DNA of 64,000 nt from Catellatospora citrea (GTDB lineage: Bacteria; Actinomycetota; Actinomycetes; Mycobacteriales; Micromonosporaceae): NCBI RefSeq assembly GCF_003610235.1, contig NZ_RAPR01000001.1, positions 3,782,001-3,846,000 on the forward strand, given 5' to 3'. Position 1 is the stretch's first letter. Every line of letters begins with the position of its first letter. A model generated the notes under the pieces. That model worked only from the letters and a program-made list of their open reading frames with translations. It did no database searches and was not told where the DNA came from. A program made the position numbers and the translations under genes. Shown here in pieces: positions 1 to 64,000 of this stretch.

Positions 1-169
1 CCCAGCCGTGAACCCAGTCGCTGATGATTTCCGGCAGGTCGCCACGCCCGGCGGCAACTGTCTTGTCTACCTGCTGCACCCTTCGACCCCCACGTCTCCG
101 CCTCCATGATCCGCCTTGTTGCAACTTTATGGCAATAAGAATTCCCGCCGCAGCGAACAGCACCAGCAT
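1..169 (-). CDS. possible membrane-anchored protein, cut by window edge
   Basis: An open frame on the minus strand starts at an ATG whose first base is 169 and stays open to the window edge, giving at least 56 residues. The first 14 residues are hydrophobic (MLVLFAAAGILIAIKL), as in a signal anchor, and an Arg-rich stretch follows. The C-terminal visible part (DLPEIISDWVHGW) has ordinary protein character. No ribosome binding site is obvious, and base composition here is less GC-rich than in neighbouring genes. I do not recognise a family. It lies downstream of cobC on the same strand, 45 bases from its stop. It may instead be non-coding. Confidence 0.3.
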   Translation of the reverse strand, partial: MLVLFAAAGILIAIKLQQGGSWRRRRGGRRVQQVDKTVAAGRGDLPEIISDWVHGW

Positions 170-213
170 TGGCTGGTGTCACAGTAGGGCCGCCGTGTCG
201 GAGCCCTGGACGG

Positions 214-1251
214 TCAGGAAATCACCGCAGTCAACGCCGAGACGAAGGCGTCGGTGGTGCGTTCGTCTCGCACGGCCACGCGCAGCCAGTCCGGGCCGAG
301 GCCGGGGAAGGTGTCGGCGCGGCGCACGGCGTAGCCCGCGTCGCGCAGGCGGCCGCGTACGCCCAGACCGTCGGCGACCTTGAGGAGCACGAACGAGCTG
401 GCCGGCGTGCCCGCGATGCCCACCTCGGGCAGCTGCCGCAGGGCCGCGAGCAGGTGCTCGCGGCGCGCGGTCAGCTCGTGGGCGATCAGCTCCTCGGCCG
501 CGACGGCCGCGGGTGTGGCGCAGGCTGCCGCGGCCGCGAGCGCGGGCGTCGACACGGGCCACAGCGGCTGTACGGCGGCCAGCCGGCGCACCAGGTCCGG
601 CGCGCCCAGCAGGTAGCCGACGCGCAGCCCGGCCAGCGCCCAGGTCTTGGTGAGACTGCGCACGACCACGAGGCCGGGCAGGTCGCGCCGCGCGGCGAGC
701 GAGTGCGGTTCGCCGGGGACGGTGTCGGCGAACGCCTCGTCGACCACCAGCACCCGACCCGGCCGGGCCAGGCTCGCGACCGCTTGCGCGGGGTGGGCGA
801 CCGAGGTCGGGTTGGTCGGGTTGCCGAGCAGCACCAGGTCGGCGTCGTCCGGCACGGCAGCCGGGTCCAGCGTGAACGGCTCGGGCAGCAGCACCCGGCC
901 CACCCGGTGCCCGGCGGCCAGCAGCGCCGCCTCCGGCTCGGTGAACTGCGGGTGCACGACCACGGGCCGCCGCGCGTCGCGCAGGCCCTGGGCCAGCAGC
1001 GTGAACGCCTGGGCCGCACCGGCGGTGAGCAGCACCTCGTCCGGGTCCCGGCCGTGCCGGGCGGCGATCGCGGCGCGGGCCGCGGTGCCGTCGGGATAGG
1101 CGTCCAGGCGGCTCAGTGACGCCAGGATCGGCTCGGCGAGCCAGTCCGGCAGCGGGGCCTGCCGCACGTTCACCGCGAGGTCGACCAGACCGGCCCCGAC
1201 CTCCACGTCACCGTGATGCCCGAGGTCGTAGCCGTCCCCCACGCCGCTCAC
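214..1251 (-). CDS. cobC: CobC-like PLP aminotransferase/decarboxylase of cobalamin synthesis
   Basis: This 345-residue class I/II PLP enzyme resembles histidinol-phosphate aminotransferase and threonine-phosphate decarboxylase (CobC/CobD), which makes the aminopropanol-phosphate arm of cobalamin. GNPTNPTS (residues 143-150), DEAF (171-174) and the PLP lysine K202 in SLTKTW, followed by AGLRVGYLLG, are the family signatures. The GTG start at 1251 overlaps the TGA of cobD (GTGA), so the two are probably translationally coupled. Pairing with an adenosylcobinamide-phosphate synthase supports the cobalamin role over histidine synthesis. Decarboxylase against transaminase activity cannot be settled from sequence alone. 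Confidence 0.85.
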   Translation of the reverse strand: MSGVGDGYDLGHHGDVEVGAGLVDLAVNVRQAPLPDWLAEPILASLSRLDAYPDGTAARAAIAARHGRDPDEVLLTAGAAQAFTLLAQGLRDARRPVVVHPQFTEPEAALLAAGHRVGRVLLPEPFTLDPAAVPDDADLVLLGNPTNPTSVAHPAQAVASLARPGRVLVVDEAFADTVPGEPHSLAARRDLPGLVVVRSLTKTWALAGLRVGYLLGAPDLVRRLAAVQPLWPVSTPALAAAAACATPAAVAAEELIAHELTARREHLLAALRQLPEVGIAGTPASSFVLLKVADGLGVRGRLRDAGYAVRRADTFPGLGPDWLRVAVRDERTTDAFVSALTAVIS

Positions 1252-2258
1252 CCGCGCTGCCCGTTAACAAGGGCACCTTCCTCTACGGAATCCGTTAAGA
1301 AGGTGCCCTTCCTTCGCCCTAGGCGGGCGAGGACGGTGAGGGTGGCGGTGAGCAGGCCGACGGCGGCGGAGAGGGTGGCGGCGCGGCGGATGTCGGGGGT
1401 GCGGGGGCCGGGGCCGTCGCCGAGGGTGGGGCGGGTCTCGGCGCGGCCGAAGTAGACGTTGGTGCCGCCGAGGCGTACGCCGAGGGCGCCGGCGAAGGCC
1501 GACTCGCACTGGCCGGAGTTGGGGCTGGGATGGGCGTCGCCGTCCCGGCGCCAGATCTGCGCGGTGCGGGCGGGCGAGCCGGACACCAGCGGCGCGGAGA
1601 CCGTCGCCAGGGCAGCGGTGAGGCGGGACGGGAGCAGGTTGGCGGCGTCGTCGAGGCGGGCCGAGGCCGTGCCGAACCGGGCGTAGCGCGGCGAGCGGTG
1701 CCCGACCATCGCGTCGAGGGTGTTCACGGCGCGGTAGCCGACGATGCCGGGCAGCCCGGCCAGCGCGCCCCAGACCAGCGGCGCGACCTCGGCGTCGGCG
1801 GAGTTCTCCGCGATCGACTCGACCGTCGCGCGGGCCAGGCCGGGCTCGTCCAGTGCGGACGGGTCGCGGCCGCACAGGTGCGACAGCCGGGCGCGGGCCG
1901 CGGCCAGGTCGCCGCGTTCCAGCGCCCCGGCCATCAGGCCGCCCTCGCGGCGCAGGCTGCGCCCGCCGAGCGCGGCCCAGGTCCCGGCCGCCACCAGCAC
2001 GGTCCGCAGCACCGGCCGCCCCCGCGTGGCCCGCTGCGCCAGCACCGCGGCCGCCACCGGCACCCCGACGGCCAGCGCGGTGAACGCGGCCCCGGCCCGG
2101 CGCGAGTCGGCGTACGTGTACCGCTCCACGATCTTCGCGAAGTTGCCGAACCCGGCGACCGGGTGCAGCCGCCGCGGATCGCCGAACGCCGCGTCGAGCG
2201 CCACTCCTGCCAGCATGCCCAGCGCATCGGCCCGGCGGGCCGCCCGCCGGGCCGTCAC
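1248..2258 (-). CDS. cobD: adenosylcobinamide-phosphate synthase CobD/CbiB with repeat-encoded tail
   Basis: This 336-residue integral membrane enzyme of the CobD/CbiB family joins aminopropanol phosphate to adenosylcobyric acid. Family landmarks are the N-terminal DAAFGDPRRLHPVAGFG, the central ESIAENSADAEVAPLVWGAL and YRAVNTLDAMVGHRSPRY, and the late SPNSGQCESAFAGALGVRLGG and YFGR. The GTG start at 2258 overlaps the stop of the YbjN gene by 4 bases, and its own stop overlaps cobC. The last 20 or so residues (KGTFLTDSVEEGALVNG and flank) are encoded by an interspersed palindrome at 1264-1315. This tail is therefore not ancestral, and it contains the rare leucine codon TTA. Confidence 0.92.
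   Translation of the reverse strand: MTARRAARRADALGMLAGVALDAAFGDPRRLHPVAGFGNFAKIVERYTYADSRRAGAAFTALAVGVPVAAAVLAQRATRGRPVLRTVLVAAGTWAALGGRSLRREGGLMAGALERGDLAAARARLSHLCGRDPSALDEPGLARATVESIAENSADAEVAPLVWGALAGLPGIVGYRAVNTLDAMVGHRSPRYARFGTASARLDDAANLLPSRLTAALATVSAPLVSGSPARTAQIWRRDGDAHPSPNSGQCESAFAGALGVRLGGTNVYFGRAETRPTLGDGPGPRTPDIRRAATLSAAVGLLTATLTVLARLGRRKGTFLTDSVEEGALVNGQRG
1264..1315. repeat. interspersed palindrome, AAGGGCACCTTC family, inside cobD 3' end
   Basis: Arms AAGGGCACCTTC (1269-1280) and GAAGGTGCCCTT (1299-1310) form a 12-bp inverted repeat with an 18-base loop. The same arms recur at 32187-32228, the right arm alone at about 51100-51120, and a GC variant at 63311-63357. Here the element lies within the coding frame of cobD rather than between genes. 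Confidence 0.85.
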
Positions 2259-2806
2259 CGGCCGGGTTCCGGGAGCACGTCGGTGCCGGTGTCGAGAATG
2301 GCCTCGTCATCGGGTGTCGGCGGCTCGTCCATGAGGTGGCGGAAGGCGCGCAGGTTGTCGGTGGGCTCGCCGCGGCTGATCCGCCAGCGCCACTCCCGCC
2401 TGATCGCGGTGCTGAAGCCCAGCTCCAGCAGGGTGTCGAAGGACTCGTCGGCGGCGGCCAGCACCGCGCCGAGCAGCCGGTCCAGCTCCTGCGGCGAGAC
2501 CGCGGCCAGCGGCAGGCGGCCGGTCAGGTAGACGTCGCCGACCGCGTCGACGGTGAACGCGACCCCGTACAGCTTCGCGTTGCGGCGCAGCAGCCAGGCC
2601 CAGACGGCCTCGCGGTTCTCGTCGGGCTGGCGCACCACGAACGCCTCGATGCGCAGCGCGTGCTCGCCGACGATCAGGTTCACGTTCGTCTTGAGCTTGT
2701 GCGTGCCGGGCAGGGTCACCACGTACGAGTGGGGGCCGGTGCGGTCCAGGGGCAACTCGGCACAGGCCTGCTCGATGAGGGCGCAGGCCTGCTCGACCGT
2801 GGTCAT
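2255..2806 (-). CDS. YbjN-domain protein next to mshA
   Basis: The gene encodes a 183-residue soluble protein with the YbjN-like fold seen in type III chaperone-like proteins: VEQACALIEQAC at the N-terminus, a central sheet around YVVTLPG, LKTNVNLIVGEHALRIEAFV and NAKLYGVAFTVDAVGDVYLTGRLPL, and a C-terminal acidic tail. The ATG at 2806 has AGGAG four bases upstream and begins 15 bases after the mshA stop, so it is co-transcribed with mshA. The M. tuberculosis neighbour of mshA (Rv0487) is of the same family, so the pairing is old. The function is not established; an accessory or chaperone role is a guess. Confidence 0.85.
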   Translation of the reverse strand: MTTVEQACALIEQACAELPLDRTGPHSYVVTLPGTHKLKTNVNLIVGEHALRIEAFVVRQPDENREAVWAWLLRRNAKLYGVAFTVDAVGDVYLTGRLPLAAVSPQELDRLLGAVLAAADESFDTLLELGFSTAIRREWRWRISRGEPTDNLRAFRHLMDEPPTPDDEAILDTGTDVLPEPGR

Positions 2807-2821
2807 GAGGCTCCTAGCGGG

Positions 2822-4111
2822 TCACCACCGGGCGCAGCCGGCGAGTTCGAGCTGCCGGCGGGACCGGTGCTCGGTCATCGCCTCACGATAGACGTCGAGC
2901 AGGCGCGTGGTCGTGTGGTCCCAGGAGAAGTCGTACGCGTGCTTGACCGCGCCCGCGGCCAGCTCCTCGCGGCGGCCGGGCTCGGCGAGCAGCCGGTCCA
3001 GCACCCGCGCCCAGTCGGCCGCGCCGTGCCCGTCGACCAGCACCCCGCTCACCTCGTCGCGCACCGCGGTGACCAGTCCGCCGACGGCGGCCGCCACCAC
3101 GGGCGTGCCGCAGGCCTGCGCCTCCAGCGCGACCAGGCCGAACGACTCGTTGTGCGACGGCACGGCGACCAGGTCGGCCGCCCGGTACACGTCGGCGAGC
3201 CGGTCCCCGGCCTGCGGCGGCAGGAAGCGCACCCGGTCGCGTACGCCCAGCGACTCGGCCAGGTCGATCAGCGAGGTCGGCCGGTCCAGGCCGGAACCGC
3301 TGGGGCCGCCGACGATCAGCGCGATCGCGTCGGGGTCGCGCAGTTCGGCCAGGGCCCGGATGAGCACGTCGGGAGCCTTCAGTGGCTGGATGCGGCCGAC
3401 GAAAGCCATGATCTTCGCGTGTTGCGGCAGGCCGAGGCGGGCGCGGGCCGCGGCACGGTCGCCGGGGCGGAAGCGCTCCAGGTCGACGCCGGGGGCGACG
3501 ACGGCGACCCGCTCCAGCGGCGCGCGGTAGAGGTCGATCAGCTCGCGGGCCTCGGTCGGGGTGTTCGCGACGAGCCGGTCGGACTGCTCGACGACCTGCT
3601 CCTCGCCGACCACGCGGCCCATCGGCTCGGCCCGGTCGCCTTCGGCCAGCTGCAGGTTCTTGACCTTGGCGAGGGTGTGCGCGGTGTGCACCAGCGGCAC
3701 GCCCCAGCGGTCCTTGGCCAGCCAGCCGACCTGGCCCGACAGCCAGTAGTGGGAGGCCAGCAGGTCGTAGTGGCCGGGCGGGCGGGCCGCCTCGATGCCG
3801 AGCACGCCGTGCGTGAACGCGCACAGCTGCGCGGGCAGGTCCTCCTTGGCCAGGCCCTCGTACGGGCCGGCGCTGATGTGCCGGACGGTCACCCCGGGGG
3901 CGAGTTCCGCGCGTGGGGGCAGGTCGCCGCCGGTGGTCCGGGTGAAGATCTCGATCTCGATCCCGGCCTTGGCCAGGCGTTTGGACACCTCGACGATGTA
4001 CACGTTCATGCCGCCCGCGTCCCCGGTGCCCGGTTGGTGCAGCGGGGAGGTGTGCACGGAGAGCGTGGCGATCCGCCTGGGCAGCCCCTGGGGGAGGGAA
4101 CGAGAGTTCAC
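2822..4111 (-). CDS. mshA: D-inositol-3-phosphate glycosyltransferase MshA
   Basis: MshA transfers N-acetylglucosamine from UDP-GlcNAc to 1L-myo-inositol 3-phosphate, the first step of mycothiol synthesis in the cytoplasm. The 429-residue GT-B protein has the N-terminal [19 protein letters not shown] segment, [13 protein letters not shown], the middle linker [13 protein letters not shown], and the EX7E motif of GT4 enzymes in [20 protein letters not shown]. The GTG at 4111 starts it. It is transcribed divergently from the SDR gene over about 100 bases and leads the YbjN-cobD-cobC series. MshD, the last enzyme of the pathway, is at 26689-27630. Confidence 0.95.
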
Positions 4112-4212
4112 AGGTCGATCAACATCAGCCGGGCCCGGTGTCTTCCCGATCGGGGGCGTGATGAGCGTCGCAGCCCGGATGATGGGACGTCACGGCGCTT
4201 AGGATGCTGCTC

Positions 4213-4959
4213 ATGTCGTACCAGAAGATCGCCGTCGTCTCCGGGGCGTCCAGCGGCATCGGCGCCGCCACCGCCCGACACCTCGCGGCCGCGGGCTACC
4301 ACGTGCACGCGCTCGCCCGCCGCACCGAGCGGGTCGAGGCGCTCGCCAAGGAGATCAACGGCACCGCCGTGACCTGCGACGTCACCGACGACTATGCAGT
4401 GTCCTCGTACGCGGCGACGCTGGACCGGGTGGATCTGCTGGTGAACAACGCGGGCGGCGCGGTCGGCGCGGACCCGGTCGCCACCGCGAGCGTCGCCGAC
4501 TGGCAGGCGATGTACGACGTGAACGTGCTGGGCACCCTGCGCCTGACCAAGGGCCTGCTGCCCGCCCTGATCGCCTCCGGCGCGGGCACCGTGGTCACCA
4601 TCAGCTCCACCGCCGGGCTCATCGTGTACGAGGGCGGCGGCGGCTACGCGGCGGCCAAGCACGCCCAGACCGCCCTGGTCGAGACCCTGCGCCTGGAGCT
4701 GTGCGGCGAGCCGGTCCGCGTCGTCGAGATCGACCCCGGCATGGTCAAGACCGACGAGTTCGCCCTCAACCGCTTCGCCGGCGACGCCGCCCGCGCCGCC
4801 TCCGTCTACGCGGGTGTCGCCGAGCCCCTCACCGCCGACGACATCGCCTCCTGCGTCACCTGGTGCGCCACCCTCCCCCACCACGTCAACATCGACCGCC
4901 TGGTGGTCCGCCCCCTGGCCCAAGCCGCCCAACACAAGGTCCACCGCGTCGGCGTGTGA
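4213..4959 (+). CDS. short-chain dehydrogenase/reductase
   Basis: This 248-residue classical SDR has the Rossmann NAD(P) motif SGASSGIG near residue 11, NNAGG, the catalytic Ser in TISSTAG and YAAAK. ATG 4213 is preferred over ATG 4204 because AGGA (4201-4204) sits 8 bases before it. Rv0484c, an SDR beside mshA in M. tuberculosis, is a likely counterpart. The substrate is unknown. It shares a short divergent promoter region with mshA. A palindromic repeat follows its stop. Confidence 0.88.
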   Translation: MSYQKIAVVSGASSGIGAATARHLAAAGYHVHALARRTERVEALAKEINGTAVTCDVTDDYAVSSYAATLDRVDLLVNNAGGAVGADPVATASVADWQAMYDVNVLGTLRLTKGLLPALIASGAGTVVTISSTAGLIVYEGGGGYAAAKHAQTALVETLRLELCGEPVRVVEIDPGMVKTDEFALNRFAGDAARAASVYAGVAEPLTADDIASCVTWCATLPHHVNIDRLVVRPLAQAAQHKVHRVGV

Positions 4960-4968
4960 GCCCTTTCC

Positions 4969-5034
4969 GCGTTGATCATGAACTTATGGCACGGTTCGAC
5001 GGCGTGTCGCCGCCATAACTTCATGATCAACGCG
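4969..5034 (+). repeat. 60-bp interspersed palindrome, GATCATGAACTTATGGC family, copy 1
   Basis: This element has arms GTTGATCATGAACTT and AACTTCATGATCAAC around a conserved core with GGCACGG and GGCGTGTC. Other copies lie at 14290-14350, 14569-14628, 38248-38309 and 49226-49290. It sits between two co-directional genes. Confidence 0.88.
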
Positions 5035-5048
5035 AGGGGAGGGGGCCG

Positions 5049-5822
5049 GTGAAGCCGCAGGGGGAGATCACTCGGGGGACGACCAATCCGAACCGGCTGC
5101 GGCGGGTGGATCGGTGGATCGCGTGGTGGTGTGGGCGGGCGTTGGGGGAGGCGGCGGATCCGCTGGTGGTGGACCTGGGTTATGGGGCCACGCCGATCAC
5201 GGCGGTGGAGCTGCGGGGGCGGCTGGCGCGGGTGCGGCCCGACGTCAGGGTGACCGGGTTGGAGATCGATCCGGCGCGGGTCGCGGCGGCGCAGGCGGCC
5301 GCGGACCCGCCGGGCCTGACCTTCGCGCGGGGCGGGTTCGAGCTGGCCGGCCTACGGCCCGTCGTGGTCCGGGCCTTCAACGTGCTGCGGCAGTACGACG
5401 AGAGCGCCGTCCCCGCCGCCTGGACCACGATGACCGCCGGCCTGGCCCCGGGCGGCTGGCTGGTCGAGGGCACCTGTGACGAGCTGGGCCGCCTGGCCGC
5501 CTGGGCGGCGCTGCCCGCCGGCGCGTCCACCCCGGCCACGCTGACGCTGGCGGCGAAGCTGTCCGCACTGGAGTCCCCGGCGACGTTCGCCGAGCGGCTG
5601 CCCAAGGCGCTGATCCACCGCAACGTGCCGGGCGAGCCGGTGTACGACCTGCTGCGCACGCTTGACGAGGCCTGGCGGCACGCCGCCCCGCTGGCCGTCT
5701 TCGGCCCCCGCCAGCGCTGGCGGGACGCGGTCTCCCGGCTCAAGGCGGCCGGGTGGCCGGTCCTGGACCGCCCGTCCCGCTGGCGCCTCGGCGAGGTCAC
5801 CCTCTCCTGGCCGACACGCTGA
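5049..5822 (+). CDS. class I SAM-dependent methyltransferase-like protein
   Basis: This 257-residue protein has a Rossmann methyltransferase core: motif I is LVVDLGYGATPITAVEL, the acidic end of strand 2 is VTGLEIDPARV, and FNVLRQYDE and LAPGGWLVEGTCDELG correspond to motifs IV and V. The N-terminus (TRGTTNPNRLRRVDRWI) is basic. The GTG at 5049 follows a purine-rich GAGGGGAGGGGG tract. The substrate is unknown. Only the repeat at 4969-5034 separates it from the SDR gene, and a strong hairpin follows its stop. Confidence 0.8.
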   Translation: MKPQGEITRGTTNPNRLRRVDRWIAWWCGRALGEAADPLVVDLGYGATPITAVELRGRLARVRPDVRVTGLEIDPARVAAAQAAADPPGLTFARGGFELAGLRPVVVRAFNVLRQYDESAVPAAWTTMTAGLAPGGWLVEGTCDELGRLAAWAALPAGASTPATLTLAAKLSALESPATFAERLPKALIHRNVPGEPVYDLLRTLDEAWRHAAPLAVFGPRQRWRDAVSRLKAAGWPVLDRPSRWRLGEVTLSWPTR

Positions 5823-5830
5823 CCAGCAAG

Positions 5831-5878
5831 GATCTTGACGATTTCTGGTCGCCGTTGCGACAACAGGTCGTCAAGATC
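5831..5878. terminator. hairpin after methyltransferase gene
   Basis: A perfect 11-bp inverted repeat (GATCTTGACGA at 5831-5841, TCGTCAAGATC at 5868-5878) begins eight bases after the methyltransferase stop. The outer GATCTTGAC sequence also appears in the hairpin at 51031-51077. There is no long T tract, so it may be a factor-assisted terminator or an interspersed palindrome. Confidence 0.5.
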
Positions 5879-5949
5879 TGAACGAGAAGTCGGCGTCCAT
5901 GATCCGAGCAGGATGATCCCTTCCGGCCGAGCCGGTCGTTACGTCCGTT

Positions 5950-6108
5950 ATGAACATCATTGGGGAGTTTGTCGCTCTCTCGGAGCACAGCCGCCAGCAG
6001 CTCGCCGTGCAGACCAGCCCGCCGTTCCTGCTCGGCGTCGGCCTGCTGCTGCTCGGCGTCGTACTGCTGGTCGTCGCGTTCCTGCTGGCCCGCCGGTCCG
6101 CGGAGTGA
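5950..6108 (+). CDS. 52-residue single-pass membrane micro-ORF
   Basis: ATG 5950 to TGA 6106-6108 encodes 52 residues. The N-terminal 24 residues are polar, and a clear membrane segment follows (FLLGVGLLLLGVVLLVVAFL, about residues 26-45), ending in a basic RR. The stop overlaps the GTG of the next micro-ORF, which supports both being real. No good ribosome binding site is seen. I know of no family. Confidence 0.5.
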   Translation: MNIIGEFVALSEHSRQQLAVQTSPPFLLGVGLLLLGVVLLVVAFLLARRSAE

Positions 6109-6200
6109 ACCGCGGCGACCTGATCCGCCTCGCCGTGCTGTTCGTGGTCTGCGGCGGCCTCGGCTGGCTGGCCGGGGGCCGGCGCCGCCCGCACCACTGA
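6105..6200 (+). CDS. 31-residue membrane micro-ORF overlapping the previous one
   Basis: GTG 6105 overlaps the preceding TGA (GTGA) and the frame ends at TGA 6198-6200. The 31 residues comprise a short basic/acidic head (NRGDLI), a hydrophobic stretch (RLAVLFVVCGGLGWLAG) with one cysteine, and a basic end GRRRPHH. The coupling and hydrophobicity suggest a paired small membrane protein. Coding status is unproven. Confidence 0.4.
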   Translation: MNRGDLIRLAVLFVVCGGLGWLAGGRRRPHH

Positions 6201-6250
6201 CCGCGCCACCGGCCCGACCGTAGCCGCACCGGCCCGACCGCGACGCCGCC

Positions 6251-7306
6251 TCAGAGCTCGCAGCCGACCAGGACCGGCTCCGGGCGCAGGGTCACCCCGA
6301 GCCGCTCGTGCACCGTGTCGCGGATCTCCGTGGCGAGTTCCAGCAGCTCCCCGGTGGTGCCGCCGCCACGGTGCGTCAGCGCGAGGATGTGCTTGGACGA
6401 GATGCCGACCGCACCGCGCGTGTAGCCGCGCTTGAAGCCGGCCCGCTCGATCAGCCACGCCGCGCTCACCTTCATCACCCCGTCCGCGCCCGGCCAGGCC
6501 GGCGGCTCCGTGCCGTCCAGCCGCCGGCGCAGCTCGGTGTACGCCGCCGCGCTCAGCACCGGGTTGGTGAAGAACGAGCCGACCGAGTCGGTGTCCGGGT
6601 CGCCCGGGTCGAGCACCATGCCCTTGCTCCGGCGCAGCTCCAGCACGGACGCGCGGGCGTCGGCCGACGGCACCCGGTCGCCCTCCGCGACCCCGAGCAG
6701 GCGGGCCAGCTCGGCGTGTCCCACCGGGCCGGACAGCGGGTCCCGGCGCAGCCGGAACGTCACGTCGAGCACGACCCAGCGGTCGGTGTACTTGAACAGG
6801 CTGTTGCGGTACTCGAAGCGGCAGTCGGCGGGCCCGAAGACGTCGATCTCGCCCTCGGTGCGGTCGTACACCGTCACCGACTCGATCGTCTGCGACACGT
6901 CCTGGCCGTACGCGCCGACGTTCTGGATGGGCGTGGAGCCGGCCGCCCCCGGGATGCCGGACAGGCACTCGATGCCGGAAAGTCCGTCGGCGACGGTCTG
7001 GGCGACACAGTCATCCCACGGATGACCTGCGGCGACGCGTACGGACACCGTGTCGCCGTGCTCACCGACCACCTCGATCCCGCTGGACCGGATCAGCAGC
7101 ACGGTGCCGGGGAAGCCGACGTCGCCGATGACCACGTTGCTGCCCCCGCCGAGGACCAGCAGCGGCTCGTCGGCCCGGGCGGCCTCCTGTACGGCCGACA
7201 CGATGTCGTCCGCGGACTCGGCCGTGACCAGCCGTCCGGCAGGGCCTCCCAGCCCTAGGGTGGTCAGGTCGGCGAGTGCGTGGCGGGCGGGACTATTGTC
7301 AGACAC
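6251..7306 (-). CDS. murB: UDP-N-acetylmuramate dehydrogenase MurB
   Basis: MurB reduces UDP-GlcNAc-enolpyruvate to UDP-MurNAc with NADPH and FAD in cytoplasmic peptidoglycan precursor synthesis. The 351-residue protein has the FAD_binding_4 segment with LLVLGGGSNVVI and GLSGIECLSGIPGAAGSTPI, NVGAYGQ and FEYRNSLFK, then the MurB C-domain with the catalytic serine region SVGSFFTNPV, AAWLIERAGFKRGY, and a final glutamate in RPEPVLVG. The GTG at 7306 opens it. It diverges from the mycothiol-dependent isomerase-type gene over 67 bases. MurB also lies in the mshA neighbourhood in mycobacteria (Rv0482). Confidence 0.95.
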   Translation of the reverse strand: MSDNSPARHALADLTTLGLGGPAGRLVTAESADDIVSAVQEAARADEPLLVLGGGSNVVIGDVGFPGTVLLIRSSGIEVVGEHGDTVSVRVAAGHPWDDCVAQTVADGLSGIECLSGIPGAAGSTPIQNVGAYGQDVSQTIESVTVYDRTEGEIDVFGPADCRFEYRNSLFKYTDRWVVLDVTFRLRRDPLSGPVGHAELARLLGVAEGDRVPSADARASVLELRRSKGMVLDPGDPDTDSVGSFFTNPVLSAAAYTELRRRLDGTEPPAWPGADGVMKVSAAWLIERAGFKRGYTRGAVGISSKHILALTHRGGGTTGELLELATEIRDTVHERLGVTLRPEPVLVGCEL

Positions 7307-7373
7307 GTCACCACACTAGTGCCGCCACTGTTCCCGAATGACCAGGTGGGGAAGACGCGATGAGGACGAGGCC

Positions 7374-8132
7374 ATGAGAGCTCACGGCAGCAAGGAACTC
7401 TGGCTGGACTCGCTGCGCGCGGACGCGGCCGCGTTCCGCGCCGTCGCCGGCGAGGCCGAACTGACCGCGATCGTGCCCACGTGTCCGGACTGGACCGTGT
7501 TGAACCTGGTGCACCACCTGGGCGGGGTCTACCGCTGGGTGCGCAGCTTCGCCAGCCGCGGCATCACCAGCGCGCCCGATCCGGCATCGCGCCGGCACGA
7601 CTACCCGGGCGCGGACGAGACGCTGACCTGGTTCGACGAGGAGTGCAAGAGCCTGCTGGAGCTGCTCGACGCGCTCGACCCGCACATGCCCGCCTGGAAC
7701 TGGGCCCCGCAGGCGAAGACGGCCGACTTCTGGCACCGCCGGATGGCGCACGAGACCGCCGTGCACCGCTGGGACATGCAGATGTCGCAGGGCATGGCCG
7801 AGCCACTGGACGACCGCCTGGCCGTCGACGGCATCACCGAGGTGCTGGACAGCTGGCTGCCCGCGGGCCGCCGCAAGGGCCCCACCGACCGGTTCGGCGT
7901 CGTGCAGCTCACCGCGCCCGAGGAGGGCCAGGAGTGGTTCGTCCGGCTGCGCGGGGAGGGCATCGCGCTGCTCGACACCGACACCCTGCTCGACGCCGAC
8001 GGCCCGGACACCCGCGTGCACGCGGCCGGCCCGGCCAGCGACCTGATGCTCGCCCTGTGGGGCCGGATCGGTTTCGACACGCTCGAAGTGAGCGGCGACG
8101 AGTCGCTGCTGGCCTGCCTGCGTACCGGCTGA
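7374..8132 (+). CDS. maleylpyruvate isomerase family, mycothiol-dependent enzyme
   Basis: This 252-residue protein has the MDMPI_N DinB-like helical domain (TCPDWTVLNLVHHLGGVYRWV and later MAHETAVHRWDMQ, whose histidines would bind metal) followed by an MDMPI_C-like segment. Members of this family use mycothiol as cofactor, fitting the presence of mshA and mshD in this window. ATG 7374 is chosen because GAGGA lies 7 bases upstream; an in-frame ATG at 7338 has no such site. The reaction is unknown, and the name maleylpyruvate isomerase should not be taken literally. Confidence 0.85.
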   Translation: MRAHGSKELWLDSLRADAAAFRAVAGEAELTAIVPTCPDWTVLNLVHHLGGVYRWVRSFASRGITSAPDPASRRHDYPGADETLTWFDEECKSLLELLDALDPHMPAWNWAPQAKTADFWHRRMAHETAVHRWDMQMSQGMAEPLDDRLAVDGITEVLDSWLPAGRRKGPTDRFGVVQLTAPEEGQEWFVRLRGEGIALLDTDTLLDADGPDTRVHAAGPASDLMLALWGRIGFDTLEVSGDESLLACLRTG

Positions 8133-8144
8133 GCGGCGGCGTCG

Positions 8145-9143
8145 ATGCCCCGGCCGACCCTCGAACAGGTCGCGCAGCGGGCCGGGGTGTCCCGGGCCAC
8201 CGTGTCGCGCGTCGTCAACGACTCCCCCACCGTCGCCGAGTCCATCCGCACCGCGGTGCGCCGGGCCATCGACGAGCTGGGGTACGTGCCGAACCAGGCC
8301 GCGCGCAGCCTCGTCACCCAGCGCACCGACTCGTACGCGCTGATCCTGCCGGAGAGCCCGTCCCGGGTCTTCTCCGACGACCAGTTCTTCCCCGGCATCA
8401 TCCGCGGCGTCAGCCAGGAGCTCGACTCCGCGGACAAGCAGCTGGTGCTGATGGTGGCGGGCTCGCAGGCCAGCCACGACCGCATCGAGCGGTACGCGCT
8501 GGCCCGGCACATCGACGGCGTGCTGATCGCCTCGATGCACGGCGCCGACCCGCTGCCCGGCACGCTGGCCCGGATGGGCATCCCGGTGCTGTGCGGCGGC
8601 CGCCCGCTCGGCCAGACCCGGGTGCCGTACGTCGAGGTCGACAACGTCAACGGCGGCCGGATGGCCGTCCGGCACCTACTGGAGACCGGGCGCACCCGGA
8701 TCGCCACCATCGCCGGCCCCCAGGACATGGTGGCCGGCATCGACCGGCTCACCGGCTACCGCGACGAGTTGCGCGGCAGCGACCGGCGCTCGATCGTGGC
8801 GGTCGGCGACTTCACCCGCGACTCCGGCGCGGTGGCCATGCGCCAGCTGCTGGAGGACGACCCCGACCTCGACGCCGTCTTCGTCGCCTCCGACCTGATG
8901 GCCCACGGCGCGCTGCAGGCGCTGCAGGCCGCGGGCCGCCGCGTCCCCGACGACGTCGCCGTGATCGGCTTCGACGACATCGCGCTGGCCCGCTACACCG
9001 AGCCCCCGTTGAGCACGGTCCGCCAGCCGATCGTCGGCCAGGGCCGCGAGATGGCCCGCCAGCTGCTCCGCCTGGCCGCCGGCGAGTCCATCGCCGACAG
9101 CGTCATCCTCCCCACCGAACTCGTCATCCGCGGCACGACCTGA
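8145..9143 (+). CDS. LacI-family transcriptional regulator
   Basis: This 332-residue regulator has an N-terminal LacI helix-turn-helix (TLEQVAQRAGVSRATVSRVVN) and hinge helix (YVPNQAARSLVTQRT), then a periplasmic-binding-protein-like effector domain ending in VIGFDDIALARYTEPPLSTV. It begins 12 bases after the isomerase-type gene and is probably in the same transcript. The ligand is probably a sugar or nucleoside by family, but no transport or catabolic genes adjoin it. Confidence 0.93.
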   Translation: MPRPTLEQVAQRAGVSRATVSRVVNDSPTVAESIRTAVRRAIDELGYVPNQAARSLVTQRTDSYALILPESPSRVFSDDQFFPGIIRGVSQELDSADKQLVLMVAGSQASHDRIERYALARHIDGVLIASMHGADPLPGTLARMGIPVLCGGRPLGQTRVPYVEVDNVNGGRMAVRHLLETGRTRIATIAGPQDMVAGIDRLTGYRDELRGSDRRSIVAVGDFTRDSGAVAMRQLLEDDPDLDAVFVASDLMAHGALQALQAAGRRVPDDVAVIGFDDIALARYTEPPLSTVRQPIVGQGREMARQLLRLAAGESIADSVILPTELVIRGTT

Positions 9144-9158
9144 GCGAACGCCTGGGGC

Positions 9159-11033
9159 TTAGCGCAGGGTGACGGTGGCCAGGACCGGGAAGTGGTCGCT
9201 GGCGGTGACCTGGTCGAGGACGGCGAAGTCGGTGAAGGCGAGCTGCGGGGAGCCGAAGACCCAGTCCACCCGGTTCGTCGGGCGGTCGGTGGGGGAGGTC
9301 CAGGCGGCGCCGTGGCCGGTGACGTCCTGCGCCGAGACCCAGCCCGCAGCCGTGAACTCGCGCTGCTCGGGCCAGCTCGGCCAGAAGTTGAAGTCGCCCG
9401 CGACCAGGGTCGGCGCGGCCGGGTCGACCTTCGCCAGCAGCTCGTCGATCTGCGCGAGCCGGGTCGGCGTGTTCGGCTTGCGGTGCGTCAGGTGCGCGGT
9501 GACCACATCGAGGCTGCGGCCGCCGTGCAGGCCCAGCGTCGCCTTCAGGTACGACCGGCCCATCGGCCCCTGCCCGTACGGCAGCGGACCCGTGCGCACC
9601 CCGCTGATCGGCAGCCGGGTCAGCAGCAGGTTGCCGAACTGGCCGTCCGCGGCCGGTGACCACACGAACGGCATGCCCAGCTCGCGGGACAGGTACTCGG
9701 CCACGTCCACCCCGCCGCCGATGGCCCAGCCCCGGCTGACCTCCTGCAGCACCACCACGTCCGGGTGCACGGCCTGGATCGCCTCGGCGAGCCGGCGCGG
9801 GTCCGCCTGCCCGGTGGCGTCGTCCCGGCCGTACTTGACGTTCCAGCTCAGCACCTGCACACCGGTGGCGCTCGCGACGACGGGATCGGTGACGGGACGG
9901 GTCGCGTGCATCAGCGCTGGCGCCAGCAGTGCCAGCGCGAGCACGCCGGTGACCGGCGCGGGCCGGGCCACGACCGCGCGCAGGTCGACCCGCCAGCCGC
10001 CCGGGTGCAGGGGCCGCCGGCCTATCCCGGCCAGCCCGACGGCGACCGCGAGCGCGATCAGCAGCCACCGGTTGTCGAACGGCAGCGGCATGTCGTAGTG
10101 CACCTGGAAGAGCAGCACAGGCAGGACCCAGACCAGCCCGTACGCCCACACGCCGGAGTTGCCGGGGGCCGCGACCGCCCGCGCGACGGCGACCGTCGCG
10201 GACAGTTGCGCCAGCGCGATGCCGAGCAGCGCCCACGGGCCGGTCCCCCACCAGGCCAGGGCGAGGCCGCCGGCCATCCCGGCGAGCGCCGCCGAGCCCG
10301 CGACCCAGTGGTCGGGCTCCGGGATCGCGTTCGTGCCGCCGTGCAGCGTCAACCGGCGCACCAGCTCGATCGCGACCAGCAGCACGGCGATCAGGACGGC
10401 CAGGCACAGCTGCAGCGCGACCCCCGACTGCGACGCGGCGAACGCCGGGTTGCCCAGCGTCGTCGTCCACAGCGCGAGGTAGCCGCCGAGCGCCCAGGTG
10501 CGCCCGGTGCCTGCCGGCACAGGCCCGGCCGCGTCAGCGGCCGCCTGGCGGATCGCCAGGTAGAACACCACGAGGACCAGCGCGGTCAGGCCCGCCCGGT
10601 ACGGCAGCTGCCCCCACGCCGGGTCCCAGGTGCTCGTCAGTGAACGGATGCCCAGGTCGACCACGCCGCCGGCGAGCAGGCCGACGGTGGCGGTGACCGC
10701 GTCGTCGGCCCGCCGCACGGCCACCGCCAGCGCCGTCATGCCGAACACCGCCGCGGCCGCCACCGGGGCCAGGGACGGCCCGAGGATCACGGCGGCACAC
10801 CAGGCCAGGAGCAGCCCGATCGTCATGGCGGTCAGCACCGGAACCCGGCCGAGCAGCCGCGGCAGGACCCGCAGGAACACGCCGGGCACGGCGAAGATCG
10901 CGAGAGCGATCAGGGCGGCGTTGACGATGCCGACCGGTCCGGCCACCTGGTCCAGCAGCGGCCCGCAGGCGCGCAGCAGCTGGGCGGTGACGGCGAACAG
11001 CAGCGCGACGAGGGCGAGGGTCTTCCGCGACAC
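9159..11033 (-). CDS. endonuclease/exonuclease/phosphatase domain fused to multi-pass membrane region
   Basis: This protein of about 624 residues has roughly 370 residues of hydrophobic segments (about ten predicted membrane spans) and then a C-terminal EEP domain. Domain signatures are VLSWNVKYGRD, VVLQEVSRGW, VVTAHLTHR, VAGDFNFWPSW, RVDWVFGSP and the terminal SDHFPVLATV, which supplies the catalytic histidine. It could act on phosphodiesters or phospholipids outside the membrane. The GTG at 11033 (VSRKTLALV) is chosen because it lies 11 bases after the EI24 stop; longer frames run through that gene. The substrate is unknown. Confidence 0.82.
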   Translation of the reverse strand: MSRKTLALVALLFAVTAQLLRACGPLLDQVAGPVGIVNAALIALAIFAVPGVFLRVLPRLLGRVPVLTAMTIGLLLAWCAAVILGPSLAPVAAAAVFGMTALAVAVRRADDAVTATVGLLAGGVVDLGIRSLTSTWDPAWGQLPYRAGLTALVLVVFYLAIRQAAADAAGPVPAGTGRTWALGGYLALWTTTLGNPAFAASQSGVALQLCLAVLIAVLLVAIELVRRLTLHGGTNAIPEPDHWVAGSAALAGMAGGLALAWWGTGPWALLGIALAQLSATVAVARAVAAPGNSGVWAYGLVWVLPVLLFQVHYDMPLPFDNRWLLIALAVAVGLAGIGRRPLHPGGWRVDLRAVVARPAPVTGVLALALLAPALMHATRPVTDPVVASATGVQVLSWNVKYGRDDATGQADPRRLAEAIQAVHPDVVVLQEVSRGWAIGGGVDVAEYLSRELGMPFVWSPAADGQFGNLLLTRLPISGVRTGPLPYGQGPMGRSYLKATLGLHGGRSLDVVTAHLTHRKPNTPTRLAQIDELLAKVDPAAPTLVAGDFNFWPSWPEQREFTAAGWVSAQDVTGHGAAWTSPTDRPTNRVDWVFGSPQLAFTDFAVLDQVTASDHFPVLATVTLR

Positions 11034-11044
11034 GGGGTGGGGTC

Positions 11045-11809
11045 CTACTTCTCGATGGGCAGGCCGAGGGAGCGGCGGGCGAGCAGCGTACCGCCCGCCA
11101 CCGCGGCCGGCATGATCAGCACGGCGCCGAACGGGATCAGGAAGCAGCAGAACACCGCGACGCCGAAGCCCAGCGCGCTGGCCCGGTGCTGGCGCAGCGC
11201 CACCCGGCGGTCGGGCAGCCGCTGCCCGCGGCGGTTGAAGGCGACCGCGACGAGTTCCAGCGCCAGGAACCAGCCGCCGACGAACGCGCCGAGCACGGGG
11301 ATCACCGTCTGCCCGACGACCGGGATGAAGCCGCCCGCGAACAGCGGGATCGCGATCATCAACGACACCCCGAGCAGCCGCAGCGCGTCGAAGACGCTGC
11401 GCCGCAGCTCCTGGTGCCAGGGCAGGTCGACCGCGTCGGGCACGCCGCCGAAGTCGTCCTCCACGGCCTTGCTGATCGCCTCGTAGAACGGGTCGCCGAT
11501 GAGCAGCGTCACCGCCGTGAACGACAGCACCGCGAACAGTCCGCTCACCCCGACCAGGGCGATGCCCGCGAACAGCCGCACCGAGGAGCGCAGGCTCTCG
11601 GCCCAGTCGTCGGCGAACCACGTCACCGTCGCCGACAGCTCGTCGACGTAGACGAACAGCAGCGTGAACAGCCCGCCGAACAGCAGCAGGCTGAGCACCG
11701 CGGGGATCAGCCCCAGCAGGATCAGCTTCGGGCTGCGCACATAGCGCCCGACGCCGCGCAGGAGCAGGCGTACGCCGGTGAAGAACTCGGAGACCACGTG
11801 ACCAGCCAC
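11045..11809 (-). CDS. EI24-domain membrane protein
   Basis: This 254-residue polytopic protein belongs to the EI24/CysZ-like family: LFVYVDELSATVTWF, LLIGDPFYEAISKAVEDDFGG, and the late FNRRGQRLPDRRVALRQHRA that is typical of actinobacterial members. About five hydrophobic segments are visible. CysZ relatives move sulfate, but this subgroup has no proven substrate. It lies between the hydrolase gene and the membrane-EEP gene on the same strand. Confidence 0.82.
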   Translation of the reverse strand: MAGHVVSEFFTGVRLLLRGVGRYVRSPKLILLGLIPAVLSLLLFGGLFTLLFVYVDELSATVTWFADDWAESLRSSVRLFAGIALVGVSGLFAVLSFTAVTLLIGDPFYEAISKAVEDDFGGVPDAVDLPWHQELRRSVFDALRLLGVSLMIAIPLFAGGFIPVVGQTVIPVLGAFVGGWFLALELVAVAFNRRGQRLPDRRVALRQHRASALGFGVAVFCCFLIPFGAVLIMPAAVAGGTLLARRSLGLPIEK

Positions 11810-11890
11810 GACCCGGGAGCCTAGTGGACGCCGGCACGCGGTCGTAAGGGTCGCCGTTGCGGCGGACCCGGGACGAGCCGCCGGCGCAGG

Positions 11891-12784
11891 TCAGCCGTTC
11901 AGGAAGCCGGAAATGCGTTCCCGCAGGTCGGCGCGCTCGTGCCAGAGCACCGAGGGCCGGTTGTAGATGTGCAGGGTCGCCTCCGGCAGCACGCTCGCCA
12001 GTTCCTCGGCGACCGACGCCGGGTGCAGGTCGTCCCCGATGCAGCCGATGACCAGCACCTGCGCGCTGACGTCCCGGAGCAGGTTCACGTCCGGCACCGG
12101 CACCTGGTCGGGCAGGGTGAGCAGGCCGCTGCTCAGGCCGGTGTTCATCAGGGTGTTCAGCCGCTGCCGCACGTACGCCCAGCCGGAGGCGCCGTTGCGG
12201 GCCGACGGCGGGATCTCCTCGACCACGGCGTTGGCGACGGTCGGCAGGTCACCGCTGTTGATCGCCTCGAGCAGGTTGACCAGCCGGCGGCGGGCCGCCT
12301 CCGGCCGCGGGCGGTCGAGCACCGCGGGCAGGAACAGCACGACCTTCTCGAACCGGTCGGGCGTCTCGGCCAGCAGCCGGCACAGCGCGCCCGCGCCGAG
12401 GCTCACCCCGAGGGCGCGGGTGGCGGCCGTCATGTCGGCGATGGCGCGCAGATCGCGGGCCAGGTCGCCGTAGTCCCAGGAGCCGCGCGGCGAGCTGGAC
12501 TCGCCGTGGCCGCGGAACTGGAAGAAGACCCGCTTGCCGGCGACGGCGCTGCCCAGCGGCCGGGTCTCGGCGATGCCGTGGCCGAGCCCGTGCGCGAAGA
12601 CGGTGACCGGCTCGCCGACACCGGTGCTGAGGCGTTCCAACTGCACGCCGTGCGGGGTGTCGACGATCTCGGTGGGCAGCGCGGGCGGGGCGGGGCGGCC
12701 GGTGTTCGGAGCGGAGTTGCGCGGCTTGCCGAGGCGTCGGGGGAATCCGTCCGGCGGGGGCGGCCAGCGCAGATCGTTGATCAC
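11891..12784 (-). CDS. alpha/beta hydrolase
   Basis: This protein of about 297 residues has an alpha/beta hydrolase fold: oxyanion region VFAHGLGHG, FFQFRGHGESS, nucleophile elbow GVSLGAGA, a late acid in VIGCIGDD and a possible catalytic histidine near the C-terminus (YNRPSVLWHERADL). The GTG at 12784 is preferred because it follows the DUF2516 stop by four bases; the upstream GTG at 12814 would overlap that gene. The substrate is unknown. Confidence 0.82.
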   Translation of the reverse strand: MINDLRWPPPPDGFPRRLGKPRNSAPNTGRPAPPALPTEIVDTPHGVQLERLSTGVGEPVTVFAHGLGHGIAETRPLGSAVAGKRVFFQFRGHGESSSPRGSWDYGDLARDLRAIADMTAATRALGVSLGAGALCRLLAETPDRFEKVVLFLPAVLDRPRPEAARRRLVNLLEAINSGDLPTVANAVVEEIPPSARNGASGWAYVRQRLNTLMNTGLSSGLLTLPDQVPVPDVNLLRDVSAQVLVIGCIGDDLHPASVAEELASVLPEATLHIYNRPSVLWHERADLRERISGFLNG

Positions 12785-12788
12785 TGAG

Positions 12789-13073
12789 TCACCAGGGTCC
12801 CTCGGCGGCCTCACGCAGGCCGCGGCGCACGTCCAGCAGGTAGTACGCGGCGAGGCCGGCGCCGATGTAGGCGAAGAGCCCGAAGCTCGTGAAGAAGGTC
12901 AGCAGGACCATCAGCCCGATCACCAGCATCCAGCCGACCTTGGGCATGGTGCCGATCGCCGGGAACGCGTCCTTGCGCCGGATCACGCAGTCCGCGAAGG
13001 CCCAGAGCAGGACCCCGAGGATGGCGATCCACAGGATGAGATTGATCCAGCTCTGAATAGCGAACGCAACCAT
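12789..13073 (-). CDS. DUF2516 family small membrane protein
   Basis: This 94-residue protein has three hydrophobic stretches (INLILWIAILGVLLWAFADCVI, WMLVIGLMVLLTFFT, LFAYIGAGLAAYYLL) and matches the actinobacterial DUF2516 family, including the motif DCVIRRKDAFPA. In M. tuberculosis the equivalent, Rv0476, follows hbhA and an XRE regulator as here. The role is unknown. Confidence 0.85.
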   Translation of the reverse strand: MVAFAIQSWINLILWIAILGVLLWAFADCVIRRKDAFPAIGTMPKVGWMLVIGLMVLLTFFTSFGLFAYIGAGLAAYYLLDVRRGLREAAEGPW

Positions 13074-13131
13074 GGGTCACAGCTTAGAACCATCGAGCCC
13101 GGCATCCCAGCGGTGACGACGCCGGATACGT

Positions 13132-13175
13132 CTCGTCGCGGCGTGCCGACCGGTCGATCGGCGCGCCGCGACGAG
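13132..13175 (-). terminator. GC-rich hairpin downstream of hbhA-like gene
   Basis: CTCGTCGCGGCG (13132-13143) and CGCCGCGACGAG (13164-13175) form a 12-bp perfect stem ten bases past the hbhA-like stop. It may separate that gene from the DUF2516 gene. Confidence 0.5.
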
Positions 13176-13184
13176 TACGCGCGG

Positions 13185-13712
13185 TCACTTCGCGGCGCGC
13201 GGCGGCTTCTTCGCGGCGGGCTTGGCGGCCGGCGGCACGTCCCCGGACGGCTTCGCCTCGGCCTTCGCCTCAGTCTTGGCCTCCGCCGTGTGGGCGGACG
13301 CGGCCTCGGCCTTCGGCTCGAAACCCGGCGTTGCGGGCTGCTCCGTGAACGCCTGCTCGCCGCGGGCGACCAGCGCGTCGTAGAGCTTGGTCGCCTTCTC
13401 CGCCGCGGTCTGCGTGCCGGCGACGATGCTGTCGCGGATCTGCGCCGCGTCGACCTTCGAGGTCAGCTCGGCGGCCTTGCTGGTGGCGAAGGCGCCGTAC
13501 TCGTTGGCCTTGGCCTTCCACTGCGGCACGTCGGCCTTGGCCGCCTGGTCGGCGAACTCGGCCGCCTTGTCGCGCAGCTTGTCGGCCAGCTCGGGCAGCT
13601 TGCGCAGCTGCTCGTAGGCCATGTCGCCCACGCCCGCCGCGGCGTAGAACGCGCTCGGGTAGGTGCGGTCGTCGGTCTTGCCCGACTTGCTCGACGTCTG
13701 GGTCATGGTCAC
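13185..13712 (-). CDS. hbhA: HbhA-like protein with Lys/Ala/Pro-rich C-terminus
   Basis: This 175-residue protein resembles mycobacterial heparin-binding haemagglutinin. It has an N-terminal YAAAGVGDMAYEQLRKLP segment, an alpha-helical coiled region (about residues 35-125) with regular Ala, Lys and Glu, and a C-terminal low-complexity tail of Ala, Lys and Pro (AAKPAAKKPPRAAK). In mycobacteria the tail binds glycosaminoglycans, but in a soil actinomycete an envelope or lipid-associated role is more likely (inference). The GTG at 13712 overlaps the xre stop (GTGA); AGGAGG lies 4 bases before it and 10 before ATG 13706. The xre-hbhA-DUF2516 order matches Rv0474-Rv0476. Confidence 0.8.
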   Translation of the reverse strand: MTMTQTSSKSGKTDDRTYPSAFYAAAGVGDMAYEQLRKLPELADKLRDKAAEFADQAAKADVPQWKAKANEYGAFATSKAAELTSKVDAAQIRDSIVAGTQTAAEKATKLYDALVARGEQAFTEQPATPGFEPKAEAASAHTAEAKTEAKAEAKPSGDVPPAAKPAAKKPPRAAK

Positions 13713-14167
13713 TGTTCCTCCTGTGCCTGCTGGCGCACGGCCTTCTTGACCGCCTTCTTGACCGTCGGCTTCTTCGCCGTGGCGACGGGCGGCTCCGCCG
13801 GAGCGGACTCCGGGGCGGCGGCCTCTTCGGCGCGCGCGTTCTCGCGTACGAACGTCTCGTAGATCTGCGTGAGTGACTGTTTCTGCGCGACCGTCAGCAG
13901 CGGGTCGGCCGCGATCGCGGTCGGCACGCCGTGGTGGTCGTCAGAGCCGAGCAGCCCGGCCTTGAGGTACATGGCCGGGGTGGAGACCCGCAGCGCCGCA
14001 GCCAGCTGGGCCAGGACCTCCGCGGACGGCTTGCGCAGCCCGCGTTCGATCTGGCTGAGGTACGGATTGCTGATGTTGGCCTGCTCGGCCAGCTGCCGCA
14101 GGGAAATGCGGGCGTTCTCCCGCAGATCCTTGATGAAGGCGCCGATGTCGGGACTCTGCACGCCCAC
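13709..14167 (-). CDS. XRE-family regulator upstream of hbhA
   Basis: This protein of about 152 residues has a helix-turn-helix of the XRE type (ISLRQLAEQANISNPYLSQIERG) and a C-terminal Ala/Lys-rich tail (KKPTVKKAVKKAVRQQ). GTG 14167 is chosen; GTG 14161 is also possible. An upstream start at 14197 would lie inside a likely operator. The Rv0474 counterpart also precedes hbhA. It is probably autoregulatory through the inverted repeat at 14184-14210 (inference). Confidence 0.85.
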   Translation of the reverse strand: MGVQSPDIGAFIKDLRENARISLRQLAEQANISNPYLSQIERGLRKPSAEVLAQLAAALRVSTPAMYLKAGLLGSDDHHGVPTAIAADPLLTVAQKQSLTQIYETFVRENARAEEAAAPESAPAEPPVATAKKPTVKKAVKKAVRQQAQEEQ

Positions 14168-14183
14168 CAAGCTACCCACGACT

Positions 14184-14210
14184 GCTAGCAAGAGCAAGCA
14201 TATTGCTAAC
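14184..14210 (-). promoter_or_regulatory. inverted repeat in xre promoter, candidate operator
   Basis: GCTAGCAA and TTGCTAAC are near-perfect half-sites with an 11-base spacer in an AT-rich stretch just upstream of the xre start. In this GC-rich genome such a dyad next to a helix-turn-helix gene is a plausible autoregulatory site. Confidence 0.5.
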
Positions 14211-14289
14211 TCCCCGCTAGCGACCTACGCCACGCCACAATCCCCCCATTCCCGACCCACCCCAGCCCAGCCCCACACCCGCCCGCCGG

Positions 14290-14350
14290 GTCGATCATGA
14301 ACTTATGGCACGGGTCACCGGCGTGTCCCCGCCACAACTTCATGATCACC
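14290..14350 (+). repeat. 60-bp interspersed palindrome, copy 2
   Basis: The sequence from TCGATCATGAACTTATGGC to CAACTTCATGATCACC matches copy 1 in arms and core. Confidence 0.88.
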
Positions 14351-14478
14351 AGTAGCGGCCGGGGGCCGCCGGGTCGGCGGCGCACCCAAGGCAACCGATC
14401 GCCCACTGGCGCCCGGCTCGACCGATCGCCGACCGCCCGCACCCCGGATCGGCCGGCTGAGGCGCGCCGCCGGACAGT

Positions 14479-14539
14479 GATCGCCACTTGGTGTCAAAAA
14501 CCGGGGCCGGACCGCAGATCATGACCCGAAACGGCGATC
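14479..14539 (-). repeat. 61-bp interspersed element, GATCGCCGTTTCG family, copy 1
   Basis: Read on the minus strand it begins GATCGCCGTTTCGGGTC, continues GATCTGCGGTCCGGCCC and ends GATC. The element at 32325-32385 has the same length and shares these blocks. Confidence 0.65.
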
Positions 14540-14568
14540 CTCCCGGCGCCCCCAGGCCCGGCCAGCTA

Positions 14569-14628
14569 TCGATCATGAGGTTAGGGCGACGACACGCCGT
14601 CGAGCCGTGCCATAAGTTCATGATCAAC
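14569..14628 (-). repeat. 60-bp interspersed palindrome, copy 3 (inverted)
   Basis: This is the inverted form: GATCATGAGGTTAGGGCG, then GCCGTGCCATAAGTTCATG and ATCAAC. It forms a mirrored pair with copy 2. Confidence 0.88.
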
Positions 14629-14698
14629 CCGAGAGAGAAGGGGCCGACCCACGCCGACCGGCGGGAGGTGCCCCGGTGGGCCGGGCAGAGGGGGTCGG

Positions 14699-15646
14699 TT
14701 ACCAGAGGGGGTGGAGGGCGCCTACGGGGCGGCCGCCGCCGAGGAGGGTGGGTTCGGCGAGGGTGGGGACGTCGGCGGGGATGCCGAGGCGGCGCAGGGC
14801 GGTGATCATGATGGGGCCGCGGGCGCGGGCGGCGCCGTCGTCGATCTTGATGGCGACCGCGCCCTTGCCGGGGACGGCGGCGGCCCAGACGCCCTCCGCG
14901 CCGACCTTGCAGACCAGGCCGGGGACGGCGCGCATGAGCTGGGCGTCCTCGCGGTTGGTGCCGCTGACCAGCTCCGGGTATGCCCGCATGGCGTCGGCGA
15001 CCGAACGCTCCAGCGAGCCGGGCACCCCCTCGGCGAGCCGGCGGAACGCGGTGGCCAGGCCGGTCAGCGACAGCGCGAGCACGGGCGCGCCGCAGCCGTC
15101 GACGCCCATCGCGGCCGCGGACTCACCCGCGAACTCCTCGATGGTCTCGTTGAGGCGCTGCTGCAGCGGGTGGTCGGGCTGGAAGTAGTCCTCCACGGCC
15201 CAGCCGGCGGCGCGGCAGGTGAGCAGCATGCCGGAGTGCTTGCCGGAGCAGTTCATGTACACCCGCTGCGGCGTGCCCCCGCTGGCGATCTTCGCGGCGT
15301 CGTCGAGCGGCAGGTCGGGCGGGCAGCGCAGGGCGGCCTCGGTGAGCCCGCCGCTGCGCAGCAGTGCGCGCACCCGGGCGATGTGGAAGTCCTCGCCGTA
15401 GTGGCTGGCCGCGACCAGCGCCAGGTCGGCGGGGTCGGCCAGCCGCAGCCCGGCGCGCAGCATGCCGATGGCCTGCATGGGCTTGTTGGACGAGCGCGCG
15501 AAGATCGGCCCGGTGACGTCACCGGCCGACGCGACCGGATTTCCGGCGGCGTCCAGGACGATCACCGACCCGCGGTGGCCACCCTCGACGAAACCGCTGC
15601 GCTCCACCTCGACGAGCGGTACGCCGCCCTCGTAAACCTTGCCCAT
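14699..15646 (-). CDS. asparaginase of the Rhizobium-type (thermolabile) family
   Basis: This 315-residue protein matches the asparaginase family typified by R. etli AnsA, unrelated to E. coli-type enzymes. The ARSSNKPMQA segment carries the Ser-x-Lys pair used in catalysis, and NCSGKHSGML and GVDGCGAPVLALSLTGLA carry conserved Cys and Asp residues. It would hydrolyse L-asparagine to aspartate and ammonia. It is last in a minus-strand run with BKACE, ygfZ and fur (gap to BKACE 29 bases). Confidence 0.85.
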   Translation of the reverse strand: MGKVYEGGVPLVEVERSGFVEGGHRGSVIVLDAAGNPVASAGDVTGPIFARSSNKPMQAIGMLRAGLRLADPADLALVAASHYGEDFHIARVRALLRSGGLTEAALRCPPDLPLDDAAKIASGGTPQRVYMNCSGKHSGMLLTCRAAGWAVEDYFQPDHPLQQRLNETIEEFAGESAAAMGVDGCGAPVLALSLTGLATAFRRLAEGVPGSLERSVADAMRAYPELVSGTNREDAQLMRAVPGLVCKVGAEGVWAAAVPGKGAVAIKIDDGAARARGPIMITALRRLGIPADVPTLAEPTLLGGGRPVGALHPLW

Positions 15647-15675
15647 GGTAAGGAACGCTACCGGGGTTTCACATT

Positions 15676-16512
15676 TCAGCGCGGCGGGATCCCCAGGAGG
15701 TTGCGTGCCTCACCCGGGGTCAGCGCGGGGCGCTGGGCCAACCGGGCGAATGCGGACGCACGGGCGACCAGCTGGGTGTTGGACTCGACCGGCTGGCCCT
15801 TGGCGTAGGTGACCGTGTCCTCCATGCCGACCCGCAGGTGGCCGCCCGCGCCGAGCGCGGTGAGCAGCACCGGCAGGGTGAACCGGCCGATGCCGGTGGC
15901 CGAGAACGTGGTGCCCTCGGGCAGCTCGCGCAGGGCCTGCTGGCAGGCGACGAGCGCGGCCGGGGTGCCGGGCATGCCGCCGGGCACGCCCATCACGAAG
16001 TCGACGTGCACGTGGCCGCCCGCGGGCAGGCCGTACTTGTCGAGCAGGCGCTGCAGGGCCCACAGGTGGCCCAGGTCGAAGATCTCGTACTCCGGCACGA
16101 CGCCGCGCTCCTGCATGCGGGTGTGCAGGTCGACGATGAACTCCCAGCGGTTCATGAACACGTCGTCGCCGAAGTTGACGGTGCCCATGGTGCAGCTGGC
16201 CATGTCCGGGCCGGCGTCGAGCACGGCCAGGCGGGCGGACTCCGGGTCGTGCACGGACCCGCCGCTGGACAGCTGCACGATCAGGTCGGTGCTGGAACGC
16301 AGCGCGGCGACGGTCTCGCGCAGGCGGACGGGGTCCAGGCTCGGCTTGGCCTCGTCGTCGCGGATGTGCACGTGGATCACGCTCGCGCCGACGGCCTCGC
16401 ACTCCTTGGCGGTGGCGACCAGCTCGTCCAGCGTCACCGGCAGGGCGGGGACGTCAGCCTTCGCGGATTCCGCGCCGGTGGGCGCGACGGTGATCAGAGT
16501 GCCGTTCGTCAT
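15676..16512 (-). CDS. BKACE (DUF849) beta-keto acid cleavage enzyme
   Basis: This 278-residue TIM-barrel enzyme of the beta-keto acid cleavage family condenses a beta-keto acid with acetyl-CoA to give acetoacetate and a new CoA ester. Zinc ligands are visible as ASVIHVHIRDD and GHVHVDFVMGVPGGMPGT; the start (TLITVAPTGAE) and ATGIGRFTLPVL near the substrate pocket fit. The substrate is not predictable. Only 20 bases separate it from ygfZ. Confidence 0.85.
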   Translation of the reverse strand: MTNGTLITVAPTGAESAKADVPALPVTLDELVATAKECEAVGASVIHVHIRDDEAKPSLDPVRLRETVAALRSSTDLIVQLSSGGSVHDPESARLAVLDAGPDMASCTMGTVNFGDDVFMNRWEFIVDLHTRMQERGVVPEYEIFDLGHLWALQRLLDKYGLPAGGHVHVDFVMGVPGGMPGTPAALVACQQALRELPEGTTFSATGIGRFTLPVLLTALGAGGHLRVGMEDTVTYAKGQPVESNTQLVARASAFARLAQRPALTPGEARNLLGIPPR

Positions 16513-16532
16513 GCGCGCATCCTGTCATATTT

Positions 16533-17600
16533 CTAGTCAGGGTCGATAGAGGCCGTAGATTCTCCCGCGGTGAGGGGGGTGTCGCCGGAAATATTGCGCT
16601 TGATGACCGCGAGCGCGATCGGCCCGAGTTCCGCATGCCGGGCCGCGGTGCCGATGAATCCGACGGTACGGCCATTCGCCGTGATCTCGGTGCCACGCGC
16701 CGGGAGCTCGTCGGTGAGGATGCCGTCCAGGTGCAGCAGGCGCAGCGCGCGCGGCGGCTTGCCGAGGTGGTGCACCCGGGCCACCGTCTCCTGGCCCCGG
16801 TAGCAGCCCTTCTCCAGGTGCACCGCGGCGGCGGTCAGGTCCACCTCCGACGGCAGCGTCCGGTGATCGGTGTCGACGCCGACGCGGGCCTGCTTCGCGG
16901 CGGCCCGCACGGCTTCGTACGCCCACAGCCCGGCGGGCGGCACGTCCAGCGCGGCCAGCGTCGCCGCGGCGGTCTCGGCGGGCAGCAGCAGGTCGAGGAC
17001 CGGCACGTCGCCGAGGGAGTGCCTGCGGACGAAACCGCCGCCGGGCAGCGGGGTCAGCGCGTACACCGTGGTCGGGCGCGGCAGCAGCGCGCCGGTGGCG
17101 AACTTGGGGCCCGGCACGTCGAGCACGTCCGGCTCGGCGGGCACGGCGACGCCCAGTTTCGCGGCGGCGGCCAGTGCGCCGGGTCCGACCAGGCTGTGTA
17201 CGACCAGGTCGGCGGGTTTGATCTCGACCTGGGTGAAGAAGCGCATCCGGGTCAGGAAGGTCACCAGGGCGTCCACGGTGCCGGGTTCGACGTCGACCCA
17301 GAGCGTGCCGTCGAGCTCGGACACCCACAGCTCGTGCTCGATGTGCCCGTGCGGGGACAGCACCAGGGTCCGGGTGCCCTGGCCGTCGGCGAGCGCGGTG
17401 AGGTGCTGGGAGGTGAGGTTGTGCAGGAAGCTCAGCCGATCCGGGCCGGTCAGCGCCAGCACCCCGCGGTGCGAGCGGTCCACGATGCCGGCCGCGGTCA
17501 GCAGGGTGCGCTGCTCACGGTTCGGGTCGCCGTGGTGCGCCGCGACGGCGGCGTCGGCGGAGTCGGGGTCGAAATGGCCCATCAGCACGGTCGTACCCAT
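16533..17600 (-). CDS. ygfZ: YgfZ/GcvT-like folate-binding protein
   Basis: This 355-residue protein has a GcvT-type fold with the diagnostic YgfZ motif KGCYRGQE (in VHLEKGCYRGQETVARV), plus SHRGVLALTGPDRLSFLHNL. YgfZ supports repair or assembly of iron-sulfur enzymes with folate. ATG 17600 overlaps the fur stop (ATGA), implying coupled translation with a metal-responsive regulator. Upstream in-frame starts lie inside fur and were not chosen. Confidence 0.9.
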   Translation of the reverse strand: MGTTVLMGHFDPDSADAAVAAHHGDPNREQRTLLTAAGIVDRSHRGVLALTGPDRLSFLHNLTSQHLTALADGQGTRTLVLSPHGHIEHELWVSELDGTLWVDVEPGTVDALVTFLTRMRFFTQVEIKPADLVVHSLVGPGALAAAAKLGVAVPAEPDVLDVPGPKFATGALLPRPTTVYALTPLPGGGFVRRHSLGDVPVLDLLLPAETAAATLAALDVPPAGLWAYEAVRAAAKQARVGVDTDHRTLPSEVDLTAAAVHLEKGCYRGQETVARVHHLGKPPRALRLLHLDGILTDELPARGTEITANGRTVGFIGTAARHAELGPIALAVIKRNISGDTPLTAGESTASIDPD

Positions 17601-18022
17601 CACGCACAGCTCCCGCATAGTCCGAACAAGGCCACGTGCCCGATGTCCATCCGGAAGCCGCGCTGCGTCAGCAGCCGCTCCGCGAGCGGGGCCAGCTCGC
17701 TCTGCTCCAACTCGGTGACCGTGTCGCAGTTGCGGCAGACCAGGTGCACGTGCTGCACGACCGCCGCGTCGTGGTACGTCGGCGCGCCGTGCGACAGGTG
17801 CACGTGGGTCACCAGCCCGAGTTCCTCCAGCAGCTCCAGGGTCCGGTACACCGTGGTGATGTTCACCCCGGAGGCCACCTCGCACACGGCGGCGTGCACC
17901 TGTTCCGGGGTCGCGTGCACGAGCTGGCGCACGGCGTCGAGCACCAGTTGCCGCTGGGGGGTGAGCCGCAGGCCGCGATCGCGGAGGAGTTCGGCGAGCT
18001 CGGCGGAGCCTTGTTCGGGCAT
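17600..18022 (-). CDS. Fur-family metalloregulator
   Basis: This Fur-family repressor of about 140 residues has a winged helix (LTPQRQLVLDAV, NITTVYRTLELLEELGLV), a histidine-rich metal region (VTHVHLSHGAPTYHDA and VVQHVHLVCRNC) and a final CGSC, so two CxxC pairs for structural zinc. Metal specificity is not certain. ATG 18022 is preferred over ATG 18052 because the latter would place the start in the repeat at 18046-18124. The coupled ygfZ gene suggests iron-sulfur or metal homeostasis. Confidence 0.85.
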   Translation of the reverse strand: MPEQGSAELAELLRDRGLRLTPQRQLVLDAVRQLVHATPEQVHAAVCEVASGVNITTVYRTLELLEELGLVTHVHLSHGAPTYHDAAVVQHVHLVCRNCDTVTELEQSELAPLAERLLTQRGFRMDIGHVALFGLCGSCA

Positions 18023-18045
18023 CGTCCGATCATAGTTCGGCGCCT

Positions 18046-18124
18046 CGATCATCGGACTTGCCAGGCAGTCGTGCGTATCTTGGACCGCCTTTCGCCCGGT
18101 TGCCAGGCAAGTCGAACGATCAAG
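18046..18124. repeat. 75-bp interspersed palindrome, GGACTTGCC family, copy 1
   Basis: The ends ATCATCGGACTTGCCAGGCA and TGCCAGGCAAGTCGAAC form long arms. The element at 41033-41107 read in reverse has the same ends and a similar middle (GTGCG, ATCTTG). It lies directly upstream of fur. Confidence 0.75.
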
Positions 18125-18235
18125 GGGCGGGCGGGCCGATCACGGGCAGGCGGGGCGGGCGATCGTGGGTGGGCGGGGCCGCAGGGCGGTGGGACGGCGG
18201 TGGGGGTGATCGCGGGGACGCGTAGCATTCCGGCC

Positions 18236-19117
18236 GTGGTGCAGCCTGTTCTCGTGGTCCAGGGCCGTGGCGTGGTGCCGGCCGACACTCCCGTGCTCCG
18301 TGCCGACGACCTCGGCGTGCTGCGCGGCGACGGGGTCTTCGAGACCATGCACGTGCGGCCCGACGGCCGCGGCGGCGTGCACCCGTGGCTGATCGACGAG
18401 CACCTGGCCCGGATGGCCCGCTCGGCCGCCCGGATGGAGCTGGCCCTGCCCACCGAGTCCGCGCTGCGCGAGCTGGCCGCGCTGGCCTGCGCGCAGTGGC
18501 CCGCCGAGGTCGAGGGCGCGCTGCGGCTGGTCTGCACCCGCGGCGCCGAGGCGACCGCGGCCACCGGCGGTCCGGTCACCTGCTTCGCCACCGTGAACCC
18601 GATCGGCGCGGCCACCCTGGCCGCCCGCCGCGACGGCATCACCGTCACCACCATCTCGCTGGGCTACCCGGCCGACGCCCGCACCTCGGCACCGTGGCTG
18701 CTGGGCGGCGTGAAGTCGCTGTCGTACGCGATCAACATGGCCTCGCAGCGCTGGGCGCTCGCGCAGGGCGTGGACGACGCGCTGTGGGTCTCCGCGGACG
18801 GCTACGCCCTGGAGGGCCCGACCTCGACGCTGGTCTGGCTGAGCGGGGACACGCTGTGCACGGTGCCCGTGGAGACCACCGGCATCCTGCCCGGCACGAC
18901 CGCCCGGCACCTGCTCGACAACGCGGGCGACCTCGGCTGGACCGCCGCCGAGCGCATGGTCACCCCGGCGGAGCTCGCCGCGACCGACGGCGTGTGGCTG
19001 CTGTCCAGCGTGCGCGGCATCGCCGAGCTGCGGGCGATCGACGGCACGGCGACGGCCCCGTCCGAGCACACCGAGAAACTGCGCGCCTACCTGGGCTTCA
19101 CGAACCTGGGTTGCTGA
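18236..19117 (+). CDS. pabC: class IV aminotransferase, aminodeoxychorismate lyase-like
   Basis: This 293-residue fold-type IV PLP enzyme has GDGVFETMHV, HPWLIDEHLARMARSA, the PLP lysine in LLGGVKSLSYA and EGPTSTLVW. It probably acts as 4-amino-4-deoxychorismate lyase for folate, as annotated for the similar Rv0812, although branched-chain or D-amino acid transaminases share the fold. The GTG at 18236 is the first start after the divergent fur promoter region. A thiolase gene follows by 31 bases. Confidence 0.8.
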   Translation: MVQPVLVVQGRGVVPADTPVLRADDLGVLRGDGVFETMHVRPDGRGGVHPWLIDEHLARMARSAARMELALPTESALRELAALACAQWPAEVEGALRLVCTRGAEATAATGGPVTCFATVNPIGAATLAARRDGITVTTISLGYPADARTSAPWLLGGVKSLSYAINMASQRWALAQGVDDALWVSADGYALEGPTSTLVWLSGDTLCTVPVETTGILPGTTARHLLDNAGDLGWTAAERMVTPAELAATDGVWLLSSVRGIAELRAIDGTATAPSEHTEKLRAYLGFTNLGC

Positions 19118-19148
19118 ACGATCACTCAGGTGACGTAGCCTGCGGAGC

Positions 19149-20324
19149 ATGACCTCGCAGGCGTTTCTCATCGACGCGGTCCGCACCCCGTTCGGCCGCC
19201 ACAAGGGCGGGCTCTCCGGCGTACGCACCGACGACCTCGCGGCCGCGCCCCTGGTCGCGCTGCTCAAGCGGCACCCCGACCTGGACCCGGCGCTGATCGA
19301 GGACATCATCCTCGGCGACGCGAACGGCGCCGGCGAGGACAACCGCAACGTGGCCCGGATGGCGGCGCTGCTGGCGGGCCTGCCCGCCACAGTGCCCGGG
19401 GTGACCGTCAACCGGCTGTGCGCGGCGGGCGCAGAGGCGATCGTGCAGGCCTCCCGGGCGGTCCGCGCGGGCGACAACGACCTGGTCATCGCGGGCGGCG
19501 TGGAGAGCATGAGCCGGGCCCCGTTCGTGATGGCCAAGCCCGACGCGGCCTTCCCCGGCGAGGCGAAGCTGTGGAACACCCAGCTCGGCTGGCGGATGGT
19601 CAACCCGCTGATGCCCGACGCGTGGACGGTGCCGCTCGGTGTCGCCGCCCAGCAGGTGGCCCACGAGTTCGGCATCGGCCGCGAGGCCCAGGACGCCTGG
19701 GCGCTGCGCTCGCAGCAGCGGGCCGCCGCCGCCTGGGCGCAGGGCCGCTTCGACGACCGGGTGTTCGAGGTCGCCGGGGTGACCCGCGACGAGTCGGTGC
19801 GCCCCGACACCAGCGCCGCCGCGCTGGCCAGACTGCGCCCGGCGTTCACGCCCGACGGCGCGGTCACCGCGGGCAACTCCTCCCCCGTCAACGACGGCGC
19901 GGCCGCGACCCTGGTCGGCTCGGCGGCCGCCGTCGAGCGCCTCGGCGTGCAGCCGCTGGGCCGGATCGTGGCCAGCACCGTCGCGGGTGTGTCCCCGGAG
20001 CGCTTCTCCACCGGTCCGGTCCCCGCGATCCGGGCCCTGCTGGCCAAGGCGAAGCTCGGCTTCGACGACATCGCCGCCTGGGAGCTGAACGAGGCGTTCG
20101 CCGCGATGGTGCTCAGCTGCCTGCACGAGCTGCCGGAGATCGACCCGGAGCTGGTCAACGTCGACGGCGGCGCGATCGCGTACGGCCACCCGCTGGGCGC
20201 GTCCGCGCCCCGGGTCGTCATGGACCTGTGCCACACGCTGCGCCGCCGGGGCGGCGGCTACGGCATCGCGGCGGCCTGCATCGGCGTCGGCCAGGGACAG
20301 GCGGTGCTGGTCCATGTCGAGTAA
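19149..20324 (+). CDS. thiolase family acetyl-CoA acyltransferase
   Basis: This 391-residue thiolase has the nucleophilic cysteine in TVNRLCAAGAEAI (usually CASG), GGVESMSRAPFV, NEAFAAM, the catalytic histidine in AYGHPLGASAPRV and the second cysteine in AACIGVGQG. It condenses or cleaves acyl-CoA. CAAG in place of CxSG is a small deviation. It overlaps the Nudix gene by 11 bases, which suggests linked CoA metabolism. Confidence 0.9.
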   Translation: MTSQAFLIDAVRTPFGRHKGGLSGVRTDDLAAAPLVALLKRHPDLDPALIEDIILGDANGAGEDNRNVARMAALLAGLPATVPGVTVNRLCAAGAEAIVQASRAVRAGDNDLVIAGGVESMSRAPFVMAKPDAAFPGEAKLWNTQLGWRMVNPLMPDAWTVPLGVAAQQVAHEFGIGREAQDAWALRSQQRAAAAWAQGRFDDRVFEVAGVTRDESVRPDTSAAALARLRPAFTPDGAVTAGNSSPVNDGAAATLVGSAAAVERLGVQPLGRIVASTVAGVSPERFSTGPVPAIRALLAKAKLGFDDIAAWELNEAFAAMVLSCLHELPEIDPELVNVDGGAIAYGHPLGASAPRVVMDLCHTLRRRGGGYGIAAACIGVGQGQAVLVHVE

Positions 20325-20895
20325 CCCGTTCGACCTGCTGCCGCCCGAGCAGCGGGCCCGCTTCGAGACCCTGGCCCGCGAGTTCGCCGAGTCGGGCCGC
20401 GAGCCCGCGACGCCTCGCGAGGCGTCGACCGTGGTGCTGATCCGCCCGGACCGCACGATCTTCCTGATCCGCCGGATGCGGGCGATGGCGTTCGGCGGCA
20501 TGTGGGCGTTCCCGGGCGGCTCGCTGGAGGCCGGCGAGACCCCGGCCGACGCCGCGGTCCGCGAGATCGCGGAGGAGACCGGGGTGACCCTGCTCCCGGC
20601 CGCGCTGACCCCGTGGCATCGCTGGCTGACCCCGGTCTTCGAGCCGCGCCGCTTCGACACCTGGTTCTTCCTGGCCGCCATGCCCGACGGCCAGGACGCC
20701 GCGCTGCCCGAGTTCGAGGCCGACCGGGCCCGCTGGCTGACCCCCGAGGACGCGATCGCCGAGCACGAGGCGGGCGAGCTGCCCATGCTGCCGCCGACCC
20801 TGGTCACGCTGCGCGAGCTGGCGGCGTACCCCGCGGTGGCGGACATGCTCACCACCCACCGCGACGTGAGCACGCCCTACATGCCCTCGCTCTGA
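20314..20895 (+). CDS. Nudix hydrolase overlapping the thiolase gene
   Basis: This 193-residue protein has a canonical Nudix box (GGSLEAGETPADAAVREIAE plus ETGV, GX5EX7REUXEEXGU) following AFGGMWAFPGGS. The pattern is close to NUDT7/19-type acyl-CoA or nucleotide pyrophosphatases, and overlap with a thiolase gene favours a CoA ester substrate (inference). The ATG at 20314 lies before the thiolase stop, so translation is coupled. A hairpin follows the stop. Confidence 0.85.
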   Translation: MSSNPFDLLPPEQRARFETLAREFAESGREPATPREASTVVLIRPDRTIFLIRRMRAMAFGGMWAFPGGSLEAGETPADAAVREIAEETGVTLLPAALTPWHRWLTPVFEPRRFDTWFFLAAMPDGQDAALPEFEADRARWLTPEDAIAEHEAGELPMLPPTLVTLRELAAYPAVADMLTTHRDVSTPYMPSL

Positions 20896-20902
20896 CCCAC
20901 GA

Positions 20903-20945
20903 CGAAACGCCCGGTCGCCGCGGTAGCGGCAGGCCGGGCGTTTCG
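20903..20945. terminator. bidirectional terminator between Nudix and pstB
   Basis: CGAAACGCCCGG and CCGGGCGTTTCG form a 12-bp stem around a 19-base loop between convergent genes. AAA and TTT at the stem base favour function on both strands. Confidence 0.75.
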
Positions 20946-20970
20946 CCTTATGGAGAGAGGAAGGTCTCGA

Positions 20971-21813
20971 TCAGCCGAAGCGGCCGGTGATGTAGTCCTC
21001 GGTGCGCTTGTCGGCCGGGTTGGTGAAGATGCGGCCGGTGTCGTTGAACTCGACCAGGCGGCCGTGCCGCACGCCGGCCTCGTCCAGCTCCGCGGTGAAG
21101 AACGCGGTGTGGTGGCTGACGCGGGCGGCCTGCTGCATGTTGTGGGTCACGATCACGATGGTGTACGTGCCCGCCAGGTCGTGCATCAGGTCCTCGATCT
21201 TGCCGGTGGCGATCGGGTCGAGCGCGGAGCACGGCTCGTCCATGAGGATCACCTCGGGCTTGACCGCGATCGCCCGCGCGATGCACAGGCGCTGCTGCTG
21301 GCCGCCGGACAGGGCCAGGCCGCTGGTCTTCAGCTTGCCCTTGACCTCGTCCCACAGGGCCGCGCCGCGCAGCGCCTGCTCGACGCGGTCGTCCATGTTG
21401 TCCTTGATGCCGTTGATCTTCAGGCCGTAGGCCACGTTCTCGTAGATGGACTTCGGGAACGGGTTCGGCTTCTGGAAGACCATGCCGATGCGGCGGCGCA
21501 CCTGGATCGGGTCGACGTCCGGGGCGTACAGGTCCTGGCCGTGGAACGTGATCTTCCCGGCCACCCGGGCACCCGCCACCAGGTCGTTCATCCGGTTGAG
21601 CGAGCGCAGCACGGTGCTCTTGCCGCAGCCCGACGGGCCGATGAGCGCGGTGATCTGGTGCTCGCGGACCGCCATGCTCGTCCCGCGTACGGCCTCGTAG
21701 TTGCCGTAGAAGACGCTGACGTTCTCCAGCTGCATCACCGGCGTTGCGGACGCGACGGGCATGGCGGGCACGGCTCCCGGAAGAAGGGTGGACAGGGTGA
21801 AGTCGCTGCTCAT
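20971..21813 (-). CDS. pstB: phosphate ABC transporter ATPase PstB
   Basis: This 280-residue ABC ATPase powers high-affinity phosphate import. Walker A is GPSGCGKST, the Q-loop VFQKPNPFP, the signature LSGGQQQR, Walker [14 protein letters not shown] and the switch [14 protein letters not shown] 21813 is preferred because GAGGA lies 8 bases upstream; starts at 21822 and 21828 have no room for a site. The unusual N-terminal 30 residues precede the first strand ([12 protein letters not shown]). It is the last gene of pstSCAB. No phoU gene follows. Confidence 0.95.
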
Positions 21814-21824
21814 GGTGGTCATCC

Positions 21825-22736
21825 TCAACGTTCCTTGATGGCGAAGCGGCTGGAGATCAGGCGGGCCGCGACGGTGAACACGAGCACGATCACCATCAGC
21901 GTGAGCGCCGCACCCCAGGCACGATCCTGTGCCGCCGGGAACGGCTCTCCGGCATTCTTGAAGATCTGCGCGGCCAGGGTGGTGTTGTCCCCCGCCAGGG
22001 TCCAGTTGGCCACGAACGTCGTGCCGGCGACCAGCACGACCGGCGCGGTCTCACCCGCGGCACGCGCGATGGCGAGCATCACGCCGCTCACGATGCCGGA
22101 GATGGCCGCGGGCAGCACCACGGAGATGGTGGTCTTCCAGCGCCGGGCGCCCAGCGCGGCGCTGGCCTGGCGCAGCTCGTCCGGCACCAGCTTGAGCATC
22201 TCCTCGGAGCTGCGGATGATCACCGGGAGCATCAGGCAGCCCAGGGCGAGCGCGGCCGCGAAGCCGGACTGCTCCTTGACGATCAGGACGTACGAGACGT
22301 AGATGAACAGGCCCATGACGACCGAGGGCACGCCGGTCATGACGTCTGCCATGGTCCGGATGAGCCGGGCCAGCGCGTTCTGCTTGCCGTACTCGTTGAG
22401 GTAGATCGAGCCGAGCACGCCGAGCGGGATCGCCATGGCGGCCGCGGCACCGGTGATCAGCAGGGTGCCCGCGACGGCGGGGCCCATGCCGCCGCCGGCG
22501 CGGCGCGCCGAGTTGGGGATGTCCTCGATGAGGAAGTCCCAGTCGAGGACGGTCAGGCCCCGGCTGGTCACGTGGTAGATGACCAGGCCCAGCGGGATGA
22601 GCGCGATCAGCAGCGCGAGTCCCATGAGCGACTTGCTGAACCCGTCGGTCAGCCGTCGGCGCAGCGGCAGCGCGGAGCGGCGCAGATCCGCCGGCACCGG
22701 CGCGGCCGCCGCGGGACGAGTGGCGGTCGTGGTCAT
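21825..22736 (-). CDS. pstA: phosphate ABC transporter permease PstA
   Basis: This 303-residue inner membrane permease has six predicted spans and the binding-protein-dependent transport motif ([20 protein letters not shown] then GARRWKT), where the PstB contact helix lies. ATG 22736 overlaps the pstC stop (ATGA). Confidence 0.94.
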
Positions 22737-23719
22737 GCCGAAGCTCCCCTCATCCGGATCTCCGCCCGGCGTACGACGAATCGGGCGACCAGGTTGACCA
22801 GCACCGTGATGACGAACAGCACCACGCCCATGCCGATCAGGGCGGCGGTGAACTCACCGGTGGACTCGCCCCACTGGTCGACGATGATGGCCGGCAGTGC
22901 GTAGCCGCTCTCGAAGAGGTTCGCGGTGATCTGCACCGAGCTGCCGATGACCAGGGCCACCGCGATGGTCTCCCCCATCGCGCGGCCGAGGCCGAGGATC
23001 ACCGCGCCGACGACGCCGCCGAAGCTGTGCGGCAGCACCGCACCCTTGATCATCTCCCAGCGGGTGGCGCCGAGCGCCCAGGCCGCGTGCTTGTCGGAGT
23101 CGGGCACCGTGGCGAAGACCTCGCGGGCGATCGAGGTGATGATCGGAACGATCATGATGGCGAGGATCAGGCCCGCGGTCATGAAGGTGCGACCGCTGCT
23201 GCGCGGCTCGCCGAAGAGCGACCCGAGCACCGGAATGCCCCCCAGCACGTCGTGCAGCCACTGGTAGACCGGCACCACCGCGGGCGCGACGACCAGGATC
23301 CCCCAGAGCCCGAAGACGACCGAGGGCACGGCGGCCAGCAGGTCGATGAGCGTGACGATGGCGGAGCGGATGCGGCGCGGCGCCAGCTCGGTCAGGAAGA
23401 GCGCGATGCCGATCGAGACCGGGACCGCGACGATCACGGCGATCGCGGAGACGATCAGCGTGCCGTACAGGAAGGCCAGGGTGCCGTAGACCGGCTTGCC
23501 CGGACCGTCACCGTCGGGGTCGTTGGGGATCCAGCTCGAGCTGGTGAAGAAGTCGGCGGAGAAGGCCGGGTAGGCCTGCTTCACCATGGTGATCAGGATC
23601 AACGCCAGGATCACCAGCACCGCGAAGCCCGCGGAAACGCACAAGGCCCAGAAGAACCGGTCGGCGTGCCTGCCTCGGTCTTTCCGGGTCAGCTGAGCTG
23701 ATTTGTCTACGACTGTCAT
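22733..23719 (-). CDS. pstC: phosphate ABC transporter permease PstC
   Basis: This 328-residue permease partner of PstA has the EAA-like loop (REVFATVPDSDKHAAWALGA then TRWEMI) and a large extracytoplasmic segment with SSSWIPNDPDGD. The ATG at 23719 has GGAG six bases upstream. It is 90 bases from pstS, with a hairpin between. Confidence 0.94.
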   Translation of the reverse strand: MTVVDKSAQLTRKDRGRHADRFFWALCVSAGFAVLVILALILITMVKQAYPAFSADFFTSSSWIPNDPDGDGPGKPVYGTLAFLYGTLIVSAIAVIVAVPVSIGIALFLTELAPRRIRSAIVTLIDLLAAVPSVVFGLWGILVVAPAVVPVYQWLHDVLGGIPVLGSLFGEPRSSGRTFMTAGLILAIMIVPIITSIAREVFATVPDSDKHAAWALGATRWEMIKGAVLPHSFGGVVGAVILGLGRAMGETIAVALVIGSSVQITANLFESGYALPAIIVDQWGESTGEFTAALIGMGVVLFVITVLVNLVARFVVRRAEIRMRGASA

Positions 23720-23747
23720 CTCTACTCCGAGGGGTGGCCTGGCGAGG

Positions 23748-23783
23748 CCGGTGCGGCGAGTCCTTCCGGACCCGCCGCACCGG
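23748..23783 (-). terminator. hairpin between pstS and pstC
   Basis: CCGGTGCGGCG and CGCCGCACCGG flank 14 bases just downstream of pstS. It may be an attenuator or RNA stabiliser that leaves pstS more highly expressed than pstCAB, as is common in pst operons. Confidence 0.6.
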
Positions 23784-23808
23784 GGGTGGTGCTCAGGTCA
23801 GATCAGCT

Positions 23809-24885
23809 TCAGCTGACCTTGTCCAGCTGGGCGAGAGCCTTGGTCTGCAGCTCCGTCGGCAGCACGGCGTAGTTCACCTCGGCGGCGATGGCCTTGCCGT
23901 CGGTCAGCACGTACTTGACGAAAGCCTTGACCAGCTCGGCCTTCTTCGGGTCGTCGTACTTCGGCTTGACCAGCAGGTAGGTCGGCGCGGTGATCGGGTA
24001 GGTGGCCGCACCGGCCGCGTTCAGCGGGTTGAAGGTCAGGTCGTCCTTGACCTCGGCACCGGCGAGCGCCGCGGTGGCACCCTCCAGCGTCGGGAGCACG
24101 TACTGCCCGTCCTTGTTCTTGATCGCGGCGAACGCGAGACCGGAGTCCTTCGCGTCGCTCAGGTCGACGTAGCCGATACCGCCGTCAGCGGCCTTGATCA
24201 GCTGCGCCACACCGGTGTTCTTGGCACCGGCCTGGGTGTCGGCCGGCCACGCGACGGTGTCGCCGCTGCCCAGCTTCCAGTCGCTGGGCGCCGCGGCGGC
24301 CAGGTACTTGGTGAAGTTGTTGGTGGTGCCCGAGCCGTCCGAGCGGTGCGCCACGGAGATGGCGGTGGCCGGCAGGGTCACACCCGGGTTGTCGGCGACG
24401 ATCTCCGGCGCGTTCCAGGTCTTGATGGTGCGCTGGAAGATCTTGGCCAGGGTGACCGGGCTCAGCTGCAGCTTGTCGACACCCTTGAGGTTGTACGACA
24501 CGGTGATCGGCGCGGCGACGGTCGGCACGTAGAGGTAGGAACCGGCGGGAACGCCGTCGGTGTCCTTGACCGTGCTGTCGGTGCCGGCGAAGTCGACCAG
24601 GCCGGAGCCGAACTCCTTCTTGCCGGTGCCGGAGCCCACCGAGTTGTAGGTCACCTTGAAGTTCGGGGCGGCATCCTTCAGGGAGAGGATGACCTCCTGG
24701 TAGTAGGTGTTCGGGAAGCTCGCACCCGACGCCTTCAGTTCACCAGTGATGGAGGCCAGACCGCCGGCGTCGGCGCTGGCGGAGGGGTCGGTGCCCGGGT
24801 CGCCCTTCGAGGAGCAACCAGCAAGAGCAAGCGCCGCGATCGCGACGCCTGCAAAGACGCGCCGAGAGAGCACGTTACGGTTCAC
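23809..24885 (-). CDS. pstS: phosphate-binding lipoprotein PstS
   Basis: This 358-residue phosphate-binding protein is membrane-anchored through a lipobox. The signal peptide ends LALAGC, with cysteine 24 as the acylation site, followed by a Ser/Ala/Gly-rich linker. Ligand-binding segments are ASGASFPNTYYQEV, YNSVGSGTGKKEF, DFAGTDS and AHRSDGSGTTNNFTKYL. It leads the pst operon, with a PHO-box-like repeat about 90 bases upstream of the GTG. Confidence 0.96.
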   Translation of the reverse strand: MNRNVLSRRVFAGVAIAALALAGCSSKGDPGTDPSASADAGGLASITGELKASGASFPNTYYQEVILSLKDAAPNFKVTYNSVGSGTGKKEFGSGLVDFAGTDSTVKDTDGVPAGSYLYVPTVAAPITVSYNLKGVDKLQLSPVTLAKIFQRTIKTWNAPEIVADNPGVTLPATAISVAHRSDGSGTTNNFTKYLAAAAPSDWKLGSGDTVAWPADTQAGAKNTGVAQLIKAADGGIGYVDLSDAKDSGLAFAAIKNKDGQYVLPTLEGATAALAGAEVKDDLTFNPLNAAGAATYPITAPTYLLVKPKYDDPKKAELVKAFVKYVLTDGKAIAAEVNYAVLPTELQTKALAQLDKVS

Positions 24886-24973
24886 TTCAGGGGTGCCTTC
24901 CTAGTCAGGGATAACAGACCGTCACCGGCCTGACCCCGACATTGCACGGCTGAGGTAGCCGGTTCTCCCGTCT

Positions 24974-24995
24974 CAGGTGAACGCAGGGTGAACAG
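24974..24995 (-). promoter_or_regulatory. PHO box (PhoP site) upstream of pstS
   Basis: On the minus strand GTTCACC occurs twice with an exact 11-base period (24993-24987 and 24982-24976): GTTCACCCTGC then GTTCACCTGAG. This matches the direct repeat units bound by actinomycete PhoP at pst promoters. Confidence 0.8.
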
Positions 24996-25052
24996 GCAAA
25001 ACAAGACCGGTGACGGCTCCCTCAGCAAGGTGTGGCCGGGAAGTGAACGCGA

Positions 25053-26615
25053 TCACACCGCCCCGTCCAGGTCGGCCAGCGACAGCTCGCCGACCGAGGC
25101 CACCGTCGCCACCAGCGCGAGGCTGCCGTCCCGTACGTCCCACACCAGCACCCGCTGATCCACCCCGGGCGTGGTGCCCGACCCGCCCGCGCAGCGCAGC
25201 AGCACCCGCCGCCGGTCCAGCCAGCCGAGCAGCGTCACGGCGCCGGTCACGTCGGCGTCGGCCGCCAGCATCCGCCGCACCCTGGCCACGCCGGGATCCA
25301 GCACGACCACCGCCGCTCCGGGACGCCAGTCCGGCCGCACCGGCAGCCCCGTCGGCTCGCACATCCGCGCGACCAGGTCTCCGCCCGCGACCGCGAACCC
25401 CGGGCCGAGGAACTGACCCAGCCGTCCCGCGCCCGGCCCGGTCACCGCGACCGTGCCCTCGCTGTGGTTGCGCCCGTCGAACTCCCAGCTGCGCACCCGC
25501 GGCGGCGCCGTGATCGGGTCCCCGGCCGAGAGCAGTTCGAGCACCGTCGTCGGCGCGTCGGCACCGGCCGCGCGGCGGGGCGCGATCGTGTCGCGTACCC
25601 CCACGGGCACCGCCAGCAGCCGTCCGGTGGCGACCTCGAGCAGCCGGTCGACCGCGACCAGCAGGTGCCGCGGCCCGAGCCAGACGACGACGGGCGACTG
25701 CGGCACGACGTCGTAGCGCCGCGCACGGCCGGTGGCCGACTCGACCACCCACAGCTCGTCGGCCGTGACCACCGCCGTACGGGTGCCGTCCGGGGCCAGC
25801 GCGCCCGGCGACAGCAGTGCGGCGGCCTCCGCCGGAAGCTTGTCGACCCTGCGCCAGCCGCCGTCTTCGCCCAGCACCAGCAGCGGGCCGGTGGCGGCCG
25901 AACCGGTGGCGGCGTCGAGCACGGCGAGGGCCCGCGGCGTCGGCCGGGTGCTGAGCGTGGGCAGCCGCGCCGGATCACCGGGCGCGAGTTCTCGCGGCAG
26001 CTTCGCCACCAGCGCCACGGGCAGCGCGAGCTGCCGCGCCACCGGTGGCACCTCGTCCACCCCGTCCAGTCCGGTCGAGCCGGAGGGCAGGGCGGGCAAT
26101 GGCCGCAGGTCCTCGTCGCGCCCGGCGGTGAGCGCCCTGATCCCGGTCGCGCCAAGCGCGGCCGCGCCGACGGCCCCGGCGATCAGCAGCCGGCGGCGCG
26201 TGGTGGCCCGGCCGCGCCGCCACAGGGCGGCCGCCTCCTGCTCGGCGGTCGGCGGCAGCGTGCGGCCGGGACGGCGGGCCGGCGGGACACGGTCCAGGTC
26301 CAGGCGGACCCGGTGCTGTGGCATCGCGTCGGCGACCTCGCGCGCGAAAAGCCGCTGCAGGAGCCGGTCCGCGGCCGCGCCGGGCGGGGCGTGGTGCTCC
26401 GCGTCGTTGCCGCGCAACCGCGACCAGCGCATCGCGACCAGGCCGAGCAGTTCCCGGGCCAGCGCGGCGGCCTGCGCGTCGTCGCCGGTCAGCTGCCGGG
26501 CGGCATGCTCCAGCGGCGGCAGGCGGCGGGCCACCCAGTCGGTGAAGTCGGCGGGAGCGGCGGCCGGGCTCGTCGGCTCCCGCTGCGACAGCACGTCGGG
26601 CGGCTCCTGCTCCAT
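25053..26615 (-). CDS. membrane-anchored protein, helical N-domain and propeller-like C-domain
   Basis: This 520-residue protein has no family I can name. Residues 25-95 are helical and rich in Leu, Arg and Ala (TDWVARRLPPLEHAARQL, ARELLGLVAMRWSRLRG), recalling sigma-factor region 2 at low level. A single membrane span lies near residues 143-162 after RRR. The rest has repeated strands and turns (VLDAATG, LLVLGEDGGW, APDGTRTAVV, ELWVVESATG, RVLVWDVRDGSLAL) as in a beta propeller outside the cell. GGAGG precedes both GTG 26618 and ATG 26615. It starts 73 bases after mshD. Confidence 0.75.
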   Translation of the reverse strand: MEQEPPDVLSQREPTSPAAAPADFTDWVARRLPPLEHAARQLTGDDAQAAALARELLGLVAMRWSRLRGNDAEHHAPPGAAADRLLQRLFAREVADAMPQHRVRLDLDRVPPARRPGRTLPPTAEQEAAALWRRGRATTRRRLLIAGAVGAAALGATGIRALTAGRDEDLRPLPALPSGSTGLDGVDEVPPVARQLALPVALVAKLPRELAPGDPARLPTLSTRPTPRALAVLDAATGSAATGPLLVLGEDGGWRRVDKLPAEAAALLSPGALAPDGTRTAVVTADELWVVESATGRARRYDVVPQSPVVVWLGPRHLLVAVDRLLEVATGRLLAVPVGVRDTIAPRRAAGADAPTTVLELLSAGDPITAPPRVRSWEFDGRNHSEGTVAVTGPGAGRLGQFLGPGFAVAGGDLVARMCEPTGLPVRPDWRPGAAVVVLDPGVARVRRMLAADADVTGAVTLLGWLDRRRVLLRCAGGSGTTPGVDQRVLVWDVRDGSLALVATVASVGELSLADLDGAV

Positions 26616-26688
26616 CACGCCGCGCCTCCCGCCGCCGTCATCCGCCCTTAGATGGTGATGGATCTCACAGGATTGCGGAAGGGGTCGT

Positions 26689-27630
26689 TCAGGTGCGCTG
26701 GAAGAGCACGTCCGTGGACCAGCGGGCGAAACCCAGACGCTGGTAGAGGGCGGTCGCGGCGGTGTTCGACTCGTCCACGTACAGCATCACCTGGTCGAGG
26801 CCCTGGGCCCGCAGGTGGCGCAGCCCCGCCGCGGTCAGCGCGCGGCCCAGGCCGGAGCCGTGCGCGGCCGGGTCGACACCGAGCACGTACACCTCGCCGA
26901 TCGGGTCGTGGTGGTGCGCGTCCTGCGCGTCGCGGCGCAGCTCACCGTGCACCTTGGTCCAGTGGAACCCGGCCAGCACGCCGTCGCGCTCCGCCAGCAG
27001 GAAGCCCGCCGGGTCGAACCACGGCTCGGCCATCCGCACCTGCAGGTCGCGCATGGTCCACCGGCCCTGCTCCGGGTGGTCGGCGAAGGCGCGGGCGTTG
27101 AGCGCCAGCCAGGGTTCGTCGTCCTCGCCCGGCCGGAACGGTCGTAGCACCACGCCCGCGGGCAGGTCGGGCTGCGGCACCTCGGCGAACAGCGAGCGCC
27201 GCATCTGCCACAGCACCCGGGCCCGGCGGAAGCCCAGCGACAGGGCCAGCGCGCTCGCCGACGGGTGGTCGCCGTGCGCCCAGAGCCGCAGCCGGCCGTC
27301 CGGGTCGGCCTCGGCCGCCGCCGCGATGGCCGCCTTCACCAGTGCCCGGCCCAGGCCGTGGCGGCGGCGCAGCGGGTGCACGACCAGCTCCGCGGCGGGT
27401 CCGTCCACGGCGTCGGTGGTGTCGACATGGGCATAGCCGGCGAGTTCGCCGTCGGGGGTGCGGGCGATGAGGTGCACCGCGGGGGCGTCGCCGCCGTGCC
27501 GCAGGTGCAGCACCGTGTGCTCGGACAGCGGGTACGCGCCGTCGGTGTCCCCTGCCGCGCGTGCCAGCTCGACCACTGCGGATACGTCGTCCGGTGTGAG
27601 CCGGTCGCGCCGCTCGGCATACCCGATCAT
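26689..27630 (-). CDS. mshD: mycothiol synthase MshD
   Basis: MshD acetylates Cys-GlcN-Ins with acetyl-CoA to finish mycothiol. The 313-residue protein has two GNAT domains. The N-terminal copy has LVVHPLRRRHGLGRALV and ASALALSLGFRRAR; the C-terminal catalytic copy has VYVLGVDPAAHGSGLGRAL and MLYVDESNTAATALYQRLGF. The FHWTKVH segment is typical. Its place beside glnR matches Rv0818-Rv0819. Confidence 0.95.
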   Translation of the reverse strand: MIGYAERRDRLTPDDVSAVVELARAAGDTDGAYPLSEHTVLHLRHGGDAPAVHLIARTPDGELAGYAHVDTTDAVDGPAAELVVHPLRRRHGLGRALVKAAIAAAAEADPDGRLRLWAHGDHPSASALALSLGFRRARVLWQMRRSLFAEVPQPDLPAGVVLRPFRPGEDDEPWLALNARAFADHPEQGRWTMRDLQVRMAEPWFDPAGFLLAERDGVLAGFHWTKVHGELRRDAQDAHHHDPIGEVYVLGVDPAAHGSGLGRALTAAGLRHLRAQGLDQVMLYVDESNTAATALYQRLGFARWSTDVLFQRT

Positions 27631-27682
27631 GGCGTCAGCGTAGCCGGAGTCGATGAAATCGCTTCGCGTAGCGCGGTGAACG

Positions 27683-27716
27683 AGTCGCGCCCGTGGCGGA
27701 TGCCACGGGCGCGACT
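27683..27716 (-). terminator. terminator of glnR
   Basis: AGTCGCGCCCGTGG and CCACGGGCGCGACT form a 14-bp perfect stem with a 6-base loop between the glnR stop and mshD start. Confidence 0.75.
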
Positions 27717-27732
27717 GTCGAAAACCGTCGGG

Positions 27733-28479
27733 TCAGATCGAGGGCAGGTCGGCGAGCAGCTGCTCGGCGGCATCGCTGAGCGAGTCACGGTCGGCCAGCT
27801 GCTGGCGCGAGGACGGCACCACGAACTTGTAGCCGACCTGGCGCACGGTGCCGATCATGGCTTCGTACTCGGAGCCGAGCTTGGCGCGCAGGCGACGCAC
27901 GTGCACGTCGACGGTGCGGGTGCCGCCGAAGTAGTCGTAACCCCACACCTCGCGCAGCAGCTGGTCGCGGGTGAACACCCGGCCCGGGTGCTGGGCCAGG
28001 AACTTCAGCAGCTCGAACTCCTTGTAGGTGAGGTCGAGCGGGCGTCCCTTGAGCTTCGCCGCGTACGTGTCGGGGTCGATGGTCAGCTCGCCACCGCGGA
28101 TGAGGCCGCCCGCGGCGGCGGTCGCGGAGTTCAGGCGGCCGACGGCCAGGCGCAGCCGCGCCTCGACCTCGGCGGGACCGGCCGCGGCGAGGATGACGTC
28201 GTCGACGCCCCAGTCCGCGTTGATGGCGACCAGGCCGGCCTCGGTGACCACCGCGATCAGCGGCACGCCGATGCCGGTCGCGTGCAGCATCCGGCAGGTG
28301 GCCCGGGCCTCGGACAGTTCGGAGCGCGCGTCGACCAGGACCGCGTCGGGGCTGGGGGCTGACACCAGGGTGCGCACGTCGCGGGGGGCGGTGCGCACGG
28401 TGTGCGGGAGCAGGTCGAGCGCGGGGAGCACGGCGGATGGTTCACCAGCACGTGCGGTTACCAGGAGCAGGATTTCCAC
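27733..28479 (-). CDS. glnR: GlnR-type OmpR-family response regulator
   Basis: This 248-residue protein has an atypical receiver domain ([14 protein letters not shown]) and a winged-helix OmpR DNA-binding domain ([48 protein letters not shown]). The N-terminal LPHTVRTAP and [14 protein letters not shown] are diagnostic of actinobacterial GlnR, the orphan nitrogen regulator that works without a partner kinase. GTG 28479 is chosen since GGAGG lies 6 bases upstream; the longer frame from 28521 has no such site. Confidence 0.92.
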
Positions 28480-28758
28480 GGATCGCCTCCGTCCTCGCGG
28501 CAAGGGCCGCGCGAGCAGCACATGGGGGGCGTGGCTGGCCTCACGTCGGTCCCGGCGTCGCTGACGGGCGGGTAAAGCATGAGCATAGTCGAGAACATAA
28601 GAAATACCAGCACCTCATGCATTTGTCACTCACCGCCCGTGATCGCGACGCTGTGTTTCGGTCATCTTTCGCGCGTGTTTCGCGCGCCGCGCCCACGTCC
28701 GGCAGGTTCCCACCCCGGTGAGGTGCGCTCTTGGGGGGTGAGGTGGCACGATCGTTGC

Positions 28759-29859
28759 GTGCTCGGTTCCCCTCCCGACGACAGCGTCCGTAATCGCAGG
28801 TCATCCGGCCCCCAGTTCGACGGGCCGCACCGGCCCGGCCCTGGTCCGGCCGGTCGTGGCCCTGCGCCCGTTCCCGTGCCCGCGAGCCGCGGCGCGGCCG
28901 AACGCGGCGCCGAGCCCGGCCCGCGTTCCCGGCGCGACGAGGCGGTGAAGAGCAAGGACCGGCGGCGCGCCCGCGGCGGCGACGAACCCGAGCCCGAGGG
29001 CGAGGACGGCCCCCCGGTCGAGATCGTCCCGGTGCGGCGGCTGCTGTCGGCTGCCGTGGCCGGCTTCGCGCTGCTGCTCGGCGTCGGCCTGGTGATGGGC
29101 GCGCAGACCGCCGGCGTGGGTGCGGGCCGCATCCCGTACGCCGTGGTGATCCTCGGCGCCCAGCTGCTGTACGTCTTCGCCACCACCATGGCCATCCGCC
29201 CGCCCGGGGTGAAGGTCGTCGCCGTCGTCGGCGTGGTGGCGGCGATCAGCGCCGACGTCGTCGCGATCACGAGCGACGTGGCCTCGGTGGGCCCGCTCGG
29301 CCTCATCGCGGCGGGCGGCCTGGTCGCGGGCGCGGTCGGCCAGATGGTGCGCTACGAGGGCCGGGTGCGCGTCTCCGAGTCGCTCGGCTCGACGGTGGTC
29401 ATCGTGCTCGGCGTGGTCTCGTTCGCCACGCTCATTGTTTTGACCCGCCTCCCGGCGGGCACACAGGCCATTGTGGTCTGTCTCATCGCCAGCGGCATCG
29501 CCTTGAGCGTCGCCCGGCTCACCGACGTCTTCGCGCCGTATCCGCGCCTGGCCGACCAGGTCCCGCGCGGCTCGGCGGGCATCGTGATCGGTGCGATGCT
29601 CGGCACCGGCGTGGCCGCCGTCATCGGCCGCTACCTGGTGCCGTTCACGCCCAGCCAGGCCGCGATCATCGGCATGGCCGCGGCCGGGGCCGCCGTGCTG
29701 GCCGACCTCACCATCGGCTTCGCCGAGGCGGGGCGGGAACTGGCCGGTGAGGCGCCGACGATGTGGTTGGCCCGGCACATGCAGGGCCCGCTGGCCGGCT
29801 TCGCGCTGGCCGCGCCGGTCGCCTACGTGATCAGCGTGTTCTTCCTGGTCCCCGCATGA
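28759..29859 (+). CDS. polytopic membrane protein coupled to lmeA
   Basis: This protein of about 366 residues has a disordered Pro/Arg/Gly-rich N-terminus (about 90 residues), followed by some eight hydrophobic segments from LLSAAVAGFALLLGVGLVMG to GFALAAPVAYVISVFFLVPA. No family is recognised. Its stop overlaps the lmeA start (ATGA), so the two are made together, and a role in envelope lipid or polysaccharide metabolism follows only by association. The start is uncertain: GTG 28759 is used and GTG 28737 is possible. Confidence 0.75.
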   Translation: MLGSPPDDSVRNRRSSGPQFDGPHRPGPGPAGRGPAPVPVPASRGAAERGAEPGPRSRRDEAVKSKDRRRARGGDEPEPEGEDGPPVEIVPVRRLLSAAVAGFALLLGVGLVMGAQTAGVGAGRIPYAVVILGAQLLYVFATTMAIRPPGVKVVAVVGVVAAISADVVAITSDVASVGPLGLIAAGGLVAGAVGQMVRYEGRVRVSESLGSTVVIVLGVVSFATLIVLTRLPAGTQAIVVCLIASGIALSVARLTDVFAPYPRLADQVPRGSAGIVIGAMLGTGVAAVIGRYLVPFTPSQAAIIGMAAAGAAVLADLTIGFAEAGRELAGEAPTMWLARHMQGPLAGFALAAPVAYVISVFFLVPA

Positions 29860-30563
29860 GGAAGTTCCTCACGGTCACCGCGGTGGTGCTCGTCGCCCTC
29901 GGGATGCTGGTCGTGGTCGCCGACCGGGTCGGCGCGCACTACGCGGAACGTGAGATCGCCGCGCGGGTCTCCGCGCGGATGCAGGAGCAGGGCATCACCT
30001 CGACCCCGCCCGAGGTGGAGATCCAGGGCTTCCCGTTCCTGACCCAGGTCGCGGCCGGTCGGTACACCCAGATCGACATCACCATGCGCGACCTCAAGGG
30101 CGGCACGCTGCCCCTGCCCCTGCTCAGCGTGGCGGCGCAGGACGTCGAGGCGCCGCTGTCACAGCTCATGGACGGCACCGCACGGCCGGTCGCGGCCCGG
30201 GTCGACGGCACCGCCACCGTGTCGTACGCGAGCCTGGTCGAGGCCAGCGGCCTGACCGGGATCACCCTGAGCTCGGCCGGCCCGAACACGGTCCGGGTCA
30301 CCGGCAAGGTGCCGATCATCGGCGAGGTCACCGGCACCGCCGAGGTCACCGTCGTGGACGGCGGCCGGGTCCGGCTGCGCGCCACCTCGCTCAAGGGCGC
30401 GGCCGGCTCGGTCAGCCAGGCGATCATCGACGCCTACAAGGACCGGCTCGCGGTCACGCTGTCCCTGCCCAAGCTGCCGTTCCACCTCGAACTGAAGGAC
30501 GTCCAGACGGAGTCCACCGGCCTGGTCGTGTCGTTCACCGCCAAGGACGTCGAACTGGCCTGA
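29856..30563 (+). CDS. lmeA: LmeA-like DUF2993 lipid-binding protein
   Basis: This 235-residue exported protein has an N-terminal membrane anchor (FLTVTAVVLVALGMLVVVAD) then a DUF2993 domain with VEIQGFPFLTQVAAGRYTQI and the late YKDRLAVTLSLPKLPF. In mycobacteria LmeA (Rv0817c) supports mannan elongation of lipomannan and binds phospholipid; transfer of that function here is inference. The ATG overlaps the preceding stop. Confidence 0.88.
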   Translation: MRKFLTVTAVVLVALGMLVVVADRVGAHYAEREIAARVSARMQEQGITSTPPEVEIQGFPFLTQVAAGRYTQIDITMRDLKGGTLPLPLLSVAAQDVEAPLSQLMDGTARPVAARVDGTATVSYASLVEASGLTGITLSSAGPNTVRVTGKVPIIGEVTGTAEVTVVDGGRVRLRATSLKGAAGSVSQAIIDAYKDRLAVTLSLPKLPFHLELKDVQTESTGLVVSFTAKDVELA

Positions 30564-30566
30564 CGA

Positions 30567-30609
30567 CCGGGTGGATCATCGTCGCACTCCCGGATGGTGA
30601 TCCACCGGT
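30567..30609 (+). terminator. hairpin after lmeA
   Basis: CCGGGTGGATCATC and GGTGATCCACCGG pair imperfectly just past the lmeA stop. Confidence 0.5.
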
Positions 30610-30651
30610 CCCGGATGGTGGACGACACATTCCCGAAATCACAGCGCTGCT

Positions 30652-30668
30652 GGTAGGGTCACGAACTA
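30652..30668 (+). promoter_or_regulatory. -10 element for likely leaderless leader-peptide transcript
   Basis: TAGGGT (30654-30659) ends 8 bases before the ATG of the leader peptide. This spacing would start the transcript at or near the initiation codon. Confidence 0.4.
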
Positions 30669-30745
30669 TGAGTCCGCTGCTTACCAAGCGGCGCGCGGTC
30701 GACCTGTGCCGCGTGGCCACGTGCCTGTGTTGCCCCGTCCTCTGA
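30668..30745 (+). CDS. 25-residue cysteine-rich leader peptide ahead of sulfurtransferase
   Basis: ATG 30668 to TGA 30743-30745 encodes MSPLLTKRRAVDLCRVATCL followed by CCPVL. The peptide has four cysteines (14, 19, 21, 22), three clustered just before the end. Mycobacteria have a known class of leaderless short ORFs with cysteine runs upstream of cysteine-metabolism operons, including the sulfurtransferase/DUF1416 locus, that attenuate expression when charged cysteine tRNA is plentiful. Sequence style (KRRAVDLCRVA), position and downstream genes agree with that class, so this is probably the cysteine sensor for the cysA operon. Confidence 0.8.
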   Translation: MSPLLTKRRAVDLCRVATCLCCPVL

Positions 30746-30993
30746 CGGCGGCACAGTTTGCGCACCTCGATCGCGCTTCCGTGATCGTTTAGCAGCTCTG
30801 TCAACTGACTCGCATCGCCCGCTCATCGCTGAGCCGGCCGCCCCCGCAAGTCAGCCAGCCGCCGTCGCCCTGTACCCGGTGAACCCCCTGTGGACCCGTA
30901 CGCGGCGACGTTTTTCTTTCTCCCGCTCGCGCTCCCGGTGGCGTCACCCGCATCAGACGTTCATCCACCAGCCATATCTCAAGGGAGAACTCC
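30746..30993 (+). other. 248-base leader between leader peptide and sulfurtransferase
   Basis: No gene is seen. The tract would be the attenuation region of the transcript. GGGAG (30981-30985) serves as ribosome binding site for the ATG at 30994. A T-rich run, TTTTTCTTTCTCC, lies near 30912-30924. I could not assign a clear terminator hairpin. Confidence 0.45.
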
Positions 30994-31842
30994 ATGAGTC
31001 GCGAATCCGCCCTCGTCTCGGCCGACTGGGCCGAGAAGAACATCGCCGCACCCGGCGTCGTGTTCGTCGAGGTAGACGAGGACACCACCGCCTACGACGG
31101 TGGCCACATCGCCGGCGCGGTCAAGCTGGACTGGCGCACCGACCTGCAGGACCCGGTGCGCCGTGACTTCGTGAACAAGGAGCAGTTCGAGGCGCTGCTG
31201 TCGTCGCGGGGCATCGGCAACGACGACACCGTCGTGCTGTACGGCGGCAACAACAACTGGTTCGCCGCGTACGCGTACTGGTACTTCAAGCTCTACGGCC
31301 ACGGCGACGTGAAGCTGCTCGACGGCGGCCGCAAGAAGTGGGAGCTCGACGCCCGCCCGCTGTCCAAGGACGTGGTCGAGCGCCCCGCGACCCAGTACGT
31401 CGCCAAGGACCAGGACCTGTCCATCCGCGCCTTCCGCGATGACGTGGTCAAGGCGATCGGCGTGCAGAACCTGGTCGACGTGCGCTCGCCCGACGAGTAC
31501 GCGGGCCGCCTGCTCGCCCCCGCCCACCTGCCGCAGGAGCAGGCGCAGCGGGCCGGCCACATCCCGACCGCGATCAGCGTGCCGTGGTCCAAGGCCGCGA
31601 ACGAGGACGGCACCTTCAAGTCCGACGCCGAGCTGACCGAGCTGTACGCGGCCGCGGGCATCGACGACAGCTTGGACACCATCGCGTACTGCCGCATCGG
31701 CGAGCGCTCCTCGCACACCTGGTTCGTGCTGCAGGAGATCCTCGGCAAGGCGAACGTGAAGAACTACGACGGATCCTGGACCGAGTACGGCTCGCTGGTC
31801 GGCGTGCCGGTGGCACTGGGCGACGAGCCCGGGAAGGCGTGA
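30994..31842 (+). CDS. cysA: thiosulfate sulfurtransferase (double rhodanese)
   Basis: This 282-residue protein has two rhodanese domains. The first has DGGHIAGAVKLDW and the second DVRSPDEYAG; the catalytic loop is IAYCRIGERSSHTWF, where the cysteine carries the persulfide. It transfers sulfane sulfur from thiosulfate to an acceptor such as cyanide or a thiol. The pair with DUF1416 matches the mycobacterial cysA2-sseC2 locus. It is likely under cysteine control through the leader peptide. Confidence 0.93.
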   Translation: MSRESALVSADWAEKNIAAPGVVFVEVDEDTTAYDGGHIAGAVKLDWRTDLQDPVRRDFVNKEQFEALLSSRGIGNDDTVVLYGGNNNWFAAYAYWYFKLYGHGDVKLLDGGRKKWELDARPLSKDVVERPATQYVAKDQDLSIRAFRDDVVKAIGVQNLVDVRSPDEYAGRLLAPAHLPQEQAQRAGHIPTAISVPWSKAANEDGTFKSDAELTELYAAAGIDDSLDTIAYCRIGERSSHTWFVLQEILGKANVKNYDGSWTEYGSLVGVPVALGDEPGKA

Positions 31843-31847
31843 TCACC

Positions 31848-32177
31848 ATGACCGCACAGACTGCTTCCACTGTCGCGGCCGGTTGCGCCGCGCCCGACCA
31901 GGCCGCCCCGCTGCCGCTCAGCGTCGACCTGGAGAAGGAGACCGTGATCACCGGCGTCGTGCAGGCGGCGGGTGACCCGGTCGCCGGGGCGTACGTGCGC
32001 CTGCTCGACCGCAGCGGCGAGTTCACCGCCGAGGTCGTGACCTCGCCGGCGGGCCAGTTCCGCTTCTTCGCCGCGCCCGGCACCTGGCAGCTGCGCGCCC
32101 TGTCCCGCTTCGGCAACGGTGACGCCACCGTCACCGCCGACCGCGGCGTCAACGAGGTCTCCCTCGCCGTCGCCTAG
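31848..32177 (+). CDS. sseC: DUF1416 protein, SseC-like
   Basis: This 109-residue protein matches DUF1416, with a carboxypeptidase-regulatory-like beta sandwich: TVITGVVQAAGDPVAGAYVR, LLDRSGEFTAEVVTSPAGQF and FFAAPGTWQLRALS. It always accompanies the sulfurtransferase in actinobacteria and may be a partner or carrier. ATG 31848 is used; GTG 31839 overlaps the previous stop and is possible. Confidence 0.88.
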   Translation: MTAQTASTVAAGCAAPDQAAPLPLSVDLEKETVITGVVQAAGDPVAGAYVRLLDRSGEFTAEVVTSPAGQFRFFAAPGTWQLRALSRFGNGDATVTADRGVNEVSLAVA

Positions 32178-32182
32178 CTCCA

Positions 32183-32235
32183 AAGGAAGGGCACCTTCTT
32201 AACGCTCCGCGTTATAGAAGGTGCCCTTCTTAACA
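32183..32235. repeat. AAGGGCACCTTC palindrome, copy 2, after sseC
   Basis: Arms at 32187-32198 and 32217-32228 match the cobD copy exactly, and an inner TAACGC/GCGTTA pair extends the stem. It lies where a terminator of the sulfur operon is expected. Confidence 0.85.
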
Positions 32236-32324
32236 CCCGGTCCCTGGTGGGCAGGGGTTTCCCCGCGTGGCAGGTGCGATCGGCACGGCAGGGTGCGATC
32301 GCCACGGCGCGGTGCAGCGGCGAA

Positions 32325-32385
32325 GATCGGCGTTTCGTGTCCGGATCTGCGGTCTGACCCAGGACTCTGACCGGAAACAGCGATC
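32325..32385 (+). repeat. 61-bp interspersed element, copy 2
   Basis: GATCGGCGTTTCGTGTC, GATCTGCGGTCTGACCC and a final GATC correspond block by block to the element at 14479-14539 in reverse. CGAAGATCG and CGATCTTCG at the ends form an extra stem. Confidence 0.65.
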
Positions 32386-32468
32386 TTCGCCCGAGATCGG
32401 GCACCGGCCCGGACCGTATCCCGGCCACCGCGACACGCCCGGCGGCACCCGCGTGGCAGCATGAACGC

Positions 32469-32987
32469 GTGACCATCGACGCGCCCGCACCCGAGGCCGC
32501 CCCGCAGCCTCGGCCGACGCCGCCCGCTCGCCGTTACCTGTGGCCCGCGCTCGTCGCCGCCTGGGCCGTGCTGCTGGTCGTGCTGGCCGTCTGGTCCGCC
32601 CGCAACGACCCGCCGTCGCTGCGCGACCAGACCACCGCCGCCTCGGCCAAGGCCACCATCGACGAGGTCGTCGGGCAGGTCACGGCCCGCGTCCCGGCCG
32701 GCGCGACGATCCAGGACAAGGGGTACGCCGAGAAGGCGTGCAGCCTGTCCGCCGCCCGCGACGGCGTCTCGCTCGTCCGCACGCTGACCGTCTCCGGCCC
32801 GGTGGGCGACGAGTCCGCCACGGTCGTCGCGCTCGCGGCCGCGCTGCCCGATGCGGTCACCCGCCCCGCCGACGGCCTCAAGGAGGGCTTCTACTACGAC
32901 GCGGGCAACTACGTGGCGGTACGCGGCAAGATCACCGGCGAGGGCACCGTGACCGTCGACCTCAGCTCCGGCTGCCGCGTCCCCTGA
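32469..32987 (+). CDS. small membrane-anchored protein of unknown function
   Basis: This 172-residue protein has a Pro/Ala-rich head (22 residues), one membrane span (YLWPALVAAWAVLLVVLAVW) and an extracytoplasmic domain with two cysteines (KACSLSAARDG, SSGCRVP) that could form a disulfide. The GTG at 32469 starts it. No family is recognised; it stands between repeat-rich DNA and the DsrE-like gene. Confidence 0.65.
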   Translation: MTIDAPAPEAAPQPRPTPPARRYLWPALVAAWAVLLVVLAVWSARNDPPSLRDQTTAASAKATIDEVVGQVTARVPAGATIQDKGYAEKACSLSAARDGVSLVRTLTVSGPVGDESATVVALAAALPDAVTRPADGLKEGFYYDAGNYVAVRGKITGEGTVTVDLSSGCRVP

Positions 32988-33000
32988 CCGGCTGGTTCCT

Positions 33001-33060
33001 GCGTCAGTAGACGAGGGCCCGCGTCAGTGGACGACGGCCTACGTCAGTAGACGAGGGCCT
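33001..33060. repeat. three tandem 20-bp units copying the 3' end of the DsrE-like gene
   Basis: GCGTCAGTAGACGAGGGCCC, GCGTCAGTGGACGACGGCCT and ACGTCAGTAGACGAGGGCCT follow one another. The third unit contains the stop and last codons of the minus-strand DsrE-like gene; the other two are downstream duplications of it. Confidence 0.9.
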
Positions 33061-33406
33061 GGGTGTCGTCGGAGAGGGCTTCCTCGACGAAGACGGCGGC
33101 GCCGGCGATGCGGATGCCGGGGACGACGTCGGCGGGGGTGATCTCGCGACGAGCGGCGCACTGGGTGCACAGGGTGACGGTGCCGGCGGCGAGGACGGCG
33201 TCGAGCAGATCCGGCAGCGGCGCGGAGTGCGGCAGCTCGAACTCGGCCGCGCGGCCGGGCAGGGCGAACCAGCTGGCCTCGCCGGTCAGCCACAGCGACA
33301 CCTGGGCGCCGGCCGCCACGGCGGTCGCGGCCACGGTGAACGCCTGTGCGCACCGCTCCGGCGCGTCGGCTCCGGCGGTCGTCTTCACGATGAGTTTGCG
33401 TGCCAC
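33044..33406 (-). CDS. DsrE-like small protein
   Basis: This 120-residue protein of the DsrE/DsrF fold has KLIVKTTAGADAPERCAQAF, VSLWLTGEASWFALPG and a CxxC motif in TLCTQCAARREI. Members often handle sulfur relay, but a conserved single role is not established. The GTG at 33406 (VARKLIVK) is chosen over the track start at 33463. It converges with the 32469 gene. Confidence 0.75.
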   Translation of the reverse strand: MARKLIVKTTAGADAPERCAQAFTVAATAVAAGAQVSLWLTGEASWFALPGRAAEFELPHSAPLPDLLDAVLAAGTVTLCTQCAARREITPADVVPGIRIAGAAVFVEEALSDDTQALVY

Positions 33407-33455
33407 GTCCGACAGCTTATGCACGCGTGCCGGGCGCGCCTCATAGGATCTACCC

Positions 33456-33560
33456 GTGGTCACCGAGATCGGGTTCGTCAGCCTGCTGGTCGCCGGATTC
33501 GGCGCGCTCGCCGGCGGCCTGGCCTACGTGGCCGTCAAAATCTCGCGCGGCCGCTGGTGA
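33456..33560 (+). CDS. 34-residue single-pass membrane micro-ORF
   Basis: GTG 33456 to TGA 33558-33560 encodes 34 residues, nearly all one hydrophobic helix (IGFVSLLVAGFGALAGGLAY) with a basic end KISRGRW. It diverges from the DsrE-like gene and is followed by a hairpin. The short length leaves coding status unsure. Confidence 0.45.
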   Translation: MVTEIGFVSLLVAGFGALAGGLAYVAVKISRGRW

Positions 33561-33564
33561 GAGT

Positions 33565-33586
33565 GCCTGCCCGCACGCGGGCAGGC
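33565..33586 (+). terminator. hairpin after 34-residue ORF
   Basis: GCCTGCCCG and CGGGCAGGC flank CACG five bases after the stop; the stem is strong but no T run follows. Confidence 0.5.
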
Positions 33587-33665
33587 GGGGCCGCGCCGGT
33601 GCGACACCGGTGTGGCGGGCTAGCGTCGACGAGTTCCGCAGTCGCGAACGAAGAGGGTTGAAACG

Positions 33666-34259
33666 GTGAGTACTGAAGAGAATCCGCTGCAGCCGCCGCC
33701 GTGGCTGAACGCGCCGCCGGTCGACCCGTATCCGTACGAGGAGACCCACGACCTGCGCACCGGACCGGACCTGCACGGCGACCTGCTGGACCTGCTGCCC
33801 TTCGTCGGGGTGTGGCGGGGCCGCGGCCGGGGCGGCTACCCGTCCATCGAGGACTTCGACTACGCCCAGGAGATCCGGATCAGCCACGACGGCCGGCCGT
33901 TCCTGTTCTACGAGTCGAAGGCGTGGATCCTCGACGCGGAGTCCAAGCCGGTGCGGCCCGGCGGCCGCGAGGTCGGCTGGTGGCGTCCGGCGGGCAAGGA
34001 CGGCGACGAACTCGAAGCGATCATGACCAACCCGACCGGAATCATGGAGCTCTACCTCGGCAAGGTCGAGGTGAACCCGCCCCGGATCGAGATGGTCACC
34101 GACTTCGTGGCGCGCACGTCCACCGCCAAGGAGGTCACCGCCGGGCACCGGCTCTACGGCATCGTCGAGGGCGCGCTGCTGTACGCCCAGGACATGGCCG
34201 CGGTCGGCGAGGGTCTGACGCCGCACCTGAGCGCACGCCTGATCCGCGTCGGCGGCTGA
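33666..34259 (+). CDS. nitrobindin-like heme-binding FABP family protein
   Basis: This 197-residue beta-barrel protein of the nitrobindin/THAP4-like family has LPFVGVWRGRGRGGYPSIED (the GxWxGxG-type signature) and the late HLSARLIRV, whose histidine is the expected heme ligand. The equivalent Rv0813c lies beside sseC2. Ferric heme there reacts with NO or peroxynitrite. The GTG at 33666 follows AGAGGG. Confidence 0.88.
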   Translation: MSTEENPLQPPPWLNAPPVDPYPYEETHDLRTGPDLHGDLLDLLPFVGVWRGRGRGGYPSIEDFDYAQEIRISHDGRPFLFYESKAWILDAESKPVRPGGREVGWWRPAGKDGDELEAIMTNPTGIMELYLGKVEVNPPRIEMVTDFVARTSTAKEVTAGHRLYGIVEGALLYAQDMAAVGEGLTPHLSARLIRVGG

Positions 34260-34376
34260 ACTGTGACATGCGGAACCCGCTCCGCGGCCTTAACCGGTCG
34301 TCCATCCTGCGCTGCGCTCCGGATGGACACCGGGCGGCCGCTCCGACGGGCTCCTTAACCGGTGTAGCTTCGGGTC
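34260..34376. other. short intergenic stretch with a hairpin and direct repeats
   Basis: GTCCATCC (34300-34307) and GGATGGAC (34321-34328) form a stem, and CCTTAACCGGT occurs at 34288-34298 and 34353-34363. Confidence 0.5.
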
Positions 34377-35342
34377 GTGACTGATCAGATTCGTTGGGGC
34401 GTTCTCGCCACGGGCGGGATCGCCGCACGCTTCGCGCGCGAGCTGGGCCAGGTGCCCGGCACCGAACTGGCGGCCGTGGGCTCGCGGACAGCGTCGTCCG
34501 CGCAGGCCTTCGCCGCCGAGCACGGCGCGGCGCGCAGCCACGGCTCGTGGGAGGCGCTGGCCGCCGACCCGGACGTGGACATCATCTACATCGCGACCCC
34601 GCACTCCCACCACCACGCGGCGGCTTCGCTGTGCCTGCGGGCCGGCAAGCCGCTGCTGGTGGAGAAGGCCTTCACGCTGGACCTCGCGACGACCCAGGAC
34701 CTCGTCACCATGGCGCGGGAACGCGAGCTGTTCCTCATGGAGGCGTTCTGGACGCGTACCCTGCCGTCGACCCTGAAGATCCAGGAGCTGATCGCGGACG
34801 GCGCGATCGGCGAGGTGGTCGCGGTGCAGGCGGCGTTCGGCATCGGGCTGGACCCGGAGCCGTCGCACCGGCTGCGCAACCCGGAGCTGGGCGGCGGCGC
34901 GCTGCTGGACCTGGGCGTCTACCCGATCGGCTTCGCGCAGCTGCTGCTCGGCGAGCCGGACCAGGTCCGGGCGTGGGCGCAGCTGTTCCCCGAGGGCACC
35001 GACGCCCGCACCAGCATCTCGCTGGGCTTCCCGTCGGGCGCGGTGGCGTCGCTGTACTGCGGCATCAACGGCGACGTGCGCAACGCGACCATCGTCGGCA
35101 CGCAGGGCCGGATCGAACTGCCCTGGGGCTTCCACGCCGCCGAGCGCTTCGTCCTGCACCGCCACGGCGCCGACCCGGAGGAGTTCGAGACCGCCCCCGC
35201 CGGCCTGCACTTCGAGGCCGCCGAGGCGACTCGCTGCCTACGCGAGGGCAAACTCGAATCCGACCTGATCCCCCTCTCCTCAACCCTGTCCGTGATGCGC
35301 ACCATGGACGCCGTCCGCGCCCAGATCGGCGTCACCTACTGA
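34377..35342 (+). CDS. Gfo/Idh/MocA family oxidoreductase
   Basis: This 321-residue NAD(P)-dependent dehydrogenase has the N-terminal Rossmann GVLATGGIAARFARELGQV, the conserved EKAF (KPLLVEKAFTLD) with the catalytic lysine and EAFWTRTLP, and a C-terminal dimer domain (ELGGGALLDLGVYPIGFA). It probably oxidises a sugar or polyol; no pathway genes adjoin it. Confidence 0.9.
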   Translation: MTDQIRWGVLATGGIAARFARELGQVPGTELAAVGSRTASSAQAFAAEHGAARSHGSWEALAADPDVDIIYIATPHSHHHAAASLCLRAGKPLLVEKAFTLDLATTQDLVTMARERELFLMEAFWTRTLPSTLKIQELIADGAIGEVVAVQAAFGIGLDPEPSHRLRNPELGGGALLDLGVYPIGFAQLLLGEPDQVRAWAQLFPEGTDARTSISLGFPSGAVASLYCGINGDVRNATIVGTQGRIELPWGFHAAERFVLHRHGADPEEFETAPAGLHFEAAEATRCLREGKLESDLIPLSSTLSVMRTMDAVRAQIGVTY

Positions 35343-35353
35343 CAGACCAAAGC

Positions 35354-35426
35354 GACGATCTTGCGCGTACGGCGGGTACGACACGCCCTTTCCGGGCATA
35401 TCGGCAACCGTTCGCGCAAGATCGTC
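35354..35426. terminator. long-looped inverted repeat between convergent genes
   Basis: GACGATCTTGCGCG (35354-35367) and CGCGCAAGATCGTC (35413-35426) form a perfect 14-bp stem with a 45-base loop between the oxidoreductase and pit genes. Confidence 0.55.
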
Positions 35427-35446
35427 GTGATCTTGTCCGGGGGCCG

Positions 35447-36499
35447 TCAGAAGATGGGGCGGACCAGGACGTAGGTGATGAGGGCGGCGATGGCCGCGCC
35501 GGGGAAGGTGAGGACCCAGGCGGTCATGATGTTGCCGGCTACGCCCCAGCGGACTGCTGAGAACTTCTTCGTGGCGCCGACGCCCATGATCGCCGAGGTG
35601 ATGGTGTGCGTCGTGGAGATCGGCAGGCCGTAGGCGGCCGCGGTGAACAGCACGCTGCTGGCCACGGTCTCGGCGGCGAAGCCGGCCATCGGGTCCAGGT
35701 GGATGACCCGGCGGCCGAGCGTGCGGATGATGCGCCAGCCGCCCGCGTACGTGCCCAGTGCCAGCACCGTCGCCGAGGTCCAGAACACCCACTCCGGGAT
35801 GGTCTCGTTCGAGCTCTGGAACCCGCCCGTGTAGAGCGCCAGCACGATGATGCCCATGGTCTTCGCGGCGTCCTGCATGCCGTGGCCGACCGACATGGCG
35901 ATCGCCGACAGCGACTGCATGAACCGGAAGAACCGGTTGAGCGGCGTGGGCTGCAGCAGCCGCCCCGACTTGCGCTTGGACAGCCACTTGGCCAGCAGGT
36001 ACACCGCCCACAGCAGGAACAGCATGAACGCCGCGCCCAGGATGAAGCCGGTGGCCGGCGACACGATCATCGGGAGGACGACCTTCTCCAGGATGCCGCC
36101 CCAGAGCACCTCTCCCTGCACGCCGAACGCGAGCGCGGCCAGCATCGCCCCGACCAGGCCGCCGATCAGCGCATGCGAGGACGACGAGGGAATGCCGTAG
36201 TACCAGGTCAGCAGGTTCCAGGCGATGGCGCCGACGACGCCGGCGAACACGATGCCCAGCCCGACCTCGCCCTCCGGGGGCGTGATGATGCCGCTGCCGA
36301 CGGTCTTGGCCACCTGGGCGCCGAAGTGCGCGCCGACGAAGTTGCCGAGCGCGGCGATGCCCAGCGCGATCCGCGGGGTGAGGGCCCGGGTCGAGACGCT
36401 GGTGGCGATGGCGTTCGCGGCGTCGTGGAAGCCGTTGGTGTAGTCGAACACCATGGCCGCGAGGATGACCGCGAGCACCGGGATGAGGAGCTCGTTCAC
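35447..36499 (-). CDS. pit: inorganic phosphate transporter, Pit family
   Basis: This 350-residue low-affinity phosphate/cation symporter has the duplicated PiT signature GFHDAANAIATSVSTRAL near the N-terminus and GMQDAAKTMG plus STTHTITSAIMGVG later. About ten spans are predicted. The GTG at 36499 is 42 bases after the DUF47 stop, so both are one operon, with ppk2 upstream. A PHO-box-like array lies before the operon. Confidence 0.94.
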   Translation of the reverse strand: MNELLIPVLAVILAAMVFDYTNGFHDAANAIATSVSTRALTPRIALGIAALGNFVGAHFGAQVAKTVGSGIITPPEGEVGLGIVFAGVVGAIAWNLLTWYYGIPSSSSHALIGGLVGAMLAALAFGVQGEVLWGGILEKVVLPMIVSPATGFILGAAFMLFLLWAVYLLAKWLSKRKSGRLLQPTPLNRFFRFMQSLSAIAMSVGHGMQDAAKTMGIIVLALYTGGFQSSNETIPEWVFWTSATVLALGTYAGGWRIIRTLGRRVIHLDPMAGFAAETVASSVLFTAAAYGLPISTTHTITSAIMGVGATKKFSAVRWGVAGNIMTAWVLTFPGAAIAALITYVLVRPIF

Positions 36500-36541
36500 G
36501 TCACGCTCCCCCGCCGGGAGGGCCGGCGATGAGGCCGCGCA

Positions 36542-37168
36542 TCAGGACTCCTTGACGGCGATGGTCTCGACGGTGTTCGCCACGTGCTCGAAGGCGTCGC
36601 AGGCGGCCTCCAGCTCGTCGGCGACCTCCTTCATCTTCAGCACGGTCAGCGCGTCGTACTCGCCGCTGAACAGCCGGACCAGCAGCATGCGGTAGGTGCG
36701 GTCGCCGTCGTTCTCCAGGCGGTTGCACTCGACCCAGTAGTCCTTGAGGCCCTTCATCTGCTTGAGCCGCGGCATGGCCAGGGCGGTGACCTTGGCCTGC
36801 TGGTCCAGCACGTCGATCAGCTCGATCATCTCGCGCGGCAGGGCCGGGAGCTTGGTCAGGCCGTACAGGTAGACCAGGTTGCCCACGGCCTCCAGGTGGT
36901 CCATGACGTCGTCGAGCCCGGAGCCGAGACGGTAGATGTCCTCACGGTCGAACGGCGTGATGAACGTCGAGTTGATCTTGTTGTACAGCTCGTGCGTGAT
37001 CTGGTCGCTGTCGTGCTCGACGTCGGCCAGCCGCTCGCTGACCGACTGCACGTCAGCGCCGGGCAGCGCCAGCTCGGAGAGCAGCTCCGTGCCGCGCACC
37101 AGGTTCTGGGCGGCACGGGAGAACATCTCGTAGAAGGCGCCCTCTTGGGGGCGGAGTGAAAACTTCAC
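36542..37168 (-). CDS. DUF47/PhoU-like accessory protein of Pit
   Basis: This 208-residue helical protein of the DUF47 family has metal-binding motifs like PhoU (VEHDSDQITHEL, FDREDIYRLGSGLDDVMDHL and ECNRLENDGDRTYR). It is the usual regulatory partner of Pit transporters. GTG 37168 is used because AAAGG sits 8 bases before it; the GTG at 37177 has no spacing for a site. Confidence 0.9.
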   Translation of the reverse strand: MKFSLRPQEGAFYEMFSRAAQNLVRGTELLSELALPGADVQSVSERLADVEHDSDQITHELYNKINSTFITPFDREDIYRLGSGLDDVMDHLEAVGNLVYLYGLTKLPALPREMIELIDVLDQQAKVTALAMPRLKQMKGLKDYWVECNRLENDGDRTYRMLLVRLFSGEYDALTVLKMKEVADELEAACDAFEHVANTVETIAVKES

Positions 37169-37272
37169 CGCAAGCACCTTTGGTTTGGTGGTGTCATCCG
37201 GACGGTCTGGTCGGGGGAATGCTAAGCACTGTTACCCGGCGTTCGTGACCCGGTCACCCAGCGCCTTCTGCC

Positions 37273-37301
37273 CTTCATGACCCGTTCACCTACCGTTCAT
37301 C
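37273..37301 (+). promoter_or_regulatory. PHO-box-like triple direct repeat upstream of DUF47-pit
   Basis: CTTCATG (37273), GTTCACC (37284) and GTTCATC (37295) recur every 11 bases in the 100 bases before the operon, overlapping the last codons of ppk2. Period and core match PhoP repeat units. Orientation is opposite to the operon and part of it is coding, so certainty is moderate. Confidence 0.5.
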
Positions 37302-38197
37302 TTCGACGCGCTGCCCGTTTCCTCACGTTCCAGGCGCTTCGTCTCTGATTTCGGGTCGAAGGCAGCCGGCGGATAGCTCAGATCCAGGCGTTTCAAGGCA
37401 TCGAGGATGAGGTGCGCCACGGCCCAATCGCGGTACCACTTCCGGTCCGCCGGGACCACATGCCAGGGGGCGTGATCAGTCCCACACCGCCGGAGGACGT
37501 CCTGATAAGCCTGCTGGTACGCGGGCCAGTAGGCGCGGTTGTCCACGTCGTCCGGGTTGTACTTCCAGTACTTCGTGGGGTCGCGCAGGCGCTCCAGCAG
37601 GCGGCGGCGCTGCTCGTCGTACGAGATGTGCAGCATCACCTTGACCAGCGAGAACCCGCTGTCGACAAGCTCACGTTCGAAGGTGTTGATCATTTCGTAG
37701 CGGGGTTTCCACACCCGCGGCGACGCCAGCTCGCGCACCCGCACGACGAGCACGTCCTCGTAGTGCGAGCGGTTGAAGATGCCGAGGTATCCCGGCAGCG
37801 GCAGCGCCCGGCGGATCCGCCACAGGAAGTCGTGCCGGCGCTCCTCCGCCGTCGGCGGCCCGAATGCGGTGATCCGCAGACCCTCCGGGTTCATGGTGCC
37901 GGCCACCTTCTTGACCGTGCCGTCCTTGCCCCCGCAGTCCATCGCCTGCAGCACCAGCAGGACTCGGCGCTGGTCGGCCGGATTGACCTTGGCACTGGCG
38001 AACAGCATCTCCTGCTGCCGCGCCAGCTCCTCCCCCAGCATCACCAGCTCGGCGCGCGCCCACCCCTTCGGATCCCGCCGCACCGCCTTCCGATCAGGCA
38101 GCCCCGGCGTCCCCGCCGGATCGATCGCGCCGAGATCCACCCCCGACCCGACCCGCAGCAATTCGGACACGTCCGCCACATTCCGATCATTGCGCAC
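37286..38197 (-). CDS. ppk2: PPK2-family polyphosphate kinase
   Basis: This 303-residue PPK2-type P-loop kinase moves phosphate between polyphosphate and nucleotides. Walker A-like LQAMDCGGKDGTVKKV, the lid-region FGPPTAEERRHDFLWRI, Walker B-like IFNRSHYEDVLVVRV and the KYNPDDVDNRAYWP segment are present. Its place upstream of pit fits phosphate storage. The GTG at 38197 begins it. Confidence 0.92.
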   Translation of the reverse strand: MRNDRNVADVSELLRVGSGVDLGAIDPAGTPGLPDRKAVRRDPKGWARAELVMLGEELARQQEMLFASAKVNPADQRRVLLVLQAMDCGGKDGTVKKVAGTMNPEGLRITAFGPPTAEERRHDFLWRIRRALPLPGYLGIFNRSHYEDVLVVRVRELASPRVWKPRYEMINTFERELVDSGFSLVKVMLHISYDEQRRRLLERLRDPTKYWKYNPDDVDNRAYWPAYQQAYQDVLRRCGTDHAPWHVVPADRKWYRDWAVAHLILDALKRLDLSYPPAAFDPKSETKRLEREETGSASKMNGR

Positions 38198-38247
38198 AAC
38201 CCGCCCCCTCGCCGGTCATCCCCAACTTCCGGCCCACCACCTACCCC

Positions 38248-38309
38248 GTTGATCATGAACTTATGGCACGGGTCGGCGGCGTGTCATGACCACAACTTCA
38301 TGATCAACA
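38248..38309 (+). repeat. 60-bp interspersed palindrome, copy 4
   Basis: It runs from CGTTGATCATGAACTTATGG through GCACGGGTCGGCGGCGTGTC to ACTTCATGATCAAC, matching copy 1. It lies upstream of ppk2 and downstream of the DUF402 gene. Confidence 0.88.
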
Positions 38310-38351
38310 AATGCGGGGCAGGGCGGGGCGATGCCTGCCGGGGGGCGGGGG

Positions 38352-38843
38352 TCAGGGGGAGACGTGGGCGAGCCAGCGGTGGAAGTGGGTGGTGAAGGGT
38401 TCCTGGTTGGTGCGGACGGCTTCGAGCAGCCACTGGGCGGCGTCGCGGGCCTGCTTGACGACCTCTTCGGGGTAGCCGAACTTGGCCTGGTGCACGGCGA
38501 ACTCGTCCTCGTCGACCAACTGCACCTCGCCGGTCAGGCGGATCTTGCGTACGTCGAGGTCGAGGTCGGTGACGGTGACGGTGTCGTCGTTCCAGGTCGC
38601 GGGGGTGGTGATGTCGCAGTAGAGGGACGTGTTGCGGGGGGCGGCGTTGAACATGGCCGTCCACCAGCCGGTGTGCGGGACGAGGACCACGCCGGGGATC
38701 TCGTACACCTTGCCGGTGTCGCTCACCGTGCCGCTCGGGATGCCCAGCCACGTGCCGTGCTCGTCGCGGCCGAGCAGGGTGGCCGGGAAGGCCCGGTGCG
38801 CACTCCCGTCGAACTTGCGGATCTCCACCCGTACGACGCCCAT
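38352..38843 (-). CDS. DUF402 domain protein
   Basis: This 163-residue protein of the DUF402/FomD-like family has GWWTAMFNAAPRNTSLYCDI, then acidic VTDLDLDVRKIRLTGEVQLV and DEDEFAVHQAKFGYPEE, which bind divalent metal in related nucleoside phosphate hydrolases. ATG 38843 has GAGG 8 bases upstream. The substrate is unknown. Confidence 0.85.
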   Translation of the reverse strand: MGVVRVEIRKFDGSAHRAFPATLLGRDEHGTWLGIPSGTVSDTGKVYEIPGVVLVPHTGWWTAMFNAAPRNTSLYCDITTPATWNDDTVTVTDLDLDVRKIRLTGEVQLVDEDEFAVHQAKFGYPEEVVKQARDAAQWLLEAVRTNQEPFTTHFHRWLAHVSP

Positions 38844-38992
38844 CCGACTACCTCGTTTCACGGCGGTGGCGTACACCCTCGCACCACCGCGCAACGATGC
38901 GGGGGTGACGCGGGTCGCGCCCACAATGCGCCATGGTCCCAAATCAGGCGGCGCGGTGGAAGACCGTCGGTGCCAGCCGGTACGGTCAGTCG

Positions 38993-41008
38993 GTGCCGCC
39001 GAAGAAGAAGCGAACACGTGACCACAGCGCCCTCGACCTGCTCGAGGCCGCTGTCGGCGCGGTGCCCGGCGGCTCGGCCCGGCCCGGCCAGCAGGCCATG
39101 ACCGCGGCCATCTCCACCGCCATCGAGTCCGGCGACCACCTGCTGGTGCAGGCCGGCACCGGCACCGGCAAGTCGCTGGCCTACCTCGCCCCCGCGCTGA
39201 CCGTCGAAGGGCCTGTCGTCATCTCGACGGCCACGCTCGCGCTGCAGTCGCAGCTGGTCGAGAAGGACCTGCCGCGCATCGGCAAGGCGATCTCCCCGCT
39301 GCTCGGTCGCGAGCCGACGTTCGCCCTGCTCAAGGGCCGTCATCACTACGTGTGCCTGGCGAAGCTGGAGCACTCCGACGAGCAGGACCCGCAGGACTCG
39401 CTGTTCGACGCGGGCTCCAGTGGCAGCGGGGTGAAGTGGCTCGGTGAGTCGGGCCGCCTCGGCAAGCAGATCGAGCGCATCCGCGACTGGGCGATGGAGA
39501 GCGACACCGGCGACCGCGACGAGCTCGACCCGGGGGTCGACGACACGGCCTGGCGCATGGTGTCGACCCCGGCGCGGGAGTGCGTCGGCGCGGCCCGCTG
39601 CCCATACGGGCCGGAGTGCTTCGCGGAGCTGTCGCGGGCCCGCGCCCGCGAGGCCGACGTGGTGGTCACCAACCACTCGCTGCTGTCGGTCGACATGATG
39701 GCCGGGCGGCACATCGTGCCCGAGCACAAACTCCTGATCATCGACGAGGCCCACGAGCTGGCCGACCGGGTCTCCAGCGCCGCGCAGGCCGAGCTGACCC
39801 CCGACGCGGTGGACCGCACGGCCCGCGCCGCCCGCCCCTACGTGGAGGGCGAGGAGTACCAGTCCCTGGTCGAGGCCGCCGACGCGCTGACCGTCGGGCT
39901 GGCCGAGACCCCGGCCGGGCGGATCACCGGCAAGCTGCCGACGGGCATCGTCGAGGCCTGCACGCTGCTCGACGGGGCGACCCGGCGCGGGCTCTCCCGG
40001 ATCGGCGAGATCAAGGCCGACGACCCCGACCCGGTGCGCAAGCAGCAGGCCAAGTCGCTGCTCGACGAGGTCTCCAAGACCGCCCAGCGGCTGCTGGAGG
40101 ACAACGAGCACGACGTCGCCTGGGTGGAGCACGAGCCGCGCCGGGCCCTGGTCGTCGCGCCGCTGTCGGTCGCCGGCCTGCTCGGCGAGAAGCTGTACGA
40201 GGACCGCACCGTCATCGCCACCTCGGCCACGCTGACCCTCGGCGGCAACTTCGACACCCTCGCCCGCTCGCTGGGCCTGCCGGTGAGCCCCAAGACCGCG
40301 GCCAAGCCCGGCGCGCCGCCGGAGTCGGCCTCCGGGCCGGGCTGGAAGTCGCTCGACGTCGGGTCCCCGTTCGACTATCCGAAGCAGGGCATCCTCTACG
40401 TCGCCGCGCACCTGCCCCGGCCCGCCGCGTCGGGCCTGCCGGACGCGACCGGGGCGGAGCTGCTGGCGCTGGTCGAGGCGCTCGGTGGACGTACCCTCGG
40501 GCTCTTCTCCTCCCGCAAGGCCGCGCAGCAGGCCGCGGAGCTGCTGCGGGCCAAGACGAACCTGACCGTGCTGCTGCAGGGCGACGAGGCGCTGCCGCTG
40601 CTGGTCCGCAAGTTCCGCGAGGACCGCAACAGCTGCCTGCTCGGCGTCATGTCGCTGTGGCAGGGCGTGGACGTGCCGGGCGACGCCTGCCAACTGGTCG
40701 TCATCGACCGGCTGCCGTTCCCGCGCCCGGACGAGCCGCTGGCCTCGGCCCGCTCGGCGGCGGTCGACGAGGGCGGCGGCTCGGGCTTCGCCGCGGTGAG
40801 CGTGCCGATCGCGGCGATCCGGCTGGCCCAGGGCGTGGGCCGGCTGATCCGCTCCACCTCGGACAAGGGCGTCGTCGCCGTCCTCGACTCCCGCCTGGAG
40901 ACGGCCCGCGGCTACGGCGCCTTCCTCCGCGCCAGCCTCCCGCCCTTCTGGTACACCACCAAGCAGGAAATCGTCCTCAAGTCCCTCAAGCGCCTCAGCG
41001 AGAGCTGA
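38993..41008 (+). CDS. DinG/XPD-type ATP-dependent DNA helicase
   Basis: This 671-residue superfamily 2 helicase has Walker A in VQAGTGTGKSLAYL, motif II IIDEAHELADR, motif III-like VIATSATLTLGGNFDTL and motif VI AQGVGRLIRS. Four cysteines (YVCLAKLE, ARECVGAARC and PYGPEC) should hold a 4Fe-4S cluster as in XPD and DinG. It would unwind DNA 5' to 3' in repair. GTG 38993 (VPPKKKRTRDH) is the likely start, with a GTG of the longer frame at 38933 less likely. Confidence 0.9.
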   Translation: MPPKKKRTRDHSALDLLEAAVGAVPGGSARPGQQAMTAAISTAIESGDHLLVQAGTGTGKSLAYLAPALTVEGPVVISTATLALQSQLVEKDLPRIGKAISPLLGREPTFALLKGRHHYVCLAKLEHSDEQDPQDSLFDAGSSGSGVKWLGESGRLGKQIERIRDWAMESDTGDRDELDPGVDDTAWRMVSTPARECVGAARCPYGPECFAELSRARAREADVVVTNHSLLSVDMMAGRHIVPEHKLLIIDEAHELADRVSSAAQAELTPDAVDRTARAARPYVEGEEYQSLVEAADALTVGLAETPAGRITGKLPTGIVEACTLLDGATRRGLSRIGEIKADDPDPVRKQQAKSLLDEVSKTAQRLLEDNEHDVAWVEHEPRRALVVAPLSVAGLLGEKLYEDRTVIATSATLTLGGNFDTLARSLGLPVSPKTAAKPGAPPESASGPGWKSLDVGSPFDYPKQGILYVAAHLPRPAASGLPDATGAELLALVEALGGRTLGLFSSRKAAQQAAELLRAKTNLTVLLQGDEALPLLVRKFREDRNSCLLGVMSLWQGVDVPGDACQLVVIDRLPFPRPDEPLASARSAAVDEGGGSGFAAVSVPIAAIRLAQGVGRLIRSTSDKGVVAVLDSRLETARGYGAFLRASLPPFWYTTKQEIVLKSLKRLSES

Positions 41009-41032
41009 CCCGCGCCGCCGACGCCACAGGAC

Positions 41033-41107
41033 CGTTCGACTTGCCTGGCACCCGTGCGAATCAGTGCTCAAGATCCGCACAGGTGCCGGGCAAGTCCGAT
41101 GATCAAG
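41033..41107. repeat. 75-bp interspersed palindrome, GGACTTGCC family, copy 2 (inverted)
   Basis: GTTCGACTTGCCTGGCA and GTGCCGGGCAAGTCCGATGAT form the arms; reverse-complemented it aligns with 18046-18124. It lies between convergent genes and may serve as terminator for both. Confidence 0.75.
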
Positions 41108-41139
41108 GCGCGAGAGCGCGGTGAGTGGTCAGCGGTGGG

Positions 41140-42318
41140 TCAGCAGTCGCAGCAGCAGTCGCAGTGTTTGCACACGTTGCAGCAGCTGCCGGCGCAGTTG
41201 CAGCCCTCGCAGCAACCGCTGCAGTCGCACCCGACGCACCAGCCCTCGTGGGGCAGGCCGCTCCACGGGCCCGGGTAGGGGTCGCGGCAGCAGACCTGGC
41301 AGGTGCAGCACATCCAGCTCGCCACCGCGCAGCCGAAGATCGGCCCGCGGGTGGCGGGCGGCAGCTCGACCTGCGGCCACCAGCACGAGCCGCTGCCCGG
41401 CGGCTTCGGCGCCTTCGGCCGGCGGCCCTTCTTGCCCGGCTGGACGACCGGCGGGTAGTAGTCCGGGTCCGCGCCCGCGAAGGTGCGCTCGACGGCGTGC
41501 TCGACCTCGTGCACCAGCAGCCGGTGCACCAGCTTCCGATCGGTGAAGGCGACCTCGTCCAGGGCCAGCCGGATGCCCGCCGCGGCGTCCCTGGCCAGCA
41601 CCCCGGCCTGCGCGAACGACGCCCCGGTGGCCAGCAGCGGGTTCCACGCCCCGGCGGCCCGGTCGGCGGCGAGGTCCTCGACCGCGTCGAGCAGGTGGGC
41701 GATCCGGCCGAAGAAGCGGCCCGCCTCGGCCAGCGGCTCGGCGTTGCCCGGCCGGCCCGCCAGCACCGCGGTGTGCGCGAACGCGGCCGCGGTGGCGAGC
41801 TCGGTGGGCTCGGTGACGGTGAGCAGGGATCCGCCTAGGGTGATCGCCCGCTCCACTTCGCGCTGGCCGTGCACGGCGGACAGCAGCACGCCGGTGTCCA
41901 GGCCGAGGTCCAGCCCGGACCGGTGGGCCCGGGCCGCCCAGCGCCGCGCGACCAGGCGCGCGCCCGCGGCGACCGGGCGGTGGGCGTACGCGCCGTCGCC
42001 GTCGGCGGCGTGGTCGGACAGCTTCGCCGACGCCAGCACCAGGGAGACCGTCGCGGCCAGCCGCGCCCCCGCGCCGTCGGCCACGGGCGCGGTGCGCATG
42101 CCGCGCAGCGGGCACGGCCCGGCGGTGCGCCGATGGACGCTCGCCAGCTGCGCCTGGGTCAGCACGGAGATGATCAGGCCGTCGTAGTTGGTGACGATGC
42201 GGGCCGCCTGGCCGTGCTCGTCACGCAGCGCCAGGCACAGCCCGCACAGGTGGCCGAGCCATTCGCTGTGCAGCCGCTCGGACAGGCTGTGCGCGCAGGG
42301 TCTGATGATGCCGAACAC
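41140..42318 (-). CDS. DUF5685-type protein with 21-cysteine C-terminal tail
   Basis: The 392-residue product starts at GTG 42318 (VFGIIRPCAHSLSERL). The N-terminal 260 residues form a helical domain with HLCGLCLALRDEHG (Cys pair), PLRGM and an all-alpha core; the family resembles DUF5685. A short basic linker (GKKGRRPKAPKPPG) leads to a tail of about 64 residues that contains 21 cysteines in CC and CxC patterns (CCTCQVCC, CVGCDCSGCCEGCNC, CKHCDCCCDC) with no other domain. The tail looks like a metallothionein or zinc/copper binder. Function is unknown. It converges with the helicase gene. Confidence 0.75.
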   Translation of the reverse strand: MFGIIRPCAHSLSERLHSEWLGHLCGLCLALRDEHGQAARIVTNYDGLIISVLTQAQLASVHRRTAGPCPLRGMRTAPVADGAGARLAATVSLVLASAKLSDHAADGDGAYAHRPVAAGARLVARRWAARAHRSGLDLGLDTGVLLSAVHGQREVERAITLGGSLLTVTEPTELATAAAFAHTAVLAGRPGNAEPLAEAGRFFGRIAHLLDAVEDLAADRAAGAWNPLLATGASFAQAGVLARDAAAGIRLALDEVAFTDRKLVHRLLVHEVEHAVERTFAGADPDYYPPVVQPGKKGRRPKAPKPPGSGSCWWPQVELPPATRGPIFGCAVASWMCCTCQVCCRDPYPGPWSGLPHEGWCVGCDCSGCCEGCNCAGSCCNVCKHCDCCCDC

Positions 42319-42394
42319 GCGCGGCAGCCTAGGCCACCCTGTCACGCCCCGGCCGGCCTGAGTCGGCCAGCCGACCGTCGCGGCCGGGCCGGTG

Positions 42395-42736
42395 TTACAG
42401 GTACAGGCCGGTGGCGTCGGGCTCCACGCGCGAGGCCGCGACCGCGTGCACGTCGCGTTCGCGCAGCAGCACGTATGCCTCGCCGTGCAGTTCCACCTCG
42501 GAGCGCTCGTCCGGATCGAACAGCACCCGGTCGCCGACCTGGATCGCACGCACGTGCGGGCCGACGCCGACGGCGGTGGCCCAGGACAGCCGCGTCCCGA
42601 CCGAGGCGGTGGCCGGGATGACCAGGCCCGCGGACGAGCGCCGCTCCCCCTCGGCCGCCTCCTGCTTGACCAGCACCCGGTCGTGCAGCAGACGGATCGG
42701 CAGGCCGGTCTCGGCGGTGGCTGGGTTGAGTGTCAC
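42395..42736 (-). CDS. GroES/Cpn10-family protein, orphan
   Basis: This 113-residue protein fits the Cpn10 fold (LPIRLLHDRVLVKQE, SAGLVIPATA, VGVGPHVRAIQVGDRVLFDP and LLRERDVHAVA). The mobile loop (EGERRSSAGLV) is shortened and not like typical GroES. It is 113 residues, near the usual 97-100 plus a longer C-terminus, and lacks groEL next to it; the groEL here is at 58.1 kb. The GTG at 42736 is preferred. It may be a co-chaperone variant. Confidence 0.75.
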   Translation of the reverse strand: MTLNPATAETGLPIRLLHDRVLVKQEAAEGERRSSAGLVIPATASVGTRLSWATAVGVGPHVRAIQVGDRVLFDPDERSEVELHGEAYVLLRERDVHAVAASRVEPDATGLYL

Positions 42737-42817
42737 GCCGGTCAGGGTACTTCCCCGATGGCGCGGTGGTCGCAGGCGACTAACGTGGTGACGTTGCCTG
42801 TCCCCGGGAGGACACCA

Positions 42818-44080
42818 GTGGGTCGTTTGGACAACTTCAAGGCGAATGTGCGGCGCGCCTACGAGGCGAGCCGTGCCAGCGCCCGTGCCAAGCGGGAGCA
42901 GGAGGAGCGCGAGCGCCACGAGGCCGACCAGCCGCTGCCCGAGCCGGCCGAGCCGGCCGAGCCGGTGCACCACTCGACCAGCAGCCGCGACGACGTCGAC
43001 GTGCCCTACGGGCTGCGCATCGGCGCGGCCTGGGCGTGGCGCGTCATCGTGCTGGGCATCACGCTCATCTACCTGCTGCAGTTCCTCGGGAAGATCAGCA
43101 TCGTCATCGTGCCGGTGCTGATCGCGATGCTGCTCGCCGCGCTGCTCGCGCCCGCCGTGCGCTGGCTGAACCGCATACACGTGCACCGGTCGCTGGCCAC
43201 CGCGATCGTGGTGCTGGTCGGGCTGGCCGCAGTCGCCGGCACGCTGACCCTGGTGATCAACCAGTTCGTCAACGGGCTGCCCGACCTGACCAAGAACGCG
43301 GCGGAGGGCGTGCAGCAGATCCAGACCTGGCTCAAGAACGGCCCGCTGCACCTGACCGACGCGCAGATGGGCAGTGCGATCGACTCGGTCACGAAGTCCA
43401 TCACCACCAACAAGGAAGCCTTGACCACCGGCGCGATCACCACCGCGACGACCGTGTTCGAGGTGCTCAGCGGCCTGTTCCTGGTGATCTTCACGCTCTT
43501 CTTCTTCCTGCGTGACGGCCGCGTCATCTGGCGCTTCCTGCTGCGCCTGGTGCCGGGTCAGGCCCGCGAGCCGCTGGACCGGGCCGGGGTCTCCGCATGG
43601 GCCACGCTGGGGGCGTACGTGCGGGCCACCGTGCTGGTCGCGTTCATCGACGCGGTCGGCATCGGCATCGCGCTGGCCGCGCTGCGGGTGCCGTTCGCCC
43701 TGCCGCTGGCCGCGCTGGTGTTCCTCGGCGCGTTCATCCCGATCGTCGGCGCCACCCTGTCCGGCGCGGTCGCGGTGCTGGTCGCCCTGGTCACCAACGG
43801 CCCGCTGACGGCGCTGCTGGTGCTGGCCGCGGTCATCGCCATCCAGCAGATCGAGGGCCACCTGCTCCAGCCGCTGATCATGGGCCGGGCGGTGGCCATC
43901 CACCCGCTCGCCGTGATCCTCGGCATCGCCGCGGGCGTGGTGCTGGCCGGGATCGTGGGCGCGCTGATCGCCGTACCGCTGATCGCGGTCCTGAACACGG
44001 CGATCCGGCAGCTGGCCGGACGCCCGCAGCCGGAACCGGACTCGGTGATCGTCAAGGCGCCGCCCGCACCCGCCGCCTGA
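42818..44080 (+). CDS. AI-2E family transporter
   Basis: This 420-residue member of the AI-2E/TqsA-PerM family has an acidic/basic cytoplasmic head (about 65 residues), about eight spans, a central soluble stretch (TDAQMGSAIDSVTKSI) and the family motif FIPIVGATLSGAVAVL then QIEGHLLQPLIMGRAVAIHP. Some homologues export signals or Na+. GTG 42818 has GGAGG 7 bases upstream. It diverges from the GroES-like gene. Confidence 0.9.
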   Translation: MGRLDNFKANVRRAYEASRASARAKREQEERERHEADQPLPEPAEPAEPVHHSTSSRDDVDVPYGLRIGAAWAWRVIVLGITLIYLLQFLGKISIVIVPVLIAMLLAALLAPAVRWLNRIHVHRSLATAIVVLVGLAAVAGTLTLVINQFVNGLPDLTKNAAEGVQQIQTWLKNGPLHLTDAQMGSAIDSVTKSITTNKEALTTGAITTATTVFEVLSGLFLVIFTLFFFLRDGRVIWRFLLRLVPGQAREPLDRAGVSAWATLGAYVRATVLVAFIDAVGIGIALAALRVPFALPLAALVFLGAFIPIVGATLSGAVAVLVALVTNGPLTALLVLAAVIAIQQIEGHLLQPLIMGRAVAIHPLAVILGIAAGVVLAGIVGALIAVPLIAVLNTAIRQLAGRPQPEPDSVIVKAPPAPAA

Positions 44081-44093
44081 GGCACGAGAACGA

Positions 44094-44126
44094 AAGGCTC
44101 CGCCGGGGTTTCCCCGGCGGAGCCTT
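44094..44126. terminator. bidirectional terminator between AI-2E and PrsW genes
   Basis: AAGGCTCCGCCGGGG and CCCCGGCGGAGCCTT form a 15-bp stem with a TTT loop. Confidence 0.85.
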
Positions 44127-44145
44127 GCTCGTCGTGGCGGCGGCG

Positions 44146-45813
44146 TCAGACCGCCTGCGGCGGGTAGTACGGCTGCGGCGGGTACGGGTACCCCGGCATC
44201 GGCGGATACGCCGGATACGCGGGTGCGGGCGGGGGCAGCAGCACCGGCACCGGCACCACCGGCTCGGCGGGCATGGGCACCGTGCGGGTCACCCCGTCCG
44301 GGAACGTCATCCGGTATGCCGTGCCGTCGAAGAAGGCCGGCGGCACCTGCGGGTCGCGTCCCACGAACACCGCCCGCGTGGTGCTCAGCACCCGCAGCAG
44401 GTCACGCTCCTCGGCGATGCTGCGGTCCCGGTCGACCGGGTTCTCGTCGAGACCGCGGTTCATGCCGTCGCGCACCAGCGCGAGCCGGGTGGCCGCGAAC
44501 TGGAACTCCTTCATGGCCTTGCGGCCCGGATCCCCGGCGACCCGCCTCGCCCAGACCCGGGCGGCGTGCCGGCGCGACAGCGTGCCCATGGCCGCCACCT
44601 CGGGCGGGGTGAGCCAGCCGGCCGCGGCGTACGCGGGCAGCACCTGCAACGCCAGCCGGCCCTCGCGGGCCCGCACCCACAGCGCGACACCGATCATCGA
44701 CAGGAACACCGGCACCATGACCGCGATGTAGCCGTACAGGAAGAAGTAGGGGCTGATCTCGGCCGCCAGCGTGGCCATCAGGTTCCACGAGCCGTGCAGC
44801 GTCATCGCCAGCAGCAGCCCGCCCACCGGCGCGCACCAGCGCACCCAGCTGCTGGCCGAGCGCGCGGCGATGCCGATGCCGATGCCGGTCATCGAGGTGA
44901 ACAGCGGGTGGGCGAACCCGGACATCAGGATCCGGACCAGGAACATGCCGAAGACCAGCTGCGCCCCGGAGTACGGCCCCCACTGCTCGTTACCGGAGTA
45001 GAAGCCGTGCCCGCCCAGGTAGAGGATGTTCTCCACCATGGCGAAACCGACCCCGGACAGGCCGCAGTAGACGATGCCGTCGGTGATGCCGGACAGCTCG
45101 CGGCGGCGGCGCCACAGGATCCACAGCGGGAACGCCGCCTTGCCCAGCTCCTCGATGAACGGCGCGACGACCGTGGCGACGACCGCGTCCGGCAGGGTCA
45201 CCACGTTCAGAGCGCCGGAGAAGAACGAGTTGACGCCGAGCGCCAGCAGCGTCGCCGGGAACGCGCCCCACAGGAAGCTGATCACCAGCAGTCTCGGCGG
45301 CTCCGGCTCGTACCGGTCGAGCCAGAGGAACGCGGCTACCAGCACGGGCACCGGCAGCAGCGCCGCGGACAGGCCGACCGCGAACGCCAGCGGCCCGATC
45401 TTCCAACCCAGGTAGCCGAGCATGCCCAAGGCGGAGCCGCCGACGACGACGATCGCCAGCAGCAGCGGCAGCCAGCGCCGGGGCCGCTTGAGCGGCAGCG
45501 ACGGCTCCGGCAGCACAGGCGGCAGACCGAACCCGGCAGTGCTCGGCGGCATGGCCGGCCCGGCTGCCGGCGGCGCTCCCGGCGCCGACGCGGGTGCGGC
45601 CGGTTCCGGCGTGATCGGAGCGAGCGCAGGTCCGGCCGGGATGTTGGCGGGCCCGTCCGGCGTGGACGGCGGCGCGGTCGGTCCGGATGACTCCGGCGCC
45701 TGCCACGTGTATGCCGGTGCGGGCTGCTGCCATTCCGGCAGCGGCGGCCACGGTGCGGCCGGGCCGCCGTCGCGGTCGCCGGGTGCGGTCCCAGGAGTCG
45801 GGAGGTCGGACAT
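44146..45813 (-). CDS. PrsW-family intramembrane metalloprotease
   Basis: This 555-residue protein has a Pro/Ala-rich disordered head (about 110 residues), multiple spans and the PrsW signatures FIEELGK (EExxK), FAMVENILYLG (FxxxENxxY), and LTLHGSWNLMATL with the metal-ligating histidine. A PrsW site-1 protease cleaves anti-sigma factors in Bacillus; the substrate here is unknown. The C-terminal tail is rich in Pro and Tyr. It diverges from the riboswitch-controlled aminotransferase gene. Confidence 0.87.
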   Translation of the reverse strand: MSDLPTPGTAPGDRDGGPAAPWPPLPEWQQPAPAYTWQAPESSGPTAPPSTPDGPANIPAGPALAPITPEPAAPASAPGAPPAAGPAMPPSTAGFGLPPVLPEPSLPLKRPRRWLPLLLAIVVVGGSALGMLGYLGWKIGPLAFAVGLSAALLPVPVLVAAFLWLDRYEPEPPRLLVISFLWGAFPATLLALGVNSFFSGALNVVTLPDAVVATVVAPFIEELGKAAFPLWILWRRRRELSGITDGIVYCGLSGVGFAMVENILYLGGHGFYSGNEQWGPYSGAQLVFGMFLVRILMSGFAHPLFTSMTGIGIGIAARSASSWVRWCAPVGGLLLAMTLHGSWNLMATLAAEISPYFFLYGYIAVMVPVFLSMIGVALWVRAREGRLALQVLPAYAAAGWLTPPEVAAMGTLSRRHAARVWARRVAGDPGRKAMKEFQFAATRLALVRDGMNRGLDENPVDRDRSIAEERDLLRVLSTTRAVFVGRDPQVPPAFFDGTAYRMTFPDGVTRTVPMPAEPVVPVPVLLPPPAPAYPAYPPMPGYPYPPQPYYPPQAV

Positions 45814-45832
45814 GGGCGCAGCCTACCTCCGC

Positions 45833-45838
45833 TATGCT
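45833..45838 (+). promoter_or_regulatory. -10 element for riboswitch transcript
   Basis: TATGCT lies 8 bases before the first aptamer base, so transcription would start right at the riboswitch. Confidence 0.5.
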
Positions 45839-45846
45839 CGGCGAAA

Positions 45847-46002
45847 GGTCACGAGTGTCAGCCGCTCTCACATTCACCTGCGCAAGCGGGCGAAAGTGTC
45901 GAAAGATGGAGCAAAGCCCCGGCTTGCTGACCGGCAACCCTCTGTAGTTCGCGGTGGGGTGCCCCGGGTGATGACCGGGCCCAGCCCGTTGTCGTGCTGG
46001 GC
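45847..46002 (+). promoter_or_regulatory. SAM-IV type riboswitch
   Basis: GGTCACGAGTGTCAGCC, AGCCCCGGCTTGCTGACC, GGCAACCCTC and GGTGGGGTGCCCCGGGTGAT followed by GACC match the conserved blocks of SAM-IV aptamers from actinobacteria. GGTCA/TGACC close helix P1, and GCCCAG/CTGGGC (45979-46002) is the 3' helix. An extra stretch of about 50 bases (45864-45912) is inserted after CAGCC and could fold as an added stem. SAM would lower expression of the gene at 46052. Confidence 0.88.
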
Positions 46003-46051
46003 AAGCGCGGACCACTGCCCTGCCAGGGGTCCCTGACCCCGGAGGTGCCCC

Positions 46052-47326
46052 ATGACCACGATCGCCCAACGACCCTGCAGCGTCGTCGAGACGGCCGACA
46101 TCACACCCGTACGCGTGAGCGACCCCGAATTGGCCGTGCTCGGCGTGCCCGGCCAGATCAACCTCGACTACGCCGCCACCGCGCCCTGCCTGCGCGCCGC
46201 CGCCGACGCGGTCACCGCGCTGCTCCCCTGGTACGGCTCCGTGCACCGGGGCGCGGGCGCGCTGTCGCAGCGCTGCACGCTGGAGTACGAACGCGCCCGG
46301 CAGACGGTCGGCGACTTCGTCGGCGCGCGCGCCGACGATCACGTCGTGTTCACCCGCAACACCACCGACGCGCTGAACCTGCTCGCCCACGCGCTGCCCG
46401 CGGGCACCACCGTGATCACCTACGCCGGCGAGCACCACGCCAACCTGCTGCCCTGGCCCAACGCGGTGCGCCTGCCGGTGCCCGCCTCGCCCGACGCCGC
46501 AGTGCGCTACCTGGCCGCCGCGCTGGCCGAGGTGCGCCGCGGCAACGCCGACGGCCGGATCCTGGTCGCGGTGACCGGCGCCAGCAACGTCACCGGCGAG
46601 CTGTGGCCGGTCGCGCAGCTGGCCCTGATCGCGCACCGGTTCGGGGCGCGGATCGTGCTCGACGCCGCGCAGCTCGCCCCGCACGTGCCCATCGACGTGT
46701 CCACGCTGGACGTCGACTACGTGGCGCTGTCGGGGCACAAGCTCTACGCCCCGTTCGGCGCGGGCGTGCTCGTCGGCCGGGGCGACTGGCTCGACGAGGC
46801 CCCGCCCTACCTGGCGGGCGGCGGGGCGACCAGCGGCGTCGGCGACGCCACCCACGACGTACGGTGGACCACCGGCCCGGCCCGGCATGAGGCGGGCACC
46901 CCCAACCTGCTCGGCGCGGTCGCCCTGGCGGCCGTGTGCGCCACCCTGGAGGCCGCCGACCGGTACGCGCTGCACGCCGAGGAGCAGCGCCTGCTGGCGA
47001 AGCTGCGCGCCGGGCTGGCCGAGCTGCCGGACGTCGCCGAGCTGCGCACCTTCGACGCGGACGCGGCCCGGATCGGTGTGGTGTCGTTCGCGGTGCGCGG
47101 CCGCGACTCCGCCGACATCGCCGGGCGGCTGGCCCGGGAGCACCAGATCGGGGTGCGCGACGGCCTGTTCTGCGCCCACCCGCTGGCCCGCCGCCTGCTC
47201 GGCGAGGCGTCGGTGCGGGCCGGCTGGGACGGCGTGCCGGCGACCGCATTGCGGGCCAGCATCGGCATCGGCACCACCGACGCCGACGTGGACACCTTCC
47301 TCGGCGCGCTGCGCACCATCGTCTGA
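46052..47326 (+). CDS. class V aminotransferase (cysteine desulfurase-like)
   Basis: This 424-residue fold-type I PLP enzyme resembles SufS/Csd. It has NLDYAATAPCLRAAADAV, FTRNTTDALNLLAH, GEHHANLLPWP, LDAAQLAPHVPIDV and the PLP lysine in LSGHKLYAPFGAG. A C-terminal cysteine (DGLFCAHPLARRLLG) lies where desulfurases have their active cysteine. GGAGG (46041-46045) precedes the ATG by 6 bases. Control by a SAM riboswitch implies sulfur amino acid metabolism. Confidence 0.88.
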   Translation: MTTIAQRPCSVVETADITPVRVSDPELAVLGVPGQINLDYAATAPCLRAAADAVTALLPWYGSVHRGAGALSQRCTLEYERARQTVGDFVGARADDHVVFTRNTTDALNLLAHALPAGTTVITYAGEHHANLLPWPNAVRLPVPASPDAAVRYLAAALAEVRRGNADGRILVAVTGASNVTGELWPVAQLALIAHRFGARIVLDAAQLAPHVPIDVSTLDVDYVALSGHKLYAPFGAGVLVGRGDWLDEAPPYLAGGGATSGVGDATHDVRWTTGPARHEAGTPNLLGAVALAAVCATLEAADRYALHAEEQRLLAKLRAGLAELPDVAELRTFDADAARIGVVSFAVRGRDSADIAGRLAREHQIGVRDGLFCAHPLARRLLGEASVRAGWDGVPATALRASIGIGTTDADVDTFLGALRTIV

Positions 47327-47411
47327 CCCCGATCGGGGCGCATCGACCGGCGGGCAACAGATCGGCCGGTGACCCGTGGCGGGTCACCGGCCGGGTGGCA
47401 CCGTCCGGGGC

Positions 47412-48536
47412 CTAACGGGCAGACGGCTTGTCAAGGCGGCCGACAGCTCGGCGGACCTGCCGTTCCGCGTCCTCGCGGGACATCCCGGCAGCGCGCAGCA
47501 GGTCGGTCGCGGTGGATCTGACCTGTGCGAACACCACCTCCCCGGAGAACTCCAGCCCGGCCTGGTGCGCCTCACGCCCCTCACGGACGGCTCGCACGGC
47601 GGCCTGCTCCGCCTGCTCCGGCTCGACCGCGTCGGCCAGCTCCCGGCGCAGCGACGACACCGACTGCGCCAGCGCGTGCACCGCGTCCACCAGGGACGCC
47701 GGCACCGGTTCCGCGTCGCGGATCATCGACACGATGCGGCGTACCAGCACCCGGCTGTTGCGCAGCGAGCGCGCCAGGTGGTCCGCCGCGTCGATGTACG
47801 CCGACAGCAGGCCATGCTTGCCCCAGTGCAGCGGGGCGATCGTCGCCAGTTCCTTGCTCGCCTTCAGCGACTCGCCGAACGCCCGCAGGTGCGACTCGGC
47901 CTCGCGCATCCGGTCCAGTGCCTCCTGCGCCGCCGCCGCGTCGCCCTGCGCCAGCGCCTCGGCCGCCTGGTTCAGGCCGTCGGCCAGCGCCTCCATCAGC
48001 GGGCTGACCGCGCGCTTCACCTCGGTGAGCGGGTTGAGCGGCAGCAGCAGCGCCATCACCAGCAGCGCGATGGCGCCGCCGACGACCGCATCGACGAAGC
48101 GGCTCAGGTAGTAGTCGCTGGTGATCGGCAGCAGCGTGGCGACCAGGATGCCGGACGAGGCGGCCTGGCTCACCAGCGACGCCGAGCCGCCGATGAAGAT
48201 GGCCAGGTTGATCGCGAGCAGCACCACCAGGGAGACCTGCCAAGCGCCCCGGCCGATGACCAGGATGAGCAGCTCGCCGAGCAGGATGCCGACCGCGTTG
48301 CCGGCGACGATCTCGGCCGCGCGCCGCATCCGCTGCCCCATCGAGATGGCGAGCGTGACCACTGCCGCGATCGGCGCGAAGAACGGCTGGAAGTGGCCGA
48401 GCACGTCGTGCGCCACGTACCAGGCCAGACCGGCGGCGACCGCGGCCTGCACGGAGAGGATGATGCTGCCGCGCACCCGCCGGACCCGGTCGCGCAGCGT
48501 CACCCGCGTGCGTCGGCCCAGCTCGGCGGCGTCCAT
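47412..48536 (-). CDS. FUSC-family membrane protein (aromatic acid exporter type)
   Basis: This protein of 374 residues has an N-terminal FUSC-like domain with about six spans (SIILSVQAAVAAGLAWYVAH, AVVTLAISMGQRMRRAAEIV), and a cytoplasmic helical half (AQGDAAAAQEALDRMREAES). Relatives export aromatic acids. ATG 48536 is selected as upstream frames cross the HD-like gene. It diverges from the HD-like gene. Confidence 0.85.
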   Translation of the reverse strand: MDAAELGRRTRVTLRDRVRRVRGSIILSVQAAVAAGLAWYVAHDVLGHFQPFFAPIAAVVTLAISMGQRMRRAAEIVAGNAVGILLGELLILVIGRGAWQVSLVVLLAINLAIFIGGSASLVSQAASSGILVATLLPITSDYYLSRFVDAVVGGAIALLVMALLLPLNPLTEVKRAVSPLMEALADGLNQAAEALAQGDAAAAQEALDRMREAESHLRAFGESLKASKELATIAPLHWGKHGLLSAYIDAADHLARSLRNSRVLVRRIVSMIRDAEPVPASLVDAVHALAQSVSSLRRELADAVEPEQAEQAAVRAVREGREAHQAGLEFSGEVVFAQVRSTATDLLRAAGMSREDAERQVRRAVGRLDKPSAR

Positions 48537-48594
48537 GACCCTTACTGTGGCGCACCTCGCACCGCGAGCCGGACGGATGCGCCAAGATTCAGCC

Positions 48595-49236
48595 ATGGGC
48601 ACCGAGACGACCCCGCTCACCGCCGACCGGTTCGCCGCCGCGGCCCGGGCCGCGGGGGCCACCGCGCCCGACAGCGTGCTGGCCGAGGTCGGCACCGAGC
48701 TGATCAACCGCTGGTCGGAGCCGCAGCGCTACTACCACACCGGCGAGCACCTGGCCGCCTGCCTGGACCTGGTCGGCGACGAGCCGGTGGTCGCGCTGGC
48801 GGTGTGGGGCCACGACGCGGTCTACGACCCGACCGCCGCCGACAACGAGGAGCGCAGCGCGGTGCTCACGGGCGAGCTGCTGACCGAGTGCCAGGTCCCG
48901 GCTCCGGTGATCGAGGAAGTCGTCCGGCTGGTACGCCTCACCGCCGGTCACGCCGTGTCGCCCGGCGACCGCAACGGCGCCCTGCTGGCCGACGCCGACC
49001 TCGCCATCCTCGCCGCCCCGTGGCCCGACTACGTGCGTTACGTCGCCGCCGTCCGCGCCGAGTACGCCCACGTCCCGGACGACCTGTGGCGCATCGGCCG
49101 CAGCACCGTCCTGCAATCCCTACTGGCCCTACCCACCCTGTACCACCACACCCCGGCCCTGGAGCCCACCGCCCGCGCCAACCTCCACCGCGAACTCGCC
49201 TCCCTCACCGCCACTCCGCCCCAGGATCGATCATGA
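48595..49236 (+). CDS. predicted HD-like metal-dependent phosphohydrolase
   Basis: This 213-residue protein of the COG4339-like group has RYYHTGEHLAACLDLV, WGHDAVYDPTAADNEERSA and LLADADLAILAAPW, which give the H...HD...D metal ligands. ATG 48595 follows the FUSC promoter region. The stop TGA (49234-49236) lies inside the palindrome at 49226-49290, so the last residues are repeat-derived. Confidence 0.85.
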   Translation: MGTETTPLTADRFAAAARAAGATAPDSVLAEVGTELINRWSEPQRYYHTGEHLAACLDLVGDEPVVALAVWGHDAVYDPTAADNEERSAVLTGELLTECQVPAPVIEEVVRLVRLTAGHAVSPGDRNGALLADADLAILAAPWPDYVRYVAAVRAEYAHVPDDLWRIGRSTVLQSLLALPTLYHHTPALEPTARANLHRELASLTATPPQDRS

Positions 49237-49290
49237 GGTTGTGGCCATGACACGCCGTCGAGCCGTGCCATAAGTTCATGATCAACGCGA
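49226..49290 (-). repeat. 60-bp interspersed palindrome, copy 5 (inverted), supplying two stop codons
   Basis: GATCATGAGGTTGTGGCC and GCCGTGCCATAAGTTCATG match copy 3. It includes the TGA of the plus-strand HD gene and the TGA (49282-49284 complement) of the convergent DUF4031 gene. Confidence 0.9.
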
Positions 49291-49569
49291 GGGTGGGGGT
49301 GGGGTGGGGCGGGTGAGGTGTTTGGGGATGCGGAGGTTGGCGGCGCGGAGCAGGCGGGCGATGTCGCGGGAGGTGCTGTGGCGGGCGCCGAGCCAGAGGG
49401 CGACCGGGACGCGTTCGGCGGGGATGTCGTAGTGGTCGCGGTCGAAGCCGCGCCGGGGCGCGCCCAGCATCTCGGCGAACACGTGCAGCTCCGCCAGGGA
49501 CACGTCGCTGACCAGATGGGCCCACAGCCGGCCGTGGGCGGGCCAGACCGGGCTGTCGACATGGATCAC
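49282..49569 (-). CDS. DUF4031 family protein
   Basis: This 95-residue small protein has IHVDSPVWPAHGRLWAHLVSD, LHVFAEMLGAPRRGFDRDHYD and VALWLGARHSTSRDIARLLR, matching actinobacterial DUF4031 proteins. Function is unknown. The tail PTPPPPSR and its stop derive from repeat-adjacent DNA. It diverges from the FAD-linked oxidase gene over 19 bases. Confidence 0.85.
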   Translation of the reverse strand: MIHVDSPVWPAHGRLWAHLVSDVSLAELHVFAEMLGAPRRGFDRDHYDIPAERVPVALWLGARHSTSRDIARLLRAANLRIPKHLTRPTPPPPSR

Positions 49570-49588
49570 GGGTCCACGCTAGCGTGCG

Positions 49589-50980
49589 ATGGTGACCTTC
49601 CTCGACGAGCTGACGGCCGCTCTGGGCCCCGACCGCGTGATCACCGATCACGACCTGCTGATCTCGTACCGGCGTGACGAGGCGGATCTCTGCGACGCGG
49701 GTATGCCGCTGGCCGTCGTACGCCCGGAGGAGACCGCGCACGTCGCCGCCGCCCTCGCGATCGCCGCGCGGCACGGCGTGCCGGTGGTGCCGCAGGGCGC
49801 GCGGACCGGGCTGGCGGGCGGTGCGAACGCGATCGAGGGCTGCCTGGTCATGTCGATGCTGGCGATGAACCGCATCGTCGACCTCGACACCGCCAACCGG
49901 GTCGCCACCGTCCAACCGGGAGTGGTCAACGCGGTGCTGGCCCGCGCCGCCCTCGCCGAGGGCCTGCGCTACCCGCCGGACCCGGGCTCGTGGGAGTCGA
50001 GCACCATCGGCGGCAACGTGGCCACGAACGCGGGCGGCATGTGCTGCGTGAAGTACGGCGTCACCACCGAGTACGTGCTCGGCCTGGAGGTCGTGCTCGC
50101 CGACGGGCGGGTGCTGCGCACCGGTCGCCGCACCCCGAAGGGGGTCGCCGGATACGACCTGACCAGGCTTTTCGTCGGCTCGGAAGGCACCCTCGGCGTG
50201 ATCACCGAGATCACCGTGGCGCTGCGGCCCGCCGCCGAGGAGTCGCTGACCATGGTCGCGGTCTTCCCGACCACGGCCGCCGCCGGCGACGCGGTCAACC
50301 GGATCTTCGCGGCGGGCCTCTCCCCGAGCCTGCTGGAACTGCTGGACCGGGTGCACCTGGAGGCGCTGGAGGCGTACCGGCCGATGGGGCTGGACACGTC
50401 CGCAGCCGCGGTGCTGCTGGCCGCGGTGGACACCGGCTCGCGGGCCGCCGCCGACCTGGAGGCGCTCGCCGAGCTGGCCCGGCAGGCGGGTGCGGGCGAG
50501 GTCTGGCAGGCCACCGACGCCACCGAGGCCGCCGAGCTGCTGCAGGCCCGCCGCCTGGCCCACCCGGCGATGGAGCACCTGGCCCTGTCGCTGTACGAGC
50601 ACGGCGGGCTGATCATCGACGACATCGCGGTGCCGCGTACCCGGCTGGCGGAGCTGCTCGACGACATCGTGGAGATCGCCGCCAAGCACGACGTGCCGGT
50701 CGGCGTCGTCGGCCACGCGGGCGACGGCAACCTGCACCCGAACATCGTGGTGAACCGCGCCGACCCGGCCAGCGTCGCCGCCGGCCAGCGCGTCTTCGAC
50801 GAGATCATGGAACGCGGCCTGGCCCTGGGCGGCACCTGCACCGGCGAACACGGCGTCGGCCTGCTCAAACGCGACTGGCTCGCCACCGAACTCGGCGAGG
50901 TGGGCGTAGACGTCCAACGCGCCATCAAGTCGGCCCTGGACCCGACCAACCTCCTGAACCCGGGGAAGGTCCTCCGCTGA
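49589..50980 (+). CDS. FAD-linked oxidase (GlcD/D-lactate dehydrogenase type)
   Basis: This 463-residue FAD enzyme of the PCMH/VAO type has PQGARTGLAGGANAI, GSWESSTIGGNVATNAGGM and KYGVTTEYVLG in the FAD domain, and VVGHAGDGNLHPNIVV and CTGEHGVGLLKRDWL in the C-terminal FAD-oxidase domain. It would oxidise a 2-hydroxy acid such as glycolate or D-lactate. The electron acceptor is unclear. Confidence 0.92.
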   Translation: MVTFLDELTAALGPDRVITDHDLLISYRRDEADLCDAGMPLAVVRPEETAHVAAALAIAARHGVPVVPQGARTGLAGGANAIEGCLVMSMLAMNRIVDLDTANRVATVQPGVVNAVLARAALAEGLRYPPDPGSWESSTIGGNVATNAGGMCCVKYGVTTEYVLGLEVVLADGRVLRTGRRTPKGVAGYDLTRLFVGSEGTLGVITEITVALRPAAEESLTMVAVFPTTAAAGDAVNRIFAAGLSPSLLELLDRVHLEALEAYRPMGLDTSAAAVLLAAVDTGSRAAADLEALAELARQAGAGEVWQATDATEAAELLQARRLAHPAMEHLALSLYEHGGLIIDDIAVPRTRLAELLDDIVEIAAKHDVPVGVVGHAGDGNLHPNIVVNRADPASVAAGQRVFDEIMERGLALGGTCTGEHGVGLLKRDWLATELGEVGVDVQRAIKSALDPTNLLNPGKVLR

Positions 50981-51030
50981 CGGTGGCCGGGCGGCGCGCC
51001 GGCGGTGGCCGGTCAAGTCTGGTGACCGCT

Positions 51031-51077
51031 GTTCGGTGTCAAGATCTGCGGTTCGGCCGCAGATCTTGACACCGAAC
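51031..51077. terminator. perfect 21-bp hairpin between convergent genes
   Basis: GTTCGGTGTCAAGATCTGCG plus G, a 5-base loop TTCGG and the exact reverse complement form a stem of 21 pairs. It ends 48 bases before the glpD stop. Confidence 0.8.
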
Positions 51078-51099
51078 GCCGATCAAGACCCGGCCGGCG

Positions 51100-51120
51100 T
51101 CAAGAAGGTGCCCTTCCTTC
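51100..51120. repeat. right half of the AAGGGCACCTTC palindrome family
   Basis: CAAGAAGGTGCCCTTCCTTC matches the right arm and flank of the cobD copy; the left arm is missing. Confidence 0.6.
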
Positions 51121-51124
51121 GGGG

Positions 51125-52864
51125 TCAGACGGCGGTGAGGCGGGCGGCGTCGGCGGCGGCGTCGTCGGGCATGCGCTGGGACTCGCGTTCGGCGTCGACG
51201 CGGGCCAGGTAGGCGGTGATCTCGGCTTCGGTGGTGGCGGGGGACCAGCCGAGGACGGGGGCCATGAGTTCGGCGGTGCGGCGGGCCGTCTGGACGCCGC
51301 GGTGGGCGGTCTCGATGGAGATCCGGGTACGCCGGGCCAACACGTCGACGACGTGCCGTGCGCCCTCGTGGCGGGCCGCGTAGACGACCTCGGCGGACAG
51401 GTGCTCCGGCGCGCCGGGCAGCGGGTCGGCCAGCGCGCGGTCCTCGTCGATCAGGGCGAGCAGCTCGGTGGTGAGCGTGCCGTAGCGCTCCAGCAGGTGT
51501 TCCACCGCGCCGACGCTCAACTCGTGGCGGCGGGCGAGGTCGGCGCGGTCGCGCCACATCGCCTCGTAGCCGTCGGCGCCGAGCAGCGGCAGGTCGGCCG
51601 TGCCGCTGTGCCGCACGTCGCCGAGCCGCCGCACCGCCTTGTCGATCACGTCCTGGGCCATCACCCGGTACGTGGTGAACTTGCCGCCCGCGACGAGCAG
51701 CAGCCCGAGCAGCGGCTCCACCACGGCGTGCTCGCGCGACAGCGCCGACGTCGAGTCGGACTCCCCTCGCAGCAGCGGGCGCAGCCCGGCGTACACGCCC
51801 TCGATGTCGCCGCGGGTCAGCGGCCGGTCGAGCACCTCGTTGACGTGTGAGAGCAGGTAGTCGATGTCCTTTGCCGACGCCGCCGGGTGGGCCCGGTCCA
51901 GCTCCCAGTCCGTGTCGGTGGTGCCGATGATCCAGTGCCCGCCCCACGGGATGACGAACAGCACGCTGGACGCGGTACGCAGGATCAGGCCGACCTCGCC
52001 GGTGATCGCCGAACGGGGCACCACCAGGTGCACGCCCTTGGAGGCGCGCACCCGGAAGCCGACCCGCGCGTCGGGCAGCCAGGAGGACACGTCGTCGCTC
52101 CACACGCCGGTCGCCGCGACGACGGTCTTCGCGCGCACGTCGAACTCCTCGACGCCGTCGCTGACGCGTACGCCCGTCACCTGGCGCGCCTGCCGCAGCA
52201 GGCCGACGGCCTTGACCCCGGTCACCACGGCCGCGCCGAGGCTGGCCGCGGTCCGGGCCACCGTCACCACGAACCGGGCGTCGTCGACCTGCCCGTCGTA
52301 GTAGCGGATCGCCCCGGCCAGGCCCTGCTCGCGCAGCGACGGGAACAGCCGGCGCGCGCCGTGCTGGGTCAGGTGCTTGTGCAGCGGCATGCCGCGCCCG
52401 CCGCCGACCAGACCCGCGAAGGCGTCGTAGAGCGCCACCCCGGCCCCGTAGTAGAGGCGGTGCCAGGCCCGCTTGGCCACCCCGGCGACGCCCGGCGTCT
52501 CGGCGGGCAGCGGCACCAGGAACGGCACCGGCCGCACCAGGTGCGGGGCCAGCCGGGTGGCGAGCAGGCCGCGCTCCCGCAGCGCCTCGTGCACCAGCGG
52601 GAACTCCAGCTGCTCCAGGTAGCGCAGGCCGCCGTGGATCAGCTTGGACGAGCGCGAGGACGTGCCCGCGGCGAGGTCGCTCGCCTCGATCAGGGCCACG
52701 CGCAGGCCGCGGGACGCGGCGTCCAGCGCCGCGCCGACGCCGGTCACCCCGCCCCCGACGACCAGGACATCGAACTCTTCGTCGCGGAGCCTGCGCAGGT
52801 CAGCGGCGCGGCGCTCCGGGGATAGAGCACCCGCGGCGAAGCGGGACACGCTGCGGTCACGCAT
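51125..52864 (-). CDS. glpD: glycerol-3-phosphate dehydrogenase GlpD
   Basis: This 579-residue FAD enzyme oxidises glycerol-3-phosphate to DHAP at the membrane. VLVVGGGVTGVGAALDAASR binds FAD; TSSRSSKLIHGGLRYLE, YYDGQVDDARFVV, AATGVWSDDV and GKFTTYRVMAQDVID follow the GlpD pattern. ATG 52864 has GGAGG closely upstream. It diverges from the subtilase gene by 22 bases. Confidence 0.93.
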   Translation of the reverse strand: MRDRSVSRFAAGALSPERRAADLRRLRDEEFDVLVVGGGVTGVGAALDAASRGLRVALIEASDLAAGTSSRSSKLIHGGLRYLEQLEFPLVHEALRERGLLATRLAPHLVRPVPFLVPLPAETPGVAGVAKRAWHRLYYGAGVALYDAFAGLVGGGRGMPLHKHLTQHGARRLFPSLREQGLAGAIRYYDGQVDDARFVVTVARTAASLGAAVVTGVKAVGLLRQARQVTGVRVSDGVEEFDVRAKTVVAATGVWSDDVSSWLPDARVGFRVRASKGVHLVVPRSAITGEVGLILRTASSVLFVIPWGGHWIIGTTDTDWELDRAHPAASAKDIDYLLSHVNEVLDRPLTRGDIEGVYAGLRPLLRGESDSTSALSREHAVVEPLLGLLLVAGGKFTTYRVMAQDVIDKAVRRLGDVRHSGTADLPLLGADGYEAMWRDRADLARRHELSVGAVEHLLERYGTLTTELLALIDEDRALADPLPGAPEHLSAEVVYAARHEGARHVVDVLARRTRISIETAHRGVQTARRTAELMAPVLGWSPATTEAEITAYLARVDAERESQRMPDDAAADAARLTAV

Positions 52865-52886
52865 CCCTCCAAGGTACCGTGCGGCT

Positions 52887-55484
<2,598 letters not shown>

Positions 55485-55495
55485 GCTTCGCTGCC

Positions 55496-56389
55496 ATGAT
55501 CACCCCTTACGAGCCGCAGCACCGGGCCGCCGTGGTCGATCTCCTCGGCCGCTCCCTGCTGGCCGAGGACGCCGCCGAGGCGGCCGACATCGTGGCGCTG
55601 CTGGCCGGTTCGGCGGGCTTCGTCGCGGTCGACGGTGACGTGCCCGACGGCGACGTGGTCGGGGTCGCGCTGGCGTCGCCGGGCCGCAAGGACCCGACCG
55701 TCGGGCACCTGGACCTGCTGGTCGTGGATCCCGCCTTCCGCCGCCAGGGCCTGGCCCGTGAGCTGGTCGGGGCCGTCGAGGAGCAGTTGCGGGCGCGTGG
55801 GCTGACCGCGGTGCGGGTCGCCGGCAACCCGCCCACGCACGCATGGCCCGGCGTGGACGTGCGCTACACCCCGGCCGTGTGCGCGCTGACCGCGCTCGGC
55901 TACGCCCATGACCGTACGGCCTGGAACATGACCGCGGACCTGGCCGAGGGCTCGCCCGCGCTGCGCGAGACCCGGACCGCGCAGGAACGCCTCGCCGCCG
56001 CGCACGTGGTCGTCCGCGCGGCGACGCCCGACGACCTGCCGGAGCTGCGCCCGCTGATCGCCGCCGAGTGGGGCCCGGCCTGGGTCGCCGAGGTCGAGCG
56101 GGCCGTCGGCGGCAGCGGGGGCTGCCACCTCGCCATCCGCGACGGGCAGCCGATCGCGTTCGCCGCGTGGGGCGGCTGCCGCCCGAGCTGGTTCGGCCCG
56201 ATGGGCACCCTGCCCGCCGCGGCGGGGCTGGGCATCGGCGGCGTCCTGCTGCGACGGTGCCTGCGCGACCAGGCCGACCGCGGCATCACCCGAGCCCAGA
56301 TCGGCTGGGTCGGACCGGTCCCGTTCTACTCCGGAGCGGCCGGCGCGGTCATCGAGCGGGTCTTCTTCCTGTTCCACAAAATGCTATGA
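55496..56389 (+). CDS. double-domain GNAT acetyltransferase
   Basis: This 297-residue protein has two GNAT-like halves. The N-terminal half has LDLLVVDPAFRRQGLARELV, the acetyl-CoA loop; the C-terminal half has a degenerate AAAGLGIGGVLLRRCLRDQA. It acetylates an unknown amine. ATG 55496 is used, 11 bases after the subtilase stop. Confidence 0.82.
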   Translation: MITPYEPQHRAAVVDLLGRSLLAEDAAEAADIVALLAGSAGFVAVDGDVPDGDVVGVALASPGRKDPTVGHLDLLVVDPAFRRQGLARELVGAVEEQLRARGLTAVRVAGNPPTHAWPGVDVRYTPAVCALTALGYAHDRTAWNMTADLAEGSPALRETRTAQERLAAAHVVVRAATPDDLPELRPLIAAEWGPAWVAEVERAVGGSGGCHLAIRDGQPIAFAAWGGCRPSWFGPMGTLPAAAGLGIGGVLLRRCLRDQADRGITRAQIGWVGPVPFYSGAAGAVIERVFFLFHKML

Positions 56390-56446
56390 GTCGGGCTTTT
56401 TTCGCAATTTAGATTCGAACTCGGGTTTTCCGGGGACGATGAGGAT

Positions 56447-57868
56447 GTGGCAGCCCCGACCAGCCCCATAGCGGAACCCCACGAGACCAAGGGGGCGGCG
56501 ATCCTGGTCGCTGCCGCGGCCGCGGTGGGCGGTTTCCTCTTCGGGTACGACACCGCGGTCATCAACGGCACCGTGGACGCCCTGCGCAACACCTTCCACC
56601 TGGGCTCGGTGGCCCTCGGCTTCGTCGTGTCGGCGGCCCTGCTCGGCTGCGCCGTCGGCGCCTGGTTCGCCGGCCCGCTGGCCGACCGGATGGGCCGGGT
56701 GCGGGTGATGCTGATCGCCGCGGGCCTCTTCATCGCCAGCTCGATCGGCTCCGGCCTCGCCTTCAGCCCCGTCGACCTGACGTTCTGGCGCATCATCGGC
56801 GGTCTCGGCGTGGGCGCGGCCAGCGTCATCGCGCCCGCGTACATCGCCGAGGTCTCCCCCGCGCACATCCGCGGCCGGCTCGGCTCGCTGCAGCAGCTCG
56901 CCATCGTCAGCGGCATCTTCGTCGCCCTGCTCGTCGACTACCTGCTGGCCGACGTGGCCGGCGGCGCGATGGAGCCGGTGCCCTGGGGCGGCGCGGCCTG
57001 GCGCTGGATGTTCGCCTCCGCCGCGATCCCCGCGGTGATCTACGGCGTGCTGGCGCTGCAGATCCCGGAGTCGCCGCGATACCTGGTGCGGCGGGGTCGC
57101 CTCGCCGAGGCCCGCGACGTGATCAAGCGGCTGATCGGCGGCGATGTCGAGAAGCGCATCACCGACATCAAGCAGACCGTGGCCGGCGCCACCGAGAAGG
57201 TCCACCTGAGCGTGCTCAAGGGCCACCGGCTCGGCCTGCAGCCCATCGTCTGGGTCGGCATCCTGCTCTCGGTGTTCCAGCAGTTCGTCGGCATCAACGT
57301 GATCTTCTACTACTCGTCGGCGCTGTGGGCGTCGGTGGGGTTCAGCGAGTCCGACGCCCTGCTGATCACGGTCATCACCAGCATCACCAACATCGTCACC
57401 ACGCTCATCGCGATCGCCCTGGTCGACAAGGTCGGCCGCAAGCCGCTGCTGCTCGTCGGCGCGGCCGGCATGGTGCTCACGCTCGGCGCGATGGCCTGGT
57501 GCTTCTCCACCGCCACGCAGACGATCGGGGCCAACGGCGAGACGCTGACCACGCTCAGCCCGGCGATCGGCAAGGTCGCCCTGGTCGCCGCGAACCTGTA
57601 CGTGGTCGCCTTCGGCATGAGCTGGGGCCCGGTGGTCTGGGTGCTGCTAGGCGAGATGTTCAACAACAAGATCCGTGCCACCGCGCTGGCCGTCGCCGCC
57701 GCCGCCCAGTGGATCGCGAACTGGCTGATCAGCACGACTTTCCCGGCCCTGTCGAACATCGGCCTGACCTTCGCCTACGGCCTGTACGCCCTGTTCGCCC
57801 TGCTCGCCTTCATCTTCGTCTGGAACGCCGTCCGCGAAACCAAGGGCCGCGAACTCGAAGCCATGTGA
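56447..57868 (+). CDS. sugar porter family MFS transporter
   Basis: This 473-residue transporter with 12 spans matches XylE/GlcP-type sugar:H+ symporters: GGFLFGYDTAVINGT, LADRMGRVRVM, PESPRYLVRRGR, QQFVGINVIFYYSSALW, DKVGRKPLLLVG, WGPVVWVLLGEMFNNKIRAT and final RETKGRELE. The exact sugar is unknown. The start is GTG 56447. It sits alone with an AT-rich upstream stretch. Confidence 0.92.
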   Translation: MAAPTSPIAEPHETKGAAILVAAAAAVGGFLFGYDTAVINGTVDALRNTFHLGSVALGFVVSAALLGCAVGAWFAGPLADRMGRVRVMLIAAGLFIASSIGSGLAFSPVDLTFWRIIGGLGVGAASVIAPAYIAEVSPAHIRGRLGSLQQLAIVSGIFVALLVDYLLADVAGGAMEPVPWGGAAWRWMFASAAIPAVIYGVLALQIPESPRYLVRRGRLAEARDVIKRLIGGDVEKRITDIKQTVAGATEKVHLSVLKGHRLGLQPIVWVGILLSVFQQFVGINVIFYYSSALWASVGFSESDALLITVITSITNIVTTLIAIALVDKVGRKPLLLVGAAGMVLTLGAMAWCFSTATQTIGANGETLTTLSPAIGKVALVAANLYVVAFGMSWGPVVWVLLGEMFNNKIRATALAVAAAAQWIANWLISTTFPALSNIGLTFAYGLYALFALLAFIFVWNAVRETKGRELEAM

Positions 57869-57889
57869 CCCGCCCCGCGCCCCTTCTGG

Positions 57890-57951
57890 CGCAACTCTTA
57901 AAGAGTCGCGGCCTTAAGCCGAACCGGTAGCCGCAAGTCTTTAAGAGTTGC
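57890..57951 (+). terminator. hairpin downstream of sugar transporter
   Basis: GCAACTCTTAAAGAGTCGCGGC pairs with GCCGCAAGTCTTTAAGAGTTGC with mismatches at the stem centre. The ends also have an internal CTCTTAAAGAG palindrome. Confidence 0.6.
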
Positions 57952-57995
57952 GGCAGGAGGTGGGGTGGGCGGTGGGCGGCGGGCGGCGGGCAGGG

Positions 57996-58029
57996 CGAAG
58001 GCCCCCGGGCCGGAGCTCGGGGGCCTTCG
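57996..58029. terminator. groEL terminator, bidirectional
   Basis: CGAAGGCCCCC and GGGGGCCTTCG form an 11-bp stem 39 bases past the groEL stop. Confidence 0.8.
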
Positions 58030-58067
58030 TCGTGTTCAGGTGGTGCGGTGGAACGGATCCTGACGGA

Positions 58068-59819
<1,752 letters not shown>

Positions 59820-59827
59820 TCACCTGT

Positions 59828-59854
59828 TTAGCACTCTCGACCCCCGAGTGCAAG
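59828..59854 (-). promoter_or_regulatory. CIRCE operator 2 upstream of groEL
   Basis: TTAGCACTC, 9 bases, GAGTGCAAG matches the consensus left arm exactly and the right arm at seven of nine bases. Two tandem operators suggest tight HrcA control. Confidence 0.75.
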
Positions 59855-60015
59855 CGAACACGGGATGATCACAACCTTTCCCGGATGCGCGCCACCGGGC
59901 CGCGTACGCCTTCCCCCGCAGGTGTATTACCTGGCAGTACCCGTGCGGAACGGCCGTCGACGTGATCGCGGACAGGCTCCACGCCGGCCGCCGACCGGGT
60001 GGCGGCCGCGGGGGT
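59855..60015. other. intergenic, no further feature seen
   Basis: This stretch upstream of groEL, after the CIRCE pair, is GC-rich and holds no clear gene, repeat or hairpin. Confidence 0.6.
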
Positions 60016-60870
60016 TCACCGGACGCGACCGAGGTCGATCACGACGGGCTCGAACGCCTCCGGCGCGGGCTGGGCGGCGGGCGAAACGGGCAGGCCCGCC
60101 CGGCGCAGGTAGGCCACCGCGAGCGCGGTCGTCGTCACGGCCGACGTCGCGATGCCGAGCGCCGAGTCCTTCGCCACCCGTACGCCCACCGGCCACGAGT
60201 ACTCGCCCCCGGGTGCGAGCAGCCTGACCAGCGCGTGGTCGGCCACGTTGTCGACGGCCAGGCCGAACGCCAGCACCGCGACGATCTGCCCGACGGTGGC
60301 CGCCCGGCTGTGCGCCAGCCACCAGGCCCGGACCGGTCCGCGCCGTTCGAACAGCACGACCAGGGGCAGCAGCGCGGTGGCGAAGGTGAGGTACCAGCCG
60401 CCGGCGACCATGGCCACGGAAGCCGTCTGGTATCCCACCGTCCGGTATCCGTTCAGCAGCGCGTAGAAGAGGTACACGCTGCCCGCGGCCCGGAGCAGGC
60501 CGAACCCGATCAGCCACAGGGCCAGCCGGCCGGACTCCCGCAGACCCCGGCGCAACGCGGCACCCGTGCGCACCGGCTGGCCCTGGCCCGCGTCGCGGAA
60601 CACCCGGACCGCGGCCGCCCAGGCCCAGGCGTTGAACATGCCGGTCAGCACAGCGGGCAGCGCGTAGATGAGGGCCAGCTGGACCGGCATGTCCAGCTGG
60701 AGGAGCATCCCGCCGCCTCCGGCCAGGACCGTCAGCGGCAGTATGCCGACGACGAGCAGTCCGGCCAGCTCGGTGACCACGCCGATCACCAGCAGCGGCC
60801 GCCAGCAGGACCGCAGCAGGGTGATCGTCTCGCCCAGCCAGGACGGCCGGACCGGGCTCGGTTCGGTCAC
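60016..60870 (-). CDS. multi-pass membrane protein, paralogue of the next gene
   Basis: This 284-residue protein has about six spans, beginning LLRSCWRPLLVIGVVTELAG. It aligns in outline with the 60867-61853 protein: LLVIGV against LLVIFA, LRRGLRESGRLALWLI against MRYGLRRMLGLAAWQV, and LFERRGPVRAWWLAHSRAA against LFERSGPLRRSSTLLHAAF. GTG 60870 overlaps the upstream stop (GTGA). No function is known. Confidence 0.8.
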   Translation of the reverse strand: MTEPSPVRPSWLGETITLLRSCWRPLLVIGVVTELAGLLVVGILPLTVLAGGGGMLLQLDMPVQLALIYALPAVLTGMFNAWAWAAAVRVFRDAGQGQPVRTGAALRRGLRESGRLALWLIGFGLLRAAGSVYLFYALLNGYRTVGYQTASVAMVAGGWYLTFATALLPLVVLFERRGPVRAWWLAHSRAATVGQIVAVLAFGLAVDNVADHALVRLLAPGGEYSWPVGVRVAKDSALGIATSAVTTTALAVAYLRRAGLPVSPAAQPAPEAFEPVVIDLGRVR

Positions 60871-61853
60871 CGGGCCAGCTCCTCGACCAGCTGTCGGGTG
60901 GAGACGGGGCCTTCCGCGCCGCGGCGCTCGGCGTACGTGATGAGGATGCCGCTGAACAGCACCATCGTCAGCGGGATCTCGATGACGGCGGTGAGCAGGG
61001 TGGCGCCGCCGCCGACCGCGACTGCCATGGCGTCGTCGCCCGCGGGGACCAGCGCGGTGACGATCCCGCCGGCCACCTGGTCGATGACGGAGCCGGCGGC
61101 CAGGGTGAGCCCGAGCAGCAGCAGCCGCCCGGCGGTGGGCCAGAACGCGGCGTGCAGCAGCGTGCTCGACCGGCGCAGCGGCCCGCTGCGTTCGAACAGG
61201 AAAGCCGGCCCGACCAGCGCGATCACCATCATGAGGTACGTGACGACCAGCAGCACCGGGATCAGCCCGAGCAGGGAGGCGATCTGGACGCAGCACGCCG
61301 CGACGGCGACCACGCCGAGGCCGACGAGCAGGTAGGCCAGCACCTGCCACGCGGCCAGGCCGAGCATGCGGCGCAGCCCGTAGCGCATCGCCTCGCCGAC
61401 CGTGACGGGCAGCCCGGCCGCCTGACGGGTGGCGAGGTGGGTGGCCGCGGCGTAGCCGAGCATCTGCAGGATCAGCACCACCACCACGTACGCGGCCGCG
61501 GTCGCGCCGAGGGCGGCGATCAGTTCCTCGCCCGTGCCGTTGCGGCCGAGGCCGGCCAGGTCGATCCCGCCGCTCGCGACCACACCGGCGAGGGCCAGCG
61601 CACCGAACACGACGGTCGGCAGCAGGTGGCTGAGCGCGAAGATGACGAGCAACTGCTGCCAGCCGCGCCGTAGCACGCCGCCCACCCGGAAGCTCCAGCC
61701 GCTGAACCCCTGCACTTCCGGGTTGACCAGCGGGTCGTGCTCGGCACCGAAGTCGGGCATGGCCTCGCGGTATGCCTCGTCAGGCGGCCGGAAACCCTGT
61801 TCGGCGGGCAGCGGTCCGCCCGCGTCGTACGGGTTCGGGGTCGACTCGGACAT
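60867..61853 (-). CDS. multi-pass membrane protein with disordered N-terminus
   Basis: This 328-residue protein has a polar acidic/proline-rich head (SESTPNPYDAGGPLPAEQGF, about 50 residues) and about six spans. It is the upstream member of a paralogous pair (see the 60016-60870 gene), presumably from a tandem duplication, with coupled translation. No enzyme motif is visible. Confidence 0.8.
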   Translation of the reverse strand: MSESTPNPYDAGGPLPAEQGFRPPDEAYREAMPDFGAEHDPLVNPEVQGFSGWSFRVGGVLRRGWQQLLVIFALSHLLPTVVFGALALAGVVASGGIDLAGLGRNGTGEELIAALGATAAAYVVVVLILQMLGYAAATHLATRQAAGLPVTVGEAMRYGLRRMLGLAAWQVLAYLLVGLGVVAVAACCVQIASLLGLIPVLLVVTYLMMVIALVGPAFLFERSGPLRRSSTLLHAAFWPTAGRLLLLGLTLAAGSVIDQVAGGIVTALVPAGDDAMAVAVGGGATLLTAVIEIPLTMVLFSGILITYAERRGAEGPVSTRQLVEELAR

Positions 61854-61946
61854 GCGCGCTCCAGCTCAGGGCAAAGGGTCGCCCAGTGTGGCACGCCCGC
61901 GCGCACCCCGCTGTCCCCTGCGCTGGCCGACCACCCCGGAACAGCT

Positions 61947-61983
61947 GGAAGGGCCCCGATCCTGTGGGATCAGAGCCCTTTCC
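61947..61983 (-). terminator. terminator of cold-shock gene
   Basis: GGAAGGGCCCCGATCC and GGATCAGAGCCCTTTCC pair with small mismatch 29 bases past the csp stop. Confidence 0.7.
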
Positions 61984-62012
61984 GTTTTACTCAAGCTTTG
62001 ATGGCCAAGCGG

Positions 62013-62216
62013 TCAGGCGATGACCCGGACCTTCTCAGCCTGGGGGCCCTTCTGGCCCTGGGCGATTTCGAACTCAACGCGCTGACCGTCGTCGAGCGCC
62101 TTGTAGCCGTCCATCTCGATCGCGGAGAAGTGGACGAACACGTCCTGCCCTCCGTCGACCGCGATGAAGCCGTAGCCCTTCTCGCTGTTGAACCACTTGA
62201 CGGTGCCCTGTGCCAC
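62013..62216 (-). CDS. cold-shock protein of the CspA family
   Basis: This 67-residue OB-fold protein binds single-stranded RNA/DNA and acts as RNA chaperone. RNP1 is [12 protein letters not shown]2 is VFVHFSAI, and the start is [21 protein letters not shown] 62216 is preferred, giving the family's usual length, with GAGG upstream. The transcript has a leader up to the divergent dyad. Confidence 0.95.
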
Positions 62217-62337
62217 GGTGCACTTCCTCACTTCTGTAAAGCTGGGCGGTCCTCAGCGGGCCACCCCCGGCTGGTGTTGTCAGCCGTCCTCGCACGCTAC
62301 ACGAGCACCGGTGCCCTCGCACAGCCCCAAAACGGAC

Positions 62338-62357
62338 CTGTAATGCTCCCATTACAG
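62338..62357. promoter_or_regulatory. 20-bp perfect dyad between csp and serine hydrolase genes
   Basis: CTGTAATG-CTCC-CATTACAG is a perfect 8+8 dyad in the divergent promoter region, AT-rich compared with its setting. It is likely an operator; the regulator is not known. Confidence 0.6.
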
Positions 62358-62432
62358 TTCGACAGTCGGCAATCTGACCATGAGCGCGCTCTATCGCGTG
62401 ACCGGGCGGGCCACCCGGGGGTTGGGTGGAAC

Positions 62433-63305
62433 GTGGACTACCGCCGCCGCATCCGTTCGCGCCGTCTGCCGGCCGCCTTCATCCCTCTCGTAGCGACGGG
62501 CGTGTGCGCCGTCGCCTTACTCGTGATCGGTGGGGCGATGCAATGGGCATTGCACTACGGCACGAATGCGGCGCCGCCGGGCGCCGCCCAGGACCAGGAG
62601 TCGGCGTCACCCGCCAGGCTGGAACTTCCCCCCGTACGGCTGGACACCGAGGGCTTCGCCAGCTGGGCGATGCTGGACCGGCGCACCGGCCAGATCGCCG
62701 GCTCCTCCAACCTGGACGCCACGAGCGACACCATGTCCCTGATCAAGGTGTGGCTCGCCGCCGACTTCCTGCGCCGCACCGACTACCCGGACGAGCGCAG
62801 CCTGAACCGGTTGATCATCATGATCCGCGACTCGGACAACAAGGCCGCGTACGAGTTCTACGAGCGCAACGGGGGCCGGGCCGGCATCGAGCGCATGGTC
62901 GCGATCTGCGGGCTGACCGAGTCGAAGCCGTACAAGATCGACGGCTACTGGTCGAACACCGAGGTCTCGGCCCGCGACGTGGCCCGGCTGGGGGCCTGCG
63001 TGGCCGACGGCCGGGCGGCGGGGCCGCATTGGACGGACTGGCTGCTGACCCAGATGCGGCTGGTGCGCGGCGTGGGCGACTTCGGGCCCCGGGCGGTGTT
63101 CCCGCCGGAGGTGGCGGCGACCATCGCCATCAAGAACGGCTGGCTGCTGCGCACCGAGGACAAGCTGTGGCACATGGCCTGCCTGGCGGTCACCGACAAG
63201 TGGAGCATGAGCGTCCTGCTGCGCTACCCGGCACGTCTCGGCTTCGACCACGGCCGCGACCTCTGCGCCTCCGTAGCCGAACAGCTCAAACCCGCCCTCC
63301 CCTGA
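62433..63305 (+). CDS. class A beta-lactamase-like serine hydrolase
   Basis: This 290-residue exported protein has an N-terminal membrane segment (LPAAFIPLVATGVCAVALLV) and a beta-lactamase-like catalytic domain. SxxK is in TMSLIKVWLA, SDN in MIRDSDNKAAYEF and the KTG-like triad in IKNGWLL. It may be a penicillin-interacting or esterase-type protein rather than a resistance enzyme, as the usual KTG is KNG. GTG 62433 is chosen; ATG 62343 is possible but overlaps the dyad. Confidence 0.82.
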   Translation: MDYRRRIRSRRLPAAFIPLVATGVCAVALLVIGGAMQWALHYGTNAAPPGAAQDQESASPARLELPPVRLDTEGFASWAMLDRRTGQIAGSSNLDATSDTMSLIKVWLAADFLRRTDYPDERSLNRLIIMIRDSDNKAAYEFYERNGGRAGIERMVAICGLTESKPYKIDGYWSNTEVSARDVARLGACVADGRAAGPHWTDWLLTQMRLVRGVGDFGPRAVFPPEVAATIAIKNGWLLRTEDKLWHMACLAVTDKWSMSVLLRYPARLGFDHGRDLCASVAEQLKPALP

Positions 63306-63310
63306 GACGG

Positions 63311-63357
63311 AGGAAGGGCGCCTTCACCACGCTATGCGTGGTGAAGGCGCCCTTCCT
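63311..63357. terminator. perfect 22-bp hairpin, variant of the AAGGGCACCTTC family
   Basis: Left arm AGGAAGGGCGCCTTCACCAC plus GC, loop TAT, then the exact complement. It sits between convergent genes and its outer part (AAGGGCGCCTTC) resembles the other family members. It is probably a bidirectional terminator. Confidence 0.8.
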
Positions 63358-63404
63358 GACTGTCCAGAGCTGTGCGCTGCGCGGACAGCCGCGGCGCGGA
63401 CCGG

Positions 63405-64000
63405 TCAGGCCGGGCGGCGGGACTGGACGATGCGGAAGCGGCTCGCCACGAACGCGCCGTCGGTCAGCGCCGCGTTGGCGGCCGGGTTCGCGCCGGAGGC
63501 GTGGAAGTCGGAGAAGGCCGCCGACTGGTTGACGAAGATGCCGCCGGTCAGGTTCGCCGACAGGTGCACGCCCACCTCCATCGCCGCCTGCTCGACCGCG
63601 TCCAGCACGGACTCGTCGGTGCTGTAGACCGCCGCGGTGATGGCGCCCTTCTCCCCGACCGTCTCCCGGAAGATGCCGATGCTGTCGGCGGTCGACTCGG
63701 TCGGCACCGCGAAGGTCACCGGGCCGAAGCACTCGCTGCCGTAGCCGTCGGTCACCTTCACGATCATCGGGGTGCGCACCACCGCGCCGGCGTACGCCGG
63801 GTGGGCCAGCTCGGCCGAGTCGAGCACCACGTCGCCCATCTTGCGGGCGGCCTCGATGCGGTCGACCACGTCGCCGTTGACGATCGCGCCGGTGAACTCG
63901 ACGGCCTTGGCCGGGTCCGCGGTGATCGCGCGGACCGCGCCCGCGATGCCGTCCACGACCTCGTCGAAGCTCTTGTGCCCGGCCTCGGTCTCGATGCCGC
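63405..64000 (-). CDS. paaN: PaaN-like aldehyde dehydrogenase, 5' end outside window
   Basis: The last 198 codons of an aldehyde dehydrogenase-type protein are present; the frame stays open to the window edge. It has VKVTDGYGSECFGPVTFAV, YSTDESVLDAVEQAAMEVG, NLTGGIFVNQSAAFSDFHAS and the end SRFRIVQSRRP. This resembles PaaN-type aldehyde dehydrogenases of phenylacetate metabolism. The catalytic cysteine region lies outside the window, so assignment remains probable, not certain. Confidence 0.72.
   Translation of the reverse strand, partial: GIETEAGHKSFDEVVDGIAGAVRAITADPAKAVEFTGAIVNGDVVDRIEAARKMGDVVLDSAELAHPAYAGAVVRTPMIVKVTDGYGSECFGPVTFAVPTESTADSIGIFRETVGEKGAITAAVYSTDESVLDAVEQAAMEVGVHLSANLTGGIFVNQSAAFSDFHASGANPAANAALTDGAFVASRFRIVQSRRPA

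Follow-up and report, generated by a model that had tools for sequence, protein, structure and literature searches.

The rhodanese operon of Catellatospora citrea is preceded by a member of a known family of cysteine-rich leader peptides, followed in this lineage by what looks like a complete switch of the trp type. We hold with moderate confidence that these features would be best explained by a ribosome-mediated transcription attenuator that reads cysteine codons. The stretch of DNA analysed (hereafter the window) comprises 64,000 nucleotides of contig NZ_RAPR01000001.1, and all coordinates below are counted from its first base. The elements discussed are as follows.

30588-30602 and 30609-30623, forward strand: TCCCGGATGGTG(A/G)(T/A)C, present twice ahead of the promoter, candidate regulator-binding boxes
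30654-30659, forward strand: -10 hexamer TAGGGT, separated from the leader ATG by 8 bases
30668-30745, forward strand: leader peptide ORF of the Ms5788A family, with Cys codons at 30707, 30722, 30728 (UGU) and 30731
30725-30739, forward strand: arm 1, CUGUGUUGCC (30725-30734) plus GUC (30737-30739), holding Cys codons 14 and 15
30744-30756, forward strand: arm 2, GACGGCGGCACAG, beginning within the stop codon UGA and able to pair with arm 1 or arm 3
30858-30869, forward strand: arm 3, GCCGCCGUCGCC, of which 30858-30866 pairs with arm 2 (putative antiterminator) and 30863-30869 with arm 4 (putative terminator)
30904-30910, forward strand: arm 4, GGCGACG, the 3' side of the putative terminator stem
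30911-30919, forward strand: T-run TTTTTCTTT, directly 3' of arm 4
30918-30924, forward strand: anti-Shine-Dalgarno (anti-SD) segment UUCUCCC, able to pair with the rhodanese SD GGGAGAA
30983-30989, forward strand: SD GGGAGAA of the rhodanese gene, as read from the sequence
30994-31842, forward strand: rhodanese-type sulfurtransferase of 282 aa (PF00581, E 2.7e-32), which we take to be CysA2-like
31845-32177, forward strand: DUF1416 protein of 110 aa (PF07210, E 7.6e-41), presumably SseC-like

The 25-codon ORF MSPLLTKRRAVDLCRVATCLCCPVL ends with the stop codon UGA at 30743-30745. Its peptide scored 60.4 bits against the profile of the Ms5788A Cys-rich leader (NF042933; curated cut-off 45, E 9.4e-17) and 41.6 bits against the wider profile of putative leader peptides (NF042934; cut-off 27). 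Judged by these matches, the ORF is real and is a member of the Ms5788A family. The initial annotation had proposed a 25-residue Cys-rich ORF at 30668 and a leader of the mycobacterial type ahead of a sulfurtransferase operon, and both proposals agree with the profile match and with the rhodanese and DUF1416 genes downstream. Matches to NF042933 were found in all 11 genomes of the genus Catellatospora and in 148 of the 150 genomes of its family, Micromonosporaceae, at E<=0.01 (111 of the 150 above the curated cut-off), and at the class level in 187/296 genomes at E<=1e-4 (38/296 above the cut-off). We examined 98 loci, namely 71 of the family (own locus included) and the 27 best-scoring of the class; all 98 had been picked by the leader match, and in all 98 a rhodanese gene lies downstream of the leader. 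The leader was readable by pattern in 92 of these, and the remaining six (L056, L060, L061, L062, L067 and L075) were left out of later counts. In a second, overlapping set of 80 named loci the leader was read by pattern in 62, with 18 loci without such a reading.

The leader ORF is probably leaderless. As the initial annotation had noted, TAGGGT stands 8 bases ahead of the ATG, as expected for a leaderless mRNA, and this geometry is kept throughout the family: the distance from the end of a TANNNT hexamer to the leader ATG is 8 bases in 50, 7 in 14 and 6 in 1 of 65 family loci (own locus included). Such spacing, seen in 65/65 loci, leaves the transcript too short ahead of the ATG to hold a Shine-Dalgarno site, which makes the leaderless reading a strong one. 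Further upstream, the pattern TCCCGGATGNTGNWC has three perfect matches in the genome of C. citrea, two of which are the boxes at 30588-30602 and 30609-30623. A pattern search detected such a box in 42 of the 65 family loci, its first base lying 51-55 bases ahead of the leader ATG, and we regard the two boxes as a candidate operator.

The closest named relatives of the rhodanese are three Catellatospora records (95-97%). Between the leader stop codon and the rhodanese ATG (30994) lie 248 bases, exactly the length given by the initial annotation, which had set this tract against a tight coupling of leader and gene in mycobacteria. Such tight coupling was not found in the mycobacterium-like genus g43, in which the leader is 565-620 bases away from the rhodanese gene in 12 of 14 loci. 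In the one g43 locus scanned for intervening ORFs (L095), as in L081 of the own family, the intervening ORF encodes a DUF4395 protein. The spacer between leader and rhodanese in L055 holds what was judged by eye to be a shortened DUF4395-like frame, perhaps a decaying gene.

By its sequence, the tract of 248 bases contains the elements of an attenuator of the trp type, and the helix formed by arms 3 and 4 (3:4; other helices are named likewise) is shaped like an intrinsic terminator followed by a U-run. The hairpin CGUCGCC...GGCGACG (30863-30910, -21.0 kcal/mol) abuts TTTTTCTTT, the sole 9-base stretch with 8 or more T on either strand of the window, the GC content of which is 72%. The fold of 30858-30919 has a z-score of -2.49, equalled by 4 of 200 shuffles. 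A simple terminator scanner, which considers only loops of 3-8 bases, detected another small hairpin (30888-30905) before the same T-run, with one found versus 0.2 expected. Upstream, hairpin 1:2 (30720-30760) has a predicted energy of -17.6 kcal/mol and a z-score of -3.26, and Cys codons 14 and 15 lie inside arm 1, an overlap of leader ORF and regulatory codons as in a trp-type attenuator. The statement of the initial annotation that the tract is without an obvious terminator is thus contradicted by the hairpin at 30863-30910; its suggestion that the mechanism may differ from that in mycobacteria is favoured by the antiterminator/terminator pair and the T-run, even though the reason it gave, the absence of a terminator, fails. 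The folding of the tract for alternative structures, which it had also proposed, gave mutually exclusive helices 2:3 (putative antiterminator) and 3:4 (putative terminator). A search of Rfam covariance models against 30550-31100 gave no match up to E 1, and no T-box or riboswitch was recognised there.

Both exclusive helices are conserved in the family. In an alignment of 62 family sequences, from which the longer-spacer loci L055, L063 and L081 had been left out, 2:3 is paired in 94.7% of cells versus 17.8-78.8% in slid versions, and 3:4 in 90.2% versus 26.6-40.6%. Four pairs of 2:3 are changed on both sides, with as many in 1 of 500 shuffles, and its covariation score was matched by none of the 500; for 3:4 seven pairs are changed on both sides, and neither this number nor the covariation score was reached in 500 shuffles, which, however, ignore the relatedness of the sequences. 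Sliding 2:3 by -2 gave two-sided changes in 5 pairs and 10 cells versus the 4 and 9 observed, with only 25.1% of cells paired. For 1:2 the whole family showed no excess of covariation (score reached by 215/500 shuffles), and its 5 pairs changed on both sides were reached by 11/500. The consensus fold of the 11 genus sequences pairs the Cys codons with the bases following the stop codon in one hairpin and places another ahead of the pyrimidine run. Within the genus 2:3 is invariant, and helices 1:2, 3:4 and 5:6 taken together are 97.2% paired, with a covariation score reached by 5/500 shuffles and two pairs changed on both sides, a number reached by 108/500. Outside the genus, the loop of the 3:4 hairpin reads CGTGATCC in 35 of 51 family members, a conservation for which we saw no pairing reason.

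From the computed parts, their overlap, their exclusivity and their conservation we infer termination, ribosome stalling, and a response to cysteine together with its sign. Transcription would start at or beside the leader ATG, with a ribosome trailing the polymerase. With ample Cys-tRNA the ribosome would reach UGA and cover arm 2, leaving the GC-rich stem 3:4 free to form ahead of the U-run, and transcription would stop ahead of the rhodanese gene. With scarce Cys-tRNA it would stall while Cys codon 12 or 14, or less favourably 15, occupies the A site, and would thereby cover arm 1; 2:3 would then form ahead of the synthesis of arm 4, the terminator stem would be weakened at its base, and the operon would be transcribed. 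The helix between anti-SD and SD near the rhodanese gene may be a second, translational layer.

The predicted folds of C. citrea follow this scheme in part. Minimum-energy folds keep 3:4 intact if the RNA is free or the ribosome is at the stop codon, and contain 2:3 if arm 1 is covered. If the RNA is taken to end with the T-run, the four pairs at the base of 3:4 are predicted at probabilities of 0.99 (ribosome at stop), 0.98 (free RNA), 0.55 (stalled at Cys12) and 0.39 (stalled at Cys14). As long as arm 4 is still unmade, the stalled ribosome gives a 2:3 probability of 1.00, and with footprints of +12 to +18 that of 2:3 is 0.75-0.84 for Cys12, 0.66-0.82 for Cys14 and 0.00 at the stop. For a stall at Cys15 it falls from 0.82 to 0.66 and 0.41 with footprints of +12, +15 and +18, and with the last of these 3:4 stands at 0.99. 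A stall at Cys7 leaves 3:4 at 0.91-0.96, that is, it predicts no switching, which is the wrong sign for the model. The mean over all seven pairs of 3:4 is still 0.62-0.86 with the ribosome stalled at Cys12 or Cys14, and the switch is therefore incomplete at equilibrium; the overlap of 2:3 and 3:4 in arm 3 amounts to just four bases, with the result that the upper part of the 3:4 stem persists on stalling.

Across the family the predicted shift mostly has the same sense. Among the 57 of 62 sequences in which the arm-3 core was found by pattern, a pattern that in itself favours pairing with arm 2, stalling lowered the predicted probability of 3:4, relative to a ribosome at the stop, by more than 0.5 in 38 and raised it by that much in no sequence; the core was not found in the other five. 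L072 shifts in the opposite direction, by 0.40. In L046 and L047 the terminator stem as drawn is low at the stop as well (0.18-0.20), and perhaps their stem uses another register. Since the core pattern favours pairing with arm 2, a comparison of arm 2 with shuffled tracts is the fairer test: the mean z-score over 63 family members was -2.03, 36 of the 63 were singly within the best 5%, and L001 was equalled by 7 of 200 shuffles. No signal was seen in this test in five loci from outside the family.

The T-run is distributed far more narrowly than the helices. Within the 9 bases following arm 4, 6-7 T are found in 8 of the 11 genus members and 1-2 T in the other three (L039, L050 and L053); the 44 family members counted outside the genus have 0-4 T, with a T-run in none of them (7 of the 62 alignment rows were excluded from these counts for gaps). 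With the T-run missing in three members of the genus and in all 44 others counted, the output cannot be intrinsic termination everywhere. In a tree of the rhodanese gene, the three genus members without the T-run grouped together (support 1.000) separately from the eight possessing it (0.961), and both groups were joined against the outgroups (0.859); the simplest reading is that the T-run was gained in the ancestor of the eight. Spacer T-runs (at least 7 T in 9) occur in 5 of the 62 parsed loci of the named set, one of them in Catellatospora (L122); the other four (L139, L149, L174 and L180) are counted as T-runs alone.

The peptide itself is also conserved. Compared with the consensus over motif codons -2 to 9, 38 distinct leaders show 112 synonymous and 22 non-synonymous differences, while the single-base neighbours of the consensus comprise 32 synonymous and 76 other changes. 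This excess of synonymous differences indicates that the amino acids of the leader are under selection, more than hungry codons alone would ask for; RNA-level constraint on the same leader bases is a possible further explanation of the conservation. Leader codon 14 is UGU in all 92 parsed leaders; in the gene that follows, the codon for the catalytic Cys is UGC in all 91 cases in which it was found. In the second, overlapping set (n=62), codon 14 is UGU in 47, UGC in 14 (all Nocardia) and CGC in one, and the Nocardia leaders with UGC indicate that the UGU rule is not universal. We propose tentatively, as a rather doubtful extension of the attenuator model, that the nascent chain LTKRRAVDLCRV sets a programmed pause with UGU as the sensor, which would feed a conserved three-helix switch, the output of which would have turned into intrinsic termination in one genus by the gain of the U-run.

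An alternative output would be translation. Under attenuation in the mycobacterial style, the switch would hide or free the rhodanese gene's SD and start codon, with an incidental T-run; mycobacterial members are reported to act on translation. In the 11 genus members the end pair of the anti-SD/SD helix is U-A in six, G-C in two, G-U in one and unpaired in two, the other six pairs being invariant, and in all 11 the start region is predicted to open at a lower cost, by 0.6-2.6 kcal/mol, if the ribosome is at Cys14 instead of the stop codon. However, of 63 family members 19 showed a difference in this cost of more than 1 kcal/mol in the expected direction and 8 one in the opposite direction, figures that may be blurred by a hairpin within the rhodanese coding sequence. 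Stalling shifts the predicted accessibility of SD and AUG very little: the SD is unpaired at 0.39 stalled versus 0.33 at the stop in the 11 genus members (0.43 versus 0.39 in 51 others), and the AUG at 0.53 versus 0.54 (0.37 versus 0.42). The T-run, moreover, is left unexplained. In the relative L065 an arm is predicted to shift on stalling from the region of the rhodanese AUG to arm 4, the SD remaining paired, and for this related genus a translational output is possible; as the main output in C. citrea we consider translation rather unlikely, and a translational layer beside termination possible. Some folds (that of L065) also suggested a family-wide relay of helices 4:5 and 5:6 onto the start codon, which was rejected as inconsistent over 51 sequences.

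A further point counts against the attenuator model, in that Rho-independent terminators are reported to be scarce in some actinobacteria. In Rho-dependent attenuation, the untranslated tract would load Rho unless a stalled ribosome or RNA structure blocked it; the 248 bases are C-rich (99 C versus 62 G), and a report of 2005 (PMC1262725) offered Rho as a weak prediction for the cys leaders of mycobacteria. The conserved pairing of 2:3 and 3:4 and the T-run abutting arm 4 would find no explanation in this way, and we regard a Rho mechanism as improbable. That the structures are kept for some other reason, such as RNA stability or protein binding, with the leader ORF merely marking a leaderless start, is most improbable of all: the conserved loop letters CGTGATCC (35/51 outside the genus) go beyond what base pairing demands, but the positions of Cys codons, stop codon and arms follow the logic of an attenuator, and the lack of an Rfam match up to E 1 also counts against it.

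The C. citrea leader shares with the Ms5788A leader and the mycobacterial cysA2 uORF a peptide above the curated cut-off, the leaderless position and a sulfurtransferase operon downstream, and differs from them in having no DUF4395 gene between leader and rhodanese. For M. smegmatis, Shell et al. 2015 (PMC4633059) described ribosomes occupying the uORF ahead of cysA2. Its polycysteine leaderless short ORFs likewise precede genes of cysteine metabolism, and their reported output is translation (Canestrari et al. 2020, as cited in passages of PMC13236596 and PMC9031893), whereas in C. citrea the sequence would better support transcription termination. Cys leader peptides were described in Mycobacterium, Propionibacterium and Bifidobacterium by Seliverstov et al. 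2005 (PMC1262725), who reported no conserved terminator hairpins and suggested Rho; unlike those leaders, the present one has helices 1:2, 2:3 and 3:4 with a T-run, and the parts missing there appear to be present here. The attenuator model resembles the trp attenuators of Corynebacterium and Streptomyces and the ilvB attenuator of Mycobacterium in having regulatory codons in arm 1, the stop codon at arm 2 and an exclusive antiterminator/terminator pair, and differs from them in the use of cysteine codons, in the distance of about 100 bases, with other hairpins, between arms 2 and 3, in the long terminator loop and in the strong conservation of the leader amino acids. Of the eight leader peptides listed in a survey of Streptomyces lividans (PMC8079986), none carries a name referring to cysteine. 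Among the literature matches listed (titles and starts of abstracts), no Cys leader with this antiterminator/terminator pair was described.

Since relatives share the core of the switch with and without the U-run, one genus lends itself to a natural comparison of ways in which the output of an RNA switch may alter, and the conservation of the leader amino acids together with the UGU codon makes a possible part of the peptide itself in sensing directly testable. Four more leader-like peptides of the NF042934 type (L002-L005) were detected in the genome of C. citrea, of which only L002 scored above the cut-off. L002 precedes an apparent sulfatase (named by eye), L003 an SBP_bac_3 protein, L004 a nitrite/sulfite reductase and L005 an SBP_bac_5 protein, and this suggests that similar leaders serve a group of sulfur genes.
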